Shown in pieces: positions 1-64,000 of a stretch of DNA of 64,000 bases. Both the position numbers and the translations under genes were made by a program. Position 1 is the first letter of the stretch. Each line of letters opens with the position of its first letter. The DNA comes from Jannaschia donghaensis (GTDB taxonomy: Bacteria; Pseudomonadota; Alphaproteobacteria; Rhodobacterales; Rhodobacteraceae). The stretch spans positions 1,282 through 65,281 of the forward strand of contig NZ_CXSU01000011.1 of assembly GCF_001403795.1 (NCBI RefSeq), given 5' to 3'. Below the pieces are notes generated by a model, which searched no databases, was not told the origin of the DNA, and saw only the letters and a program-made list of their open reading frames with translations.

Positions 1-802
1 CCGCCCCGATCACCCGCTCGCTCGCCTGGCTCCAACGCGGATGATCCACCTCAGGGTTCACGTTGGAGTAGAAGCCGTATTCCTTCGGGGCCGATTCGTT
101 CCACGTCGCGTGCGGTTGATCTTCCACCAGGGAAATTCGCACGATCGATTTGATCGACTTGAAACCGTATTTCCACGGCACGACCAGACGCATCGGGGCA
201 CCGTTCTGGTTGGGGATCGGTTTGTCGTACAGGCCCGTCGCCATGATCGTCAGCGGATGCATCGCTTCGTCCAAACGCAGACCCTCTCGGTAGGGCCAAT
301 CGAGGATCGGGTAATTCACGGCCTCCATGACATCGGGCAACACCGCGGTTTCGAAGGCGACGAACTTCGCGTCCGGCTTCACGCCCACCTTCGTCAGCAA
401 TTTGTTGAGCTCGAACCCGTTCCAAGGGATGACCATCGACCATGCCTCGACGCAGCGGAAACGGTATATCCGCTCCTCCGTCGGGATGTCCCCGATCAGG
501 TCAGTCAGTTGATAGTCGCCCGGGTTGTCGACAAGGCCGTCGACCTTCACGGTCCATGGCTGCGTCTCCATCGCGCCGGCGTTCTTTGCCGGATCGCCCT
601 TGCCCGTTCCGAATTCGTAGAAGTTGTTGTAGCCGGTAATCTGCTCCCAGCTGTGCGGCTCAAGCGCCTCGTCCTGCGCAGCCGCGGGCAACCCCATCGT
701 CCCCGCGATAGACCCCGCCCCGAAGGCAGCAAGCAACTTGCGGCGGTTCATCCAGACACCTTCGGGCGTCACATCGGCGCGGGTCAGGTCAGGTTTGAAC
801 AT
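1..802 (-). CDS. msrP: MsrP, periplasmic protein-methionine-sulfoxide reductase catalytic subunit (5' part)
   Basis: This is the molybdenum-cofactor subunit that reduces oxidised methionine in envelope proteins, fed with electrons by the haem membrane protein MsrQ. About 267 codons are visible and the C-terminus runs off the window; the family is usually near 310-335 residues. The N-terminus has a Tat-like signal (NRRKLL at about 19-24, then a hydrophobic stretch ending in AAAQ). The motif RFRCVEAWS places the expected molybdenum-ligand cysteine at residue 117, and [12 protein letters not shown], typical of the family, follows further on. The ATG at 802 precedes the Tat signal. msrQ would be expected to the left, outside the window. 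The frame is open throughout, so the call is firm although the gene is partial. Confidence 0.93.
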
Positions 803-932
803 CAAGGCCTCAATTCGTCTTTGACAATGGAACGTCTTGGTCGGCACCAGCCATACGACAATTTAGGACCGACTGCTGTCTAACTTGCACCAAATCACGA
901 CAATGTAAGCAACCGGCCCGGTGTTCGGTTCC

Positions 933-2444
933 CTATTCTGCGGCAACAGGTCGCTCATCCTCGGGGCGCGGATGCACCACATGCATCGAAACCGATCGCC
1001 CGTCTGCCTGAACCAGCCGCACGTGCCGGCGCCGCATCTGACGCGGCTCGGTCACGCCAACCGAATGAGCGATGATCTCCACTTCTTTGATGATCCCTTC
1101 GGCATAGCGCGCGACCTTGCGCCACTTGTCCTCCACCACCAGACCCTTCTGAAACCTCGGATCGTGGGTCGTGATCCCGGTGGGACAGGTGTTCTTGTTG
1201 CATTTGAGCGCCTGGATACACCCAAGGCTAAACATGAAACCCCGCGCGGAGGTTACGAAATCAGCACCGGCCGCCAATGCCCACGCGATGTCGCCCGGGT
1301 TGACCAGCTTGCCGGATGCCACGATCCGGATCCGATCCTTCAGCCCGGCCGCATCCCGCAGGCCCGACACCATCGGCAGGGATTCCCGGATCGACATGCC
1401 GACCAGGTCGATCAGCGGCATCGGGGCCGCCCCGGTCCCGCCCTCACCGCCGTCGATGGTGATGAAATCCGGCGCGCTGGCCTTGCCGCGCTGGGCGATG
1501 GCCTCGAAAAGATCGATGAATGGCGCTTCCGCACCGCCCACTGTCTTGATTCCCACCGGCTTGCCGGTGACGTCGCGGATGCGCCCGATAAGATCCAGAA
1601 GCTCGTCCGCGTTCGCCGCCTCCGCGTGCCGGTTGGGCGAGATTCCGGCCTCGCCGACCTTCAGGCCGCGGATCTTGGCGATCTCCTTGTTGACCTTCGC
1701 GGCCGGCAGAATGCCGCCCTTGCCCGGCTTCGCCCCCTGCGCCAGCTTCAGCTCGAACATGCGGACCTCCGGGTGGGCCGCCACCTCCCGCAGCTTGTCG
1801 TCGGACAGGTTGCCGTCTTCATCGCGCACACCAAACTTTGCCGTGCCGATCTGAAAGACGACGTCGCAGCCGCCTTCCAGATGATACGGGCTCAACCCGC
1901 CCTCGCCGGTATTCATCCAGATGCCCGCTTCCTTGCATCCCCGGCTCAGCGCTTGAACCGCCGGCTTGGAAATCGCGCCATAGGACATGCCCGAAAGATT
2001 GAAGATCGAGGGGGCGACATATGGCATTCGGGTCCCGGCCCCGATGACCAGCGGATCGGTCTTGGCCGCCTGCTGCTCCAACGGCGGAAAGGCGGCGTTC
2101 ACGAACAGCGGCGTTCCCGGCACATTGATGTTGCGCGTCGACCCGAAGGCGACGGTGTTGCCCCTTCCGTCGGACGCCCGTTTGACCCAGTCGCGCTGCG
2201 CCCGGTTGAACGGCAATTCCTCCCGGTCCATCGCAAAGAAATACTGGCGGAAGAACTCGCCCAGCTCGGTGAAAAGATGGCGGAACCGGCCGATCACTGG
2301 GTAGTTGCGGCGGATCGCATCTTCGGTCTGCGTCCGGTCAATAACGAAAAGGACCAGCGCAAGCGCCATCGCCGCCCCGATCACGAAGACGAACCCCAGG
2401 GCCAGGATCTCGATCACCCAGGCCGTCCATTCCACCATCACCAT
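933..2444 (-). CDS. FMN-binding glutamate synthase family protein, membrane-anchored
   Basis: This 503-residue protein consists of one GltB-like FMN/Fe-S domain (glutamate synthase domain 2) with no amidotransferase domain. The start region is hydrophobic (residues about 7-30), predicting an N-terminal membrane anchor. The barrel motifs GEGGLSPYH and TIDGGEGGTGAAP and the cysteine cluster CIQALKCNKNTCPTG, matching the 3Fe-4S site of GltB, are all present. The ATG at 2444 has GAGGGAG seven bases upstream, so I prefer it to the longer open frame that begins at 2474. Stand-alone GltB-like proteins of this kind are widespread but their substrate is unknown; glutamate synthase activity should not be assumed. 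It is preceded by its own leader and followed by msrP on the same strand. Confidence 0.88.
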   Translation of the reverse strand: MVMVEWTAWVIEILALGFVFVIGAAMALALVLFVIDRTQTEDAIRRNYPVIGRFRHLFTELGEFFRQYFFAMDREELPFNRAQRDWVKRASDGRGNTVAFGSTRNINVPGTPLFVNAAFPPLEQQAAKTDPLVIGAGTRMPYVAPSIFNLSGMSYGAISKPAVQALSRGCKEAGIWMNTGEGGLSPYHLEGGCDVVFQIGTAKFGVRDEDGNLSDDKLREVAAHPEVRMFELKLAQGAKPGKGGILPAAKVNKEIAKIRGLKVGEAGISPNRHAEAANADELLDLIGRIRDVTGKPVGIKTVGGAEAPFIDLFEAIAQRGKASAPDFITIDGGEGGTGAAPMPLIDLVGMSIRESLPMVSGLRDAAGLKDRIRIVASGKLVNPGDIAWALAAGADFVTSARGFMFSLGCIQALKCNKNTCPTGITTHDPRFQKGLVVEDKWRKVARYAEGIIKEVEIIAHSVGVTEPRQMRRRHVRLVQADGRSVSMHVVHPRPEDERPVAAE

Positions 2445-2562
2445 GACACGCTCCCTCGATCGCCTGCTTCGCATTGTGAGGCGCGGCGACCGAATGGCAA
2501 GGGACGGGACCGTTCATCGAAGCCGAAATGACCGCACGTGAACAAATGTGTGAAACGCAAAC

Positions 2563-2582
2563 GGGGCACCCGAAGGTGCCCC
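2563..2582 (-). terminator. Probable terminator of clpB
   Basis: There is a perfect 8-base stem (ggggcacc / ggtgcccc) with a cgaa loop, 16 bases after the clpB stop. On the minus strand it is followed by a T-rich stretch (gtttgcgttt). Confidence 0.7.
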
Positions 2583-2598
2583 GCATATCGCGTCCGCT

Positions 2599-5214
2599 TC
2601 AGTGGACGACGGCGTCCTCGGGCGGCTGCCGGTCCGAAGTTGCAACGCGATTACCGATCAGCAGGCCGTCTGCCCCGGCACTGACCGGAATGACGCTGTC
2701 GTCCCCGACCTCGCCGGCCAGCAGCATTTCAGCCAACGGGTTCTGAAGCGCCCGCTGGATCACCCGCTTCAGCGGCCGGGCCCCGAACACCGGGTCATAG
2801 CCTTCGTCGGCCAACCAGGACCGCGCCGCGTCGTCCAGTTGAAGCGTGATCTTGCGTCCCGCCAGCCGCGTGGCCAAGCGCGCGATCTGGATGTCCACGA
2901 TCCCGTCCATATCCTCGCGGGCAAGACGGTCGAAGATGATCGTCTCGTCCAGACGGTTCAGGAACTCGGGCCGGAAATGGGCGCGTACGGCGTCCATCAC
3001 GTCCCGCTTCGCCTGGCTCGCATCCGCTCCGTCGGGCAATTGGGACAACGCCTGCGCGCCAAGGTTGGAGGTCAGCAGGATCAGCGTCTGCTTGAAGTCC
3101 ACCGTCCGACCCTGACCGTCGGTCAGCACCCCGTCGTCCAGCACCTGAAGCAGAATGTTGAACACGTCAGAATGGGCTTTCTCGACCTCGTCGAACAACA
3201 CGACCTGATATGGCCTGCGCCGGACCGCTTCGGTCAGCACACCGCCCTCGTCATAACCGACATAGCCCGGCGGCGCGCCGATCAGGCGGGACACCGCGTG
3301 CTTTTCCATGAACTCGCTCATGTCTATCCGCACCATCGCGCCATCGTCGTCGAACAGGAACTCTGCCAAGGCCTTCGTCAGCTCCGTCTTGCCCACGCCG
3401 GTCGGCCCGAGCATCAGGAAGCTGCCCAGCGGCCGCGCCTCGTCGTTCAGACCGGCCCGCGCACGCCGCACCGCGTTAGCGACGGCCGTGACCGCCTGAC
3501 GTTGCCCGATGACGCGCTTGCCCAGCTCGTCCTCCATCCGCAGCAGCTTCTCGCGTTCGCCTTCCAGCATCCGCGACACCGGCACGCCGGTCCACCGCTC
3601 GACCACGCTTGCGATCTGCTCGGGGCGCACGGCCTCTTCGACCATCATGTCGTCGTCGCGGCTCTCGGCTTCGGCCAGTGCCTTCTCCAACTCCGGGATC
3701 CGCCCGTACTGCAATTCGCCCGCCCTGGCGAAATTGCCGTCGCGCTTGGCGGTGTCCAGCTCCACCCGGGCATGATCCAGCTGCTCCTTGATGTCGCGTG
3801 CCGTATCCAGCTTGTCGCGCTCCGACTGCCAGGTCGCCGTCATTTCCGCCGACTGCTGCTGCAGATCGGCCAGCTCACGCTCCAGCGTTTCCAAGCGGTC
3901 CTTGGAGGCCTGGTCGTCCTCCAAACGCAGGGCCTCGACCTCGATCTGCTTTTGCAGGATGTCGCGGTCCAGCGCGTCCAACTCCTCGGGCTTGCTGTCC
4001 ACTTCCATGCGCAGACGCGATGCCGCCTCGTCCATCAGGTCGATGGCTTTGTCGGGCAGGAACCGGTCGGTGATGTAGCGGTTCGACAGCGTCGCCGCGG
4101 CCACCAATGCGGAATCGCTGATCCGCACCCCGTGGTGCAGCTCGTACTTTTCCTTGATACCGCGCAAGATGCTGATGGTGTCGCTTACCGTCGGCTCTTC
4201 GACGACAAGCGGCTGAAAACGCCGGGCCAGTGCCGCGTCCTTTTCGACGTACTTGCGGTACTCGTCCAACGTTGTCGCACCGATGCAGTGCAGCTCGCCC
4301 CGCGCCAGCGCCGGCTTGATCAAGTTCGCCGCATCCATCGCGCCCTCGGATTTACCCGCGCCCACCAACGTATGCATCTCGTCGATGAACAGGATGACCT
4401 CGCCCGCCGCCGCCGTCACTTCGGACAGCACGGACTTCAGTCGCTCCTCGAACTCGCCGCGATATTTCGCCCCTGCAATCAGCGCGCCCATGTCCAGCGC
4501 CATCAGGCGCTTGTCGCGAAGCGATTCAGGCACGTCGCCGTCCACGATCCGCAGGGCAAGGCCTTCGGCAATGGCGGTCTTTCCGACGCCGGGCTCTCCG
4601 ATCAGGACCGGATTGTTCTTGGTGCGGCGGCTCAGAACCTGCATCGCGCGCCGAATTTCTTCGTCCCGGCCGATGATCGGGTCGATCTTGCCGTCACGCG
4701 CCGCTTCCGTCAGATCGCGGGCATATTTGTTGAGCGCCTCATAGGTGTCCTCGGCGCTGGCGGAATCCGCCGTCCGGCCCTTGCGCACATCGTTGATCGC
4801 CGCGTTCAACGCCTGCGCGTTGACAGCACCCGCGTCCAGCGCATCCTTGGCCTTGGATTTCACCATGGCCAGCGCCATCAGAACCCGCTCCACCGGCACG
4901 AAACTGTCGCCCGCCTTCTTGGCCACGGCCTCCGCCTCGTCCAGGACGCGGGTCACGTCGCGGCTCAGATAGACCTGGCCCGCATCGCCCGACACCTTGG
5001 GCAACTTGGCCACCGAAATGTCGACGGCCTGGCGCACCCGGTCCGGCGCGCCACCGGCGGCGGCAATCAGGTTCGCGGCCATCCCCTGTTCGTCGTCCAT
5101 GATCGCCTTGAGCAAATGCTCCGGCATCAGCTGCTGATGCCCTTCGCGCGTCGCGATCGTCTGTGCGGCTTGCAGGAAGCCGCGTGCGCGTTCGGTGAAT
5201 TTCTCCACGTTCAT
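2599..5214 (-). CDS. clpB: ClpB, ATP-dependent disaggregation chaperone
   Basis: ClpB is the Hsp100 hexamer that pulls polypeptides out of aggregates together with DnaK/DnaJ/GrpE. The 871-residue length is normal for the family. Clp-N repeats occupy residues 1-145. The first AAA domain has Walker A GEPGVGKT at about 206-213. A middle coiled-coil domain lies near 410-530 (rich in [15 protein letters not shown]), which separates ClpB from ClpA/ClpC. The second AAA domain has Walker A GPTGVGKT near 605 and the sensor SNLGAQAL, followed by the D2-small domain. The RBS GGAG lies 8-11 bases ahead of the ATG. A heat-shock-type promoter lies 80-110 bases upstream and a hairpin terminator follows, so it is probably transcribed alone. 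Confidence 0.98.
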
Positions 5215-5293
5215 GTCGTCTCTCCTTCAAAAGCATCCGCTGTGAAAACGCCGCCCGAAAAGAGGCACGGCAAGGTCGCGGACCTTGCACCCG

Positions 5294-5322
5294 AAATGGG
5301 AACCGCAGCGCGACATCGCAAG
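5294..5322 (-). promoter_or_regulatory. RpoH (sigma-32)-like promoter of clpB
   Basis: Read on the minus strand, CTTGCGA (5322-5316), 15 bases, then CCCATTT (5300-5294) closely follow the heat-shock consensus CTTGAAA / CCCCATNT. The element ends 79 bases before the clpB start. That clpB is an RpoH target is established in other bacteria; this site is a match by eye. Confidence 0.5.
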
Positions 5323-5336
5323 TCGCCCCGCGCACG

Positions 5337-5365
5337 AAAAAGGGTGCCGTCCGGCGGACGACACC
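5337..5365 (-). terminator. Terminator of the DUF2853 gene
   Basis: A 12-base stem with one mismatch (ggtgtcgtccg / cggacggcacc on the minus strand) is followed directly by a run of T on that strand. It lies 24 bases after the DUF2853 stop and before the clpB promoter. Confidence 0.8.
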
Positions 5366-5388
5366 CCGACAATCGATTTCGGAAGGCG

Positions 5389-5730
5389 TTACTTGTAAAC
5401 GCTTTCCTTGCCAAAATGCTTGACCAGAAGGTAGTAGAAGACCGCGCGGTACTTCGTCGAATTCGACTTGCCGTAGGTTTCGGTCACGGCCTCGATCCCC
5501 TCGTCCAGCTTTGGCCCATCCGAAAGGCCCAGCTTCTTGATGAGGAAGTTGTTCTTCACCGTCTCCATCTCCTTGGGCTGGCTGGTCGCGACGGTGGCGC
5601 TGTCGCGGTTATAGATCGACGGACCGCACCCGATCGTCACCTTGCGGATCAGGTCCACATCCGGCTCCAGACCAAGCTTGCCCTTCACTTCGTCGATGTA
5701 TTTGCCGATCAATTCGTCACGCTTGCTCAT
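5389..5730 (-). CDS. DUF2853 family protein
   Basis: This is a 113-residue, soluble, all-helical-looking protein with the N-terminus MSKRDELIGKYIDE and the C-terminus HFGKESVYK, both typical of DUF2853, a family of unknown function common in Rhodobacterales and cyanobacteria. The start at 5730 has GAGGGA upstream; the longer open frame to 5766 begins with non-conserved residues. It sits between an extensin-like gene and clpB on the same strand and carries its own terminator. No catalytic motif is apparent to me, and its function is unknown. Confidence 0.85.
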   Translation of the reverse strand: MSKRDELIGKYIDEVKGKLGLEPDVDLIRKVTIGCGPSIYNRDSATVATSQPKEMETVKNNFLIKKLGLSDGPKLDEGIEAVTETYGKSNSTKYRAVFYYLLVKHFGKESVYK

Positions 5731-5829
5731 CAGATGTCCCTCTCGGTCGCGTATTCGGGCACCCATGTGCGGCCCCGGCGCGATGATTGCCGGGGTCGGT
5801 CCGAAAAGAAAGCAAAAGTTAAACGCCCC

Positions 5830-6543
5830 TCACCGGCACAGGCCCCATCCGCGCGATTGCAGGTGAAAATGATCGGCGTGCAGCGCGTTGTAGTCCGGGC
5901 CCAGCACGGTCACGAACCAATCGCAGGCCCCGTCGCGGGCCGCGCGCCAGAACGCCGCCTCCGCCCCATCGCCCGTCCACCCGGAGACCAGTTCCAGCCG
6001 CCGCCCGTCGGCCAGCGTCACGCCGCGCACGTCGATCGCCTCGGCGGTCGCATGGGTGCTTAGCCGCGATGTACTTCCGCGGATCGGCCGACAGTTGTAG
6101 CTGCTTTGATGGTGCAGGCGCGCAATCGGGCTGCCAAGCGTTTGCGACGCGGGCCGCAGGACATGCCGTTCCCACATCGCGGTGCGCAGGGCGACGGCGC
6201 AGGTCGTTTCCACCGGCGAAAGGCCGACGTCCCCGACCGCGCGCAGCGACACCCGGGGGTCGATCCCGCAGGCCCCTTCACCTTCGAGCGGCGGAAGAGA
6301 AACATAATCGGCCCCGGTGTCCAGCGCCGCAAGACAGGCGCGATCGGACGACACGGCGCGCCTTAGTTTCACGCCGGTCCACCAGCTTTCGTCGGCGGCC
6401 ACATCCAGCGGTTTCAACGGATGCCACTGCGTCGGCAGCGGACTGTCCCCAGCCATCAAAAGCCACCACCCGCCCCAGAGAAGACAGCCCAGAAGGGTCA
6501 GGCGAACCGCGATGCGGCCAAGAATGCGAAGGCTCTTCGGCAT
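5830..6543 (-). CDS. Extensin family protein
   Basis: This 237-residue protein has an N-terminal membrane segment at about 8-30 (LTLLGCLLWGGWWLL), so it is anchored or exported. The C-terminal extensin-like domain carries the conserved STHATAEAIDVRG (residues about 163-175) and HADHFHLQSRGWGLC at the end, plus cysteines that could form disulfides. The His/Asp pattern resembles LAS/MepA-type metallopeptidases, so an envelope hydrolase role is plausible, but none has been shown for the family as far as I know. It is monocistronic-looking and is preceded by the PRC-barrel gene's terminator. Confidence 0.87.
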   Translation of the reverse strand: MPKSLRILGRIAVRLTLLGCLLWGGWWLLMAGDSPLPTQWHPLKPLDVAADESWWTGVKLRRAVSSDRACLAALDTGADYVSLPPLEGEGACGIDPRVSLRAVGDVGLSPVETTCAVALRTAMWERHVLRPASQTLGSPIARLHHQSSYNCRPIRGSTSRLSTHATAEAIDVRGVTLADGRRLELVSGWTGDGAEAAFWRAARDGACDWFVTVLGPDYNALHADHFHLQSRGWGLCR

Positions 6544-6570
6544 GGCCCCTGCCTGCCGGTCCGCGGCGCG

Positions 6571-6600
6571 AAAGAAAAGGCCCCGCGCGGACGCAGGGCC
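6571..6600 (-). terminator. Terminator of the PRC-barrel gene
   Basis: A GC-rich imperfect stem (ggccctgcg / cgcggggcc) is followed on the minus strand by a T-rich tract, 25 bases after the PRC-barrel stop. Confidence 0.7.
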
Positions 6601-6624
6601 ATCTCTTCGCGGGGACGCTCAGGA

Positions 6625-7161
6625 TCAGCCGTCGGTCGGCACACCGCCGGCATCGGGGACGGGAATGACTTCCTCCTCCACCGGATCGCCGGCGACCGTC
6701 ACGTTCAACGGCATGCTTTCCGCCTCGCCGTCGAAGGCATTCATCGCCTCAAGCTCTTCCTGGCTCAGTTCGGGCAGCATCATGCCCTGGTCGGTGACCA
6801 CGAAATCGGCCAGCGGAACGGCCACGTCATGCTCGCCGATGCCCAGAAAGCCACCCACGCCCACGACGGCCTGCACCTGGTCGCCTTCAATGAACAGGGC
6901 CTCGACCTCGCCGACGTTATTGCCGTCTTCGGCCAAGACGTTCTTGCCCACGATATCGCGAACGGCCGTGTCGGCGAAGGCCCCCATTGCGGAGCCACCG
7001 CCCCCATCGGTGTTCATGTCAGAGCTTTCGGTCGCCCCCACCTCGGGGGCCTCCGTCTCGACCTCGGGGGTAGCAAGGGGATCGGCCGGCGCAGCATCCT
7101 GTGCGACGGCAAAGCCCGCGGTGAGGGCGATGGCGGCAGTGGTCAGAAACAACGTTTTCAT
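6625..7161 (-). CDS. Exported PRC-barrel domain protein
   Basis: This is a 178-residue acidic protein with a clear Sec signal peptide (MKTLFLTTAAIALTAGFAVAQ), an acidic Ala/Pro/Glu linker to about residue 55, then a PRC-barrel region at about 60-140 (IVGKNVLAEDGNNVGEVEAL, then a GVGGFLGIGEHDVAVPL stretch). PRC-barrels of this type are frequent in alphaproteobacterial stress-associated envelope proteins; the binding partner is unknown. The RBS GGAGG lies just before the ATG. A GGAAC-N16-CGGTT element is found 30-60 bases upstream and is treated separately. Confidence 0.85.
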   Translation of the reverse strand: MKTLFLTTAAIALTAGFAVAQDAAPADPLATPEVETEAPEVGATESSDMNTDGGGGSAMGAFADTAVRDIVGKNVLAEDGNNVGEVEALFIEGDQVQAVVGVGGFLGIGEHDVAVPLADFVVTDQGMMLPELSQEELEAMNAFDGEAESMPLNVTVAGDPVEEEVIPVPDAGGVPTDG

Positions 7162-7191
7162 CGGTTTTCCTCCGTAGGGTTGTGACGGACA

Positions 7192-7217
7192 AACCGCAGC
7201 CGCAAAGACCTCGTTCC
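7192..7217 (-). promoter_or_regulatory. GGAAC-N16-CGGTT element upstream of the PRC-barrel gene
   Basis: On the minus strand GGAAC (7217-7213) is followed after 16 bases by CGGTT (7196-7192), 31 bases before the start codon. The shape matches ECF-type stress promoters of alphaproteobacteria (GGAAC-N16/17-CGTT), with one extra G. Assignment to a particular sigma factor is inference. Confidence 0.35.
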
Positions 7218-7231
7218 TCGGCGGAAATCCC

Positions 7232-7255
7232 CCTTCGGCCAGATTTGGCCGAAGG
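7232..7255. repeat. Perfect 24-base hairpin between ahcY and the PRC-barrel gene
   Basis: A perfect 10-base inverted repeat (ccttcggcca / tggccgaagg) with a 4-base loop lies beyond the ahcY terminator and upstream of the PRC-barrel promoter element. No T-run follows on either strand, so it is not an ordinary terminator. It could be a backup transcription barrier or a protein-binding palindrome. Confidence 0.6.
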
Positions 7256-7291
7256 ATGAATGCCGGTCCTGCAACGCCCGATGCGCAAAAG

Positions 7292-7322
7292 AAAAAAGGC
7301 TCGGCACCAAAGCGCCGAGCCT
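7292..7322 (-). terminator. Terminator of ahcY
   Basis: A 10-base stem with one G-U type mismatch (ggctcggcgc / gtgccgagcc on the minus strand), loop tttg, is followed by six T on that strand, 24 bases after the ahcY stop. Confidence 0.85.
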
Positions 7323-7345
7323 CGATCCAGACGTTGGAACAATGG

Positions 7346-8731
7346 TCAATAGCGGTAGTGTTCGGGCTTGAACGGCCCTTCGACCGTCACCCCGATATAG
7401 TCCGCCTGATCCTTCTTGAGCTCGGTCAGCTTCACGCCGATCCGCTCCAGATGCAGGCGCGCGACCTTCTCGTCCAGGTGCTTGGGCAGGATATAGACGC
7501 CGGGCTTGTAGTCCTCGCCCTTGGTCCACAGCTCGATCTGCGCCAGCACCTGATTGGTGAACGACGCGGACATCACGAACGACGGGTGCCCGGTCGCGTT
7601 GCCAAGGTTCAGAAGACGCCCCTCGGACAGCAGCAGGATGCGATTGCCGGACGGCATCTCGATCATGTCGACCTGTTCCTTGACGGAGGTCCACTTGTGG
7701 TTCTTCAGGTTCGCCACCTGGATCTCGTTGTCGAAGTGGCCGATGTTGCCGACGATCGCCATATCCTTCATCTCGCGCATATGCTCGATGCGGATAACGT
7801 CCTTGTTGCCCGTGGTCGTGATGAAGATGTCCGCCGTCTCGACCACATCCTCCAGCACCACGACCTCGAACCCGTCCATCGCCGCCTGAAGCGCGCAGAT
7901 CGGGTCGACCTCCGTCACCTTCACCCGCGCCCCGGCCCCGGCCAGCGACGCCGCGCTGCCCTTGCCCACGTCGCCATAGCCGCAGACGACGGCGACCTTG
8001 CCGGCCATCATCACGTCCGTCGCGCGGCGGATGCCGTCGACCAGCGATTCCTTGCAGCCGTATTTGTTGTCGAACTTCGACTTGGTGACGGAATCGTTCA
8101 CGTTGATCGCCGGGAACGGCAGCAGGTCCTTGCGGAACAGGTCATACAGGCGGTGCACGCCGGTCGTCGTCTCTTCGGACACGCCAACGATGGCCTCACG
8201 CGTCTTGGTGAACCAGCCGGGGCTCTCCTCCATGCGCTTCTTGATCTGCACCTTGATCGCCTCTTCTTCTTCCGAGGTGGGCACGGCCAGAATATCCTCG
8301 CCGGCTTCGGCCCGCGCACCCAGCAGGATGTAAAGGGTCGCATCCCCGCCATCGTCCAGGATCAGGTTGGCCCCGTCGGCGAACTGGAATGACCGGTCAA
8401 GGTAATCCCAATGCTCCGTCAGACTCTGCCCCTTAACCGCAAAGACCGGCACGCCGGACTCCGCGATCACAGCCGCAGCATGGTCCTGGGTGGAGAAGAT
8501 GTTGCACGACGCCCAGCGCACATCCGCGCCCAGCGCGGTCAGCGTCTCGATCAGGGCGGCGGTCTGAATCGTCATGTGCAGGCTGCCCACAATCCGCGCC
8601 CCCGCCAGTGGTTTGGACGTGCCGTATTCCTCGCGCAGGGCCATCAGACCGGGCATTTCCGTCTCGGCGATGTCCAGTTCCTTGCGGCCATAAGCGGCCA
8701 GTGCGATGTCTTTCACGACGTAGTCGGTCAT
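7346..8731 (-). CDS. ahcY: Adenosylhomocysteinase (S-adenosyl-L-homocysteine hydrolase)
   Basis: AhcY hydrolyses S-adenosylhomocysteine, the product of methyltransferases, to adenosine and homocysteine in the cytoplasm, closing the methyl cycle. The 461-residue length is that of the bacterial family. The substrate-domain motif [10 protein letters not shown] lies near residue 50, the NAD-binding [11 protein letters not shown] near 250, and the C-terminus ends KPEHYRY as expected for the NAD-clamping tail. The start at 8731 has AGGAGAG upstream; the frame can be read back to 8767 but those residues are not conserved. It is transcribed alone. A perfect hairpin lies in its leader at 8756-8785. 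Confidence 0.98.
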
Positions 8732-8755
8732 CTCTCGCTCTCCTGCGAAATTCGG

Positions 8756-8785
8756 GTTGGGGCGCACTTATCAGGCGGCCCCAAC
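8756..8785 (-). promoter_or_regulatory. Inverted repeat in the ahcY leader
   Basis: A perfect 8-base inverted repeat (gttggggc / gccccaac) with a 14-base loop lies 25-54 bases ahead of the ahcY start, close to its RBS. It may be an RNA hairpin or an operator. It does not match the SAH or SAM/SAH riboswitch cores that I know. Confidence 0.35.
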
Positions 8786-8916
8786 TGGCACAACAACACC
8801 CGACGACACGTCCCCGCGACAAAAGATGCGAACGCCCCCAAACCGAAACGTGACCGCGATACGCTCCAACTGGTGATAGGATCGTCCCACACCGTCATAT
8901 TCTGGGAGGACCTACG

Positions 8917-9489
8917 ATGCGCGCGATCGCCTTGACGACAACCCTCGCCCTCGTCGCCTTACCCGCCTTCGCCGACTGGACCCTCGACGGCGACAGATCC
9001 ACGCTCGGCTTCGTAACCACGAAGAACGGTGACGCGTCCGAGGCGCATATGTTCTCGGGCCTGTCCGGGACGGTTACCGATGACGGGGGTGCCGACGTCA
9101 CGATCCCGCTCGCATCGGTCGAAACCTTTATCGACATCCGCAACGAACGGATGCGCGACATCCTGTTCCGGGTCGCCGATTTTCCCGCCGCGACGATCAG
9201 CGCGCAAATCGACATGCAGCTTTTCGGCGCGATGGCGGCAGGCGACCGGATGACACAGGAGATCGAGATCACGGTGGCGGCCAACGGGACGGAGGCGGAG
9301 TATTTCGGCGACGTGTCCGTCACGCGGATCAGCGACACGCTCGTCGCCGTCAGCACGGCCCGGCCCTTCATCGTGAATGCCCGCGACCTGGGCTACGAAG
9401 ACGGCCTTGCCCAGCTGCAGGAAATCGCCAGCCTCGACGCGATTTCGCCCGCGGTGCCCGTGACCTTCGATCTGATCTTCGCGCGCTAG
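8917..9489 (+). CDS. YceI family periplasmic protein
   Basis: This 190-residue protein has a signal peptide (MRAIALTTTLALVALPAFA) followed by a YceI lipocalin-like domain (WTLDGDRSTLGFVTTKNG, then a SVETFIDIRNERMRDILF motif). YceI proteins bind long isoprenoids or lipids in the periplasm; the ligand here is unknown. GGAGG lies 8 bases before the ATG. It is divergent from ahcY, and the 185 bases between them (8732-8916) should hold both promoters. Confidence 0.9.
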   Translation: MRAIALTTTLALVALPAFADWTLDGDRSTLGFVTTKNGDASEAHMFSGLSGTVTDDGGADVTIPLASVETFIDIRNERMRDILFRVADFPAATISAQIDMQLFGAMAAGDRMTQEIEITVAANGTEAEYFGDVSVTRISDTLVAVSTARPFIVNARDLGYEDGLAQLQEIASLDAISPAVPVTFDLIFAR

Positions 9490-9536
9490 CTCAGCGCGGC
9501 CTTGCATCGCGTCTCCGTCCGTCTAGGACGGGGGGT

Positions 9537-10148
9537 ATGGCACGCCGCACTTCTCCGTCCCGCGCCTGGCAGCGGATGCTGTCCGGGCGACGCCTCGATC
9601 TGCTCGATCCGACGCCCGTCGATATCGAGATCGAGGATATCGCCCACGGCCTCGCCTTCGTCGCGCGGTGGAACGGACAGACGCGCGGCGACTGGCCTTA
9701 CTCCGTGGCCGAACATTCGCTTCTGGTTGTCGACATCTTCACCCGCCTCGACCCGCGGGCATCGCCCCGCCACCTGTTATCGGCCCTGCTGCACGACGCG
9801 CCCGAATACGTCATCGGCGACATGATTTCCCCAGTGAAGGCCGCGGTCGGGCCGGGCTACGGCGCGCTGGATGACCGGTTGCAGGCGGCGATCAATATCC
9901 GGTTCGGCCTGCCCGCACAGACGCCCGCGACCTTGAAGAAGCGTATCAAGCGGGCCGATACATTGTCCGCCTGGCTGGAGGCGACGCAGATCGCCGGGTT
10001 CTCCGATGTCGAGGCGGATCGTTTTTTCGGCAAACCCGCGCCAGGCGCGCTCGACGGGGTGTCGATCACCCTTCGTCCGCCCGCAGACGTGCGCGCCGAC
10101 TTTCTGGCGCGCCACGCCGCGCTGATGCGGGCCGGCGACCCGTCCTAG
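9537..10148 (+). CDS. HD domain hydrolase, YfbR-like
   Basis: This 203-residue soluble protein has the HD-superfamily metal motif order: H in VAEHSLLVVD (about residue 60), HD in ALLHDAPEYVIGDM (about 84) and a later D in KRADTLSAWLEA. This layout is that of YfbR-like 5'-deoxynucleotidases and related phosphohydrolases. The substrate cannot be read from sequence. A G-rich RBS-like run (aggacgggggg) immediately precedes the ATG. Confidence 0.85.
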   Translation: MARRTSPSRAWQRMLSGRRLDLLDPTPVDIEIEDIAHGLAFVARWNGQTRGDWPYSVAEHSLLVVDIFTRLDPRASPRHLLSALLHDAPEYVIGDMISPVKAAVGPGYGALDDRLQAAINIRFGLPAQTPATLKKRIKRADTLSAWLEATQIAGFSDVEADRFFGKPAPGALDGVSITLRPPADVRADFLARHAALMRAGDPS

Positions 10149-10214
10149 CACACCAGGCCCTTTGCCCGGACTTCATTCTTGCGCCCCGCCCGCCACGGGC
10201 GGTAGCCAGTCGCC

Positions 10215-10691
10215 ATGACCCCCGTGCACATCCGCCGCGCCCGTCCGTTCGATGCCGGGCCCATGGTGCGCCTGCTCAACACGATCGTCGCCGGCACCGC
10301 TGTCCTGCCACCCCCCAATCCAATGACCGCGGGTGAATTGCAGGACTGGATGGCGCACGGCGATCTCTGGCATCTGGCCGAACGCGCCGGGCAGGTTCTG
10401 GGCTTCCAATGGGTCGAACCGCATCCGCAACTGCCCGACACCACCTGCGACATCGCGACATTCGTCATGCCGGACGGCCAAGGCATGGGGATCGGGTCCA
10501 GCCTGTTCGATGCGACCCGGAAGGCGGCGAAATCCGCAGGGTTCACCCATATCCACGCGAAGGTCCGCGCCGCCAACGAAGGCGGTCTGATCTATTACCA
10601 GTCGCGCGGGTTCGAGCGTTTGACCCCGCGCGACGACCCCACCTCCGTCCGTCCCCCTGTCCAAAGCGTCACGATGACCTACCGTCTGTGA
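10215..10691 (+). CDS. GNAT family N-acetyltransferase
   Basis: This 158-residue GNAT domain starts with VHIRRARPFDAGPM as in RimI/PhnO-like proteins. The acetyl-CoA pyrophosphate loop is GQGMGIGSSLFDATRKAAK (near 93-111). The late-strand YYQSRGFERL motif (about 132-141) is also present. The acyl acceptor is unknown. The gene lies 66 bases after the HD hydrolase and 23 bases before the DUF2177 gene, so the three could share a transcript. Confidence 0.87.
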   Translation: MTPVHIRRARPFDAGPMVRLLNTIVAGTAVLPPPNPMTAGELQDWMAHGDLWHLAERAGQVLGFQWVEPHPQLPDTTCDIATFVMPDGQGMGIGSSLFDATRKAAKSAGFTHIHAKVRAANEGGLIYYQSRGFERLTPRDDPTSVRPPVQSVTMTYRL

Positions 10692-10714
10692 CGCCCAACC
10701 TAAGGACGCGCCCC

Positions 10715-11113
10715 ATGCAGATCATCTTCCTTTATGCCGCGACGCTGATCGTCTTCGCCGTCCTGGACGCCATCATGCTCACGAATGTTATGAAGCCGCT
10801 GTTCGAGAAACATCTGGGCGACATGATCCGAAGCCCGATCAACTTCGTTCCCGCCGCGGTCTTCTATCTTTTCTACATCGCCGGCATCCTGTACCTCGTG
10901 TCCCTGCCCGCGTTGCGCGACGGCAGCGTGGTATCGGCGGCCATCGGCGGCGCGGTTCTGGGCGCGGTGGCCTACGGCACCTACGAATTCACCAGCATGT
11001 CGGTCATGCGCGACTGGAGTTGGCAGATGGTCATCACCGACACGACATGGGGGGCCGTCCTGACTGCCACATCGGCCGCCGCCGGCGTCTGGGCGGTGAA
11101 GACGTTCGGCTAA
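10715..11113 (+). CDS. DUF2177 family membrane protein
   Basis: This 132-residue integral membrane protein has four predicted helices (about 4-20, 45-65, 72-92, 108-128). The conserved segments D-A-I-M near residue 18-21 and YGTYEFTSMSVMRDWSW in the third loop identify DUF2177. Function is unknown. Its TAA overlaps the TAG of the convergent lipoprotein gene by two bases. Confidence 0.87.
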   Translation: MQIIFLYAATLIVFAVLDAIMLTNVMKPLFEKHLGDMIRSPINFVPAAVFYLFYIAGILYLVSLPALRDGSVVSAAIGGAVLGAVAYGTYEFTSMSVMRDWSWQMVITDTTWGAVLTATSAAAGVWAVKTFG

Positions 11114-11460
11114 ACGCAGGTCCGTCCTGCCGTGCCCACGCCATTCGTCCAGCCGACGAATTTTTCACCCTCGAAGATGACGCGCAGGCCCGTCGTCGTG
11201 TCGAAAGCATCGCGTCCGGGCGCGGGGCAGTCGACGGGCTGCGGGCTGCGCCCTTCGATGCGCCCCATACTTTGAAGGGCCCCGATCCGATCACGACCGA
11301 ACCCGATCTCGCGCCCGCCCGACCCCGCAACCATCAATCCGCCGGGCGCGGGCACAAGGCTCAGGCCAGGGATTCCGTCGCCCGACCGGATGTCCGCGCC
11401 GCCGGTCGGCTGACAGGCAGCCAACACGACGACGGCAAGCCCGGCCAGGCCCCGCTTCAC
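11110..11460 (-). CDS. Small putative lipoprotein, translationally coupled to regA
   Basis: This 116-residue protein is unrecognised. The start is a GTG at 11460 that overlaps the regA stop codon (GTGA). The N-terminus is a lipoprotein signal (VKRGLAGLAVVVLAAC, lipobox LAAC with Cys16). The mature part has no family that I recognise and contains three further cysteines that could form disulfides. The overlap implies co-transcription and coupled translation with the redox response regulator. Assignment as a real gene rests on the lipobox, the start/stop overlap and strand continuity. Confidence 0.7.
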   Translation of the reverse strand: MKRGLAGLAVVVLAACQPTGGADIRSGDGIPGLSLVPAPGGLMVAGSGGREIGFGRDRIGALQSMGRIEGRSPQPVDCPAPGRDAFDTTTGLRVIFEGEKFVGWTNGVGTAGRTCV

Positions 11461-12008
11461 CGCGGCGACCGCTTGGCCAGGATACGTTGCAGGGTGCGGC
11501 GGTGCATATTCAGCCGCCGCGCCGTTTCCGACACGTTGCGGTCGCACAGCTCATAGACGCGCTGAATATGCTCCCACCGCACGCGGTCCGCGGACATCGG
11601 GTTCTCGGGCGGCGGCGGCAGGTCGTCGCCCTTGGCCAGAAGGGCCTGCATCACATCATTGGCATCCGCCGGCTTGGACAAGTAATCCGTCGCGCCGATC
11701 TTTACCGCCGCCACCGCCGTGGCGATCGCACCGTATCCGGTCAACACGACGATCCGCGCGTCGGGGCGCTTTTCACGCAGCCGTTCGACCACATCCAGAC
11801 CGTTGCCATCCTCCAGCCGCAGATCGACAACGGCATAGGCCGGTGGGCGCGCCGTGGCCTTGGCGATGCCTTCGGCCACGGACCCGGCCGCCTGCACGTC
11901 GAAGCCACGCTTTTCCATCGCGCGCTCCAGACGGCGCAGGAACGGCTCGTCGTCGTCAACCAGCAGCAGCGTCGGGTCTGGCCCGATTTCCAGGGGGGTA
12001 TCGCTCAT
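11457..12008 (-). CDS. regA: RegA/PrrA/ActR redox response regulator
   Basis: This is the DNA-binding partner of RegB and controls photosynthesis, respiration, carbon and nitrogen fixation genes in response to redox state in related bacteria. The 183-residue length is typical. The receiver domain has the acidic pair DDD at 18-20, phospho-acceptor Asp62 in VVDLRLEDG, then VVLTGYGAI and KPAD. A proline linker (PPPPENP) leads to a Fis-type helix-turn-helix ending SETARRLNMHRRTLQRIL. It is divergent from regB with 81 bases between the start codons. Unlike the classic Rhodobacter layout, no senC/prrC gene accompanies it in this window. Confidence 0.95.
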   Translation of the reverse strand: MSDTPLEIGPDPTLLLVDDDEPFLRRLERAMEKRGFDVQAAGSVAEGIAKATARPPAYAVVDLRLEDGNGLDVVERLREKRPDARIVVLTGYGAIATAVAAVKIGATDYLSKPADANDVMQALLAKGDDLPPPPENPMSADRVRWEHIQRVYELCDRNVSETARRLNMHRRTLQRILAKRSPR

Positions 12009-12089
12009 CGCGTTTCTCCAATGCCCTTGTTTAAGGGGAGATATGGGTCATTCTCAGACCGGTCAAACGCGGATGGACCAAATAACCCC

Positions 12090-13454
12090 ATGACCTTCGA
12101 AAGCACGGACAGCCTTCTGCCCCCCGAAACCGAGGCGCCACGCGTCCGTCTTGGTACCCTGGTGAACCTACGATGGCTTGCCATCCTGGGACAATCCGTC
12201 ACGGTCCTTTTCGCCAGTTTGTTCCTGGATTTGCGGTTCGAACTGGGATTATGCGCCCTCGTCATCGGGACCGGGGCCGTCGCCAACCTCACGATCGAGG
12301 CGTTCCGCCCCGGCAATGCGCGACTGTCCGAACGCTCCGCCATCGCGTTCCTTCTGTTCGATCTGGTGCAGCTGACGGCCATGCTGTTCCTGACCGGCGG
12401 GCTGAACAATCCCTTCGCGCTGCTGTTCATGGCCCCCGTCACCATCTCGGCGACGGCGCTGTCGTTGCGCGCGACCATGACGCTGGGGGCGATCGGCATC
12501 GCGCTCATCACGATGCTGGCGGGCTATCACCTGCCGCTGCGCCTGTCGGACGGTCAGATCCTTGCCCTGCCGCAGCTGCAACTGGTGGGATTCTGGCTGG
12601 CGATCGTGATCGGCATGGTCTTCCTCGCAGGCTTCGCCTTCCGCCTGACGTTGGAGACAGAGCGAATGTCCAATGCCCTGCTTGCGACGCAGACCGTGCT
12701 CGCCCGCGAACAAAAGCTGCACGACCTGGGCGGCGTGGTCGCCGCCGCCGCGCACGAATTGGGCACGCCCTTGGCCACGATCAAACTGGTCTCGGCCGAA
12801 CTGGTGGACGAATTGTCCGACAACGCCGAATTGCGTGCCGACGCCGAGCTCATCCGCTCCCAAGCTGACCGCTGTCGCGACATTCTGCGCTCTATGGGGC
12901 GCGCGGGGAAATCCGACCGCCAGATGCGTGCGGTCCCATTGGAGGAGCTGATCCGCGAAGCGGCCGACCCGCATGCCGACCGGGGCATCGTCATCCACAG
13001 CAGTTGGAGCGGGTTGGACGGCAGCGCCGACCGGATGCCGACGCTCAACCGCATGCCGGAAGTGATTCACGGGCTGCGCAACCTGATCCAGAATGCGGTG
13101 GATTTCGCGCATTCCGAGATCTGGATCGACGGGCGCTGGTCCGATGACACGATCATCCTGCGCATCATCGACGACGGCCCCGGCTATCCGCCCGAGGTTC
13201 TGAACCGCCTGGGCGACCCCTTCCTGCGCAGCCGGCGCCGCAAGGGGTACGTCGGAATGGGTCTTGGCCTGTTCATCGCGAAAACCCTGCTGGAGCGGAC
13301 GGGTGCCACTCTTTCTTTCGCCAATGGATCGACCGTCGGACGGGCCCGCCCCCCGTCGCGCGGCGGGGCCATCGCCGAGGCTGTCTGGGCCCGCGCCGCG
13401 CTGGAGGAAAGCGACCGCGCGATCCTTGGGGAAAACGTCCCGATCACGGGATAA
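12090..13454 (+). CDS. regB: RegB/PrrB redox sensor histidine kinase
   Basis: This is the membrane kinase that phosphorylates RegA under reducing conditions. It has 454 residues, with six transmembrane segments between about 25 and 185. The quinone-binding heptad GGLNNPF lies at 103-109. The H-box AAHELGTPLATIKL has the autophosphorylated His222. The redox-active cysteine of this family is at 262 in SQADRCRDIL. The ATPase domain follows with an N-box (LRNLIQNAVDF) and GPGYPPE, GMGLGLFIAK. All the sensory residues known from Rhodobacter RegB are therefore present. The start at 12090 aligns with family members; an upstream open frame to 11487 is the antisense of regA. Confidence 0.96.
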   Translation: MTFESTDSLLPPETEAPRVRLGTLVNLRWLAILGQSVTVLFASLFLDLRFELGLCALVIGTGAVANLTIEAFRPGNARLSERSAIAFLLFDLVQLTAMLFLTGGLNNPFALLFMAPVTISATALSLRATMTLGAIGIALITMLAGYHLPLRLSDGQILALPQLQLVGFWLAIVIGMVFLAGFAFRLTLETERMSNALLATQTVLAREQKLHDLGGVVAAAAHELGTPLATIKLVSAELVDELSDNAELRADAELIRSQADRCRDILRSMGRAGKSDRQMRAVPLEELIREAADPHADRGIVIHSSWSGLDGSADRMPTLNRMPEVIHGLRNLIQNAVDFAHSEIWIDGRWSDDTIILRIIDDGPGYPPEVLNRLGDPFLRSRRRKGYVGMGLGLFIAKTLLERTGATLSFANGSTVGRARPPSRGGAIAEAVWARAALEESDRAILGENVPITG

Positions 13455-13473
13455 CGCTGGCGTCCCACCGTCG

Positions 13474-13489
13474 TTAACGGCCCCTTAAC
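13474..13489 (+). promoter_or_regulatory. CtrA-type box, TTAA-N7-TTAAC
   Basis: TTAA (13474-13477), seven bases, then TTAAC (13485-13489) is an exact match to the CtrA consensus of alphaproteobacteria, 42 bases ahead of the PAS-protein ATG and 20 bases after the regB stop. TTAA is rare in this GC-rich DNA, which raises its weight. Binding is inferred. Confidence 0.55.
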
Positions 13490-13530
13490 CAAATTGAACC
13501 ACCCTCTGATCCGCAGAGGGGAGACGAGAG

Positions 13531-15117
13531 ATGCATGACGCCGGGTTGATTCTGATCCCCATCGTGGGCGGGGCCTTCGCGGCCGCGACATCGCTCCTGC
13601 TGGTGCTGTGGCTCGCGGGGCGCATGCGGGGCGCGTCGCGCGCGTCGATCACGCCCGACCAGCTTTCGGACCCCCGCACCTTCCGGTTCCGCAACGGATA
13701 CCTCGTCGATCATTCCGATAACGTCGGTTTTCTGTTGCCCGACCCGGTCGACCGGATGACGGCCTGGTCCGATCTGGCGCGCGGGCTGGACGATCTTCTG
13801 CCGGGCGCGAAATCGGCGTTTCGCGCGCTGGGTCTCGATGGCACGCCGTTCCGGCTGGACGGCGCACTCGGGTCCGATCGGATCGTGGCCTTGGGTCGGC
13901 ACGACGCCGGCGACCTGTGCTTGACGGTCGTGGCGTCCCAAGCGGGGCAGGCGACGGTGCGTATCGATGCCGACAGCCTGGATGCGATCACATCCGAACG
14001 CGACGCCCTGATCCGCGCGGACGAAACGTCGCCCGCGCTCAGCTGGACCCTCGATGCGAAGCGCGACATCGTCTGGTGCAACGCGGCCTACCGCGGGCTG
14101 ATCGAACGCTGCATGGGGCCGGACGCCGCGCGGGGCTGGCCGCTGCGGGTGCTGTTCCCCGATGGGGACGGGGCGCGTGTCGGTCGGTCGCGCCGCAAAT
14201 GCATCGACGATCTCGGGGAAGAGCATTGGTTCGACGTCACGTTGACCGGTCCGGATGCGAACGGACACCTCCAGGGGCATGCGCTGTCGCTGGACGGCGT
14301 CATCAAGGCCGAGACGGCACTGCGCACCTTCATCCAGACCCTCACCAAGAGTTTCGCGGTCCTGCCCACGGGCCTCGCCATCTTCGACCGAAGCGGTCAC
14401 CTCACCCTGTTCAATCCTGCCCTGATGGACCTGACCGGGCTTGACGGCACACTTCTGTCGCGCCGTCCGCACATCACCGATGTCTTCAATCAGTTGCGGG
14501 ACAGTCAGAAAATCCCCGAACCGCGCGACTACAAGGCCTGGCTTCAGACCCTGACCGATGCACCGGGCGACCGCGCGCAGCCCCCCCACATCGAGACGTG
14601 GACCCTGCCCGGCCGCGGCAGCCTGCGCATGACCGCGCGCCCGCAGGATGACGGCGCGATCACACTGCTGCTGGAGGATGTCTCTGTCGATATCTCGACC
14701 GAACGGCGCGCCCGGCAGAACCACGACATGTTCGCCGATGTCCTCGGCCATGTGGACACCGCCGTCATCGCCTTCGATGCCAAGGGGCAGCGCACGGTCG
14801 CGACCGATCTGGCACAGGCGATGTGGTTTCACGACGGTCAGGGCATTCCCTTGCCCAAGACCCTGCGCAGCTGCCTTACCCTCTGGGCGTCGATGACCCG
14901 GCCGACACCGCTCTGGGGCGAGATCAGGGATCTGGTCCAGGGACCGCTGGACGCGCGCGCTTCCTGGGATGAAAACCTCGTTCTGTCGGACGGGACGGCC
15001 ATGTGGATCCGCGTCCTGCCGCAGCCAGATGGCGGCCTGGCGCTGGCCCTGCGGTCCGATCGGGACATCGTGCCGGTCGCTCCGGTCCTTGCCGATCCGC
15101 CGGCCATGACCGCCTGA
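13531..15117 (+). CDS. Membrane-anchored PAS-domain protein
   Basis: This 528-residue protein has one N-terminal transmembrane segment (about 5-28) and a cytoplasmic part with at least two or three PAS-like modules. One is near 165-260 (SWTLDAKRDIVWCNAAY), one near 272-385 (SFAVLPTGLAIFDRSGHLTL) and one near 400-480 (VDTAVIAFDAKGQ). No H-box, ATP-binding kinase domain, GGDEF or EAL follows; the protein ends after the last PAS module. It could be a degenerate kinase or a scaffold like the sensory half of DivL. It lies between regB and the tsaE operon and has a CtrA-type box in its promoter region. A short hairpin (ccctct/agaggg) lies just before the RBS. Confidence 0.8.
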   Translation: MHDAGLILIPIVGGAFAAATSLLLVLWLAGRMRGASRASITPDQLSDPRTFRFRNGYLVDHSDNVGFLLPDPVDRMTAWSDLARGLDDLLPGAKSAFRALGLDGTPFRLDGALGSDRIVALGRHDAGDLCLTVVASQAGQATVRIDADSLDAITSERDALIRADETSPALSWTLDAKRDIVWCNAAYRGLIERCMGPDAARGWPLRVLFPDGDGARVGRSRRKCIDDLGEEHWFDVTLTGPDANGHLQGHALSLDGVIKAETALRTFIQTLTKSFAVLPTGLAIFDRSGHLTLFNPALMDLTGLDGTLLSRRPHITDVFNQLRDSQKIPEPRDYKAWLQTLTDAPGDRAQPPHIETWTLPGRGSLRMTARPQDDGAITLLLEDVSVDISTERRARQNHDMFADVLGHVDTAVIAFDAKGQRTVATDLAQAMWFHDGQGIPLPKTLRSCLTLWASMTRPTPLWGEIRDLVQGPLDARASWDENLVLSDGTAMWIRVLPQPDGGLALALRSDRDIVPVAPVLADPPAMTA

Positions 15118-15184
15118 CATCAACACGGCGCGTCCTGCGGATTGCCCTTGCCGCGATCCCATGGGGCCGGCTAACTGCGCGGGC

Positions 15185-15676
15185 ATGACCGCCCCGATCC
15201 TGACCCGCTTCCTCGCCGATCCGACCGCGACCGACGCCCTGGCCCGGGCGATCGCCCCGCTGGTCGGTGCCGGCGACGCGATCCTGCTTCACGGACCGGT
15301 CGGCGCGGGCAAGACGGCCTTCGCCCGCGCGCTGATCGGCGCGTTGCAGCGGGCCGCAAACCTCGACCCCGAAGACGTGCCCTCTCCGACCTTCACCTTG
15401 GTGCAGACCTATCCCACCGGTCCTTTTGAGACGTGGCACGCCGATCTCTACCGCCTTTCCGGACCCGATGCCGTGGTCGAGCTGGGCCTGGACGAGGCGT
15501 TCGGCACCGCGTTGTGCCTGATCGAATGGCCCGACCGGCTGGGCGCGGATCGTCCCGCGCGGGCCATCGACCTGACCCTGACCCCGACGCCGGACGACGG
15601 CCGCGATCTGCGGATCGACGGCCCCGACGACATCCTTGCGCGGCTTGCCCCCGCCTTTGCGAAAGCCCCGACATGA
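15185..15676 (+). CDS. tsaE: TsaE, tRNA threonylcarbamoyladenosine biosynthesis ATPase
   Basis: TsaE is the ATPase that works with TsaB and TsaD to put the t6A modification on ANN-decoding tRNAs. It has 163 residues with Walker A GPVGAGKTAFARAL near 38, the conserved SPTFTLVQ motif and HADLYRL, followed by LIEWPDRL, all in family order. The ATG at 15185 starts the conserved part; the frame upstream to 15161 is not conserved. The stop overlaps the amgK start (ATGA), making it the first gene of a five-gene overlapping run. Confidence 0.94.
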   Translation: MTAPILTRFLADPTATDALARAIAPLVGAGDAILLHGPVGAGKTAFARALIGALQRAANLDPEDVPSPTFTLVQTYPTGPFETWHADLYRLSGPDAVVELGLDEAFGTALCLIEWPDRLGADRPARAIDLTLTPTPDDGRDLRIDGPDDILARLAPAFAKAPT

Positions 15677-16695
15677 CCGACCGCCCGGCCCGGATCGACG
15701 CCTTTCTGCACGCCGCCGGATGGGGGGACGCGCGCCGTGACCCGCTTGCGGGCGACGCCTCGCTGCGACGCTATATTCGGCTCGACAAGAATGGGGCGCG
15801 CGCCATCTTGATGGATGCGCCACCCGACACCGGCGAGGATATCCAGCCTTTCATCGCGATCGCCGACTGGTTGACCGAACGCGGCTTTTCCGCCCCCCAG
15901 ATCCTGGCCCGCGACCCGGCGCAGGGCTTCCTGCTTCTGGAAGATCTGGGCGACGACCTGCTGGCCGTTCACGCCGCCGCGCACCCGGCCGAGGAGCCCG
16001 TCCTCTATGCCGGGGCAGCCCGCATGCTGGCCGCATTGCAGACCCACGCACCACCGGCCCTGCCGTCCTATCCCGCGCAGATGGCTGCCCTGACCACGAC
16101 CGTCTTCGATTGGTACGCGCCCGCCCACCGCGCCCGAAAGGCGGAGCTTCAGGCGGCGATGCAGCGCGCCATCGACGCCACGCTGACCGGCCCGGCGGTT
16201 CTGGTGCACCGCGATTTTCACGCCGAAAACCTGCTCTGGCTGCCCGACCGCGACGGCCCCGCCCGCATCGGCCTGCTGGATTTTCAGGATGCGATGACCG
16301 GCCCGGCTGAATACGACCTCGCCTCTCTCATCCACGATCCGCGCCGCGCTGTCTCGCCCGCCGCCGTCCAGGCCGCGACGCAGGCCTTTCTGACGGCCAC
16401 CGGGGCGGACCCGGATGTCACCCGCGCGCGCATCGCCGTCTGCTCGGTGCAGCGCAGCCTGCGCATCATCGGACGGGTGTTTACCCGCCTATGCCTGCAG
16501 TCCGGGCGGACGTCCTACCTGCGCTTCATCCCGCCCACCTGGCAGGCGTTGCAGCGCGAATTGCAGCATCCCGCCCTCGGGGATGTACGCGCGCTGCTCG
16601 ACGAGTTGCTGCCCGTGCCCGACGCCGAATGGATGGCCCGAACGCAGGCGCAGGCGGGCCGGTTCGCGGGCCGCGATCACGCGGATGCGCCATGA
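15673..16695 (+). CDS. amgK: AmgK, N-acetylmuramate/N-acetylglucosamine anomeric kinase
   Basis: This is an aminoglycoside-phosphotransferase-fold sugar kinase of 340 residues. The catalytic Brenner motif is LVHRDFHAENLLWL (about 175-188) and the metal-binding DFQDA follows. In the recycling pathway known from Pseudomonas, AmgK makes MurNAc-1-phosphate and MurU converts it to UDP-MurNAc, bypassing de novo MurA (the fosfomycin target). The next gene is murU, overlapping by ATGA, which supports this role over a generic phosphotransferase. It is co-encoded with tsaE upstream. Confidence 0.9.
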   Translation: MTDRPARIDAFLHAAGWGDARRDPLAGDASLRRYIRLDKNGARAILMDAPPDTGEDIQPFIAIADWLTERGFSAPQILARDPAQGFLLLEDLGDDLLAVHAAAHPAEEPVLYAGAARMLAALQTHAPPALPSYPAQMAALTTTVFDWYAPAHRARKAELQAAMQRAIDATLTGPAVLVHRDFHAENLLWLPDRDGPARIGLLDFQDAMTGPAEYDLASLIHDPRRAVSPAAVQAATQAFLTATGADPDVTRARIAVCSVQRSLRIIGRVFTRLCLQSGRTSYLRFIPPTWQALQRELQHPALGDVRALLDELLPVPDAEWMARTQAQAGRFAGRDHADAP

Positions 16696-17363
16696 TCGCC
16701 ACCATGGTCTTCGCCGCCGGTCGCGGCACCCGGATGCGCCCGCTGACCGATGATCGCCCCAAGGCGATGGTTCAGGTCGCGGGCCGCCCCCTGATCGACC
16801 ACGCCCTGCATCAGGTGGCCGGACCTGGCCCGACGGTCGTCAACGCGCACCACTTCGCAGATCTGTTGCAGCGCCACCTGGCCGACAAAACCATCGCGGT
16901 AATCCACGAGACGCCGACCCTGCTGGAAACCGGGGGCGGGTTGCGCAATGCCCTGCCGCAGCTGGGCGACGGGCCCGTCCTGACGATGAACGCCGATGCC
17001 TGCTGGACCGGCCCGCGCGCGCGCGACACCCTGCTGGCGGCGTGGGATGCCGACGCGATGGACGGCCTCCTCCTGCTCGTGCCGCAGAACCGCGCCATTG
17101 GCCAGGCGGGGGGCAACTTCGCGCGCGACGCGCAGGGGCGGCTGACGCGCGATCGGGAAGGGTTGGTTCATACCGGCGCGGGCATCGTCAAGCCTGGCGG
17201 TCTGTTGGCAGACCCACGCGACGTTTTCTCGCTTCGGGATCTGTGGTTCGACATGATCGACCGGGGCCGTCTGTTCGGCGTGGTCCATCCCGGCCGATGG
17301 GCCGACGTCGGCACGCCGGACGGCATCGCCGCCGCCGAAGCCATGCTGGCGGACGCGACATGA
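16692..17363 (+). CDS. murU: MurU, N-acetylmuramate-1-phosphate uridylyltransferase
   Basis: This 223-residue nucleotidyltransferase starts with the signature AAGRGTRMRPLTDDRPK (residues 8-24). It goes on with a GRPLIDHAL loop, VVNAHHFADLL, and NADACW, where the Asp would bind Mg. It is the short form lacking any hexapeptide acetyltransferase domain, as expected for MurU rather than GlmU. It overlaps amgK upstream and addB downstream by ATGA. Function follows from homology plus pairing with amgK. Confidence 0.9.
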   Translation: MIATMVFAAGRGTRMRPLTDDRPKAMVQVAGRPLIDHALHQVAGPGPTVVNAHHFADLLQRHLADKTIAVIHETPTLLETGGGLRNALPQLGDGPVLTMNADACWTGPRARDTLLAAWDADAMDGLLLLVPQNRAIGQAGGNFARDAQGRLTRDREGLVHTGAGIVKPGGLLADPRDVFSLRDLWFDMIDRGRLFGVVHPGRWADVGTPDGIAAAEAMLADAT

Positions 17364-20302
17364 TCCAGGGCCTGTTCCGCGAACCCGTCGGCATCGACTT
17401 CTCGGCCAGCTTCGCCGCCGGTCTGCGCGCGCGCCTGACGGGCCAGCCCCCCGAAGCGATGGCCCGCGTCACCGTTCTGGTCAACACGACGCGCATGGCA
17501 CGGCGGATCGAGGCGGCGCTGGTCGCGGACGGCGCGACGTTGCTGCCGCGCATCGGCCTCGTCACCGATCTGGCCCCGCTTCTGCCGCCAGGCGACGCGG
17601 CGGTCGCGGATATCGAGCCATTGGCTCTGCGCCTGAAGCTGACGCAACTCGTCGCGCAACTGCTGGAAGCGGCCCCCGACCTTGCCCCCGCCTCCGCCGC
17701 CTTCGACCTGGCCAGCAGCCTGACGGTCCTTCTGGCCGAAATGCAGGAGGAGGGGATGGACCCGGCCGCATTGGCCGACATCGACACCGGCGATCTGTCG
17801 ATGCATTGGCAGAACACGCTGCGATTTCTGACCATCGCGACCGATTGGATGGCGACGGACGGCACATTGACCCCGGCGGGGGCGCAGGCCCTGACCCTCG
17901 ACCGTCTGCTGGACCATTGGAGGAGTGCCGCGCCGCAGGACCCGATCATCATCGCCGGGTCCACCGCCTCGCGCGCGCCGACCCGTGCGCTCATCCGCGC
18001 GACGCTGGATCTGCCGCAGGGGGCCGTCGTCCTGCCCGGGGTCGACACCGACATGCCGGAGTCCGCCTGGGCCGGGCTGACGGACGCGGACGGGCCGGGC
18101 CAACAGGACCATCCGCAATACCGACACGCGGCGCTGATGCGGGACCTAGGCCTGACCCGTGACGGGGTCGCCCGCTGGGGCGACGCGGTGCCCGCTGCAC
18201 CGGGACGCAATGCGCTTGTTTCGCTGGCCCTGCGCCCCGCGCCGGTGACCGACGCCTGGCGGGACGAGGGACCGGCGCTGGACGGCATCGACGCCGCCTG
18301 CGCGGGCGTCACCCTTCTGGCGGCCCCGTCGCCGGGGGCCGAAGCCGCCGCCATCGCCACGGGCCTTCGCGCCGCGCTGGAGGCGGGCAGGACCGCTGCG
18401 CTGATCACACCGGACCGGACCTTGTCGCGGCAGGTGGCGGCGCATCTGGATCGCTGGGGCATCGTCCCGGACGATTCCGCCGGCAAACCCCTGAACCAAA
18501 GCGCGATCGGTCGCCTGCTTCTGCACACCGCCGACATGCGCGGACAGACGGTGGAGGCGGAACCGCTCGCGATCTTGCTGAAACATCCGCTGACGCAGGC
18601 AGGCGGCGATCGGCAGACGCATCTGAAACGGGCACGTGCGCTGGAACTCGGCCTGCTGCGCGCCGGTCCCTGCCCCTTTCCGACGCGAGCGGCGATGGAC
18701 GCCTGGATGGCGAAGAAAGATCCTCCGCAGGGGCCCGACGGGTGGAGCCGATGGCTCGCCGATCTGCTGGATGCGCTGCCCGCGCAGCCTGGCACCGCAC
18801 CGCTTGTGGCCCATGTCGACACCCATCTGGCCCTGATCGACCGGATCGTCGGCACCGCCGGGGACGGCACCGATCCCGCATGGTCCGATCCGGCGGGCCG
18901 GGCCGCGCGGCAGGTTATCGACCGTCTGATGCGCGCCGCACCCGCCCGGGGCGACGTCGACATCTCCGCCCGCGACTATGCCCGCATCCTGTCCGCGCTG
19001 CTGCAGGCCGAGGAGGTCCGCGATCCGTATTCGCCCCATCCCGGCGTGATGATCTGGGGCGCATTGGAAGCGCGGGTGCGCACCGCCGATCTGGTCATTC
19101 TGGGTGGGCTGAACGACGATGTCTGGCCGGGTCAGCCGACACCGGACCCCTGGCTCAACCGCGCGATGCGCCATGCCGTCGGCCTGCGGCTGCCCGACCG
19201 TTCCATCGGACTGTCGGCCCATGATTTTCAGCAGGCGGCGGCCGGACCGGAGATCTGGCTGTCCCGCGCCGCACGTTCCGCCGAAGCCGAGACGGTGCCG
19301 TCGCGCTGGCTCAACCGATTGCAGAACCTGCTGGGCGGGATCGGCCAAGGCGGTCAGGATGCGCTGGCGGCGATGAAGGCGCGGGGCGACGGCTGGCTGT
19401 CGCTTGCCGCCGCACTCGACGCGCCCGTCGCCAAGCCCGGCCCGGCCCCCCGACCCGCGCCGATCCTGCCACCGGATCTGAAACTCGACCGCCTTTCGGT
19501 GACCGGGGTCGAGACGCTGATCCGCGACCCCTACGCCATCTACGCGCGACATTTTCTGCGCCTCGAACCGCTCGATCCGTTGCGTCAGGGGCCCGACGCG
19601 CGCGTCCGCGGGTCCGCCGTCCACGACGCGATGGAGCGGTTCAGCCGCGATCTGCCCGACGATCTGCCACCCGACGCCGCAGGGCGCTTGCGCAGCGCGC
19701 TGGCCGTGACATTGGAGGAAACGGCCCCCTGGCCCGGGGCGCGCAGGCTGTGGCTGGGGAAGTTCGAGCGGGTCACCGATCAGTTCATCGCCGACGAGAT
19801 CCAGCGGCGCACCAAGGGCAGGCCGCAACATGCCGAGGCGAAAGGGGAGCTGCGGTTCGACGCGCCACCCTTCACCCTGACGGCGCGGGCCGACCGGATC
19901 GACGACCGGGGCGATGCCGTGGCCCTTTACGACTACAAGACCGGGACGCCGCCCTCCGGCCCGGCACAACTCTATTATGCCAAACAACTTCTGTTGATGG
20001 CCGTCATGGTCGAGGCCGGGGCCTTTGCGCAGGTTTCGCAGCGCAACGTGGCCGAGGTGGCCTATATTCAGGTCGGCACTCAGACACAGGAAGTGGCCCC
20101 CAAGGATTTCGACGCCGAACTGGTGGCCAAGACGCGGGCGGATCTTCTGACCCTGATCGAAGGATACCAATCCGGCACGCCCTTCATCGCCCGCCTTGCC
20201 CCCGATTTCCTCAGCTTCACCAGCGCCTATGATCAATTGTCGCGCTTTGGCGAATGGGACGACACGAATGCCGCGCGCCCGATCCACGTGGGCCAGCCAT
20301 GA
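17360..20302 (+). CDS. addB: AddB, double-strand break repair helicase-nuclease subunit
   Basis: AddB is the 980-residue partner of AddA in the complex that resects DNA ends for RecA loading in place of RecBCD. The N-terminal two thirds are a degenerate UvrD-like helicase. The C-terminal RecB-family nuclease domain has RGSAVHDAMERF (about residue 750) and the catalytic ALYDYKTGTPP (about 855). The cysteines that hold a 4Fe-4S cluster in the Bacillus AddB are not visible: the first position reads LIRDPYAIYA, and the C-terminus has no cysteine cluster. It overlaps murU and addA by ATGA. Confidence 0.94.
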   Translation: MIQGLFREPVGIDFSASFAAGLRARLTGQPPEAMARVTVLVNTTRMARRIEAALVADGATLLPRIGLVTDLAPLLPPGDAAVADIEPLALRLKLTQLVAQLLEAAPDLAPASAAFDLASSLTVLLAEMQEEGMDPAALADIDTGDLSMHWQNTLRFLTIATDWMATDGTLTPAGAQALTLDRLLDHWRSAAPQDPIIIAGSTASRAPTRALIRATLDLPQGAVVLPGVDTDMPESAWAGLTDADGPGQQDHPQYRHAALMRDLGLTRDGVARWGDAVPAAPGRNALVSLALRPAPVTDAWRDEGPALDGIDAACAGVTLLAAPSPGAEAAAIATGLRAALEAGRTAALITPDRTLSRQVAAHLDRWGIVPDDSAGKPLNQSAIGRLLLHTADMRGQTVEAEPLAILLKHPLTQAGGDRQTHLKRARALELGLLRAGPCPFPTRAAMDAWMAKKDPPQGPDGWSRWLADLLDALPAQPGTAPLVAHVDTHLALIDRIVGTAGDGTDPAWSDPAGRAARQVIDRLMRAAPARGDVDISARDYARILSALLQAEEVRDPYSPHPGVMIWGALEARVRTADLVILGGLNDDVWPGQPTPDPWLNRAMRHAVGLRLPDRSIGLSAHDFQQAAAGPEIWLSRAARSAEAETVPSRWLNRLQNLLGGIGQGGQDALAAMKARGDGWLSLAAALDAPVAKPGPAPRPAPILPPDLKLDRLSVTGVETLIRDPYAIYARHFLRLEPLDPLRQGPDARVRGSAVHDAMERFSRDLPDDLPPDAAGRLRSALAVTLEETAPWPGARRLWLGKFERVTDQFIADEIQRRTKGRPQHAEAKGELRFDAPPFTLTARADRIDDRGDAVALYDYKTGTPPSGPAQLYYAKQLLLMAVMVEAGAFAQVSQRNVAEVAYIQVGTQTQEVAPKDFDAELVAKTRADLLTLIEGYQSGTPFIARLAPDFLSFTSAYDQLSRFGEWDDTNAARPIHVGQP

Positions 20303-23300
20303 GTGACTTTCGCCCCGACGCCGCGACCCTTGCGCAGATCGACGCCGCCGATCCCGCAGGCTCCGTCTGGCTGGCCGCGAATGCCGGGTCGGGCAAGACG
20401 CGGGTTCTGACCGACCGCGTCGCCTGGCTGCTGCTGGATGGGACCGCGCCGGAAAAGATCCTGTGCCTGACCTTCACCAAGGCCGCCGCCGGCGAAATGC
20501 AGAACCGCCTGTTCGGGACGCTGGGCGAATGGGCGATGCTGTCCGACGATGCCCTGCGCGCCAAGATCACGCGGCTGGGGGCCGGGCGCGGCACGATCCG
20601 GACGGATCAGCTGATGCGCGCCCGCACGCTGTTCGCGCGCGCGATCGAGGCGCCGGGCGGCCTGAAGATCCAGACGATCCACGCCTTCTGCGCCTCCCTT
20701 CTGCGACGGTTTCCGCTGGAGGCGGGGGTGTCGCCGGCCTTTTCGGAAATGGACGACACGGCCAAGGCCCGGCTGCACGCCGAAGTCCTCGACGATATGG
20801 CCGTCGACCCGGTGTTGCGCCCGCTGCTGGACCGGATCGCCCGCCGCCTGACCGACGGGGAGCCGTCGCAGTTCCTGTCCGCCGTGGCCGCCAATCGCGG
20901 CGGGTTCCGCAAGACGCAGACGCGAGAGGATCTGCGCGTCGCCCTGGGGATCGAGGATAAAAGCCCCGACGCCGTGCACGACGCCGCTGTCACGGCGGAT
21001 GACCTGACGCTGATCGACACGGTACGCGCCGCGACCCGCGTCGAGACGGGCGTGACGATGGTCAGACTGACCCGTCTTATGGACGAGGCTTATACCGCCG
21101 ATCCGGTCACCAGGTTCGACCTTCTGTGCCGGGCTTTCCTGACCCAGAAGCACGAGCCGGTGAAAAAGCCGGTCAGCAAGGCCGCAGGCGACATCCTCGG
21201 GGAGGATGCGGTGGCTGAGATCGTCGATCTGGCCGACCGCATCGCCGATGCCCGCGCCCGCATCGCGGCCTTCGACGCCCTGGCCCAGACCGAGGCGCTC
21301 CACGCCTTCGGACCGGCGTTCGCGGCCCAGGTGGAGGCGCGCAAGCAGGCGCGCGGATGGCTCGACTTCGACGATCAGATCGATGGCGCGCGACGCCTTC
21401 TGTCGACGTCCGACATGGCGCAATGGGTTCTGTTCAAGCTCGACGGCGGGCTGGATCACATCCTGGTGGACGAGGCGCAGGACACGTCGCCCGCGCAATG
21501 GGACGTGATCGAACGGCTGACGCAGGAATTCGACGCTGGGGCCAGCGCCCGGTCGGACGTGCGACGCACCGTTTTCATCGTGGGCGACCGCAAGCAATCG
21601 ATCTACGGCTTTCAGGGGGCCGACCTTGCCGCCTTCGATGCCAAGCGGGATGTCTTCGTCGAAAGGCTTGCGGGGAGCGACGCGCCGATGCGCGACCACG
21701 CCCTGCTTCACTCCTTCCGGTCGTCGCCCGTGATCCTGGAGCTTGTGGACGAAGTGTTCCGCGACGGCGGTGGCATCGGTGCCCCGCCCCGGCACATCGC
21801 TCACAAGACCAACATGCCCGGACGCGTCGACCTTTGGCCCGCGATCCCGGCGCAGGAGGCCGATCTGACGGATCGGGTCTGGTACGATCCGGTCGATCGT
21901 CCTGCTGCCAACGACGCCAATGTCGTCCTGGCCCGAAGGGTCGCGCAGGCCATTAAGGCCATGATCCAGGACGGAACGCCCGTCGGGCCCGCCGACGCCC
22001 GCCGCCCCGTCAAAGCCGGTGATATCCTGATCCTGCTGCAGCGACGCGGCGCGCTGTTCCATCACGTCGTGCGCGAATGCAAGGCCGTCGGCCTGGACCT
22101 TGCCGGGGCGGACCGGCTCAAACTGTCGACGGACATGGCGGCGAAAGATCTGATCGCCGCGCTGACCTGGGCCGCGACGCCGGACGACGACCTGTCGCTT
22201 GCGACGGTCCTGCGCTCACCCCTGGGTCGCACGGACGAGGCGGGGCTGTTCGGTCTGGCCCACGGGCGCAGGAAAAACCAACGGCTCTGGGATGTTCTGC
22301 GCGACGCCGAGAGTGACCCGGACACGACCGCGATGCTGGCCGATCTGCTGCGCATCGCCGACATCCTACGCCCTTATGAAGTGTTGCAGCGCATCCTGAT
22401 CCGCCACGATGGCCGCCGCCGCCTGTTGGAGCGATTGGGCGCTGAATCAGGCGAGGCGATCGACGCGCTGCTGGCGCAGGCGCTGGCCTATGAACAATTG
22501 GAAACGCCCAGTCTGACGGGTTTTCTGGGCTGGCTCGCCTCGGCGGACGTGGATTTGAAGCGGCAGGCCGGGGCCGGGTCGATCCGGGTGATGTCCGTCC
22601 ACGGGGCCAAGGGATTGGAGGCACCCGTGGTGATCCTGCCGGAAACTATCAAGCTGAAGCCGCGCAGCATCGCTACCATTCAACGGCTCGACGATGGCAC
22701 GCCCGTCTGGCTGCCTGCGACTGAGAAGCGCTCGCCCGCGATGATCGACTTGGTGGAAAATCGCAATGAGGCCGACATCGCCGAGCGGGATCGTTTGCTT
22801 TACGTGGCGATAACGCGGGCCGAGAATTGGCTCATCGTTGCCGCAGCAGAGCCCAAGCGCAAAGAGACAGGCGAGAGCTGGCATGATCTTATCACGGCCG
22901 CAATGACGGCCCGCGGGGCGCAGTTTCTAAACACGGCCACCGGCGAAATCCTGCGTCTGGAAACCGGCGATTGGACGCCGCTGGGCAAAGTCCGGGGGCC
23001 GGTGTCGACGGATGGCCCGGCATCTGCCGACTGGCTGCACGCCCGCGTTGCACCGCCGACCAAGGGTGCCACGCGGATCGCGCCGTCCGGCCTGCCGGGG
23101 GCCAAGGCCCTGCCCGGAGAGACGGGTCTGGACGGGGGGGATGCGATGCGGCGCGGCACGGCGATCCACGCGCTGCTGGAGCATCTGCCCCTCCTGCCCC
23201 GCGCCCAATGGGACAGCCGCGCGGCCGCGATGCTGGCGGCGGACACCGACTTGCGCGACCTCGCCGTCGCGCCGCTTCTGGCTGAGGCGGTGTCCGTGTT

Positions 23301-23664
23301 GGACACCCCGGACTTGGCCCATGTCTTCGCGCCCGGAACCTTGGCCGAAGTGCCCTTTGCCCTGCCCGAAAGCGACACGCACCCCGCGATGTTCGGCACC
23401 ATGGACCGTGTAATCGTCGCCCCGGACAGGATTACCGTCGTCGATCTGAAGTCGAATGCCATCGTGCCACAGACACCGGCGGACACGCCCGTAGGCATTC
23501 TGCGCCAGATGGCGGCCTACCGCTTGGCCGCACAGGCCATCTGGCCCGATCGCGCGATTTCGATTCAGATCCTTTGGACAAAGGGGCCAACGCTCATGGA
23601 AATGCCGCATACCCTGGCTACGGACCTCGGGCCGGGCATTGACCGCGTAGATCCGCCTGCCTAG
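20299..23664 (+). CDS. addA: AddA, double-strand break repair helicase-nuclease subunit
   Basis: AddA is a UvrD/RecB-type helicase of 1121 residues. Walker A ANAGSGKTRVLT is at 27-38, followed by LCLTFTKAAAGEM, DEAQDTSPAQW (Walker B), VGDRKQSIYGFQGA, SVHGAKGLEAPVV and YVAITRAENWLI, which are helicase motifs I to VI in order. The C-terminal nuclease domain has RRGTAIHALLEH (about 950) and VVDLKSNA (about 1046-1053); the D-x-K pair is kept, though the usual DYKT or DFKT reads DLKS. The RBS lies inside addB. It is followed after 39 bases by trxA. Confidence 0.96.
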   Translation: MSDFRPDAATLAQIDAADPAGSVWLAANAGSGKTRVLTDRVAWLLLDGTAPEKILCLTFTKAAAGEMQNRLFGTLGEWAMLSDDALRAKITRLGAGRGTIRTDQLMRARTLFARAIEAPGGLKIQTIHAFCASLLRRFPLEAGVSPAFSEMDDTAKARLHAEVLDDMAVDPVLRPLLDRIARRLTDGEPSQFLSAVAANRGGFRKTQTREDLRVALGIEDKSPDAVHDAAVTADDLTLIDTVRAATRVETGVTMVRLTRLMDEAYTADPVTRFDLLCRAFLTQKHEPVKKPVSKAAGDILGEDAVAEIVDLADRIADARARIAAFDALAQTEALHAFGPAFAAQVEARKQARGWLDFDDQIDGARRLLSTSDMAQWVLFKLDGGLDHILVDEAQDTSPAQWDVIERLTQEFDAGASARSDVRRTVFIVGDRKQSIYGFQGADLAAFDAKRDVFVERLAGSDAPMRDHALLHSFRSSPVILELVDEVFRDGGGIGAPPRHIAHKTNMPGRVDLWPAIPAQEADLTDRVWYDPVDRPAANDANVVLARRVAQAIKAMIQDGTPVGPADARRPVKAGDILILLQRRGALFHHVVRECKAVGLDLAGADRLKLSTDMAAKDLIAALTWAATPDDDLSLATVLRSPLGRTDEAGLFGLAHGRRKNQRLWDVLRDAESDPDTTAMLADLLRIADILRPYEVLQRILIRHDGRRRLLERLGAESGEAIDALLAQALAYEQLETPSLTGFLGWLASADVDLKRQAGAGSIRVMSVHGAKGLEAPVVILPETIKLKPRSIATIQRLDDGTPVWLPATEKRSPAMIDLVENRNEADIAERDRLLYVAITRAENWLIVAAAEPKRKETGESWHDLITAAMTARGAQFLNTATGEILRLETGDWTPLGKVRGPVSTDGPASADWLHARVAPPTKGATRIAPSGLPGAKALPGETGLDGGDAMRRGTAIHALLEHLPLLPRAQWDSRAAAMLAADTDLRDLAVAPLLAEAVSVLDTPDLAHVFAPGTLAEVPFALPESDTHPAMFGTMDRVIVAPDRITVVDLKSNAIVPQTPADTPVGILRQMAAYRLAAQAIWPDRAISIQILWTKGPTLMEMPHTLATDLGPGIDRVDPPA

Positions 23665-23703
23665 CTACCGAACCAACGCGCACAGAAAATTCAGGAGAGT
23701 TCC

Positions 23704-24024
23704 ATGGCCACCGTGTCCGCCACCGACGCAACGTTCGACGAAATCGTCAAGCAATCCGACGTCCCCGTAATCGTCGACTTCTGGGCCGAATGGTGCGGTC
23801 CCTGCAAGCAGATAGGCCCCGCCCTGGAAGAGCTTTCGGCGGAATACGAAGGCCGCATCAAGATCGTGAAGGTCAACGTCGACGAAAATCCGTCGAGCCC
23901 GGCCGCCATGGGCGTCCGCGGCATTCCCGCGCTGTTCATGTTCAAGGGCGGCGAAGCCGTGGATCAGAAGATCGGCGCAGCCCCCAAGGCCGCCCTGAAA
24001 GACTGGATCGACGGCGCCGTCTGA
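23704..24024 (+). CDS. trxA: Thioredoxin TrxA
   Basis: This 106-residue thioredoxin has the active site WCGPCK (Cys31 and Cys34), the cis-proline loop [11 protein letters not shown] and a buried Asp in VDFWAEW. It is the general cytoplasmic disulfide reductant for ribonucleotide reductase, peroxiredoxins and methionine sulfoxide reductases. AGGAGAG precedes the ATG. It closes the tsaE-amgK-murU-addBA run and is followed by a strong hairpin. Confidence 0.97.
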
Positions 24025-24057
24025 CGCCGCACCGACATCCTGCCAAACGACGACATG

Positions 24058-24087
24058 CCCCCCGGATGCCTTTGCGCGTCCGGGGGG
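24058..24087 (+). terminator. Terminator after trxA
   Basis: A perfect 9-base stem (ccccccgga / tccgggggg) with a 12-base loop lies 34 bases after the trxA stop. Only two T follow, so it may work as a stem-stabilised or Rho-assisted end. Confidence 0.6.
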
Positions 24088-24189
24088 TTCGCGTCTGCCC
24101 GACGGCCCGTGCGGGAACCGCGACGGGGAGGGTTTGCGTTGAGGGTGCAACGGGGTCAGCGCCCCATCCGCCACCCGAAAGGAAAATCC

Positions 24190-25254
24190 ATGTCCCGCAA
24201 GCTACACTCGCCCGTCGCCGTCATCGCCGGAGGCTCTGCCGGGGTCGGGCGCGCTACGCTGGATGCGATACTGGATCGCGGCTGGCGCGTGGCCGTCTTG
24301 GCGCGCGGACAGGACCGCCTGACCGAAATCTCGGACGCCTTCGGCGACCGCGTCTGGACCCGGTCGGTCGACGTGTCCGACGGCGCGGCGATGGACCGCG
24401 CGGCCGACGCCATCGTGGAGGAATTCGGACGACCCGAAATCTGGGTCAATTCGGCCATGCTCACCAGCTTTTCGCCTTTCGACGACGTCGACGAAGCAGA
24501 GTTCCGGCGCATCACCGACACGACCTATCTGGGCACGGTGAACGGCTGCCGCGCGGCGCTGGCCGTGATGCGGCGCGGTAACATCGTCAACGTCGGGTCG
24601 GGCCTGGCCTATACGTCGGTGCCCAACCAGGCGGCGTATTGCGGGGCGAAACACGCGATCGAGGGCTTCACACAGGCCCTGCGGATCGAGATTGCCCGCG
24701 CCAAACGCCCCGTGACGCTGTCGATGGTGCAGCTTCCGGCGATCAACACGCCGCAATTCGACTGGGCGCGCAACCGGATGGAAACGCATCCGCAGCCCGC
24801 GCCGCCGATCTTCCAGCCCGAGGTGGCGGCCCGCGCCGTCCTGCAGGCCATCGACACCGATGCGCGCGAAATCCTTGTCGGTCGGTCCGTCCTCAAGCTG
24901 ATGGCAGGCAATATGCTGTTCCCGGAGGTCGTCGAACGCCAACTGACGCAGATGGGCGTCGAGGCGCAGAAGGCCGAAGGGATGGATCCCGATGCCCGCG
25001 ACAACCTGCAAAGCCCCGCCGATTATCCGTCGCGCGCGCATGGCAGCTTCGATGCACGGGCCGAAGACGACGGGATCATCGTGGACGGGGATTTCGCGCG
25101 TAAGGCGGCGCTTTTCGGGGGGGCGGCGGCGTTGCTGACTGTCGGTATCCTGCTGGGCCGGACCAGCCGAGCATCGATGCCGCGCCTTGGATCCGACGGC
25201 GACGACGATACGGCGGTGCCCTACTACGTCCGTCCGACCGAATATCGCAGCTAG
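24190..25254 (+). CDS. SDR family oxidoreductase with C-terminal membrane anchor
   Basis: This 354-residue protein has a classical short-chain dehydrogenase domain: the cofactor loop AGGSAGVGRATLD near 13-25, NSAML in place of NNAG, and the catalytic YCGAK around 155-159 preceded by GSGLAYTS. After the Rossmann fold there is an extension of about 90 residues that includes one transmembrane helix (ALFGGAAALLTVGILLG) and an acidic tail, so the enzyme is probably held at the inner membrane. AAAGGAAAAT lies just ahead of the ATG. The substrate is unknown. Monocistronic, with a strong terminator. Confidence 0.87.
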   Translation: MSRKLHSPVAVIAGGSAGVGRATLDAILDRGWRVAVLARGQDRLTEISDAFGDRVWTRSVDVSDGAAMDRAADAIVEEFGRPEIWVNSAMLTSFSPFDDVDEAEFRRITDTTYLGTVNGCRAALAVMRRGNIVNVGSGLAYTSVPNQAAYCGAKHAIEGFTQALRIEIARAKRPVTLSMVQLPAINTPQFDWARNRMETHPQPAPPIFQPEVAARAVLQAIDTDAREILVGRSVLKLMAGNMLFPEVVERQLTQMGVEAQKAEGMDPDARDNLQSPADYPSRAHGSFDARAEDDGIIVDGDFARKAALFGGAAALLTVGILLGRTSRASMPRLGSDGDDDTAVPYYVRPTEYRS

Positions 25255-25288
25255 GGCGCGCCGGTCGCAGGGTGGCAATAAAAGAACT

Positions 25289-25318
25289 CCCGGCCGCATC
25301 CACGGCCGGGGGTTTTTT
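25289..25318 (+). terminator. Terminator after the SDR gene, possibly bidirectional
   Basis: A perfect 8-base stem (cccggccg / cggccggg), 6-base loop, is followed by six T on the plus strand. On the minus strand a T-rich stretch (gttcttttatt) also follows, so it may end amtB transcription as well. Confidence 0.88.
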
Positions 25319-25338
25319 CACGCGGGCTGGAGGGAAGA

Positions 25339-26682
<1,344 letters not shown>

Positions 26683-26707
26683 GTGGTGGTTTCCCCTAAT
26701 TACTCGT

Positions 26708-27046
26708 TCAGATCGCGTCGTCGTTGAGCTCGCCCGTGCGAACGCGCACGGCCTGCTGAACATCGAGGACAAAGATCTTGCCGTCGCCGATCTTGTCGGT
26801 CTTGGCGGTTGTGGCGATGGTCTCGACGACCTGCTCGGCCATGGCGGCGGGCACCACGATCTCCAGCTTGACCTTCGGGACGAAGTTCACGGCGTATTCC
26901 GCGCCACGATAGATTTCCGTATGACCCGACTGGGAGCCGAAGCCCTTGATCTCGGTCACCATCATGCCGCGCACGCCGAGTGTGGTCAGCGCTTCGCGGA
27001 CCTCCTCCAGCTTGAACGGTTTGATCGCTGCAATGATGAGTTTCAC
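26708..27046 (-). CDS. glnK: GlnK, nitrogen regulatory PII protein
   Basis: This PII protein has 112 residues. It starts with GTG at 27046 (VKLIIAAIKPFKLEEV), the only start that gives the normal family length, with GGAAGGGGAAA upstream. The uridylylation site Tyr51 lies in the T-loop EIYRGAEYAV. The signature segment GDGKIFVLDVQQAVRVRTGE follows. It senses 2-oxoglutarate, ATP/ADP and glutamine status and blocks AmtB when nitrogen is sufficient. First gene of glnK-amtB. Confidence 0.97.
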   Translation of the reverse strand: MKLIIAAIKPFKLEEVREALTTLGVRGMMVTEIKGFGSQSGHTEIYRGAEYAVNFVPKVKLEIVVPAAMAEQVVETIATTAKTDKIGDGKIFVLDVQQAVRVRTGELNDDAI

Positions 27047-27163
27047 GTGTTTCCCCTTCCGAAACGGCCCCGAAGAACCGGACATCGGCAGATCACGGTC
27101 GGGTGACGGTGCGCGCAACGCATGAGCAGACGTCGGGCGCCGCCATCCAAGCCGTTTGCCCAA

Positions 27164-27208
27164 AGAAGTGCCCAAATTAGAGGCAACGCACACAAAACAG
27201 GCACTTCT
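27164..27208 (-). promoter_or_regulatory. Inverted repeat and NtrC-like site upstream of glnK
   Basis: A perfect 9-base inverted repeat (agaagtgcc at 27164-27172, ggcacttct at 27200-27208) lies 118-162 bases upstream of glnK and about 98 bases ahead of the divergent PBP gene. Within it TGC-N11-GCA (27169-27185) fits the loose NtrC consensus. NtrC control of glnK-amtB is well known in alphaproteobacteria; this particular site is inferred. Confidence 0.4.
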
Positions 27209-27305
27209 GAAATGTTGCAAATGCGAAGCGATGTGCCAATCGGGGTGCACAACCGACTCGGCTGCCCATATGTTGGCTCGAAAACCCCTCAAGGGATGAG
27301 CAGAC

Positions 27306-29456
27306 ATGGCCAGAACCCCAAGAAAGCCGCTGACCGCTGACAAACGGCGAACGGCCAAGGCTGCGGCCAGGCCTCCGGCACGCAAACGTCGCCGGGCCAA
27401 GGCCGCACCCAAACCGCGTGGTGTCTTAGGCTGGTTGATGCTGCCGTTCCGTCTGCTTTTGCGGCTGGCCTGGGCGCTCAGCTGGCGGGGGGCTGCAATC
27501 CTGGGTCTGATCCTGGCGGGCGCCACGGCCTACAATTACGTCGGGCTGCCCGATATGGCGACGCTGGCGGACGGTCGGGCGCGCGGATCGGTGACGTTGC
27601 AGGACCGCGAGGGGCAGACCTTTGCCTGGCGCGGCGACAATTTCGGCGGCCTCGTGACGCTGGACGGGGTGTCGCCGAACCTTGCCAACGCGGTCGTCGC
27701 GTCCGAGGACAAGCGGTACTACCGTCACATCGGCGTCAGTCCGCGCGGCATCGTGGGGGCCATGCGCACCAACCTGCGCGCAGGGCGTGGCCCGTTCTCG
27801 GGCGGCGGCGGATCGACGATCACCCAGCAGGTCGCCAAGCTGCTGTGCCTGGGCGAGGATTGGGACCCAACGATGGGTCAGACCGAGGCGGAGTTCGAGG
27901 CCGATTGCCGCGCCGGCACGGTCTGGCGCAAGCTCAAGGAAATTCCCTATGCCCTGGCGCTGGAGGCGAAGTTCTCCAAGGAGGAAATCCTCGCCATCTA
28001 TCTGAACCGCGCCTATCTGGGCGCGGGCGCACGGGGCTTCGCGGCCGCCAGTCAGCGGTATTTCGGCAAATCGGTCGCGCGCCTGAACGCGCAGGAATCG
28101 GCGATGCTGTCGGGCCTGTTGCCCGCGCCCAGCTATTACGCGCCCACCAACAACCTGGAGCGCGCGCAGGACCGGGCCGCCACCGTGCTGCGCCTGATGC
28201 GCGATCAGGGGTATCTGACCACGGCGGAATTCACCCAAGCGGTCGAAAATCCGGCGACCCTGTCGCCCGCTGCGCGCCAGGACACGGGCGGCTATTTCGC
28301 TGACTGGGTCATGTCAGATGGCCCCGACTTCCTGACCGGAGAGACGACCGAGGATGTCCTGGTGCGCACCACCCTGGATCAGCGCATCCAGACCGCCGCC
28401 GAGGAGGCGTTGCAACTGATCTTCGACACCAAGGTGCGCGAAGGCTCCGACGCGCAGGCAGCCATCGTCGTGATGAGCGCCGACGGCGCGGTGCGCGCCA
28501 TGGTTGGCGGGCGCAACACGCGTGGCGGCGGGCAGTTCAACCGCGCGATACAGGCGGAGCGCCAGACCGGATCGTCGTTCAAGCCGTTCGTCTATGCCGC
28601 CGCCCTGGACCTTGGGATGCGGTTCGACGACCGGATCCTGGATGCCCCGCTGACGCTGAATATTCCCGGATCGGGGGCCTGGTCGCCCGAGAACTACTCC
28701 CGCGATTTCGCGGGCGATGTGACACTGACCGAGTCTCTGGCCCGGTCGCTGAACACCTCGACCGTGCGTCTGTCGGAACTCGTCGGGCGCGACGTCGTGC
28801 GCAAGGTTGCCACCGAATTCGGCATCGACAGCGATCTGGCGGACGGTCCCGCCCTGGCACTCGGCGTCAGCGAGTCGACGCTGCTGGAAATGACGGGCGC
28901 TTATGCCGGCATCCTGAATGGCGGGACAAGCGTCACGCCTTATGGTCTCACCTCCCTTACTCTCCGCGGAGATCAGGCCCCCCTGCTGGACCACGAAAGC
29001 GGATTGGGGGAGCGGGTGATCCAGACCGATGCCGCGCGGCAGCTGGTCTATATGATGTACCGCGGGGTCGAGAACGGTACCGGACGGCGCGCGAAACTGC
29101 CCGACGGGCGGCCCGCCGCCGGCAAGACCGGCACCACCCAGGGCGCGCGCGACGCCTGGTTCATCGGCTTCACCGGCGACTATGTGGCCGGTGTCTGGAT
29201 GGGATACGATGACAATTCGCCCCTGACGGGTGTGACGGGCGGGGGCCTGCCGGCCGAAATCTGGCGCGAGACGATGGTGCGGGTGCACGACGGTCTGCCG
29301 GTCAAACCGTTGCCGATGATCGACGCCGCACGCGACGCCCGTCCGGCCCCCGTCGCCCCCGATCCGGGACCCGCACCGCAGCCGCAGGCGCAGCAGCCCG
29401 ACCTGGCCGAGCGCATCCTGATGGACGTTCTGGGCGGTATTTTCGGCAGAAACTGA
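27306..29456 (+). CDS. Class A penicillin-binding protein (PBP1A family, transglycosylase/transpeptidase)
   Basis: This bifunctional peptidoglycan synthase has 716 residues. A basic cytoplasmic tail (about 1-40) precedes a transmembrane helix at about 50-78. The GT51 domain carries the catalytic glutamate in ASEDKRYYRH (about 130) and GGGGSTITQQVAKLL. The transpeptidase domain has SSFKPF (about 423, catalytic Ser), the SLN motif and KTGTT (about 608). A Pro/Gln-rich segment precedes the C-terminus. It is shorter than E. coli PBP1A (about 850), lacking the OB insertion. It is divergent from glnK and upstream of the type I secretion genes. Confidence 0.93.
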   Translation: MARTPRKPLTADKRRTAKAAARPPARKRRRAKAAPKPRGVLGWLMLPFRLLLRLAWALSWRGAAILGLILAGATAYNYVGLPDMATLADGRARGSVTLQDREGQTFAWRGDNFGGLVTLDGVSPNLANAVVASEDKRYYRHIGVSPRGIVGAMRTNLRAGRGPFSGGGGSTITQQVAKLLCLGEDWDPTMGQTEAEFEADCRAGTVWRKLKEIPYALALEAKFSKEEILAIYLNRAYLGAGARGFAAASQRYFGKSVARLNAQESAMLSGLLPAPSYYAPTNNLERAQDRAATVLRLMRDQGYLTTAEFTQAVENPATLSPAARQDTGGYFADWVMSDGPDFLTGETTEDVLVRTTLDQRIQTAAEEALQLIFDTKVREGSDAQAAIVVMSADGAVRAMVGGRNTRGGGQFNRAIQAERQTGSSFKPFVYAAALDLGMRFDDRILDAPLTLNIPGSGAWSPENYSRDFAGDVTLTESLARSLNTSTVRLSELVGRDVVRKVATEFGIDSDLADGPALALGVSESTLLEMTGAYAGILNGGTSVTPYGLTSLTLRGDQAPLLDHESGLGERVIQTDAARQLVYMMYRGVENGTGRRAKLPDGRPAAGKTGTTQGARDAWFIGFTGDYVAGVWMGYDDNSPLTGVTGGGLPAEIWRETMVRVHDGLPVKPLPMIDAARDARPAPVAPDPGPAPQPQAQQPDLAERILMDVLGGIFGRN

Positions 29457-29549
29457 CTTTCTTTCATGCCGTGCCATGCTAGGACCGCGCGGTGTCTTGT
29501 CTAGACTGCGATTGAACACGGCGAATTTTACCTTGATGGACTTTCTCGA

Positions 29550-31301
29550 ATGAGCTCCCCCCGACAGTTGATGCGCCCTGGCGGGGCAGAAGAGGTCCGC
29601 GAAGTCCGGGCCCGGTCAAACCATCTTTTGATGATGTCGTTCCTGTTCTCGCTGGTCGTCAACGCGCTCATGCTGACCGGTCCGATCTATATGCTGCAGG
29701 TCTATGACCGCGTGCTGGGCTCCCGCTCCGAGGAGACGCTGATCGCCCTGTCGGTCCTGCTGACGTTCCTGTTCCTGATGATGGGCATCATGGATTACGT
29801 GCGCGGGCGGGTGATGGCGCGCGTCGGGGCACGGTTCCAGTCCGCGCTGGACGGGCGCGTGTTCACCGCTCATCTGCGTCAGGCCGCGGTCACGCCCGGC
29901 GGCTCGGGCGGGCGCACCCCGCTGCGCGACGTGGAGGCGGTGCAGCGTCTGCTGTCGTCGCCGGTTTTCATGGCCGTCCTCGACGTGCCGTGGACGCCGC
30001 TTTTCATCGCCGCGATCTTCATCCTGCACCCCTATTTGGGGTATCTTGCGCTGGGTGGCGGGGCCGTTCTGGTAACGTTGGCGATCATCAACCAGATGTC
30101 GACGCGCGGGCCGATGGCCAAGGCGAACATGGCGACCGCACAGGCGGAGCTGACGTCCCAGCAACTCGTGTCCGAAGCCGAGCTGGTGCAATCGCTGGGC
30201 ATGCGCGGGGCGGCGTTTTCGCGCTGGATGCAGGCGCGCAGCGCGTCCCTGGGCCAGGCGATGCAGTTTTCCGACAAGTCGGGTTTTTTCACCGTCTCCA
30301 CCAAGACGATCCGTCTGTTCCTGCAATCCGCGATGCTGGGCCTAGGGGCGTATCTGGTCCTCCAGAACCAGATGACGGCGGGCGCGATGATCGCGGGATC
30401 GATTCTGATGGGCCGCGCGCTGGCCCCGATCGAGATGATGATCGGTCAGTGGCAACTCGTGGATGCCGCCCGCAAGGGCCGCGCGTCGGTCATCGACCTG
30501 CTGGACCGCGTCCCCCCGGACGTGGCGCGGACGCCGCTTCCGCGCCCCCAGGCCCTTTTGGTGGCCGATAACATCACGGTGATTCCACCCGGGTCGAACC
30601 AAGCCGCGCTTCGGGCGATTTCCTTCGTGCTCAAGCCGGGTCAGGCCATGGGCGTGATCGGGCCCTCGGGTGCGGGCAAGACGTCTTTGGCCAAGGCGGT
30701 CACGGGGGCCTGGGCACCGGCGGGTGGCAAGCTGCGCCTCGACAGCGCCACACTCGATCAGTACGACCCGGACGTCCTGGGAAGTTACATCGGCTATCTG
30801 CCGCAGACGGTCACGCTTTTCGACGGGACGATCGCGGACAACATCGCGCGCCTTCAGGAAGACGCCGATCCCGCGCGCATCGTGGAAGCGGCCAAGAAGG
30901 CCGCCGCGCACGAAATGATCCTGGAGCAGCCCAAGGGCTACGACACACCGGTTTCGGCGGTGGGCGGCCGGTTGTCGGGCGGACAGGTCCAGCGCATCGG
31001 CCTGGCCCGCGCGATGTACGGCGACCCAATCCTGCTGATCCTGGATGAGCCGAACTCCAACCTCGACAATGCCGGTACGATCGCGCTCAACCAGGCGATC
31101 CGCGGCATGAAGCAAGAGGGGAAGTCCATCATCATCATCGCGCACCGACCGGCCGCGATCCAGGAATGCGAAATGCTCCTGATGATCCGCGACGGGATGC
31201 GGCAGGCCTTTGGCCCGCGCGAGGAAGTGTTGCAGAAGATGGTCAAGAACCACGGCGAAATCTCGGGATCCTCCCCGAGCAAGCCAGGAGGCGTGACATG
31301 A
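29550..31301 (+). CDS. Type I secretion system permease/ATPase
   Basis: This inner-membrane ABC exporter subunit (PrtD/HasD type, no peptidase domain) has 583 residues. Transmembrane helices occupy about 25-310. The nucleotide-binding domain has Walker [15 protein letters not shown] (371-384), the Q-loop YLPQTVTLF, signature [15 protein letters not shown] (about 475), Walker [15 protein letters not shown] and the H-loop IIIAHRP. The stop overlaps the next gene's ATG. No TolC and no RTX-type substrate gene lies within the window, so the cargo must be encoded elsewhere. It is preceded by a five-codon open frame whose stop overlaps this start. Confidence 0.93.
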
Positions 31302-32698
31302 CCGAAGTGCCCGCGAAGGCCGACCAGGACGTGCCCGCCAAAACCGCGTCCAAACCCGTTGCACTGCGCATGGGCGAGGCACCGAAATCACCGGCCGCGA
31401 TCGCCCCCCCCAAATGGTCCGTCGCCCGGCCGATGATGATCGGCGTCATCGGACTTGCCATTCTTCTGGGGGGGTTCGGGACTTGGGCCGTGATGGCCAA
31501 TATCTCCGGGGCGATCATCTCCTCGGGGCGCGTTGCAGTCGACAGCAACCGACAGGTCGTGCAGCATCCCGACGGCGGCGTCGTGACGGAAATCCTCGTG
31601 CGCGAGGGCGACCGCGTGAAAGAAGGTGACGTGCTGGTCCGGCTGGATCCGGTGAACCTTCGGTCGGAAATGGAAATCCTGCGCGATCAACTGCTTGAAA
31701 TCGCGGCCCGGACCGTTCGCCTGATGGCCGAGCGGGACGAGCTGGACACGTTGGATTTCCCCCGTGACTTGCAGGACGCGGCGGAGCGGATGCCGACCGT
31801 GGCCGAGATGGTGCAGGGACAGACGAACCTGTTCGAGGCGCGCAAGGCGTCCCGCGCGCGCGAAGCGGAGCAGCTGGCCCGGCGCAAGGATCAGATCGCT
31901 TCGCAGGTGGATGGGATCACGGCGCAATCCGTCGCGCTGGAATCTCAGCTGGGCTTCATCCGCGAAGAACTGGAATCGCAGCAGAGCCTTCTGGACCGCG
32001 GTCTGGCCCAGGCCCCGCGGGTCCTGGCCCTGCAACGCGAGGAAGCCGGCCTGCTGGGACAATCGGGCGAATTCGCCGCCTCCATCGCCGAGCTGGAGGG
32101 CCGGGCGACGGAAATCGATCTGGAGATCCTCAAGCTGGGAACGGCGGCGCGCGAGGCGGCGATCACCGAGCTGCGCGACCTGTCGTTCCGCCAGATCGAA
32201 TTGGCCGAGCAATTTCGCGCCGTGACGGGCCGCATGGAGCGTCTGGACATCACCGCCCCGGTCGACGGCGTCGTCTATGACCTGAAGGTCTTCGCCCAAC
32301 GCAGCGTGATCCGACCCGCCGACCCGGTTCTGTTCCTGGTGCCGCAGGATCGGCCCCTGGTGATCCAGACGCAGGTCGATCCGATCCACATCGACCAGGT
32401 CTATCCCGGCCAGCCAGTCACTCTGCGCCTGCCGACGTTCGACGCGCGCACCACACCCGAATTGTTCGGAGAGATCATTCGCGTGTCGCCGGACGCCTTC
32501 ACCGATCAGGCGACGGGTCTGGCGTATTACCAGGCCGAAATTCTGCCGGGCGAAGGGCAGATCGACCGTCTGAACGGGCAACCCCTGCTGCCGGGAATGC
32601 CGGTGGAGGCGTATCTGCGCACCGACGACCGCTCCCCCCTGGGATATCTGGTCAAGCCGCTGGCCGATTATTTCAACCGCGCGTTCCGCGAAGGCTAG
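31298..32698 (+). CDS. HlyD family type I secretion membrane fusion protein
   Basis: This 466-residue periplasmic adaptor bridges the ABC exporter to TolC. It has a cytoplasmic tail of about 45 residues, one transmembrane helix (about 46-68, [20 protein letters not shown]), a lipoyl half-motif around [19 protein letters not shown], a long coiled-coil hairpin (about 120-300) and the beta-barrel domain with [14 protein letters not shown]. The ATGA overlap with the exporter gene makes a two-gene operon. Confidence 0.94.
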
Positions 32699-32703
32699 CC
32701 GTC

Positions 32704-32736
32704 GGGCCCCCCCCGGTCGATCCGGGGTGACGGCCC
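32704..32736 (+). terminator. Possible terminator after the HlyD gene
   Basis: An interrupted GC-rich stem (gggcc...ccccgg / ccgggg...ggccc) begins six bases after the HlyD stop. It has only a short T-run (ctttcc), so the call is weak. Confidence 0.35.
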
Positions 32737-32797
32737 GCTTTCCAATGGCCGCCCGCCGTGTCAGCCTTGCGTCAATCACCAGCCGGAGATTTGCCCG

Positions 32798-33250
32798 ATG
32801 TCCATCACCGCCCGACTAGCCGATCTTGGCGTTACCCTGCCGGACGCACCGGCACCGGCCGCCAATTACGTCCCTGCGGTTCGGTCCGGCGATCTGCTGT
32901 TCGTTTCGGGTCAGATCTCCAGCGGTCCCGATGGCCTGATCCTCGGGCGTTTGGGCGACGGCATGACCGTCGCGGCCGGTGCCGCCGCCGCGCGGGCCTG
33001 CGCCATCAGCCTGCTTGCGCAGGTTCAGGCCGCGACCGGCGACATCGAGGCGTTGGACCAGGTCGTCAAGCTGACCGGCTTCGTGAACTGCACGCCCGAT
33101 TTCACCGACCACCCCAAGGTCATCAACGGCGCATCCGACTTTCTGGTGGACGCGTTGGGCGACCGGGGCCGTCATTCGCGGTCGGCCGTCGGCGCGGTGC
33201 TTCCGTTCGGCGTCGCGGTCGAAATCGAAGGCATTTTCCGGGTCCGATGA
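32798..33250 (+). CDS. RidA family protein
   Basis: This 150-residue YjgF/YER057c/UK114-type protein has the long form typical of the RidA-like COG0251 subgroup: AANYVPAVRSGDLLFVSGQ near 24-42, a VVKLTGFVNCTPDF motif and a HSRSAVGAVLPFGVAVEIEG C-terminus. RidA proteins hydrolyse reactive enamine/imine intermediates of amino-acid metabolism. In this subgroup the usual catalytic arginine aligns with the RSAVG segment; activity is not certain. It overlaps the next gene by ATGA and starts a five-gene run. Confidence 0.88.
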   Translation: MSITARLADLGVTLPDAPAPAANYVPAVRSGDLLFVSGQISSGPDGLILGRLGDGMTVAAGAAAARACAISLLAQVQAATGDIEALDQVVKLTGFVNCTPDFTDHPKVINGASDFLVDALGDRGRHSRSAVGAVLPFGVAVEIEGIFRVR

Positions 33251-34002
33251 CCGGCCCCGTCTTGCCCGACACCTTTCTTCGGGGTCACATCGCCCACCGG
33301 GGGCTGCATTCGAGCGGCGTTCCCGAAAACTCCCTTGCCGCGTTCCGTGCCGCCGTCGATTTGGGTGTGGCCATCGAGTTGGACGTGCAGCCGTCGGCCG
33401 ACGGCATCGCCATGGCGTTCCACGATTATGACCTCGATCGCCTGACCCCGAAATCAGGCCCGATCGATCGCCAATCGGCAGCGACCCTGACCCGCGTGCC
33501 GCTGCTCGACACCGACCAGACCGTTGCGACCCTGGCCGAGGTTCTGACACTCGTCGCGGGCCGTGTTCCCCTGCTGATCGAGATCAAGGATCGGGACGGC
33601 GACATGGGGCCGAACGTCGGCCCGTTGGAAGATGCGGTCATCGCGGATCTGGCCGAATATGACGGCGATGTCGCGGTGATGTCCTTCAATCCGCACTCCG
33701 TTGCCCGGTTCCGCGACTCCGCACCGCATCTGCCACGCGGGCTGGTCACGTCGGATTTCACGCCCGAAGCCTGGCCCGAATTGACCGCCGCAACGCGCAA
33801 CCGGCTTCGCGACATTCCCGATTACGACGCGCTGGGATGCACCTTCGTCAGCCACCAGAGAGAGACGCTTCACATGGCGCGCATCAGCGACTTGAAGGCG
33901 CGGGGCGCGCATATCCTGACGTGGACGGTGCGGTCGAAAGCGCAGGAATCGGAGGCCCGGCGCGTGGCCGATGCCGTGACCTTCGAAGGCTACTTGCCCT
34001 GA
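33247..34002 (+). CDS. Glycerophosphodiester phosphodiesterase family protein
   Basis: This 251-residue GDPD TIM-barrel has the signature HRGLHSSGVPENSLAAF (about 17-33), with the catalytic His and Glu, then ELDVQPSADG and MAFHDYDLDRLT with the second catalytic His, and LIEIKDRDG further on. It would release glycerol-3-phosphate from deacylated phospholipids. There is no signal peptide, so the protein is probably cytoplasmic. Overlapped with the ridA-like gene upstream. Confidence 0.92.
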   Translation: MTGPVLPDTFLRGHIAHRGLHSSGVPENSLAAFRAAVDLGVAIELDVQPSADGIAMAFHDYDLDRLTPKSGPIDRQSAATLTRVPLLDTDQTVATLAEVLTLVAGRVPLLIEIKDRDGDMGPNVGPLEDAVIADLAEYDGDVAVMSFNPHSVARFRDSAPHLPRGLVTSDFTPEAWPELTAATRNRLRDIPDYDALGCTFVSHQRETLHMARISDLKARGAHILTWTVRSKAQESEARRVADAVTFEGYLP

Positions 34003-34027
34003 CGCCGCCGCGCCCCACTTGTCCGCC

Positions 34028-35215
34028 ATGAGCGCCACCGAAATCGAACTTCACGTCCTGCCCAGCCTGTCCCGGATCGACGCGGAGGAGTGGGACGCCT
34101 GCGCCTGCCCCGAAGCGGCGGACGGCGGTCCCCCGAACGATCCGTTCACGACCCATCGGTTCCTGTACGCCTTGGAGCAATCGGGCAGCGTGGGACCCGG
34201 ATCGGGCTGGCATCCGCAATACCTGACCGCGCACAAGGACGGTCAGGTGATCGCCTGCGCGCCGCTTTATGCCAAGGAACACAGTCAGGGCGAATACATC
34301 TTCGACCACAACTGGGCCCACGGGTTCGAGCGGGCGGGCGGCGACTATTACCCCAAGTTGCAACTGGCTGTGCCGTTCACGCCCGCGACGGGCCGGCGGT
34401 TCCTGCTGCGCCCGGGTCACGAGGAGGTCGGCTTCCAGGCGCTGGTGAAGGGCGCGGTGCAGCTGACCGACGACAACGGGTTGTCATCGCTGCACATCAC
34501 GTTCTGCACCGACGATGAACGCGCGGCCGGGGTCGAATTGGGCCTGATGGAACGGTCGAGCCAGCAATACCATTGGTTCAACGACGGCTATGCAAGCTTC
34601 GACGATTTCCTGGCGGCCCTGTCATCGCGCAAGCGCAAGACCATTCGCCGCGAACGCGCCGTCGCGCAGGGGTTCGGCGGGACGATCCGGGCCTATACCG
34701 GGGACACGCTGCGGCCCGAACATTGGGATGCGTTCTGGCGGTTTTATCAAGATACGGGCGCGCGCAAATGGGGGACGCCGTACCTTGCGCGGGATTTCTT
34801 CGACCGCGTGCAGGACACGATGCGCGACGACGTCCTTCTGGTGCTGGCCGAACGCGACGGTGTGCCGGTGGCCGGCGCGCTCAACTTCATCGGGCGCGAC
34901 GTGCTCTATGGGCGGTACTGGGGGTCGGCGGAGCATCATCCGATGCTCCATTTCGAGCTGTGCTACTATCAGGCGATCGACCACGCCATCGCGCGCGGCC
35001 AGTCGCGGGTGGAGGCCGGGGCACAGGGCGATCACAAGCTGGCCCGCGGCTATCTGCCCGTCACCTGCAACAGCCTGCACCACATCCCGAACGAAGGGTT
35101 CCGCCGGGCCATCGCTCAATACCTGCAGGCCGAAGCCCGCGCGGTGGAGGAGGACATCGAAGTCCTGACATCCTATGGCCCGTTCAAGACCACCACGATG
35201 GAGGAACAGGAATGA
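34028..35215 (+). CDS. COG3146/DUF482 family protein, FemAB/GNAT-like
   Basis: This 395-residue protein of the family formerly called peptidogalycan biosynthesis protein (DUF482) has a tandem GNAT-like fold. Diagnostic stretches are [32 protein letters not shown] near 205-215, [17 protein letters not shown] and [15 protein letters not shown]. The acceptor is unknown; related FemABX enzymes transfer amino acids from tRNA. The start at the ATG 34028 is preferred to a TTG nine bases upstream. It overlaps the pterin dehydratase gene by ATGA. Confidence 0.9.
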
Positions 35216-35457
35216 CCGATCTTCCCGAAGGATGGACCCGCGAGGGAGAGGAGATCACCCGCGCGTTCCGGTTCGCCGATTTCTCGGAAGCTTGGGGCTT
35301 CATGTCCCGCGTCGCCCTTCTGGCCGAACGGGCGGACCATCATCCCGACTGGCGCAACGTCTGGAACCTTGTAGAAATCCGCCTGACGACGCATGACGCT
35401 CAAGGCCTGACACCCAAGGACCTGGCCCTGGCCGCCGCGATAAACGATTTGATCTGA
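35212..35457 (+). CDS. 4a-hydroxytetrahydrobiopterin dehydratase (PCD/DCoH family)
   Basis: This 81-residue pterin carbinolamine dehydratase has the complete active-site block [18 protein letters not shown] followed by [12 protein letters not shown]. It is slightly shorter at the N-terminus than the usual 95-105 residues because it begins at [11 protein letters not shown]. It recycles oxidised pterin cofactor for aromatic amino-acid hydroxylases. No such hydroxylase gene is in the window, so here it may serve metabolite repair or molybdopterin/other roles. Start overlaps the DUF482 stop. Confidence 0.92.
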
Positions 35458-35470
35458 AAGACCCCGCGCA

Positions 35471-36322
35471 ATGAACGAACTGCTCACCACGGAAATCTAC
35501 AACGGCAAGACGCTGCAGGATCTGATCTCTCTGGAGTTTCTCGCCTCGCTTCTGGGCAACGTGCTGGCCGCCTGTCTGGTATTGCTGGTCGGCTACATGA
35601 TCGCGCGCTGGGTCAGTGGGCGGGTCAAGAACCTGTCCGAACGCCACGCCAGGCTGGACGACACCCTGTTCGAATTTCTGGGCAACATCGTCCGCTATGT
35701 CGTCTTTGGTCTTTCGTTCCTGATCGTTCTGAACACCTTCGGCATCCAGACGACATCGCTGGTCGCAGTCGTCGGTGCGGCCGGTCTTGCCATCGGTCTG
35801 GCGTTGCAGGGCACCCTGTCGAATGTCGCGGCAGGTGTCATGCTGATCCTCTTTCGGCCCATCAAGAACGGCGATTTCGTCGAAATCAACGACGAGTCGG
35901 GGACGGTGAAGTCGATCAACCTGAACTTCACCGAACTGGCCAGCGTCGGCAACGTGCAGATCATCATCCCCAACGCGCAGGTCTGGGGCAACACGATCAC
36001 GAATTACTCCGCCTATGACATGCGGCAGGCGGAATGGATCTGGGGCGTGGGGTACAATGCCGATCTGAAACTGGCCGAACAGGTGATCCGCGACACGATC
36101 ACCTCCGACCCGCGCTTCGTGGCCGACCCGGAACCGAAGGTCCTGGTGAACGGGTTGGGCGCTTCCAGTGTGGATTTCATGGTCCGCGCCTGGGTCAAAA
36201 GCGCGGATTTCCTGACCTATTCGAAGGACATGAACCGCGACGTGAAAATCGCGCTGGACGCGGCGGGCATCGACATTCCCTTCCCGAACCGCACGGTCCA
36301 CATCGTCAAGGAAGACACCTGA
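35471..36322 (+). CDS. Small-conductance mechanosensitive channel (MscS family)
   Basis: This 283-residue MscS-like channel has three N-terminal transmembrane helices (about 22-45, 70-90, 95-115). The pore helix region GAAGLAIGLALQGTLSNVAAGV is rich in small Gly/Ala residues as required for TM3. A beta domain follows (FRPIKNGDFVEINDESG), then an alpha/beta C-terminal domain. It releases solutes on hypo-osmotic shock. It lies 13 bases after the pterin dehydratase gene and ends the ridA-mscS run. Confidence 0.93.
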   Translation: MNELLTTEIYNGKTLQDLISLEFLASLLGNVLAACLVLLVGYMIARWVSGRVKNLSERHARLDDTLFEFLGNIVRYVVFGLSFLIVLNTFGIQTTSLVAVVGAAGLAIGLALQGTLSNVAAGVMLILFRPIKNGDFVEINDESGTVKSINLNFTELASVGNVQIIIPNAQVWGNTITNYSAYDMRQAEWIWGVGYNADLKLAEQVIRDTITSDPRFVADPEPKVLVNGLGASSVDFMVRAWVKSADFLTYSKDMNRDVKIALDAAGIDIPFPNRTVHIVKEDT

Positions 36323-36361
36323 ATCCCAAGACGCACCGCCGTCGATCCGGGGCGTTCGGCG

Positions 36362-37417
36362 CTAGGCCCCGGACGCCCGGTTCACCATCCCGAACAAATC
36401 GCGCGGGTCATCAGGGTCGGCCAGCATATCCAGATCGACATGGAAGCCCGTGCGCAACGCCGCGTCATGGATGTGGCACAGCGCGCTGAAATCCTCGGTC
36501 GCAAAACCCACTGAATCGAACAACGTGATCTGGCTGTCCGACGTGCGGCCCGCGTCCTTGCCTGCAATCACGCGCCACAACTCGGTCACCGGATGATCGG
36601 CATCCAATTGTTGAATTTCCCCTTCGACCCGCGTCTGGGGCGGAAATTCGACGAAGATATCCGACCGCAACAGGATATCGCGGTGCAATTCGGTCTTGCC
36701 CGGACAATCCCCGCCGATGGCGTTCAGGTGCACGCCCGCACCGACCATATTGTCCGTCAGGATCGTCGCCTGCTTCTTGTCGGCGGTGCAGGTGGTGATG
36801 ATCTGCGCGCCGGCGATGGCCTCCTCGGCCGTGGCGCAGGACGTGACGCGCAAACCCGTGGAGGCGAGATTGCGCGCGGCCTTGGCCGTGGCGTCCGGGT
36901 CGATGTCGTAAAGGCGCACCTCCTCGATCCCCAGAACGTGGTGGAAGGCCAGGGCCTGAAACTCGCATTGCGCCCCGTTGCCGATCATCGCCATCACCGT
37001 CGCGTCTTTCGGGGCCAGATGCCGCGCGGCGACCACAGATGCGGCTGCGGTGCGCAGTGCGGTCAGTACCGTCATTTCCGACAGAAGGATGGGATACCCG
37101 TTGTCGACGCGGGCCAGCACGCCAAAGGCCGTGACCGTCTGGAACCCCCGCCCCATGTTTGCCGGATGGCCGTTCACATATTTGAAGCCGTAGCGTTCGC
37201 CGTCGGACGTGGGCATCAACTCGATCACGCCCTCGTCGGAATGGGCGGCCACGCGGGGGGTCTTGTCGAAATCCTCCCAACGCAGAAAATCCGCCTCGAT
37301 CCGGTCGGCGATGGCGGCGATGGTCTGGGCCACGCCGTCGGCGTTCACGATGCGCATCATGTCGTGCACCGAAACGAACGGCACCATGGCCATCTTGGAA
37401 GGGGTCAGATCGGTCAT
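36362..37417 (-). CDS. ocd: Ornithine cyclodeaminase
   Basis: This NAD-dependent enzyme converts ornithine to proline with loss of ammonia. It has 351 residues. The Rossmann segment MAMIGNGAQCEFQALAFH lies near 141-158. The catalytic-type stretch LNAIGGDCPGKTELHRDIL (about 232-250), with the active-site Asp, matches true ornithine cyclodeaminases, as opposed to the alanine dehydrogenase or mu-crystallin branches. It directly follows arginase with an ATGA overlap, giving the route arginine to ornithine to proline. Confidence 0.93.
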   Translation of the reverse strand: MTDLTPSKMAMVPFVSVHDMMRIVNADGVAQTIAAIADRIEADFLRWEDFDKTPRVAAHSDEGVIELMPTSDGERYGFKYVNGHPANMGRGFQTVTAFGVLARVDNGYPILLSEMTVLTALRTAAASVVAARHLAPKDATVMAMIGNGAQCEFQALAFHHVLGIEEVRLYDIDPDATAKAARNLASTGLRVTSCATAEEAIAGAQIITTCTADKKQATILTDNMVGAGVHLNAIGGDCPGKTELHRDILLRSDIFVEFPPQTRVEGEIQQLDADHPVTELWRVIAGKDAGRTSDSQITLFDSVGFATEDFSALCHIHDAALRTGFHVDLDMLADPDDPRDLFGMVNRASGA

Positions 37418-38343
37418 GTCCAGCGGCTCCTTGTGGGACGGTCCAGCACGGCTTTGCCAAACAGCGAGGCGACGAAATCCACCATCAGGCGGGCCGTCTT
37501 GCCCCGGTCGTCCATGAACGGGTTGAGTTCGGCGATGTCGAGCGATGTGACAAGGCCGCTGTCGTGCAGATACTCCATCACCAGATGCGCCTCCCGGAAG
37601 GTGGCACCTCCGGGGACGGTGGTGCCGACGGCGGGGGCGATGTCCGGCTCAAGGAAATCGACATCGAAGCTGACGTGCAGATGCCCGCCCGCGTCCTGCA
37701 CCCGCTCCAGAAAGGCGCGCAGGGGGGCGGCGATGCCATGCTCGTCGATGGCGCGCATATCGGCCACCTGAATGTCGGTGCGGGCCAACGCGGCCTTTTC
37801 CGCCGGGTCCACCGACCGCAGCCCGATCATGCAGATGTTCGCCGGATCCACTCGGCCCGGCAGGTCCGGAAACTGCGGCGCAAAATCCGAGAGCGCGGTG
37901 AAATAGGCGACGGGCGTGCCGTGCAGATTGCCGCTGTCGGTCGTGGTGAAATCGTGGATGTCGCTGTGCGCGTCCAGCCACAGAACGAACAGGGGCCGAC
38001 CCGCGTCGTCCGCGCGTTTCGCCATCGCGGGCACCGTACCCGCGGCCATTAGGTGATCGCCGCCCATGAAGATCGGCGTCGTGTCCTGCGCCACATCCCC
38101 CGCGGCCTGCAATGCCCGCACCCAACCGGCGCACAGATCCAGATCGCGGATCAGCGGGTTGGCCGTCGCCGGCACCGTCACGGCCTGGGGGGTCACGTCA
38201 CCCGCATCGACGACGCCGTGGCCCAATTCCGTCAGCGCCGTTTCCAACCCGGCGGTGCGCAACGCATCCGGGCCCATCTTGCAACCGCGCCGCCAGGCAC
38301 CGGTCTGCACGGGCGCGCCGATCAGGGTGATATGTCTGCTCAT
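37414..38343 (-). CDS. rocF: Arginase
   Basis: This Mn-dependent hydrolase splits arginine to ornithine and urea. It has 309 residues. The metal-binding motifs are GGDHLMAAG (about 102-110), WLDAHSDIHD (about 127-136) and SFDVDFLEPDIAP (about 230-242), and HGTPVAYF holds the substrate loop. The start at 38343 is the ATG that begins MSRHITLIGAP, with GGAG upstream. It is the first gene of the arginase-ocd operon, divergent from the Lrp/AsnC regulator, with a strong inverted repeat between them. Confidence 0.95.
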   Translation of the reverse strand: MSRHITLIGAPVQTGAWRRGCKMGPDALRTAGLETALTELGHGVVDAGDVTPQAVTVPATANPLIRDLDLCAGWVRALQAAGDVAQDTTPIFMGGDHLMAAGTVPAMAKRADDAGRPLFVLWLDAHSDIHDFTTTDSGNLHGTPVAYFTALSDFAPQFPDLPGRVDPANICMIGLRSVDPAEKAALARTDIQVADMRAIDEHGIAAPLRAFLERVQDAGGHLHVSFDVDFLEPDIAPAVGTTVPGGATFREAHLVMEYLHDSGLVTSLDIAELNPFMDDRGKTARLMVDFVASLFGKAVLDRPTRSRWT

Positions 38344-38408
38344 GGAAAACTCCGATTGCGTCTGCATCCAGAGGATCATCTTGAGCCCTGACCCTGAAGT
38401 GGAATAAG

Positions 38409-38445
38409 TGATCGAATTGAGCGATGAATTGACCAATTCGATCAA
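38409..38445. promoter_or_regulatory. Inverted-repeat operator between arginase and the Lrp/AsnC gene
   Basis: A perfect 11-base inverted repeat (tgatcgaattg at 38409-38419, caattcgatca at 38434-38444) has a third, similar half-site (gcgatgaattga, 38421-38432) between its arms. The spacing of the half-sites is about 12 bases. It lies 66-101 bases ahead of rocF and 15-50 bases ahead of the regulator start, as expected for an Lrp/AsnC autoregulated operator. Confidence 0.65.
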
Positions 38446-38459
38446 CGGAAGCATGCAGA

Positions 38460-38882
38460 ATGGACGACACCGACCACAGACTGCTGGCCCTGTTGGCCCG
38501 CGACGGACGTGCCAGCGTGTCGTCCCTGGCCGCGACGCTGAAGCTGACGCGTGCGACGGTGCGCGCGCGCATGGACAGGCTGACGGCATCCGGCGACCTG
38601 CTGGGGTTCCGGGCTGTTCTGAAGGCAGATCTGGCCGACCGGCCCGTCCGCGGGATCATCCTGATCGAGATCGAGGGGACGGGGGCCGCCCGTGTGGCCC
38701 GCATCATCAGCGCCATCGCAGAGGTCGAGGCCGTGCATTCGACCCACGGCCGATGGGATCTGGTGGCGGAGTTGGGGGCAGACACGCTGGAGGCGCTGGA
38801 CACCACCCTGAACCGCATCCGCATGATCGACGGGGTCAGCCGATCGGAAACCAACCTCTATCTGTCCACGCGCCGGGGCTGA
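38460..38882 (+). CDS. Lrp/AsnC family transcriptional regulator of the arginase operon
   Basis: This 140-residue feast/famine regulator has an N-terminal helix-turn-helix (SSLAATLKLTRATVRARMDRL, about 16-36) and a C-terminal RAM ligand-binding domain (HSTHGRWDLVAELGADTL region). It is divergent from arginase-ocd. In related bacteria such regulators (PutR, BkdR or ArgR-like Lrp types) activate the adjacent catabolic operon with the amino acid as ligand, so arginine or ornithine is the likely effector here. This is inference from position and the shared operator. Confidence 0.9.
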   Translation: MDDTDHRLLALLARDGRASVSSLAATLKLTRATVRARMDRLTASGDLLGFRAVLKADLADRPVRGIILIEIEGTGAARVARIISAIAEVEAVHSTHGRWDLVAELGADTLEALDTTLNRIRMIDGVSRSETNLYLSTRRG

Positions 38883-38893
38883 CCCGGCGCGTG
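38867..38893 (+). terminator. Hairpin across the Lrp/AsnC stop codon
   Basis: A perfect 11-base stem (cacgcgccggg / cccggcgcgtg) with the loop gctga contains the gene's TGA. There is no T-run, but it sits between convergent genes and may halt both transcripts. Confidence 0.45.
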
Positions 38894-38912
38894 TCCTGAT
38901 CGCAAACCGGGA

Positions 38913-39401
38913 TCAGAGTTCTTCGAGCAGCGATTCACCAGCCGAGGTTTCGCAGACGCCGGGGCTTTCTTCGACGTGCAGTGCTTTGACGGTGCCGTCA
39001 TCCACCAGCATCGCATACCGCTGCGACCGCCCGATCAGGCCGGCCGGCGGTGCGTCGAAATCCATGCCGATCGCCTTGGTGAACGATCCGTCCGCATCGG
39101 CCAGCATGTGCAACCCGGCGGCCGTCGCCCCCGTCGCCTCGCCCCAGGCCTTCATCACGAAGGGATCGTTGACCGCGACGCAGACGATCGTATCCACGCC
39201 CTTGGCCGCGAATGCGCCCTTGGTGCGGATGAAACTGGGCACATGGGCCGACGAACAGGTCGGGGTATAGGCACCGGGCACGGCAAAGACGGCGATGGTC
39301 TTGCCCACGCCGATCTCGGCCAGCGAAACCGTCTCGGGGCCATCGGCCCCCATTCGGATCAGCTGTGCATCGGGCAGGGTGTCGCCGGTGGAGATGGCCA
39401 T
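38913..39401 (-). CDS. Peroxiredoxin (Prx5 type)
   Basis: This 162-residue thiol peroxidase has the peroxidatic Cys49 in the motif PGAYTPTCSSAHVP, typical of the Prx5 subfamily, and a second cysteine at 150 near the C-terminus (GVCETSAGES) that could act in resolving. It reduces peroxides using glutathione/glutaredoxin or thioredoxin. The start at 39401 (MAISTGDTLP) has GAGGA upstream; the frame to 39479 is not conserved. It is divergent from a flavoprotein reductase gene 76 bases away. Confidence 0.93.
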   Translation of the reverse strand: MAISTGDTLPDAQLIRMGADGPETVSLAEIGVGKTIAVFAVPGAYTPTCSSAHVPSFIRTKGAFAAKGVDTIVCVAVNDPFVMKAWGEATGATAAGLHMLADADGSFTKAIGMDFDAPPAGLIGRSQRYAMLVDDGTVKALHVEESPGVCETSAGESLLEEL

Positions 39402-39477
39402 ATCGCGGTCCTCGCATTTGAAGTTGTACGATTGGGCATATAGCTGTCCCGGCAACACGCGACCAGTGAGGGGCACC

Positions 39478-40674
39478 ATGGATCACATCGCCGTCATCGG
39501 GGCCGGACAGGCCGGGGCCACCCTGGTCGAGACGCTGCGCAAACGGGGCTACGACGGCCGCCTGACGCTGTGGGGGTCCGAAGACGTGCTTCCGTATCAG
39601 CGCCCGCCGCTGTCCAAGGCCTATCTGCTGGGCGAGATGGAGCGGACGCGTCTGCACCTGCGCCCCCGCACGTTCTATGACGATCACGACGTCGAATTGC
39701 GCTTGGGCACCCCGATCACCGCACTGGACACAGGCACACGAACCCTGATGCATCGCGGCGGATCCGACACTTTCGACGCCGCCATCCTGGCCACCGGGTC
39801 GACGCCCAACGCCCTGCCCGACCGCTGCACCGGGGGCCTGCTTGGCACGCATGTGATCCGCACGTTGGCCGATATCGACGCGCTGCGGCCGCAAATGACG
39901 CCAGGCCGCCGGATGCTGGTCGTCGGCGGCGGCTATATCGGGCTTGAGGCGGCGGCGGTGGCGCGCAAGATCGGGCTGGACGTGGTGCTGGTGGAGCTGA
40001 ACGTCCGGCTGCTCAACCGCGTGGCCTGCAAACCCACCGCCGACTGGTTTCGCGCCCTGCACCGCGATCACGGCGTCGATATCCGCGAAGGCGTCGGCCT
40101 CGACACCCTGCTGGGCGACGGCCGGATCGAAGCCGCGCGCCTGACCGACGGCACCGAGATCGCCGTCGACATCGTCATCGCGGGCATCGGCGCCCATCCC
40201 GAAACCGCATTGGCCGAGGCGGCGGGCCTGACGCTCGACAACGGGATCGCGGTGGACGCGCGGGGCCGTACCTCGGCCCCCGGCATCTGGGCGGCGGGCG
40301 ATTGCGCGTCCTTTCCCGTGGGCAATGGGCGCGTAAGGCTGGAATCGGTGCCCAACGCCATCGACATGGCCGAAGTCGTCGCCCGAAACGTGCTGGGCGG
40401 GACCGAGGCTTACGTGCCGCGTCCGTGGTTCTGGTCCGACCAATACGACGTGAAGCTGCAGATCGCCGGCCTGAACGCCGGGTTCGACGACATCGTGGTG
40501 CGCGACGGCGACGGCCGGTCGCATTGGTATTACAACGGTGACCGCCTGCTGGCGGTCGATGCGATGAATGACCCCCGCGCCTACATGGTCGGCAAGCGCC
40601 TGATCGAAGCGGGGCGGTCCCCCGCCAAATCCGCCGTCGCCGATGGCGCGACCCCGATCAAGAGCCTGATGTGA
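39478..40674 (+). CDS. FAD-dependent ferredoxin reductase-type oxidoreductase
   Basis: This 398-residue flavoprotein has the two-dinucleotide-binding fold of putidaredoxin/rubredoxin reductases. The FAD site is AVIGAGQAGATLVE (5-18), PYQRPPLSKAYL is the conserved FAD-side loop, the NAD site is VVGGGYIGLEAA (about 149-160), and WAAGDCASFP the late FAD motif. The C-terminal domain contains WFWSDQYDVKLQIAGL, diagnostic of the family. It would pass electrons from NADH to a ferredoxin; no partner ferredoxin or P450 is adjacent. Confidence 0.92.
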   Translation: MDHIAVIGAGQAGATLVETLRKRGYDGRLTLWGSEDVLPYQRPPLSKAYLLGEMERTRLHLRPRTFYDDHDVELRLGTPITALDTGTRTLMHRGGSDTFDAAILATGSTPNALPDRCTGGLLGTHVIRTLADIDALRPQMTPGRRMLVVGGGYIGLEAAAVARKIGLDVVLVELNVRLLNRVACKPTADWFRALHRDHGVDIREGVGLDTLLGDGRIEAARLTDGTEIAVDIVIAGIGAHPETALAEAAGLTLDNGIAVDARGRTSAPGIWAAGDCASFPVGNGRVRLESVPNAIDMAEVVARNVLGGTEAYVPRPWFWSDQYDVKLQIAGLNAGFDDIVVRDGDGRSHWYYNGDRLLAVDAMNDPRAYMVGKRLIEAGRSPAKSAVADGATPIKSLM

Positions 40675-40684
40675 GGTCCCCCGC

Positions 40685-41230
40685 ATGAGGATCGTCGGGG
40701 GCGACTGGCGGGGCCGCAGATTGGCCAACGTCGGCAAGGGCGACATGGCGGCCCACCTGCGCCCCACCACCGACCGGGTGCGCGAAAGCATCTTCAACCT
40801 GCTGGTCAACGGCGGCCATGCCGACACGCTCGACGGCACCCGCGTGCTCGATGTGTTCGCGGGCACCGGCGCGCTGGGGCTGGAGGCGCTCAGCCGGGGG
40901 GCCGCCACGGCGACCTTCATCGAACAGGGCCGCAAGAGCCTTGCCATCCTGCGCGAAAACATCGCCTTGCTGGACGCCGACGCCCGCATCCACCCCCGCG
41001 ATGCCCGGCGCCCCGGCCCCGGCACACCGCACGATCTGGTCTTCCTCGACCCGCCCTACGGCCAGGGCCTTGGCGAAAAGGCCGTTGTCGCGTTACGCGA
41101 TCATGGTTGGTTGGCACCAGATGCCCTGATCGTGTGGGAGGAGGCCGCACCGCCTGTTTTGACCGACCTTACGCAAGTCGATCAACGCACGTACGGCGAC
41201 ACGACCGTCACGCTGGCCCGATTGAAATAG
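40685..41230 (+). CDS. rsmD: RsmD, 16S rRNA (guanine966-N2)-methyltransferase
   Basis: RsmD methylates G966 of 16S rRNA in the assembled small-subunit particle. It has 181 residues with MRIVGGDWRGRRL at the N-terminus, RPTTDRVRESIFN, the SAM site LDVFAGTGALGLEAL (about 55-69) and the catalytic DPPY (about 121-124). It starts 10 bases after the flavoprotein gene. Both the fold and the N-terminal signature match the family. Confidence 0.96.
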   Translation: MRIVGGDWRGRRLANVGKGDMAAHLRPTTDRVRESIFNLLVNGGHADTLDGTRVLDVFAGTGALGLEALSRGAATATFIEQGRKSLAILRENIALLDADARIHPRDARRPGPGTPHDLVFLDPPYGQGLGEKAVVALRDHGWLAPDALIVWEEAAPPVLTDLTQVDQRTYGDTTVTLARLK

Positions 41231-41258
41231 GGCGACAGGTCGAAGCCCGTCGCCCTTT
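41230..41258 (+). terminator. Terminator of rsmD
   Basis: A perfect 7-base stem (gggcgac / gtcgccc) with a 12-base loop begins at the last base of the stop codon and is followed by tttctt. Confidence 0.75.
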
Positions 41259-41302
41259 CTTCTGGCCGAGATACTCAAACGGCGGGGGCGATGCCCCAAC
41301 CG

Positions 41303-42331
41303 TCACTCCGCCGACATCGCGGCCTGCGCATCCGCGACCAGATCGGACCCGTTCAGGCCCCGCGCCGTCATCTCCTCGATCCACTCGGCGGTGACTTCGG
41401 CACCCAACGCTTCGATCTGCGCCGTCACTTCGGGCGACAGTTCGGTGGTCGCATTGTCCGTTTCCGCCCCGATTGTCGCCTCGGCCTCGGCATCGCCCCT
41501 GTCATGCGCGCGCCCCGCCCATTCCGACGCCATCAGACCGGAATTCGCGTCGATCACCGCCTTCAGATCCTCCGGCAGCCCGTCATAGACGCCCCGGTTC
41601 ATCGCCCAGAGGAAATAGAGGTTGTAGAGCGACCGATCGCCGGCAACGTCCGTATGACTGTCGGTCAACTCGTCCAGCTTCAGCGACGGGGCCTGCTCCC
41701 ACGGGATGACTCCCCCTTCGATCACGCCCTTGGACAGCGCTTCGGGGAAGGCCGGGACCGGCATGCCAACCGGGTTCGCACCCAACTTGTCCAGCAGCAG
41801 CGTCGCGGGCCGCGACGGGCCGCGCAGGGTCAGACCCGCGAAATCCTCGACCACCGCGATGGGCGCGCCTTTCTTGTGGATGATGCCGCGGCCGTGCAGA
41901 TGCGCGGCGATGACATGAACCTCGGCGAAATCGTCCAGAAGATGCTGTTGCGTAAAGGCCCAAGCCCCGCGCGACGATGCTTCCGCCGATTTCGACGTCA
42001 TGAACGGCAACTCCAGCGCTTCGGCCTTCGGGAAGCGTCCAGGCTGGTAGCCGGGGATGACCCAGCCGCCATCCACCGCGCCATCCGCGATCAGGTCGTA
42101 TTGGTTCGGCGCCGCGCCGCCCAGTTGCATGAAGGGATAAAGCTCCACCTTGATGCGGCCGCCCGATTGCTCCTCGATCGCATCGGCCCAGGGCTGCATG
42201 AAATACGTCGGATTTGCGGAATTCGGGTTCACGAAATGCTGGAACCGCAGCGTCACCTCCTGCGCGGCGACGGGGGCCATGGCAGGCCCGGACAGGGCCA
42301 GGGCGACGGTAAGGGTACGAAGGATGGACAT
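41303..42331 (-). CDS. TRAP transporter substrate-binding protein (DctP family)
   Basis: This 342-residue periplasmic binding protein has a signal peptide (to APVAAQ, residue about 24). The DctP fold is recognisable from RFQHFVNPNSANPTYF, GGRIKVELYPFMQLG and RGPSRPATLLLDKLGANPVG; the arginine in the RGPSR motif is the usual carboxylate ligand. The substrate is an organic acid that cannot be named. The membrane subunits (DctQ and DctM) are not adjacent, so this is an orphan binding protein in this window. Confidence 0.93.
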   Translation of the reverse strand: MSILRTLTVALALSGPAMAPVAAQEVTLRFQHFVNPNSANPTYFMQPWADAIEEQSGGRIKVELYPFMQLGGAAPNQYDLIADGAVDGGWVIPGYQPGRFPKAEALELPFMTSKSAEASSRGAWAFTQQHLLDDFAEVHVIAAHLHGRGIIHKKGAPIAVVEDFAGLTLRGPSRPATLLLDKLGANPVGMPVPAFPEALSKGVIEGGVIPWEQAPSLKLDELTDSHTDVAGDRSLYNLYFLWAMNRGVYDGLPEDLKAVIDANSGLMASEWAGRAHDRGDAEAEATIGAETDNATTELSPEVTAQIEALGAEVTAEWIEEMTARGLNGSDLVADAQAAMSAE

Positions 42332-42401
42332 GGATAGCCCCCCATATTTTGCGTCAGGGTCGCCCGACTACCACCACTGACAGCCTATGCCAAGCGAATT
42401 A

Positions 42402-42418
42402 TTGCGAATCGTTCGCAA
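42402..42418. promoter_or_regulatory. Palindrome between the TRAP gene and recQ
   Basis: TTGCGAA-tcg-TTCGCAA is a perfect 7+3+7 palindrome, 71 bases upstream of the TRAP gene start and 90 bases upstream of recQ. It has the form of a dimeric repressor site (GntR- or LacI-like). The other bases between 42332 and 42507 show no further pattern. Confidence 0.4.
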
Positions 42419-42507
42419 AAACTACTCTTCGGAAACACGCCCGGCCCCCTTGTTTCCCGTCGGACGCTATGGGATTCCGTTGGAAACCCACCAAGCCCGA
42501 GCCTTCC

Positions 42508-44541
42508 ATGCCAGACGCGCAGGATCTTCTGTCCTCCATCTTCGGATTCGATGCCTTCCGCCCCGGCCAGGAAGAAATCGTGCAGGCCGTCGTCGCAGGT
42601 CGGGACGTTCTTGCCATCATGCCGACGGGTGGCGGCAAATCGCTGTGTTTCCAACTGCCCGCGCTGGTTCGACCCGGTCTGACGGTGGTCATTTCCCCGC
42701 TGATCGCCCTGATGCGCGATCAGGTGCGCGCCTTGCAGGAGGCGGGGGTCTGCGCCGGTGCGCTGACCTCCGGCAACACCGAAGAAGAGACCGAGGCCGT
42801 CTGGCAGGCGATCGAGACGGAGCGGCTGAAGCTGCTCTACATCGCGCCCGAACGCCTGGCGTCGGGCGGGACGGAACGGATGTTGCGGCAGGCCGGGTGC
42901 AGCCTGATCGCCGTGGACGAGGCCCATTGCGTCAGCCAGTGGGGCCATGACTTCCGCCCCGACTACCTGCGCATCGGGGAATTGCGCCGCGCCCTCGACG
43001 TGCCGCTGGCCGCCTTTACCGCCACGGCGGACGCCGAAACCCGGGCCGAAATCGGTCAACGCCTGTTCGACGCAGAACCCGAAACCTTCCTGCATGGCTT
43101 CGACCGGCCCAACATCACCCTGTCCTTCCAGACCAAGAATTCGCCCCGCAGCCAGATCCTGTCCTTTGCCGCGGCCCGCAAGGGGCAGTCGGGCATCGTC
43201 TACTGCGGCACGCGGGCCAAGACCGAGGGGATCGCCCGCGCGCTGACCGACGATGGCCACTCCGCCTGCCACTACCACGCCGGAATGGACGCCGACGACC
43301 GACGGGATGTCGAGCGCCGCTTTCAACAGGAAGACGGTCTGATCGTCTGCGCCACGGTCGCCTTCGGTATGGGCATCGACAAGCCCGACATCCGCTGGGT
43401 CGCCCACGCCGATCTGCCCAAATCCATCGAAAGCTACTACCAGGAAATCGGCCGCGCGGGCCGCGACGGGGCCCCCGCAGACACGCTGACGCTGTTCGGG
43501 GCCGACGACATCCGCTACCGCCGCCAGCAGATCGACGAAGGTATGGTGCCGCCCGACCTGCGCGTGGCCGACCACGGTCGCCTGAACGCCCTTCTGGGCC
43601 TGGCCGAGGCGCAGGTTTGCCGCCGCGTCACGCTGCTGGGGTATTTCGGCGAAAGCCCGCAGCCGTGCGGCAACTGCGATCTTTGCGAAAAACCGCCCGA
43701 ATTGTTCGATGCGACCACCCAGGTCCGCAAGGCCCTGTCGGCCATGCTGCGAACCGAGGAACGCTTCGGCATCGGTCACCTGATCGACGTGCTGACGGGA
43801 ACCGCAACTGAAAAGACCGCCCGCTTCGCCCATGACACCCTGCCGACCTGGGGCGTCGGGTCGGAGACGCCCAAACATCAGTGGCAGGCCGTGTTCCGTC
43901 AGATGATGGGCCTGGATCTGGTGCGGCCCGACGCCGAACGTCACGGCGCGCTGCGCATGACCGACCCCGCCCGCCCCATCCTGCGCGGAGAGGAATCGGT
44001 GACCCTGCGCCGCGACAGCATCAAGCGCGCCGAACGTCGGCCGGCCGTCAAACAACTGGTGTCCGAGGAAGACGCCCCGATGCTCTCCGCGCTCAAGGCG
44101 CAGCGCCGTGCCTTGGCCGAAGCGCAGGGCGTGCCGGCCTACGTCGTCTTCAACGACCGCACCCTGATCGAAATGGCCGAAACGCGGCCCGACACGCTGG
44201 ACAAGATGGCGCGCATCACCGGCGTCGGGGCCAAGAAACTCGAACGCTACGGCAAGACGTTCCTGGCCGTCCTGACCGGAGAGGTGCCCGAAGACGTCCA
44301 CCCCGCACGGCGCAAGCTGGCCGGTCGAACCGAAGGCGCGATCTATGACCGCCTGCTGTCGGTCCAGAACGATCTGGCGCGCGGCGAGACGGGCACGGAC
44401 AAACCCATGACCTGTTCGTCGTCGCAACTGGCCAAGGTCGCGCGCGCGCGCGCCGAACCCGGCGACATCACCCGCATCCTGGGGGACCGCCACGCCGAAC
44501 GCTTCGGCGATGCCTTCCTGGAGATCCTGCGCGAGGGTTGA
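42508..44541 (+). CDS. recQ: RecQ, ATP-dependent DNA helicase
   Basis: This 3'-5' helicase for recombination and fork repair has 677 residues. The RecQ motif 0 FGFDAFRPGQEEIV lies at 9-22, Walker A PTGGGKSLCFQ near 40-50 and DEAHCVSQWGHDFRP near 137. The zinc site uses the cysteines in CRRVTLL and CGNCDLC (about 370-395), then come a winged helix and an HRDC domain (near 520-600). About 75 residues follow HRDC. The start at 42508 fits the family alignment; an upstream ATG at 42469 is possible. Neither has a strong RBS. Confidence 0.95.
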   Translation: MPDAQDLLSSIFGFDAFRPGQEEIVQAVVAGRDVLAIMPTGGGKSLCFQLPALVRPGLTVVISPLIALMRDQVRALQEAGVCAGALTSGNTEEETEAVWQAIETERLKLLYIAPERLASGGTERMLRQAGCSLIAVDEAHCVSQWGHDFRPDYLRIGELRRALDVPLAAFTATADAETRAEIGQRLFDAEPETFLHGFDRPNITLSFQTKNSPRSQILSFAAARKGQSGIVYCGTRAKTEGIARALTDDGHSACHYHAGMDADDRRDVERRFQQEDGLIVCATVAFGMGIDKPDIRWVAHADLPKSIESYYQEIGRAGRDGAPADTLTLFGADDIRYRRQQIDEGMVPPDLRVADHGRLNALLGLAEAQVCRRVTLLGYFGESPQPCGNCDLCEKPPELFDATTQVRKALSAMLRTEERFGIGHLIDVLTGTATEKTARFAHDTLPTWGVGSETPKHQWQAVFRQMMGLDLVRPDAERHGALRMTDPARPILRGEESVTLRRDSIKRAERRPAVKQLVSEEDAPMLSALKAQRRALAEAQGVPAYVVFNDRTLIEMAETRPDTLDKMARITGVGAKKLERYGKTFLAVLTGEVPEDVHPARRKLAGRTEGAIYDRLLSVQNDLARGETGTDKPMTCSSSQLAKVARARAEPGDITRILGDRHAERFGDAFLEILREG

Positions 44542-44584
44542 GACTGCCGCCGCCGCGATTATCTTGCCCGCAAAGGAGCTGCCC

Positions 44585-45355
44585 ATGCTGACCGTGATCT
44601 CACCCGCCAAGACGCTCGACTTTGCTGCAGTGACCCATACGGCCACGCCCGTGCGGTTCCCCGACGACGTCGCGCAGCTGGCGACGGTCGCGCGGGACCT
44701 GTCGGTTACGCAGCTGATGAAACTGATGTCCATTTCCGAAACGCTTGCCGTGCTCAACCGCGACCGCTTCCGCGATTGGGACGTTGCGCCGGAAAAGGCG
44801 GCGGTCTTCGCCTTCGCCGGCGATACCTACACCGGCTTGGATGCAGGCACGCTGTCGGGCGACGCGTTGCGCCAGGCGCAGGGGCATCTGCGCATCCTGT
44901 CGGGGATGTACGGCCTGCTGCGCCCGCTCGACGCGCTCAAACCCTACCGCCTCGAAATGGGCAGCAAGCTGGCAACCGCCCGCGGCAAGACGCTCTACGA
45001 CTTCTGGGGCGACCGGATCGCGCGTGCGCTCAACGACGACGCTGCTGACACGGGGGCCACCCATCTGCTGAACTGCGCCAGTCAGGAATACTTCGGGGCC
45101 GTCGACCGCGACGCCCTGACCCTGCCCGTCGTCACCCCGCGCTTTCTGGAAGATAAGCCGGGCGGCCCCAAGGTCGTCGGGTTCTTCGCCAAACAGGCGC
45201 GCGGCGCGATGGCCCGCTTCGTGATGGAAAACCGCATCACGGACCCGGCCGACCTGCGCGGATTCACCACCGGCGGTTACGAATATCAGCCCTCGCAATC
45301 GGCGGAGGATGCACCCGTGTTTCTGCGCCCCGATCAGGCGCAGAAAGCCGCTTAG
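44585..45355 (+). CDS. yaaA: YaaA, peroxide stress protein
   Basis: This 256-residue protein of the YaaA/DUF328 family, which lowers free iron and limits Fenton damage during peroxide stress, has the conserved start [12 protein letters not shown], then [21 protein letters not shown] and [11 protein letters not shown] and the C-terminal [21 protein letters not shown] lies upstream of the ATG. The stop overlaps the convergent dapE stop. Confidence 0.94.
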
Positions 45356-46494
45356 CCGAAGTAGTCGCGCAGCACCCGGGCATAGATGGCCTTCAACTGC
45401 TCGATCTGCTCGACCCGCACACGTTCGTCGACGGCGTGCATCCGGTGCCCGACCAGTCCGAACTCCACCACGGGGCAATGGTCCTTGACGAAGCGCGCAT
45501 CCGATGTGCCCCCCGTGGTCGACAGCTCGGGCGTGCGGTTCGTCTCCACCTGCACGGCCTTCGCCACCAGATCGGACAATGCCCCCGGCGGCGTCACGAA
45601 ACTCTCGCCGGAAATCTTGACCTTCATGTCGACCGCCACGCCGGTCTCATCCGCGATCCGGTCCGCTTCGGCCCGCAACCATTCGGTCAGGCCGGCCCCG
45701 GTGTGTGCATCGTTGAACCGGATGTTGACCGTCGCATGCCCGTCCGCCGGAATGACGTTGGTCGCAGGGTTGCCCACGTCCATCGTCACGATCGCCAGGG
45801 TGGAGGCGTCGAAATGGTCGGTCCCGTCGTCCAGAACATGCCCCGACAGATCCGCCATCAGCCGCGCCATCGCGGGCAACGGGTTCAGCGCCAGATGCGG
45901 ATAGGCGGCGTGGCCCTGCGTACCCCGGAACGTGAACCAGGCGGTCAGTGACCCGCGCCGTCCGATCTTCATCATCTGACCCATGTGATCCGGCGACGTC
46001 GGCTCCCCGACGATGCAGACGTCGAGCCGCTCGCCCTCCGCCGCCATCCAGTCCAGCAATGCGACGGTGCCGTCGGTCGCGTCCCCCTCCTCGTCGCCGG
46101 TGATCGCCAGCACGATTGCGCCGTCGGGCGGCGTCTCGGTCACGAAGTCCACGGCGGCGGCGGCAAAGGCGGCCACGCCCGACTTCATATCCGTCGCCCC
46201 GCGCCCATAAAGCCAGCCGTCCTCGATCTCGGCGCCGAACGGATCCTTGGTCCAGGCGTCGCGGTCGCCGACGGGCACGACATCGGTATGACCGTTGAAC
46301 CCGAAGGTGCGCGCGTGCGCCCTGTCGCCCCAGCGCGCATAAAGGTTGGACGTGCCTGCGCGGTCCACGCGGGTGCAGGCGAACCCGGCGTCCGACAGCA
46401 CCGCCTCCAGCAGGACCAGCGCGCCGCCTTCTTCGGGCGTGACACTGGGGCAGCGGACAAGCCGGGCCGTCAGATCGACGGGATCAACCGTCAT
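45352..46494 (-). CDS. dapE: DapE, succinyl-diaminopimelate desuccinylase
   Basis: DapE hydrolyses N-succinyl-LL-diaminopimelate, a late step to lysine and meso-diaminopimelate. It is an M20-family dizinc peptidase of 380 residues. The metal-binding segments are [13 protein letters not shown] (about 65-77, His), [14 protein letters not shown] (about 96-109, Asp) and [11 protein letters not shown] (about 130, the catalytic Glu pair). The C-terminal [14 protein letters not shown] carries the last His. It overlaps the upstream unknown gene by 11 bases. dapD lies 1.5 kb away on the same strand. Confidence 0.96.
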
Positions 46495-46858
46495 CGTCGT
46501 CGCCTTCGTCCGACGGCATCCCCTCGTCGCCCTCGCGAAAGACGGTGGTCTGCGCGACCACGACCGAGTTTTCGCGCAGCGCGCGCGCCATCATCTTGCG
46601 TTCGTCGTGTTCGATGTCGTGGCCCTCGGCCTCGCGCTCTTCCAGCGAACCATAGCCGGTCACCTCCAGCACGTTGAGGTCGGCAGTCTTGAGGACGGCC
46701 ACGCTTTCGCGCACAGCCTCGTCCTCGTCCACGCCACTGGCGTAGCACATCAACGCCGCCCCGGTCGCGTCGTCGGGCAGGCCGTCGCCCGACTTGCGAC
46801 CGACCTCGACCAGTAGGGTATAGACGTAATGCGGGCGCTTGGGTTTCTTGTCTGACAT
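46484..46858 (-). CDS. Unknown acidic-tailed protein co-transcribed with dapE
   Basis: This 124-residue protein has no family that I can name. The N-terminus is basic ([20 protein letters not shown]), the middle could form a small alpha/beta fold, and the C-terminus is a run of Asp/Glu/Gly (about 112-124). No signal or membrane segment is visible. It overlaps dapE by 11 bases on the same strand, which implies coupled translation. The start at 46858 is the ATG that begins the basic segment. Reality is supported by the tight overlap and good codon use for this GC content. Confidence 0.7.
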
Positions 46859-46912
46859 GGGCACGGGTGTCCGCCGCGGGTGGCCCGGTGTCAACCAAGC
46901 CCAAACGCAAAA

Positions 46913-46934
46913 CGCCGCCCCCGAAGGGACGGCG
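46913..46934 (-). terminator. Terminator of the GlsB/YeaQ-like gene
   Basis: A GC-rich stem (cgccgtccc / gggggcggcg on the minus strand, one mismatch) with a short loop is followed by gttttgcg, 22 bases after the stop. Confidence 0.7.
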
Positions 46935-46955
46935 CAGTGTCGAGGATCGGCGGCG

Positions 46956-47201
46956 TCAACTGCGGACGGCGCGCACCCCGAAGATCAGGATGCAGGCCCC
47001 GATGATGCCCACGAAAAGCTGCGGGATCCAGGCGTCGGCGGCATAGATGCCCAAAAGCCCAAGAATAAAGTTCAGGACCACGGCCCCGACGATGCCCAAG
47101 ATGATGTTCAGGAAAAGGCCGGTGTCGGCCTTCATGATCATGCTGGCAATCCAGCCGGCCAGACCGCCGACGATGATAGATGCGAAAAATCCGAGACCCA
47201 T
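46956..47201 (-). CDS. GlsB/YeaQ/YmgE family stress membrane protein
   Basis: This 81-residue transglycosylase-associated-type membrane protein has three predicted helices: GFFASIIVGGLAGWIASMIM, FLNIILGIVGAVVLNFILGLL and a third near 62-76. The glycine pattern matches the family. These small proteins are stress-induced in enterobacteria; their biochemical role is unsettled. GGAGG precedes the ATG. A GGAAC-N18-CGTT element lies 36-62 bases upstream, in keeping with stress control. Confidence 0.92.
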   Translation of the reverse strand: MGLGFFASIIVGGLAGWIASMIMKADTGLFLNIILGIVGAVVLNFILGLLGIYAADAWIPQLFVGIIGACILIFGVRAVRS

Positions 47202-47236
47202 TGTGCGGTCCTCCAGTGTGGTGTGCGTAACGACAG

Positions 47237-47263
47237 AACGCCGCACCCCCCCAAATGGGTTCC
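47237..47263 (-). promoter_or_regulatory. GGAAC-N18-CGTT element upstream of the GlsB/YeaQ-like gene
   Basis: On the minus strand GGAAC (47263-47259) and CGTT (47240-47237) are 18 bases apart, 36 bases before the ATG. The motif halves are exact for alphaproteobacterial ECF-type stress promoters, the spacing one base long. Confidence 0.3.
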
Positions 47264-47303
47264 GGCATTTGACAGCTTGCGTGCGAAATCCCATTTCGAT
47301 GCC

Positions 47304-47537
47304 ATGACCCGCAACGCCCCCCTGTCCGAAGCCCGCGATCGCAAGCGCGTGATGGCCGATTACGACGCCCTGCCGCCCGCGCTGCGCGAGTGGCTGGCCG
47401 GCGCGCGGATGCAGTGGGAACCGCGCTCCGCGCATCGCGCCTGGCGGCGTGGCCTGTGGAAAGGGCTGGGCCGCACCTCCATCGCCCGCGCCCACATGGA
47501 CGCCCTGGAAGAAGCGGCCATTGGCCGCGAAGAATAG
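47304..47537 (+). CDS. DUF6525-like small protein
   Basis: This 77-residue, Arg-rich, soluble protein has the motif YDALPPALREWLAGARMQWEPRS in its middle (residues about 20-42), followed by ARAHMDALEEA. The pattern L-P-x-x-L-R-x-W-L-x-x-A is that of the DUF6525 proteins common in Rhodobacterales. Function is unknown. It is divergent from the GlsB/YeaQ-like gene. No strong RBS is visible, so the start is the likeliest but not certain. Confidence 0.75.
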   Translation: MTRNAPLSEARDRKRVMADYDALPPALREWLAGARMQWEPRSAHRAWRRGLWKGLGRTSIARAHMDALEEAAIGREE

Positions 47538-47657
47538 GCGGCGGATCATGCCTGACCCGACTGCGTCAGACGCATCAACTTTGCGAAGGCGGCGTGCCGT
47601 AAGCGCGGATGTCCTGACCGCGCTGTTCGGAAAGCTGCGACGCGCGACTGCCGGGAA

Positions 47658-47918
47658 TTAGCCTGGCACCAAGGCCAGCGCGACACCATCTGCCGCGGCC
47701 TTGGCCCGGATACAGGCGTTGAGCATTGCGGCACCCGCATCGGTCGCGCCCGTCGAATAGACGGGAACTGCTTCGCTCACGGCACCGCGGACAAGATTGG
47801 AGGAATAGGCCCCCGGGGGCGAAACTTCGAACATGCAGGAGGTTTGATAATCGGGGGTCGACGCACCGACGCAGGCCGAAAGGGCCAATACGGCGGGCAG
47901 GACAAAGAAGGACTTCAT
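47658..47918 (-). CDS. Small putative lipoprotein
   Basis: This 86-residue protein has a lipoprotein signal (MKSFFVLPAVLALSAC, Cys16) and two further cysteines in the mature part (Cys28 and one near 68). The remainder contains VSEAVPVYSTGATDAGAAML, which I do not recognise as a named family. Small outer-membrane lipoprotein is the best description. It lies 91 bases after dapD on the same strand. Confidence 0.7.
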   Translation of the reverse strand: MKSFFVLPAVLALSACVGASTPDYQTSCMFEVSPPGAYSSNLVRGAVSEAVPVYSTGATDAGAAMLNACIRAKAAADGVALALVPG

Positions 47919-48009
47919 CGGTTTCCTGTCTCCGGTTCTGATGCCGACACGAAACCAAGTTGGTGGGTCCGGAACAAGACCGAACCCCGCCTTTTCAATG
48001 ATTTCGCCC

Positions 48010-48858
48010 TCAATCCCGGAGGAGCTCGTTGATGGCCGTCTTCGACCGCGTCTGCGCATCGACCTGCTTCACGATCACCGCACAATACAGGTTCGGGGCG
48101 GCCTGCCCGTTTCCCATCATCGAATTCCCCGGCATCGACCCCGCCACGACCACCGAATAGGGCGGCACCTCGCCATAGGTGATATCGCCGGTGATCCGAT
48201 TCACGATCCGCGTCGACTTACCAATGAAGACACCCATCCCCAACACGCTGCCTTCGCGCACGATGCAGCCTTCGACCACCTCGGACCGCGCCCCGATGAA
48301 GCAATTGTCTTCGATGATCGTCGGCCCGGCCTGCATCGGCTCCAGCACGCCACCGATGCCCACACCGCCCGACAGGTGCACGTTCTTGCCGATCTGCGCG
48401 CAGCTGCCCACGGTGGCCCAGGTGTCGATCATGGTTCCGGTGTCGACATAGGCGCCCAGGTTCACGAACGACGGCATCAGCACGACGCCCGGCGCAATAT
48501 AGGCCGACTTGCGCACGATGCAGTTGGGCACCGCGCGGAAGCCTGCCGCCTGCCATTTGGCCGCGTTCCAGCCGTGGAACTTCGAATCGACCTTATCCCA
48601 CCAGGATCCGCCCTGTGGACCGCCCGACTGCAATTCCATGTCCTTCAGGCGGAACCCCAGCAACACGGCCTTCTTGGCCCATTGGTTGACGTGCCAGTCG
48701 CCCGACGCCTGCTTCTCGGCCACCCGCAACGACCCTGAATCCAGCGCGTCCAGCGTCGCTTCGATCGCGTCGCGCGTCTCGCCGGTGGTCTGGGGCGAGA
48801 TGGAGTCGCGCGTCTCCCAGGCGGCTTCGATGGCGGTTTCGAGCTGTTGGTTCGACAT
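48010..48858 (-). CDS. dapD: DapD, tetrahydrodipicolinate N-succinyltransferase
   Basis: DapD transfers succinyl from succinyl-CoA to tetrahydrodipicolinate in the lysine/diaminopimelate pathway. It has 282 residues, with an N-terminal helical domain (1-100) and a left-handed beta-helix made of hexapeptide repeats (about 105-250; [20 protein letters not shown]-like turns). The diagnostic [15 protein letters not shown] and [11 protein letters not shown] are present. The partner enzyme gene dapE lies downstream on the same strand, separated by small genes. Confidence 0.97.
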
Positions 48859-48956
48859 GGAAGACCTCTTGGGGGGACGGGCTGGGAATTGACTGGCCCG
48901 CTCTTATCCGCCAGCCCTTCACGGGGCAATCCCGCCCCCGCCGGATCGGTCCAGAC

Positions 48957-49412
48957 ATGCCCCACCTCTTCCCTGCACTTTTTTTCCCGATCGTCGTGGT
49001 CTTCGTCGCGGGGATCGGCTTCGCGATTCAGGCACCGCTCAACGCCGCACTCGGGCGCGGCATCGGCGGGGGTGTCGCGGCGGCGGCGATCAGTTTCGGG
49101 GTCGGTTTCGTCGCCCTTCTGGCGCTGACCTTCGCGTTCGGCCAGGGGCCGGCCCTTGCACGGGCGACGACGATGCCGCCGCACTATTGGGCGGGCGGTC
49201 TGCTGGGGGCGGTCGTCGTCTGGGCAATGCTCTGGTCGGTGCCCACCATCGGGATCCTGACGGCCTTTGCCGCCCTTCTGCTGGGACAGTTGGGCGCGGC
49301 GCTGGTCCTGGACGCCCTGGGGGCCTTCGCGGCCCCCGTTCACCCGATCACGCCGACGCGCCTGCTTGCCGTCACGTTGGTGGCCGGGGGCCTGATCCTG
49401 TCTCGGCTTTGA
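48957..49412 (+). CDS. DMT family transporter, YdcZ/DUF606 type
   Basis: This 151-residue inner-membrane protein has five predicted helices (about 4-24, 36-58, 72-92, 97-117, 130-150). The segment GIGFAIQAPLNAALGRGIGG is the family signature. These half-size drug/metabolite-type carriers act as dimers; no substrate is known. Divergent from dapD. Confidence 0.9.
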   Translation: MPHLFPALFFPIVVVFVAGIGFAIQAPLNAALGRGIGGGVAAAAISFGVGFVALLALTFAFGQGPALARATTMPPHYWAGGLLGAVVVWAMLWSVPTIGILTAFAALLLGQLGAALVLDALGAFAAPVHPITPTRLLAVTLVAGGLILSRL

Positions 49413-49456
49413 GGCGCGCGCCTGTTACAGACCCTTCGACCAATCCGAGGATTTCC

Positions 49457-50311
49457 ATGACCGACGCCCGCCATCCGCTGCGCCATTCCGGCGAAGACCG
49501 CACCACCGCCCGCACCGTTCCCGACACGCCCCAGACCCGCAACCCGGCCTATCGCCTGGCCTTCGCCGACGAGGAGTTCCTCTGCCGCGAGGACCTGCGC
49601 CCCGTGCGCCTGCAACTGGAGCTGATGAAGCCCGAGCTTTTGATGGACGAGGCTCAGATCACCTCCACCGTCGTTCTGTTCGGGGGCGCGCGCATTCCCC
49701 GGCCCGAAAACAAGGCGACGGCGCGCACCGACACCCTGCGCGACCTGACCGCCCAATACGACGAGGCGCGGCGCTTCGCCCGTCTGGTCACCGAACGCTC
49801 CATCGCGACGTCGGCCGGGCGCGAGAATGTCATCGTCACCGGCGGCGGCCCCGGCGTGATGGAGGCGGGCAATCGCGGCGCCCACGATGCCGGCGGACGC
49901 AGCATCGGCCTGAACATCGTGCTGCCCCACGAACAGGCCCCGAACGAATTCGTGACGCCCGATCTGTCGTTCAACTTCCACTATTTCGCGATCCGCAAGA
50001 TGCACTTCTTGATGCGCGCCAGCGCGATCTGCGTGTTTCCGGGCGGCTTCGGCACCCTGGACGAGATGTTCGAGGCGCTGACTCTAATCCAGACCGGCCG
50101 GATGGAGCGCGTGCCGTTCCTTCTGTTCGGAGAGAAATTCTGGCGCTCCATCATCAATTGGGACGCCTTGCAGGAGGCGGGGACCATCGGCGCGGACGAT
50201 CTGGACCTGTTCCGTTTCGTGGAAACGGCCGAAGAGGCGCTGGCGCATCTGGAAAACTGGCATCATCCCCGCACCCGCCGTCAGGAAATTCCGGGCCGGG
50301 TCGAGGGCTGA
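49457..50311 (+). CDS. LOG family protein (Rossmann-fold nucleotide-binding)
   Basis: This 284-residue protein of the long LOG/TIGR00730 branch has VVLFGGARIP near 72-81, GGGPGVMEAGNRGAHDAGG near 134-152 and the catalytic-type PGGFGTLDEMFEAL near 195-208. LOG enzymes release free bases from nucleoside monophosphates (cytokinin activation in plants, AMP or other nucleotides in bacteria). The extended N-terminus of about 65 residues is typical for this branch. The ATG at 49457 follows a clear intergenic stop. Confidence 0.9.
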   Translation: MTDARHPLRHSGEDRTTARTVPDTPQTRNPAYRLAFADEEFLCREDLRPVRLQLELMKPELLMDEAQITSTVVLFGGARIPRPENKATARTDTLRDLTAQYDEARRFARLVTERSIATSAGRENVIVTGGGPGVMEAGNRGAHDAGGRSIGLNIVLPHEQAPNEFVTPDLSFNFHYFAIRKMHFLMRASAICVFPGGFGTLDEMFEALTLIQTGRMERVPFLLFGEKFWRSIINWDALQEAGTIGADDLDLFRFVETAEEALAHLENWHHPRTRRQEIPGRVEG

Positions 50312-50376
50312 CCGGGCCGGGGGCCAGCCCCCGCACTCCCGAAGGTTTCATCGACCAGAAGAAGGCATCGGTTCCT

Positions 50377-51231
50377 TCAGTCCAGAACGTAGTCGACGAA
50401 TTCCGTGCGCTGGATCAGCGGGCGCTGATTGTCGTCGGAGATCATCGTGACGCGCGTGCGCCCTGCCGCGTCGCGCCACACCTCGATCCCTTCCAGATTG
50501 TCGTGCACCCCGATCCCCGTCACCAGCTCCAGCCGTTCGTCGCCGCCGGTCAGATCGAAACTGCGCACCCGGCTGCGAAAGCCAAGCAATGCGAAGTCCC
50601 GCTCCAGAATATAAAGCCGACCGTCCGGGCCCACATCCGCCCCCGACACCAGGAACCGGCCGTCGCGGCGCAGCGCGAACGGCTGCGACCATTGCCCGCC
50701 GTCAAAGCGGGACACCGGAAAAGGCGTCGTCGATCCGCCCGACCGCTCCGGGATGGCATAAAGGCGCCCCTGCGCATCCGCGGCCAGCGCCTCCAGCCCG
50801 GAATTGCCCTGCAACGCCTCGAACCGGCCGTCCTGCGCAAAGCGTTCGGGCGGGGCGGCAATGTCGGGGTGGCGCATGACGCGGTGGGTGCCCTCATAGG
50901 CGACGAAGAAAACACCGTCGACCTGAGCGATGGCTTCCGCATCCGTTTCCCCCGCCTGCAACGCGCCGCCCGTCGACCGCAGCAGCGGACCGCGATCCGA
51001 TATGTCGAACCCGGTGACCTTGCCGGTCGTATCGCGCGTCACCGTGCCGCGCACCCATGTCCCCCGATCCGACAAAAGCAGCGTTTGCGCCCCGTCGTCA
51101 TCCAGCCAGATCGCCGAGTATCCCCCCGCCCCGTCGAACCCCGGCGTCCAGACATGGGACCCGAGGAATTCGGCGGTGAACGCAGGCGACCCGGCGATCA
51201 GCCCTAGCGCGAGGAGAGGACCGAAACGCAT
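50377..51231 (-). CDS. Esterase-like activity of phytase family protein, exported
   Basis: This 284-residue protein has a signal peptide ([20 protein letters not shown]) and a beta-propeller-like domain. Diagnostic stretches are [26 protein letters not shown] and [13 protein letters not shown], matching the phytase-like esterase family (PF13449). The substrate is unknown. Its start lies 28 bases inside mepA, so translation is likely coupled. Last gene of a minus-strand run beginning at the MFS carrier. Confidence 0.88.
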
Positions 51232-52064
51232 TGCGTCGGAAGATCGGCCAGCTGCAATTCCCGGCGCGGCTGCGGGGCGGGCGCGTTCGGGTCGCGCGGC
51301 GGGGCCGGCTGCGGATTCAGGATGTTGTTCACCCATTCCTGCGCCTCGCCGCAGCCGTCGCCGGGGGGCGGGGCCGCCTGATCGACGCAGCCGCGCGCGC
51401 CGCGCGGGCACGACATGCGAACGTGCATGTGATAATGATGGCCGTACCAGGGACGGACCTTGCGCAACCACGACCGATCCCCGGTCTCGGTCTTGCACAT
51501 TTCGACCTTGGCCCCCGGAAAGATGAAGATGCGCGCCGTCCGCGGATCCTGCGCTGCCTTCTTGACCAACTCATGCTGCCCCCGCGACCAGTTGGCGTTG
51601 ACAAAGGCCCCCCCGGCCCGGCGCATCGAGATGGCCGAGATATTCTCCCGTTCGCCGCGCGACAGGTTCATCCGCGTCGTCGGATAAAGCCAGATGTCGG
51701 CGTCCAGCCCGATCTGGTGACTGCGGTGACCCGACAGCATCGGTCCGCCGCGCGGCTGGCTCATGTCTCCGACATAGATCCCGGCCCAGCCGATGCGGTT
51801 CATGTGGCGCGCGACGTCCCGCACCAGATCGACCAGTTCGGGGTGCCCCCAGTTGCGGTTGCGCGACAGGCGCATCGCCTGCCAGCTGTCGCCCGTTTCC
51901 GGCAGTTGAACCAGGCCGGCGGCGCAGCCCTTGGCATAGCTGCCGATGGGTTCGGGCGATTGTGCCGATCCGGCGCGCGCGGCCCCGAATTGCGTCTTGG
52001 CCAACTGCGCCTGCGCCGGCAGGGCCAGCATCAATGTCAGGGCAAGTGTTGCGATACGGATCAT
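51204..52064 (-). CDS. mepA: MepA, penicillin-insensitive murein endopeptidase
   Basis: MepA is a zinc LAS-type endopeptidase that cleaves D-Ala-mDAP cross-links in the periplasm. It has 286 residues with a signal peptide (to PAQAQ, residue about 20). The zinc and catalytic residues lie in [20 protein letters not shown] (His and Asp, about 112-131) and [10 protein letters not shown] (about 211-220). Conserved cysteines and a Pro-rich C-terminus are present. The ATG overlaps the stop of the MFS gene (ATGA), and the next gene starts inside it. Confidence 0.95.
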
Positions 52065-53398
52065 GCGGTGGCCTCGCCTTCGGGTTTCACCCAGACTAGC
52101 AGGATCAGCCCGAGTGTGAACAGCGCGACAACAGGCAGCACCCCGATCCGCTGACTGTCGAACAGATATGTCACCAGCCCGATCAACGTCGGGGCCAGGA
52201 AGGCCGTCGCCTTGCCCGCCAGCGCAAAAAGCCCGAACCCTTCGGTCACGTGATCCGGGTCGACCAGGCGCACCAGCATCGTGCGGCTGGACGCCTGCAG
52301 CGCGCCCCCCGCCGCGCCCACCAGCGCGCCCATCACATAGAATGCGAGGTCGGGCAGGATCGACCCCTCGGGCACCGGCAGGAAGAAGACGGAGGTCTGC
52401 GTGATCGAGATCACGCCGACCGACGTCGCGATCAACCCGACGACGCAAAGCACGATCACCGGCTTGGGTCCCCGCGCGCGGTCCATTCGCCCCCCGGCCC
52501 AGGCAAAGGCCGCCCCGGTCAGCGCGGCCAGGATACCGAATTTGCCGATGTCTGTCGTCGTCCAGCCCAGAACGCCCGCGGCATAGATGCCCCCGAAGGT
52601 GTAAAGCCCGGCCAGCGCATCGCGGTACAGCATCGACCCGACCAGATACGCCATGAACGACGGTCGCGCGGGCAGCGACCGGATCGTCTGGCGCAGGCGG
52701 CGCAAGGTGACCGACACCGGCGTAATTATCTCCGAAACCCGCTGGACCGGCTTCACCCACAAAAAGAATGGCACCATGAACACCACGTACCAGATCGCGG
52801 TGAACGGCCCGACGAAACGCGTGCCTTCGCGAACCGCAGGGTCGAACCCGAAGGCAGGCTCCAGCCCGATCATCGTCACACCCGCCTCGGTCTCCGCGAA
52901 GAAGGCCAGGATCACGATCAGGGAAATCACGCCGCCAACATAGCCCAGCGCCCAACCGGAGCCCGAGATGCGCCCGATCTCGTCGCGCGGACCAAGCGTC
53001 GGCAGCATCGCATTGGTGAAGATCGTCGCAAACTCCATCCCGATCAGACCGATGCAGAAGAACAGCAGGATCGGCCAGACCGACTCCGCCCCCGGCACCG
53101 CGAACCACAACGCGGCGGCCCCCACGACATAGAGGACCGAGAACGTCTTGATCCACGTCAGATGCCGGCCCGACGCATCGGCCATCGCCCCCATCACCGG
53201 CGCGCTGACGGCCATGATGGCGCCTGCGATGCCGATGGCGAAACCGAAGGCCGACTGCGCCTTGACCGGGTTGTCCATGACCGCGCTGGCGAAATAGGGG
53301 CCGAAGATGAAGGTCAGCAGCAAGGTGTTGTAGGGCTGCGACGCGAAATCGAACATCATCCAGCCGCGCACCCGGCGCCTGAGCGTTATGTCGGTCAT
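52061..53398 (-). CDS. MFS transporter, UMF1/ATG22-like family
   Basis: This 445-residue carrier has about 12 transmembrane helices. The N-terminus (VRGWMMFDFASQPYNTLLLT) is the hallmark of the UMF1 branch, to which fungal Atg22 amino-acid effluxers belong. Loop motifs such as MGAMADASGRH are also present. The substrate is unknown. It overlaps mepA by ATGA, so wall turnover and export of a product (for example muropeptide pieces or amino acids) may be linked, which is inference. Confidence 0.9.
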   Translation of the reverse strand: MTDITLRRRVRGWMMFDFASQPYNTLLLTFIFGPYFASAVMDNPVKAQSAFGFAIGIAGAIMAVSAPVMGAMADASGRHLTWIKTFSVLYVVGAAALWFAVPGAESVWPILLFFCIGLIGMEFATIFTNAMLPTLGPRDEIGRISGSGWALGYVGGVISLIVILAFFAETEAGVTMIGLEPAFGFDPAVREGTRFVGPFTAIWYVVFMVPFFLWVKPVQRVSEIITPVSVTLRRLRQTIRSLPARPSFMAYLVGSMLYRDALAGLYTFGGIYAAGVLGWTTTDIGKFGILAALTGAAFAWAGGRMDRARGPKPVIVLCVVGLIATSVGVISITQTSVFFLPVPEGSILPDLAFYVMGALVGAAGGALQASSRTMLVRLVDPDHVTEGFGLFALAGKATAFLAPTLIGLVTYLFDSQRIGVLPVVALFTLGLILLVWVKPEGEATA

Positions 53399-53474
53399 GT
53401 TATGTCGTCCCCTCGGTCTGCATCACTTCTGGGGGTGTTTTGAAATCCGCGCAACACAGGCGTGGCCCCCTGCG

Positions 53475-54038
53475 TCAGATCGCGGGCGGCACGTGTCCTT
53501 CGGGCACGTCGCCGACGGGCGGCCAGGGGCGCGTCCCCTCCGCCTCGACCCAGGCGGCGACCCAGTCGGGCAGCGCGGGCGACGGGCCGTCGAATCCGAT
53601 CTCGGACGCGACGATCCGCGGCTCCACCGTGCCCGCCTTCGACGTGACGGCGGTGCGCAGGAGGGCCTGGCTGGTGCAGGTGTCGCCCACCCACATCGAC
53701 TGGTCGATATAGACGAAACGCGCGTCCCATCCCACGCAGCGCGTGCGCATCTCGATCTTCTGGAACCCGGTTACGCGGCGGCGATACCGCACGCTGGCCC
53801 CCGCGACCGCCAGGCCCCAGCGCTTGCGCTTCAATGCCCCCGACAGGCCCATCCGCTGCCCTGCGGTGAACCGCCCGATATCATAAAGTGTCAGCGTCCG
53901 CCCGTTGTTGAGCTCCAGGAACCCGTCCAGATCCCAGGGCAGGCACAGATGGTGGGACACATGCAAATCGGTCAGCCCCATCGTGGGCTGCTTGCGGGTC
54001 AGCCAAAGCTGCCAGGCGAGGCGGATGAAAGGATACAT
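53475..54038 (-). CDS. Hotdog-fold acyl-CoA thioesterase family protein
   Basis: This 187-residue 4HBT/Them6-like protein has DLDGFLELNNGRTLTLYDIG near 36-55, where the Asn/Asp pattern of YbgC-type thioesterases appears (in the form D-x-x-x-x-x-N-N-x), followed by RYRRRVTGFQKIEMRTRCVG. Hydrolysis of acyl-CoA is likely from family; chain length is unknown. 76 bases separate it from the MFS start downstream. Confidence 0.85.
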   Translation of the reverse strand: MYPFIRLAWQLWLTRKQPTMGLTDLHVSHHLCLPWDLDGFLELNNGRTLTLYDIGRFTAGQRMGLSGALKRKRWGLAVAGASVRYRRRVTGFQKIEMRTRCVGWDARFVYIDQSMWVGDTCTSQALLRTAVTSKAGTVEPRIVASEIGFDGPSPALPDWVAAWVEAEGTRPWPPVGDVPEGHVPPAI

Positions 54039-54146
54039 CGCCCGGACATTTACCTTGTGGCGAATTGCGTCAACCCCGACGGCACGTCAGGTTGCGAAAG
54101 GCGCATCCGATCCCTAGATCATCCGCACACAGTCGAAGGACGGCCC

Positions 54147-54437
54147 ATGATCACGCTCATCAACATCGCCCTGCTCCTGCTGAACGTGGCCTGGTGGTTC
54201 GCGGTCGCACATATCGTGATGTCGTGGCTTATCAACTTCGGCGTGCTCAACATGGGGCAGCCCATCGTCGCACAGCTTTGGGACGGCCTGAACCGCATAC
54301 TGGAGCCGGCCTATTCGCGCATCCGGTCCATCCTGCCCAACATGGGCGCGCTGGATCTGGCCCCGCTGGTTTTCATCCTTGCCATCATCATCGCCCAGAT
54401 GGTCCTGGGCGACCTGCGCGCCGGTCTTTACACCTGA
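54147..54437 (+). CDS. YggT family membrane protein
   Basis: This 96-residue protein has two YggT-type transmembrane segments (about 3-28 and 68-92) joined by a loop with LNRILEPAYSRIRSILPNMG, the conserved family motif. YggT proteins are linked to osmotic shock resistance and, in some bacteria, cell-division site organisation. Divergent from the thioesterase gene. Confidence 0.93.
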   Translation: MITLINIALLLLNVAWWFAVAHIVMSWLINFGVLNMGQPIVAQLWDGLNRILEPAYSRIRSILPNMGALDLAPLVFILAIIIAQMVLGDLRAGLYT

Positions 54438-54562
54438 AGAATGGCACCGACCTTGCACAGCAGGCAATCGGCCAGATCGATTTGGTCGGCATGCTGCAGC
54501 GTGATCCCCGTCAGGATGGCACCGACCAGCAGGATCATGCGGATTTCGTGTCTGTAGGTCAT
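54428..54562 (-). CDS. Putative small membrane protein (44 residues)
   Basis: This short open frame begins MTYRHEIRMILLVGAILTGI, has one predicted helix (about 8-24) and two cysteines (CLLC spacing). A good RBS (AAGAAGGGAC) precedes the ATG. It overlaps the convergent yggT end by 10 bases. Nothing identifies a family; it is listed because of the RBS and the hydrophobic segment, at low confidence. Confidence 0.35.
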   Translation of the reverse strand: MTYRHEIRMILLVGAILTGITLQHADQIDLADCLLCKVGAILQV

Positions 54563-54648
54563 CGGACCGTCCCTTCTTGTGGTCCGGGCAGTCTGCCCCC
54601 GACGCCCGCACTTGCAAATCACACCCGCGTGACGGCACCGTCCCGTCC

Positions 54649-55548
54649 ATGGACAAGATCAGCACCCACGACGCCGAAGACGACGCCCGCAACGCCGACA
54701 TCCGCATCTGGGTCGACGGCAAACTGACCCACCGCGACGACGCGAAGGTCAGCGTCTACGATTCCGGCTTCATGCTGGGCGACGGCGTCTGGGAAGGGCT
54801 GCGTCTGTACAACGGGCGCTGGACCTTCATCGACGAACACATCGCCCGCCTGTTCGAAGCGGCCAAGGCCATCGACCTCGATATCCGGCTCACCCCCGAC
54901 GAGGTGATGCAGGCGATCGAGGACACGCGCGCCGCCAACGGCTTCACCACCGATGCCCATGCGCGCCTGATGGTCACCCGCGGGGTCAAGCGCCTGCCGT
55001 TTCAGCACCCGCGCCTGTCCACCAAGGGGCCGACCATGGTCATCATCATGGAACATTCGCGTCCCAAGATCCCGCGCCCCGTGACGCTGGCCACCGTGCC
55101 CCACGTGCGCGGGTTGCCGATGACGCAGGACCCCAAGCTCAATTCGCATTCCAAGCTCAACTGCATCCTGGCCTGCATCGCCGCCGAAAAGGCCGGCGCG
55201 GACGAGGCGCTGATGCTCGACATCCATGGCTTCGTGAACACCACCAACGCCTGCAATTTCTTCATCGTGCGCCGCGGCGCGGTTTGGACCTCCACCGGCG
55301 ACTACTGCATGAATGGTATCACCCGCCAGAAGGTCATCGACCTGTGCCGCGCGAACGACATCCCGGTCCAGGAGCGGAACTTCTCCCTCGTCGATACCTA
55401 CGGCGCGGAGGAGGCCTTCCTGACCGGCACCTTCGGCGCGCAGACCCCGGTGGGCACCATCGACGGGCGGCAGATCGGCACCGGAGAGCTTGGCCCCGTC
55501 ACCACGCGGATCCGTGCGCTCTACAAGGCGCTGGTTACGCCGGGCTGA
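54649..55548 (+). CDS. Aminotransferase class IV (D-amino-acid/branched-chain type)
   Basis: This is a PLP-dependent fold-type IV enzyme of 299 residues. The N-terminal domain has SVYDSGFMLGDGVWEGLRLY (35-54). The Schiff-base lysine is Lys169 in LNSHSKLNCILA, followed by GADEALMLD and GFVNTTNACNFFIV, where the cofactor phosphate is bound. Substrate class (D-alanine, branched-chain or other) is not decided by sequence. It is the first gene of a plus-strand set with two methyltransferase-like genes and a sulfotransferase-like gene. In plants a BCAT-like protein is reported to carry a fused P-loop/sulfotransferase-like domain, which hints at a functional link. Confidence 0.9.
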   Translation: MDKISTHDAEDDARNADIRIWVDGKLTHRDDAKVSVYDSGFMLGDGVWEGLRLYNGRWTFIDEHIARLFEAAKAIDLDIRLTPDEVMQAIEDTRAANGFTTDAHARLMVTRGVKRLPFQHPRLSTKGPTMVIIMEHSRPKIPRPVTLATVPHVRGLPMTQDPKLNSHSKLNCILACIAAEKAGADEALMLDIHGFVNTTNACNFFIVRRGAVWTSTGDYCMNGITRQKVIDLCRANDIPVQERNFSLVDTYGAEEAFLTGTFGAQTPVGTIDGRQIGTGELGPVTTRIRALYKALVTPG

Positions 55549-55596
55549 GACACCGCGCCACATCGCCGCCCGCGTTTGCGCGCTATGCTTGGCTTC

Positions 55597-56355
55597 ATGA
55601 CTGATCGACGCCGCATCCTTCTTGCCCTCGTGTGGGGCGCGCTCTGTCACGGGGCTTTCGCCGTCGGCGCGGGATTGATGGTCTGTCATCTGTTTTTCGG
55701 CCTCACCCGCAGTTGGGGGGCCGTGCCCTACCCCTTCGCCATCGCCGCCAATCTCGCCCTGCTGGCGCAGTTTCCGCTTCTCCATTCCCTGCTGCTCACC
55801 GGCAAGGGTCGCAAGATCCTGGCCCTGATCGGCCCGGACGCGCGTCTCGCCACGACGAACTACGCTCTCATCGCGTCGGTGCAACTCGCCCTTCTCTTCG
55901 CCTTCTGGTCGCCCAGCGGCGTCATCCTCTGGCAGGCGACGGGCGCGATGTTCTGGGTGATGTGCGCCGCATATGCCGCATCCTGGGGCTATCTGATGCT
56001 GGCCATCTGGCAGGGCGGGCCGCAGTTGCAATCGGGGATGCTGGGCTGGTTCGCCATGTTGCGCGGTCGCAAGCCGGAGTTTCCGGACATGCCGACCGGC
56101 GGCCTCTACCGCGTCACGCGGCAGCCGATTTACCTCGGCTTCGCCCTCACGCTTTGGACGATGCCCACCTGGACGCCCGATCAGCTCGCTCTCGCGACCC
56201 TCTGGACGGCCTATTGCGTCCTCGCCCCGATCCATAAGGAACGCCGCTTCACCGCCATCTACGGCGACCGGTTCCGTGCCTATCGCACCCGCGTTCCCTA
56301 TTGGCTCCCCCTGCCCAGAAAGGCCCCCGACGATGCCCGACCGCCAGCGCAATAA
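55597..56355 (+). CDS. Membrane methyltransferase-like protein, MddA/ICMT/NnrU relative
   Basis: This 252-residue integral membrane protein has about six helices. The C-terminal region (about 165-245) aligns with isoprenylcysteine carboxyl methyltransferase-type and MddA-type enzymes: LRGRKPEFPDMPTGGLYRVT, then RQPIYLGF (about 174-181), HKERRFTAIYGDRFRAYRTR, and VPYWLP. In the usual motif the second residue is His (RHPxYxG); here it is Gln. The ATG 55597 is one of two; 55585 is also possible. It overlaps the UbiG-like gene by 23 bases. Substrate is unknown. Confidence 0.75.
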   Translation: MTDRRRILLALVWGALCHGAFAVGAGLMVCHLFFGLTRSWGAVPYPFAIAANLALLAQFPLLHSLLLTGKGRKILALIGPDARLATTNYALIASVQLALLFAFWSPSGVILWQATGAMFWVMCAAYAASWGYLMLAIWQGGPQLQSGMLGWFAMLRGRKPEFPDMPTGGLYRVTRQPIYLGFALTLWTMPTWTPDQLALATLWTAYCVLAPIHKERRFTAIYGDRFRAYRTRVPYWLPLPRKAPDDARPPAQ

Positions 56356-57043
56356 CCTCGCCATCTACGACGAAGCCGCCGATAAATGGTGGTCCGACGA
56401 CATTCGCTGGGTCCGCATCCTCAAGAACATGGTGCCGGGGCGGCTGTCCTATTTCGACACCTTCGTCGACTGGTCGGGCAAGCAGGTCCTGGACATCGGA
56501 TGCGCCGGCGGCTTCCTCGCCGAAGCGCTGGACGATCGCGGCGCGCAGGTCACGGGCATAGATCCAGCGAAGGGGGCGATCGCCGCCGCCCGGGCCCACG
56601 CCGAACAGGGCGGGCGCGACATTCGCTATGACACCGGCGTGGGCGAACATCTGCCTTACGACGACGCGGCCTTCGACGCGGTCGCCTGCGTCGACGTCCT
56701 CGAACATGTCTCCGACCTGGATCAGGTGCTGGCCGAGGTGGCGCGCGTGCTCAAACCCGGCGGGATCTTCTGTTTCGACACGATCAACCGCAATCCGATT
56801 TCCCGCATCGCCGCGATCACCGTGGCCGAGGATGTGCTGCGCCTGTTGCCGCCGGGCACCCACGACCCCGAGATGTTCATCACGCCGGACGAATTGCGCG
56901 CCGCGATGAAGACGGCAGGATTGATCCCCGGCCAGATGACGGGGTTGGGACCGCGCGGCATCAACCGGCGCGGCGATCCGACCTTCGGGCGGCTGCCTCT
57001 CAAGACCGTCATCTACATGGGAACGGCGAAAAAGCCCGACTGA
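56333..57043 (+). CDS. UbiG-like class I SAM-dependent methyltransferase
   Basis: This 236-residue protein has SAM motif I LDIGCAGGFLAEAL (about 53-66), motif II VTGIDPAKGAI, DVLEHV near 122 and the UbiG-type segment TVAEDVLRLLPPGTHDPEMF near 162-181, where the ubiquinone O-methyltransferases have a similar membrane-contact stretch. It could be the ubiquinone enzyme UbiG itself or a paralogue; position beside an aminotransferase and a sulfotransferase-like gene suggests a paralogue in another pathway. I therefore give no symbol. Confidence 0.78.
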   Translation: MPDRQRNNLAIYDEAADKWWSDDIRWVRILKNMVPGRLSYFDTFVDWSGKQVLDIGCAGGFLAEALDDRGAQVTGIDPAKGAIAAARAHAEQGGRDIRYDTGVGEHLPYDDAAFDAVACVDVLEHVSDLDQVLAEVARVLKPGGIFCFDTINRNPISRIAAITVAEDVLRLLPPGTHDPEMFITPDELRAAMKTAGLIPGQMTGLGPRGINRRGDPTFGRLPLKTVIYMGTAKKPD

Positions 57044-57105
57044 CGACAGATCTTGCCTTGGCGCACCAATTTGCGTCAGAACGCGGGGATGGTGCGATCC
57101 GATAC

Positions 57106-57145
57106 GGGTGACGTAGATCACCCATGGATCACCCGTAGATCACCC
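57106..57145 (+). repeat. Phased GATCACCC repeats upstream of the sulfotransferase-like gene
   Basis: GATCACCC occurs three times with an exact period of 11 bases (57116, 57127, 57138). The outer two are part of a 13-base direct repeat (cgtagatcaccca at 57112-57124 and 57134-57146). An inverted copy GGGTGA (57106-57111) pairs with the first TCACCC. One turn of DNA per repeat suggests a cooperative operator. Confidence 0.6.
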
Positions 57146-57156
57146 ACGGAGTTCAC

Positions 57157-57846
57157 ATGCGGATAATCGGCTGGTCCGGCCCCCGGAACCTTTCCACCGC
57201 GATGATGTATTCCTTCGCCAATCGCCCCGATTTCGAGGTCATGGACGAGCCGTTTTACGCCGCCTATCTGGCCCGCACCGGCCTGGATCATCCCATGCGC
57301 GACGCGATTCTGGGTTCGCAGTCCACCGATCCCGTCCGCATCGCCCTGCTTTGCGCCAGCGCCCCGAAAACCCATTCGTATCAGAAGCATATGGCGCATC
57401 ATATGGTGGACGGCATCCCCCTCGACTGGGCGGAAGGTGCGGTGCACCTGCACCTTATCCGCCACCCCGCCCGCGTCATCGCCAGCTACGGAGCCAAGCG
57501 CGATGAGATCACCGAGGCCGACATCGCCTTCGCCGCCCAGGCCACGCTCTACGATCGCCTGGGCGGCCTTATCGTCGACACCGCCGACCTGCGCGATAAC
57601 CCCACGGGAATACTGGGAAAAATCTGCGCGGAAATGGGAATTCCCTTTGATGAAGCCATGCTCCGATGGCCCTCCGGCGGGCACGCCTCCGATGGGATCT
57701 GGGCCGCGCATTGGTACAACGCGGTCCACCGATCGACCGGGTTTGCAGGCCCCGAAGGCCCCCTGCCGCAGGTGTCCCGCGATGACCTGCTGGCGGCTGC
57801 GATGCCGTTCTATAAGGCGATGAAATCCCGCGCGATTCAGGCCTGA
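57157..57846 (+). CDS. Sulfotransferase-like P-loop protein
   Basis: This 229-residue protein begins directly with a nucleotide-phosphate-binding type loop, MRIIGWSGPRNLSTAMMYSF, followed by FEVMDEPFYAAYL. The later segment HLHLIRHPARVIASY (about 101-115) resembles the 3'-phosphosulfate-binding region of sulfotransferases. I therefore place it in the sulfotransferase-like family, not in a named group. True sulfuryl transfer is unproven. It is the last gene of the aminotransferase-methyltransferase set and overlaps the ABC gene's end by 10 bases. Confidence 0.75.
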   Translation: MRIIGWSGPRNLSTAMMYSFANRPDFEVMDEPFYAAYLARTGLDHPMRDAILGSQSTDPVRIALLCASAPKTHSYQKHMAHHMVDGIPLDWAEGAVHLHLIRHPARVIASYGAKRDEITEADIAFAAQATLYDRLGGLIVDTADLRDNPTGILGKICAEMGIPFDEAMLRWPSGGHASDGIWAAHWYNAVHRSTGFAGPEGPLPQVSRDDLLAAAMPFYKAMKSRAIQA

Positions 57847-59687
57847 TCGGCCCCGAACTGCATGGCGTGAAGCTGCGTATAAAGCCCGTCTTTCGCCAGC
57901 AACTGCCCATGCGTCCCCCGCTCCGCGACGCGTCCCTTGTCGAGAACCAGGATCTGATCCGCCTCCCGGATGGTCGAAAGGCGATGCGCGATCACCAGCG
58001 TCGTCCGCTTGTCCGACAGCCGGGTCAGCGCCTGCTGCACCAACCGCTCCGACTTGGTGTCGAGCGCGCTCGTCGCCTCGTCCAAAAGCAGGATCGGCGT
58101 ATCGCGCAGCAACGCCCGCGCAATCGCCACCCGCTGCCGCTGCCCGCCCGACAGGTTCGACCCGCGCGGCCCGGCCTGGCTTTCCAGCCCGGCGGGCAGA
58201 TCGGCCAGGAAATCAGACACATGCGCCGCGTCCAACGCCGCCCCAAGGGCCGCGTCCGAAATATCGGTGCGACCCAGCAAAAGGTTTTCGCGCAGGGTTT
58301 CGTCAAACAGGAGCGTGTCCTGCGACACCACGGAAAACAGTCCGCGCAGGTCGGCCAGCCGGTAATCCTCCAACGCCTGCCCGCCGATGGTCACCGACCC
58401 GGACGTCGGATCGACCATGCGCGTCAGCACGTTGAACACGGTCGATTTTCCGGCCCCCGAAAGACCCACCAGCGCGGTCGTCGTCCCCTCCGGCACGGTG
58501 AAATCGACACCGCGCAAAACGGGATTATCGCCGTAGGACAAATGCACGTCCGCGAAAACCACCTCGGTCGTGGCCGGTTGCGCGGCCGCCGGCGTGACCG
58601 GGTCCACGATGGTCGGCACCGTGTCGCGCAACGTATAGATCCGCTCCAACGAGGCGTTCATCGTCTGCCAGGTGCCCGACATGCCCGCCAGACGGCGCAG
58701 GGGCTGAAACGCAAGCGACATGGCGGTGAAGAACGCCATGAACTCGCCCACGGTCTTCTCGCCGGCAATGATCTGCGGGCCGCCGTACAGAAGGACCGCG
58801 AAGAACCCGAAACCGACGGCGAAATCCACCAGCGCCGGAACGGTCGCCTGCCCTGCCTGCGTGCGGATCGTGGCGCGGACCATATCGTCGGTGGCGGTGC
58901 GGAAGCGCGCCTGCTGATAGGTTTCCATCGCGTTGAGCTTGATCGGCGTGATCCCGTGAAAAATCTCGTCCAGCCGTGTCGTCCGCCGCCCTGCGATATC
59001 GCGCAGGCGGAACGCCTTCTTGCGGATATAGCGTTGCACGATCAGGCTGGGGGCCACCAGAAGCGGCGCGCCGATGACGGCGACGGCGGTCCAGATCGGA
59101 TCGACCGCCAAGGCCACGATCATCAGCGACAGAAGGCCCACGGCATCGCGCCCGACCCCGGTGATCAGCTGCACCCACATGTTCTGGATCGCCTGCACGT
59201 CGCCCTGCACCCGTTCGATCAGCTGACCGGGGGAATTCGCGCTGAAATAGGTCTGATCCAGCCGCAGGACATGGGCCAGAAGGTCCTGTTGCAGGCGGCT
59301 GGATGCATTGAACGCGACGCGGGCCATAACGATCCGCTGGGCCACGCCCGCCACGCCGCGCACCATGAACAGCGACAGGATGGCGATGCCGACCCAGGCG
59401 ACGGCGTCGGGGCGGCGTTCGACGAAGACAAGGTCGAACATCGGCTCCAGCATCCAGGCCAGAAGACCGACGGTCCCGCCCTCCAGGCTCATCAGCAGCG
59501 CGCCCAGAACGATCCACCACAGATGCCGACGCAGGTAGCCGCGCCAGAGACGGGCGAAGGGATGCGGATTGGACAGGACGCGCCTCGCGGGGTTTTGCGC
59601 GGGCTTACCGCAGCCGGGGGCTAGGCGGCAAGCACGCGGGCTGCCATTGGGATCCGGCGGTCGCCCGGTGCGGCAAGGAGGACGCAT
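57837..59687 (-). CDS. ABC transporter, permease fused to ATPase (MsbA-like exporter)
   Basis: This 616-residue homodimeric-type exporter has six transmembrane helices (about 60-340). Its ATPase domain holds Walker A GLSGAGKSTVFNVL, Q-loop VVSQDTLLF, signature LSGGQRQRVAIARALL, Walker B ILLLDEATSALD and VIAHRLSTI. Substrate could be lipid, LPS or a small molecule. The start is uncertain: the only ATG (59687) shares its bases with the divergent gene's ATG and has no RBS, and residues 1-37 look non-native. A CTG at 59576 with GCGAGG upstream is an alternative. No other start codon lies before the first helix. Confidence 0.88.
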   Translation of the reverse strand: MRPPCRTGRPPDPNGSPRACRLAPGCGKPAQNPARRVLSNPHPFARLWRGYLRRHLWWIVLGALLMSLEGGTVGLLAWMLEPMFDLVFVERRPDAVAWVGIAILSLFMVRGVAGVAQRIVMARVAFNASSRLQQDLLAHVLRLDQTYFSANSPGQLIERVQGDVQAIQNMWVQLITGVGRDAVGLLSLMIVALAVDPIWTAVAVIGAPLLVAPSLIVQRYIRKKAFRLRDIAGRRTTRLDEIFHGITPIKLNAMETYQQARFRTATDDMVRATIRTQAGQATVPALVDFAVGFGFFAVLLYGGPQIIAGEKTVGEFMAFFTAMSLAFQPLRRLAGMSGTWQTMNASLERIYTLRDTVPTIVDPVTPAAAQPATTEVVFADVHLSYGDNPVLRGVDFTVPEGTTTALVGLSGAGKSTVFNVLTRMVDPTSGSVTIGGQALEDYRLADLRGLFSVVSQDTLLFDETLRENLLLGRTDISDAALGAALDAAHVSDFLADLPAGLESQAGPRGSNLSGGQRQRVAIARALLRDTPILLLDEATSALDTKSERLVQQALTRLSDKRTTLVIAHRLSTIREADQILVLDKGRVAERGTHGQLLAKDGLYTQLHAMQFGADQA

Positions 59688-60078
59688 GGAATTCGGCTAC
59701 ACCGGCGACAGTTTCCAAACCCTGACCCAAAGCGAACAACTGGGCCTTGCGGGGCTTTCGATGTTCCTCGGCGGCTGGATATTGGCACTGGGCAACCGGC
59801 TGACGGGCCTGGGCTGGGCGATCGGCGTCTTCTGGGCGTTCATCTGGCTCTCGCCGCAGGTCTATTACCTCTACTACCAGATGATCTTCGACGGGCTGCC
59901 GTGGCAGATGGTCGTCAAGGACCCACCCGGTCCGGTGCGCATCGTGCACCTTCTGACGTTTCAGGCCGAAGGCACCCTGTCGGCGCATGGCAAGGGCGTG
60001 TTGGGCTGGGGCCTGATCGGTCTGGCGCTGTGGCGCAGGCGGCAGGACCGGGCCCAGGCACAAAGGCCGACGACATGA
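59686..60078 (+). CDS. Unknown membrane protein upstream of an MFS carrier
   Basis: This 130-residue protein has three predicted helices (about 19-37, 43-68 and 103-118). The middle one is rich in Trp and Tyr (FWAFIWLSPQVYYLYYQM). A short amphipathic region (KDPPGPVRIVHLLTF) separates helices 2 and 3. I recognise no family. GGAGG lies five bases before the ATG. The stop overlaps the start of the MFS gene by ATGA, so the two are probably one unit. The ATG overlaps the opposite-strand ABC start. Confidence 0.75.
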   Translation: MEFGYTGDSFQTLTQSEQLGLAGLSMFLGGWILALGNRLTGLGWAIGVFWAFIWLSPQVYYLYYQMIFDGLPWQMVVKDPPGPVRIVHLLTFQAEGTLSAHGKGVLGWGLIGLALWRRRQDRAQAQRPTT

Positions 60079-61235
60079 AGGCGGGCATCGGTGTTCTGAC
60101 GCTGGCCTATGTGCTCAGCCAGTTCTACCGCGCGTTCCTGGCCGTGCTGGCCCCCGATCTGACGGCGGACCTTGGCGTCGATCCGGCGACGCTGTCGCGG
60201 GCGTCCGGCATCTGGTTTCTGACCTTCGCGGCGATGCAATTGCCGATCGGCTGGGCGCTGGACCGGGTGGGGCCACGCCGGACGGCGGCCATCTTGCTGG
60301 GCGTGTGCGGCGGGGGTGGTGCCGCCTTGTTCGCGGCCGCGACCCAAGGCTGGCAAATCGACCTGGCCATGGGCCTGATCGGGGCCGGTTGCGCCCCCGT
60401 CCTGATGGCCAGCTATTTCATCTTCGCGCGGGTTTTCGACGCCCGCGTCTTCGCGACCCTGGCAGGTGTCCTGATCGGGGTCGGCAGCCTGGGCAACATC
60501 GCGGCCAGCGTCCCCTTGGGATGGGCGGCGGAGATGCTGGGCTGGCGCGGGGCGATGCAAGTGCTGGCCGCGCTGACGGGCGCGACGGCGGTGGGTTGCT
60601 GGTTTGTGGTGCGCGACCCGGAGCGGGTGGAGGGCGCGGCCCAAGGCTCTCTCCTCGATGTGCTGCGCATTCCGGCGATCTGGGCGATCCTGCCGATGCT
60701 TCTGGTCAATTATGCCCCCGCGGCGGGACTGCGCGGGCTGTGGGTCGGGCCTTATATTGCCGACGCCTATAATGCGGCCTTCGTGGGGACGGTGACGCTT
60801 GTGATGGCGGCGGCGATGATCGCGGGCAACTTCGTCTATGCGCCGGCCGATCGCATCTTCGGCACTCGCAAATGGGTGGTGATGGCGGGCAATCTGACCG
60901 GGGCCGCTATGCTGGCCGTGCTGTGGTGGACCCCTGTTCCGGGGCTTTGGACCAGCGCGTTGCTGCTGGCCGCGATCGGCGCGCTCGGCTCCAGCTATGC
61001 GCTGTGCGTTGCACATGGACGGGCGTTCTTTCCGGCGCATCTGACGGGACGCGGCGTGACGCTGCTCAATCTCTTCTCCATCGGCGGCGTGGGCATCGCG
61101 CAATTCGCGACTGGCCCGATCTTCAGCGCGGCGGGCGGCGGCATCGCGGGCTATCAGACGTTGTTCGGGGTCTTCGCACTGACGCTTCTGGCGGGCTGCG
61201 CGATCTATGCCTTCGCCCCCGACAACCTGGATTGA
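60075..61235 (+). CDS. MFS transporter
   Basis: This 386-residue carrier has about 11-12 helices. Motif A-like GWALDRVGPRRT is in the first cytoplasmic loop (about 60-72). LSQFYRAFLAVLAPDL at the N-terminus is typical of NarK/oxalate:formate-like MFS lines, but the substrate is not identifiable. It begins inside the preceding gene's stop (ATGA). Confidence 0.9.
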   Translation: MKAGIGVLTLAYVLSQFYRAFLAVLAPDLTADLGVDPATLSRASGIWFLTFAAMQLPIGWALDRVGPRRTAAILLGVCGGGGAALFAAATQGWQIDLAMGLIGAGCAPVLMASYFIFARVFDARVFATLAGVLIGVGSLGNIAASVPLGWAAEMLGWRGAMQVLAALTGATAVGCWFVVRDPERVEGAAQGSLLDVLRIPAIWAILPMLLVNYAPAAGLRGLWVGPYIADAYNAAFVGTVTLVMAAAMIAGNFVYAPADRIFGTRKWVVMAGNLTGAAMLAVLWWTPVPGLWTSALLLAAIGALGSSYALCVAHGRAFFPAHLTGRGVTLLNLFSIGGVGIAQFATGPIFSAAGGGIAGYQTLFGVFALTLLAGCAIYAFAPDNLD

Positions 61236-61258
61236 ACCGAATCGGTCATTTCGCGGTT
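61233..61258 (+). promoter_or_regulatory. TGAAC-N16-CGGTT element upstream of the Rho-N-like gene pair
   Basis: TGAAC (61233-61237), 16 bases, then CGGTT (61254-61258) lies 22 bases before the ATG at 61281. It has the same spacing and -10 half as the element before the PRC-barrel gene, but the first base differs from GGAAC. The 5' end overlaps the MFS stop. Confidence 0.25.
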
Positions 61259-61280
61259 TGCTCCCTCGAAGGAGATATCG

Positions 61281-61925
61281 ATGGCAGACGCAAAGAAGAC
61301 CGACCCCGACCTCTGGGAAGAGGTGAAGGAGGAGATGATGCAATCCGACAAGGGCGGCGATCCGGGTCAATGGTCCGCCCGCAAGGCCCAGATGGCGGTG
61401 CAGGAATACAAGAAGCGCGGCGGCGGATACGCCGACGACGGTGCCGATCAGGAAGACACCGACCTGCACGAGTGGACCCAGGAGGATTGGGGCACCAAAT
61501 CGGGCGGCGAAAGCGCCGACACCGGGGAGCGCTACCTGCCCAATAAGGTTCGCATGCTGCTGACGGAGGACGAATACGCCCGCTCCACCCAGAAGAAGAA
61601 GGATGGATCGCAGCAATTCGTCGATCAGCCCGACGATGTGAAGAAGAAGGTGGCGCACATCAAGGACAACGGCCCCACCAAGGACATGCTGATGGAGCGG
61701 GCGCAGGACCTCGACATTTCGGGGCGCAGCGACATGACCAAGGACGAGCTTCTGGACGCGATCGAGAACGCCACGGACGAGAACGGGCGCGGCAAGGGCC
61801 GCAAGGTCTCGCTGGAGCAGAAGACCAAGGACGAGTTGATGGACATGGCACAGGACCGCGACATCGAGGGTCGGTCCAAGATGGACAAGGACGCGTTGGT
61901 GGAGGCGCTGGCCGATGACGACTGA
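61281..61925 (+). CDS. DUF5872-like protein with SAP/Rho-N-like repeats
   Basis: This 214-residue, highly charged, soluble protein has an N-terminal module at about 7-52 (KGGDPGQWSARKAQMAVQEY) resembling DUF5872, a family of unknown function. The rest holds an acidic linker and two helical repeats at about 133-164 and 183-212, each with TKDxLMxxAQDxDIxGRS and then D-M-T/D-K-D-x-L. Such repeats are of the SAP/Rho-N/HeH type and bind nucleic acid in other proteins. AAGGAG lies eight bases before the ATG. It overlaps the next gene by 11 bases. Confidence 0.75.
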   Translation: MADAKKTDPDLWEEVKEEMMQSDKGGDPGQWSARKAQMAVQEYKKRGGGYADDGADQEDTDLHEWTQEDWGTKSGGESADTGERYLPNKVRMLLTEDEYARSTQKKKDGSQQFVDQPDDVKKKVAHIKDNGPTKDMLMERAQDLDISGRSDMTKDELLDAIENATDENGRGKGRKVSLEQKTKDELMDMAQDRDIEGRSKMDKDALVEALADDD

Positions 61926-62169
61926 TCTGGACGACCTCAACGTCGATGCCTTGAAGGATCTGGGTCGTGTCCAGCAGGTCGAGGGGCACAACGACATGAC
62001 GCGCGACGAACTGCTGGATGCCCTCGACGGGCCCGTGGACGACGATCTTGCGAAATGGCTCGGCAAGTCGCGGCAAGAAATCTACGACGCCGCCGGCGAT
62101 GCGGGCATTGAGGGCCGCAAGGACATGCAGAAGTCCGAATTGCTGCGGGCATTGGCGAAATCGGGCTGA
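61915..62169 (+). CDS. Small SAP/Rho-N-like repeat protein
   Basis: This 84-residue protein contains two repeats of the same kind as its neighbour. The first (about 9-38) has LKDLGRVQQVEGHNDMTRDEL, the second (about 51-81) AAGDAGIEGRKDMQKSELL. It overlaps the preceding gene by 11 bases, pointing to coupled expression. Together the two genes carry four such repeats. A nucleic-acid-binding role (for example in nucleoid or stress protection) is inference from the fold type. Confidence 0.7.
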   Translation: MTTDLDDLNVDALKDLGRVQQVEGHNDMTRDELLDALDGPVDDDLAKWLGKSRQEIYDAAGDAGIEGRKDMQKSELLRALAKSG

Positions 62170-62276
62170 TTGATCGCAAATCGGAATGGCGCCCGTCACG
62201 CAACGGCGATGCGGCGCGCCTTTCCCTTTGCGGTCATGTGGTCTAGGGACCGCGCGTCAATCAAGGAACGTATCAC

Positions 62277-63299
62277 ATGGGTTACAAGGTCGTCGTCTGC
62301 GGCGCCACGGGCAACGTGGGTCGTGAAATGCTCAACATTCTGGCCGAGCGTCAGTTTCCCGTCGATGAGATGGCGGTCCTCGCCTCCCGTCGTTCGCTGG
62401 GGACGGATGTCAGCTTCGGCGACCGGACGTTGAAGACGAAAGACCTGGAGACGTTCGACTTTACCGGGTGGGATATCGCGTTTTTCGCCGTCGGGTCCGA
62501 CGCCACCAAGAAGTTCGCGCCCATCGCCGCCAAGGCCGGTTGCACCGTGATCGATAATTCCTCGCTCTACCGCTACGACCCGGATGTGCCGCTGGTCGTG
62601 CCGGAAGTGAACCCCGAAGCGGTGGACGGTTACGCCAAGAAGAACATCATCGCGAACCCCAATTGTTCGACCGCGCAGATGGTCGTGGCGCTCAAGCCGT
62701 TGCACGACCGCGCTCGCATCAAGCGGGTCGTCGTGTCGACCTATCAATCGGTGTCCGGTGCCGGCAAAGAAGGCATGGACGAACTCTGGGATCAGACCAA
62801 GGCGGTCTATAATCCCACGTCCCATTCCGACCCGTCGAAATTCACCAAGCCCATCGCCTTTAACGTGATCCCGCATATCGATTCCTTCATGGAAGACGGG
62901 TCCACGCGGGAAGAATGGAAGATGGTCGCCGAAACCAAGAAGATCGTCGACAAGTCGATCAAGGTCACCGCGACCTGCGTGCGCGTCCCGGTCTTCGTGG
63001 GTCATTCGGAAGCGATCAACATCGAGTTCGAGGATCACTTGGACGAGGACGAGGCGCGCGACATCCTGCGTGCGGCCCCCGGCATTCTGGTCGTAGATAA
63101 GCGCGAGGACGGCGGCTATGTCACGCCCGTCGAATGTGTCGGCGACTTCGCCACCTTCATCAGCCGCATCCGGCAGGACAGCACCATCGACAACGGTCTG
63201 AACCTGTGGTGCGTCAGCGACAACCTGCGCAAGGGCGCGGCCCTGAACGCAGTGCAAATCGCCGAAACGCTGGTGGAGCGGGTGCTCAAGAAGCGGTGA
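62277..63299 (+). CDS. asd: Aspartate-semialdehyde dehydrogenase
   Basis: Asd reduces aspartyl-phosphate with NADPH to aspartate semialdehyde, the branch point for lysine/diaminopimelate, threonine and methionine. It has 340 residues: VVVCGATGNVGREML at 5-19 binds NADP, the catalytic Cys130 lies in ANPNCSTAQM, and SVSGAGKEGMDEL and the substrate-binding VRVPVFVGHSEAIN follow. It feeds the dapD/dapE steps encoded elsewhere in the window. Confidence 0.97.
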   Translation: MGYKVVVCGATGNVGREMLNILAERQFPVDEMAVLASRRSLGTDVSFGDRTLKTKDLETFDFTGWDIAFFAVGSDATKKFAPIAAKAGCTVIDNSSLYRYDPDVPLVVPEVNPEAVDGYAKKNIIANPNCSTAQMVVALKPLHDRARIKRVVVSTYQSVSGAGKEGMDELWDQTKAVYNPTSHSDPSKFTKPIAFNVIPHIDSFMEDGSTREEWKMVAETKKIVDKSIKVTATCVRVPVFVGHSEAINIEFEDHLDEDEARDILRAAPGILVVDKREDGGYVTPVECVGDFATFISRIRQDSTIDNGLNLWCVSDNLRKGAALNAVQIAETLVERVLKKR

Positions 63300-63341
63300 T
63301 ATCCGATACGGGCTGACATTCCGGCCCCGTGGCGCGACACT

Positions 63342-63366
63342 GGCCCCCGAAGCAACTTCGGGGGCC
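63342..63366 (+). terminator. Terminator of asd
   Basis: A perfect 11-base stem (ggcccccgaag / cttcgggggcc) with a 3-base loop lies 42 bases after asd and only 7 bases before the next start. Just two T follow. Confidence 0.65.
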
Positions 63367-63373
63367 TTCCCAC

Positions 63374-64000
63374 ATGCGCCATACTCTTTTCCTCACTACG
63401 TTTCTGACCCTGCCCGGCATCGCCACGGCGGCGGATTTTCCGCTGACCGCACCGGTGACCGAGGCGGAGATCTATCTGCAGGGGGCCATGCTCCTGCGCA
63501 CCGGCGCGGTCGATCTGCCCGCCGGCGACCACCGCCTTCTGGTACCCCATTCGGACGGCGCGCGCCTGCCCGATATCGCCCTGACAGGGGCGACGCTGGG
63601 CGCGGTGGAAGTCCTGCCCGACGCCGTGGCCGATGGACGGGCTTATCTGACGGATCCGCAGCAGACCGCGCTGGACGCGTACGAGGCCGCACTGGAAGCC
63701 GAGCAATTGGCCCAGGACGCGCGTCTGAGGGCCGAAGCGGCAGTGACGGCGGCGCAGACCCAGCTGGCGTTTCTGCAATCCATCGACGCGGCGGGGCTGG
63801 ACGCGCTGAACGCCGAGGCGATGCTGGCCACGCTCGACGTGATCGAAACCCGTGTGGCGTTGGCCGAGATCGCGCGCGCCGACGCCCGCGCCGCCCTGCG
63901 CGCGGCCGAACGGGCCGTCCGGGACGCGGGGTTCGACCGGGCGCAGGCCAAGCTCGATCTCGACGCCACGGGCGCGACCCTCGGGTCCGTATCGCTGCTG
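63374..64000 (+). CDS. MuiA/DUF4139 family protein, exported (5' part)
   Basis: The visible 209 codons encode a signal peptide (to IATAA, about residue 20), a DUF4140-like N-terminal domain (PVTEAEIYLQGAMLLRTGAV near 27-46) and the start of a long Ala-rich coiled coil (about 95-190). This is the layout of mucoidy-inhibitor MuiA-type proteins, whose C-terminal DUF4139 domain would lie outside the window. The role is unknown. It starts right behind the asd hairpin, so its promoter may lie in or before that hairpin. Confidence 0.8.
   Translation, partial: MRHTLFLTTFLTLPGIATAADFPLTAPVTEAEIYLQGAMLLRTGAVDLPAGDHRLLVPHSDGARLPDIALTGATLGAVEVLPDAVADGRAYLTDPQQTALDAYEAALEAEQLAQDARLRAEAAVTAAQTQLAFLQSIDAAGLDALNAEAMLATLDVIETRVALAEIARADARAALRAAERAVRDAGFDRAQAKLDLDATGATLGSVSLL

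Follow-up and report, generated by a model that had tools for sequence, protein, structure and literature searches.

Two small overlapping genes of Jannaschia donghaensis, here called P1 and P2, on balance probably form a general-stress operon whose products would be induced by stress and act as multivalent adaptors on nucleic acid or nucleoprotein. The pair lies in a stretch of 64,000 nucleotides from contig NZ_CXSU01000011.1 (positions 1,282 to 65,281, forward strand), which we call the window and whose numbering is used throughout (Table 1). By sequence, P1 joins a DUF5872 module of phage type to HeH repeats, and P2 contributes two more repeats of this kind as an accessory. The sequence, fold and promoter of the two genes are well supported, and it is from the conservation of the promoter that we infer a general-stress operon. 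Induction under stress is likely; an association of the proteins with nucleic acid is plausible and a reasonable guess, at or a little under an even chance.

Hypothetical proteins are numerous among the listed EcfG targets, as in a Sphingomonas table of PMC6599016, and the output of the general stress response is therefore only partly known. With its candidate stress promoter, P1-P2 suggests a little-known class of stress proteins. In the open-licence PMC literature we found no paper that mentions the Rho termination factor alongside EcfG, or alongside the general stress response and alphaproteobacteria; in the same literature DUF7218 and DUF3140 are not mentioned, DUF5872 occurs in one paper only, as an entry in the gene table of an algal virus, and the sole match to Rho_N is the name of a piece of software.

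Table 1. Positions of the features discussed (window numbering unless another sequence is named)
Feature	Position	Strand	Description
EcfG-type promoter-like site TGAAC-N17-GGTT	61233..61258	+	8/9 consensus positions
P1 ribosome-binding site AAGGAG	61269..61274	+	read directly
P1	61281..61925	+	214 aa; DUF5872-type module, then two Rho_N/HeH repeats
Start of P1 with phrog_17747-like half of DUF5872 module	61281..61430	+	P1 residues 1-50; match 16-50; holds KGGDPGQWSARKAQ
phrog_14910-like half (GERYLP...)	61458..61658	+	P1 residues 60-126
HeH repeat 1	61671..61775	+	P1 residues 131-165
HeH repeat 2	61806..61916	+	P1 residues 176-212
P2	61915..62169	+	84 aa, two HeH repeats
P1/P2 overlap	61915..61925	+	11 bases
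HeH repeat 3, divergent	61915..62028	+	P2 residues 1-38
HeH repeat 4	62050..62166	+	P2 residues 46-84
DUF7218-Rho_N gene, 87 aa	C12:1519852-1520112 (L095:7853-8113)	- in L095	perfect EcfG-type site
Divergent phyR/nepR-ecfG sites	L094:4174-4205 = own genome C4:28173-28204	both	motif match

Gene organisation of P1 and P2

An earlier, sequence-only reading of this DNA had described a pair of overlapping neighbour genes, and both open reading frames are indeed present, with their shared bases. Between the window and Jannaschia marina, changes at codon positions 1, 2 and 3 number 16, 13 and 58 in P1 and 13, 11 and 43 in P2. Third-position changes thus dominate in both genes, the pattern expected of coding genes under selection. 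Neither a sigma-70-like site nor a plus-strand terminator-like site was found between positions 61150 and 62400. The scanned neighbours in the window are an ABC transporter, an MFS protein and a semialdehyde dehydrogenase.

The Rho_N/HeH repeats and their predicted fold

A profile search places all four repeats in the Rho_N/HeH group, with Rho_N as the best curated match. Pfam Rho_N (PF07498) matched P1 over two stretches at E 6.9e-12 (45.6 bits against a cut-off of 24.9) and P2, again over two stretches, at E 2.4e-5 (24.6 bits, just below the cut-off of 24.9). The SAP and HeH families were not listed in the Pfam scan of the two proteins, the sole listing of SAP/HeH type being FANC_SAP, at 19.4 bits against a cut-off of 23. 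The pattern A-x-D/G-x-x-I-x-G-R-x-x-M-x-K-x-x-L, which had been ascribed to the four repeats, is exact in both repeats of P1 and in the second of P2; it does not hold for the first repeat of P2, which deviates (V-E-G-H-N-D-M-T-R-D-E-L). Repeat number also differs among relatives, from one (Azospirillum and the alphaproteobacterial genus g611) through two (most P1 copies) to three (the P1 copies L011, L018, L021 and L023), in agreement with the repeat expansion that had been proposed. A PDB sequence search with P1 gave no match; with P2 it returned chain CTPR-rv4 (7obi, E 0.0011) over just 21 residues, which we judged to be a chance match.

AlphaFold2 models of both proteins were built with 22-23 aligned sequences. 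That of P2 is confident (pLDDT 89.6), with helices that include residues 10-19, 30-36, 53-63 and 73-83. The P1 model, with an overall pLDDT of 71.9, is confident in the repeats (10-residue means of 76-89 across residues 131-210) and loose in the DUF5872 part (means of 38-62, residues 51-90). When the P2 model was submitted to Foldseek, the Rho N-terminal domain came first and FAN1 next, with an rmsd of 1.3-1.4 in the first four rows; the E-values were weak (best 0.82) because the domain is short, at some 40 residues. Rho chains also headed the VIA-align list, at Z 3.5-4.5 and an rmsd of mostly 1.5-1.7 over 42 residues; FAN1 reached Z 3.7 and DEK 2.5. The predicted structure of P2 lies mostly within 1.1-1.7 A of the Rho N-terminal domain over about 40 residues, a superposition that runs mainly through residues 43-84 of the model and barely covers the first repeat. 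Up to E 10, the P1 model had three structural matches, and Rho accounted for two. Failure of the repeats to fold as SAP/HeH domains, the outcome named beforehand as fatal to the idea, is thus not what the models predict: the modelled repeats superpose on the helical N-terminal domain of Rho.

With Rho_N as the best curated repeat match and Rho chains at the head of the P2 fold lists, one might suppose that the proteins modulate Rho itself, their free Rho_N repeats competing with the Rho N-terminal domain for RNA or partners and so altering termination under stress. We think this improbable, since the fold also occurs in other proteins such as FAN1 and DEK, whose SAP regions have a helical fold similar to that of the P2 model at weak scores (Z 2.3-3.7). 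The repeats resemble terminator Rho in their sequence profile and in the fold predicted for them. In contrast to Rho, P1 and P2 have no Pfam match to an OB fold or a RecA-type ATPase, and each is a small acidic protein that carries two repeats; the NCBIfam Rho model scored 13 bits on P1, where 315 are needed.

A phage-type module in P1

The DUF5872-type module with its KGGDPGQWSARKAQ motif, recognised in the first reading, is present in P1 (the motif, read from the sequence, spans residues 24-37), with profile scores close to the cut-off. DUF5872 (PF19197) matched at E 5.7e-6 over profile positions 2-71 of 116, with 27.3 bits against a cut-off of 27.5, and in another scan at 29.2 bits, above that cut-off. 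The reading had no phage relative; we find that the first 128 or so residues of P1 resemble a free-standing basic phage protein. A scan of viral contigs with an alignment found that at least 598 of at least 600 pattern-matched stretches encode P1 relatives, where a single-protein scan gave no match. Among the matches listed, the 80 viral copies all fall within P1 residues 1-138, nearly all within 1-129, and identity over residues 1 to about 128 reaches 54%. Counted from the first matched residue, all 80 fetched proteins from these listed matches are about 130 aa long; they stop where the P1 repeats begin, the HeH repeats being absent from every one of them, and they carry a net charge of +17 to +30.

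Among the neighbours of the phage genes, scanned in five contigs, are holin, endolysin, virion structural and tail genes, and in one contig a terminase. P1 is like the DUF5872/phrog_17747/phrog_14910 phage proteins over residues 1 to about 128, and differs from the fetched forms in the addition of HeH repeats and an EcfG-type promoter; those forms stand alone, are basic and, where annotated, sit close to late genes. For an unrooted tree, 10 of the 80 viral copies were kept after removal of near-copies; a branch with 100/98 support splits the 23 cellular P1 copies from the 10 viral ones, and the g611 protein sits on the viral side of it.

The number of viral stretches that encode P1 relatives, and the place of the phage gene among late genes or near a terminase, could also be taken to mean that P1 is a captured phage component now turned against phage, for example as a mimic of a late virion or packaging factor. 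This seems to us highly improbable, for P1 is probably under EcfG-type control, the host and phage forms are unlike in charge, and the scanned neighbours in the window are the transport and dehydrogenase genes named above.

Roseobacter phage CRP-13 encodes each half of the module in a gene of its own; the two, gp66 and gp65 (L034:3369-3961), overlap and lie between the putative endolysin and the terminase genes. A second small phage protein adjoins the phage DUF5872-like gene in three further contigs (L155:3678-3995, L171:3702-3989 and L200:2013-2294); it is phrog_7595 in the two that were scanned and resembles part of a minor head/DNA pilot protein. DUF5872 was matched in 5 of 385 alphaproteobacterial genomes. 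One copy from another alphaproteobacterial family (G737; L096, about 1477-1764) is broken by an in-frame stop and is perhaps decaying. The KGG...GGG stretch of P1 is reminiscent of the stress-induced KGG repeat, a link we rejected: the corresponding acidophilic repeat family (PF10685) was missing from the P1 scan even with E allowed up to 10, and had no match across 40 genomes, that of J. donghaensis included.

Distribution of P1

P1 has 23 orthologues in the species-genome collection, from Roseobacter-group genera, Parvularcula, Hoeflea, metagenome bins and the gammaproteobacterium Ningiella, where the G+C content of the gene (44%) is close to that of its flanks (41-44%). Its occurrence is patchy: of the 394 genomes in the family, 8 have it. 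P2 adjoins P1 at 6 of the 23 fetched loci, all in Jannaschia or Palleronia, and among the 17 loci without it the sequence of one (L024) ends 210 bases past P1. The unit is therefore P1, and not the pair as had been proposed. At seven loci (L012, L013, L015, L017, L019, L022 and L024) a DUF3140 gene directly precedes P1, with a Pfam E of 1e-36 in the one scanned, which makes DUF3140 a candidate functional partner.

In the gene tree, Ningiella, Hoeflea and Parvularcula maris fall among the Roseobacter-group copies and those of Jannaschia are scattered, with 16 of 31 inner branches weak. This mixed placement suggests that P1 has spread by horizontal transfer. Our alignment (A1) comprised the window and 22 of the 23 fetched orthologues, L024 (Phaeobacter italicus) being left out because its reading frame is split. 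Phaeobacter inhibens DSM 17395 carries P1 on pPGA1_262. On plasmids of this species, 27 of 57 matching records call the P1 homologue aspartate-semialdehyde dehydrogenase, apparently a mislabel and perhaps one taken from the asd gene that lies 3' of P1-P2 in the window. A link with NHEJ was considered and dropped, as the J. donghaensis genome has no Ku.

A conserved EcfG-type promoter

The site upstream of P1, which does not figure in the first reading, matches the EcfG (PhyR-NepR) regulon in both promoter consensus and position. Its sole mismatch is the first base; this base belongs to the TGA that ends the upstream MFS gene and runs into the -35 box. Published forms of the consensus are GGAAC-N16-17-C/GGTT for Rubellimicrobium (PMC12148442), GGAAC-N16-CGTT, in which AAC hardly varies and the -10 box is flexible (PMC7083833), and GGAAC-N17-20-GTT (PMC6599016).

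The motif was first noticed in the upstream sequence of the same loci and scored afterwards, with boxes GGAAC and [CG]GTT, AAC fixed, a spacer of 16-18 and a distance of at most 130 bp before the first gene; the spacer range was extended from 16-17 after the Palleronia copies had been inspected. The count for spacers 16-17 covered 27 loci, and that for 16-18, like the spacer scan, 29, with L036, L037 and L041, taken to be of the same species as L010, L012 and L028, left out of the count. At least 8 of 9 positions matched at 26 of 29 P1 loci against 9 of 194 neighbouring ORFs, and perfect sites numbered 13 and 2 in the same sets, the loci being related and the counts hence not independent. Twenty-five of the P1-locus sites are placed at -45 to -75. 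With spacers 16-17 alone, sites occurred at 20 of 27 loci and 8 of 194 neighbouring ORFs, and shuffles gave a mean of 0.92 and a maximum of 5. Taken singly, spacers of 16, 17 and 18 recovered 10, 12 and 7 loci, and every other length from 10 to 25 recovered 0-2. A set of 359 permuted motifs recovered a mean of 1.4 loci, the best (20, 16 and 15) sharing the GGAAC box.

At the seven loci where DUF3140 comes first, the EcfG-type site precedes DUF3140. Two Phaeobacter plasmid copies of P1 have a perfect site further out, at -112 and -120, and L038 has none within 130 bp, its perfect site lying at -222, ahead of a truncated DUF3140 frame. There is no site of at least 8/9 at the Ningiella gene, and none within 700 bp of P1 in the metagenome bin L029.

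General-stress regulators

The genome of J. donghaensis holds phyR, nepR, ecfG and a HisKA_2/HWE kinase together, and between phyR and nepR-ecfG lie two divergent perfect GGAAC-N16-CGTT sites, one per strand and largely overlapping. NepR was found in 183 of 394 genomes of the family: in 7 of the 8 that bear P1 against 176 of the 386 others (Fisher, one-sided p 0.02), and not in the L038 genome. These regulator genes and the conserved EcfG-type promoter lend support to the stress role that had been suggested for P1-P2. Set against this, PMC5830050 assigns PhyR of Rhodobacter sphaeroides a membrane-stress role and no major one in general stress.

A second Rho_N family and other DUF5872-HeH genes

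Apart from P1 and P2, Rho_N matched three proteins in the J. donghaensis genome: a 472-aa frame that reads by eye as Rho itself, a DUF7218-Rho_N protein, and one at E 0.8. DUF7218-Rho_N has an HeH repeat and an EcfG-type promoter in common with P1, and differs in its N-terminal module and in having a single repeat. It is present in 24 of 149 family genomes searched. Once start codons had been set by alignment for all 24 copies, 18 (J. donghaensis included) had a perfect site upstream and 21 a site of at least 8/9, 20 of these 21 at -40 to -75; three had no site of that quality. NepR occurs in 23 of the 24 genomes with the gene against 7 of 20 listed misses (of 125 misses), and in G025, G035, G048 and G063 the gene lies about 5-11 kb from nepR.

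DUF5872 is joined to one HeH repeat in g611 (5 genomes), in two genera of another class and in Azospirillum. All five g611 genes have an EcfG-type site, four of them perfect, at -55 to -58; the genera of another class reach just 7 and 6 of the 9 motif positions, and the Azospirillum gene (L204) just 6. DUF5872 genes of other alphaproteobacterial families score 5/9 (L096) and 6/9 (L099), and L097 has 8/9 at -113.

Were the motif a coincidence of GC-rich upstream regions, the genes would not be under stress control, and the pattern is indeed not enriched across the J. donghaensis genome (58 sites, against 85 for the reversed pattern), with some DUF5872 genes lacking a site. We give this very little credence, however, because the site is specific in position and spacing, recurs in a further genus as well as upstream of a second family of Rho_N genes, and is lacking in three copies carried by other bacterial classes.

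Charge and a proposed role in the stress response

P1 (net charge -19, pI 4.57, GRAVY -1.32) and P2 (net charge -9, pI 4.34) are both acidic, which speaks against simple electrostatic binding of nucleic acid. LEM-type HeH domains bind a protein partner, and the repeats of P1 and P2 might likewise bind proteins, or these acidic, hydrophilic proteins might be hydrophilin-like protectants, stress-induced in either case and not nucleic-acid binding; the looseness of the P1 model over residues 51-90 fits this as well. We consider it unlikely, if worth keeping in mind. Relatives with the same kind of architecture are basic, among them those of g611 (+14 to +21), those of the two genera from another class (+15 and +16) and the P1 copy L029 (+11); the stress-acidophilic KGG family is without a match; and the Lys/Arg residues of the repeats are fixed while most acidic positions drift. 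At K134, R140, K154, K183, R198 and K203, at least 95% of the 23 alignment rows have a basic residue, while most acidic repeat columns vary. From the alignment, the basic residues may be a contact site kept on a surface that has turned acidic.

As nucleic-acid or nucleoprotein adaptors, the proteins would work as follows. Under stress, PhyR would free EcfG from NepR, and RNA polymerase with EcfG would transcribe P1-P2 from the promoter-like site. Each HeH repeat would offer a small contact of SAP/Rho type through its conserved Lys/Arg residues, and the DUF5872 module, which is part of a basic protein in phages and in seven relatives other than P1, may provide a second; in the few lineages with P2, this protein would supply further contacts.

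More broadly, small HeH (Rho_N) proteins may be a recurring, unnamed class of alphaproteobacterial general-stress effectors under EcfG, with interchangeable modules (DUF5872, DUF7218; DUF3140 as an operon partner), DUF5872 being a phage late protein fused by the hosts; we hold this to be an even call. Such short, promoter-linked proteins could show directly whether the stress response acts on the nucleoid or on RNA, and would show a phage late-region module reused by hosts as a stress protein. The basic and acidic versions amount to a natural experiment on charge, and within P1 itself the copies L030 and L031 have a net charge of +2 and +4.
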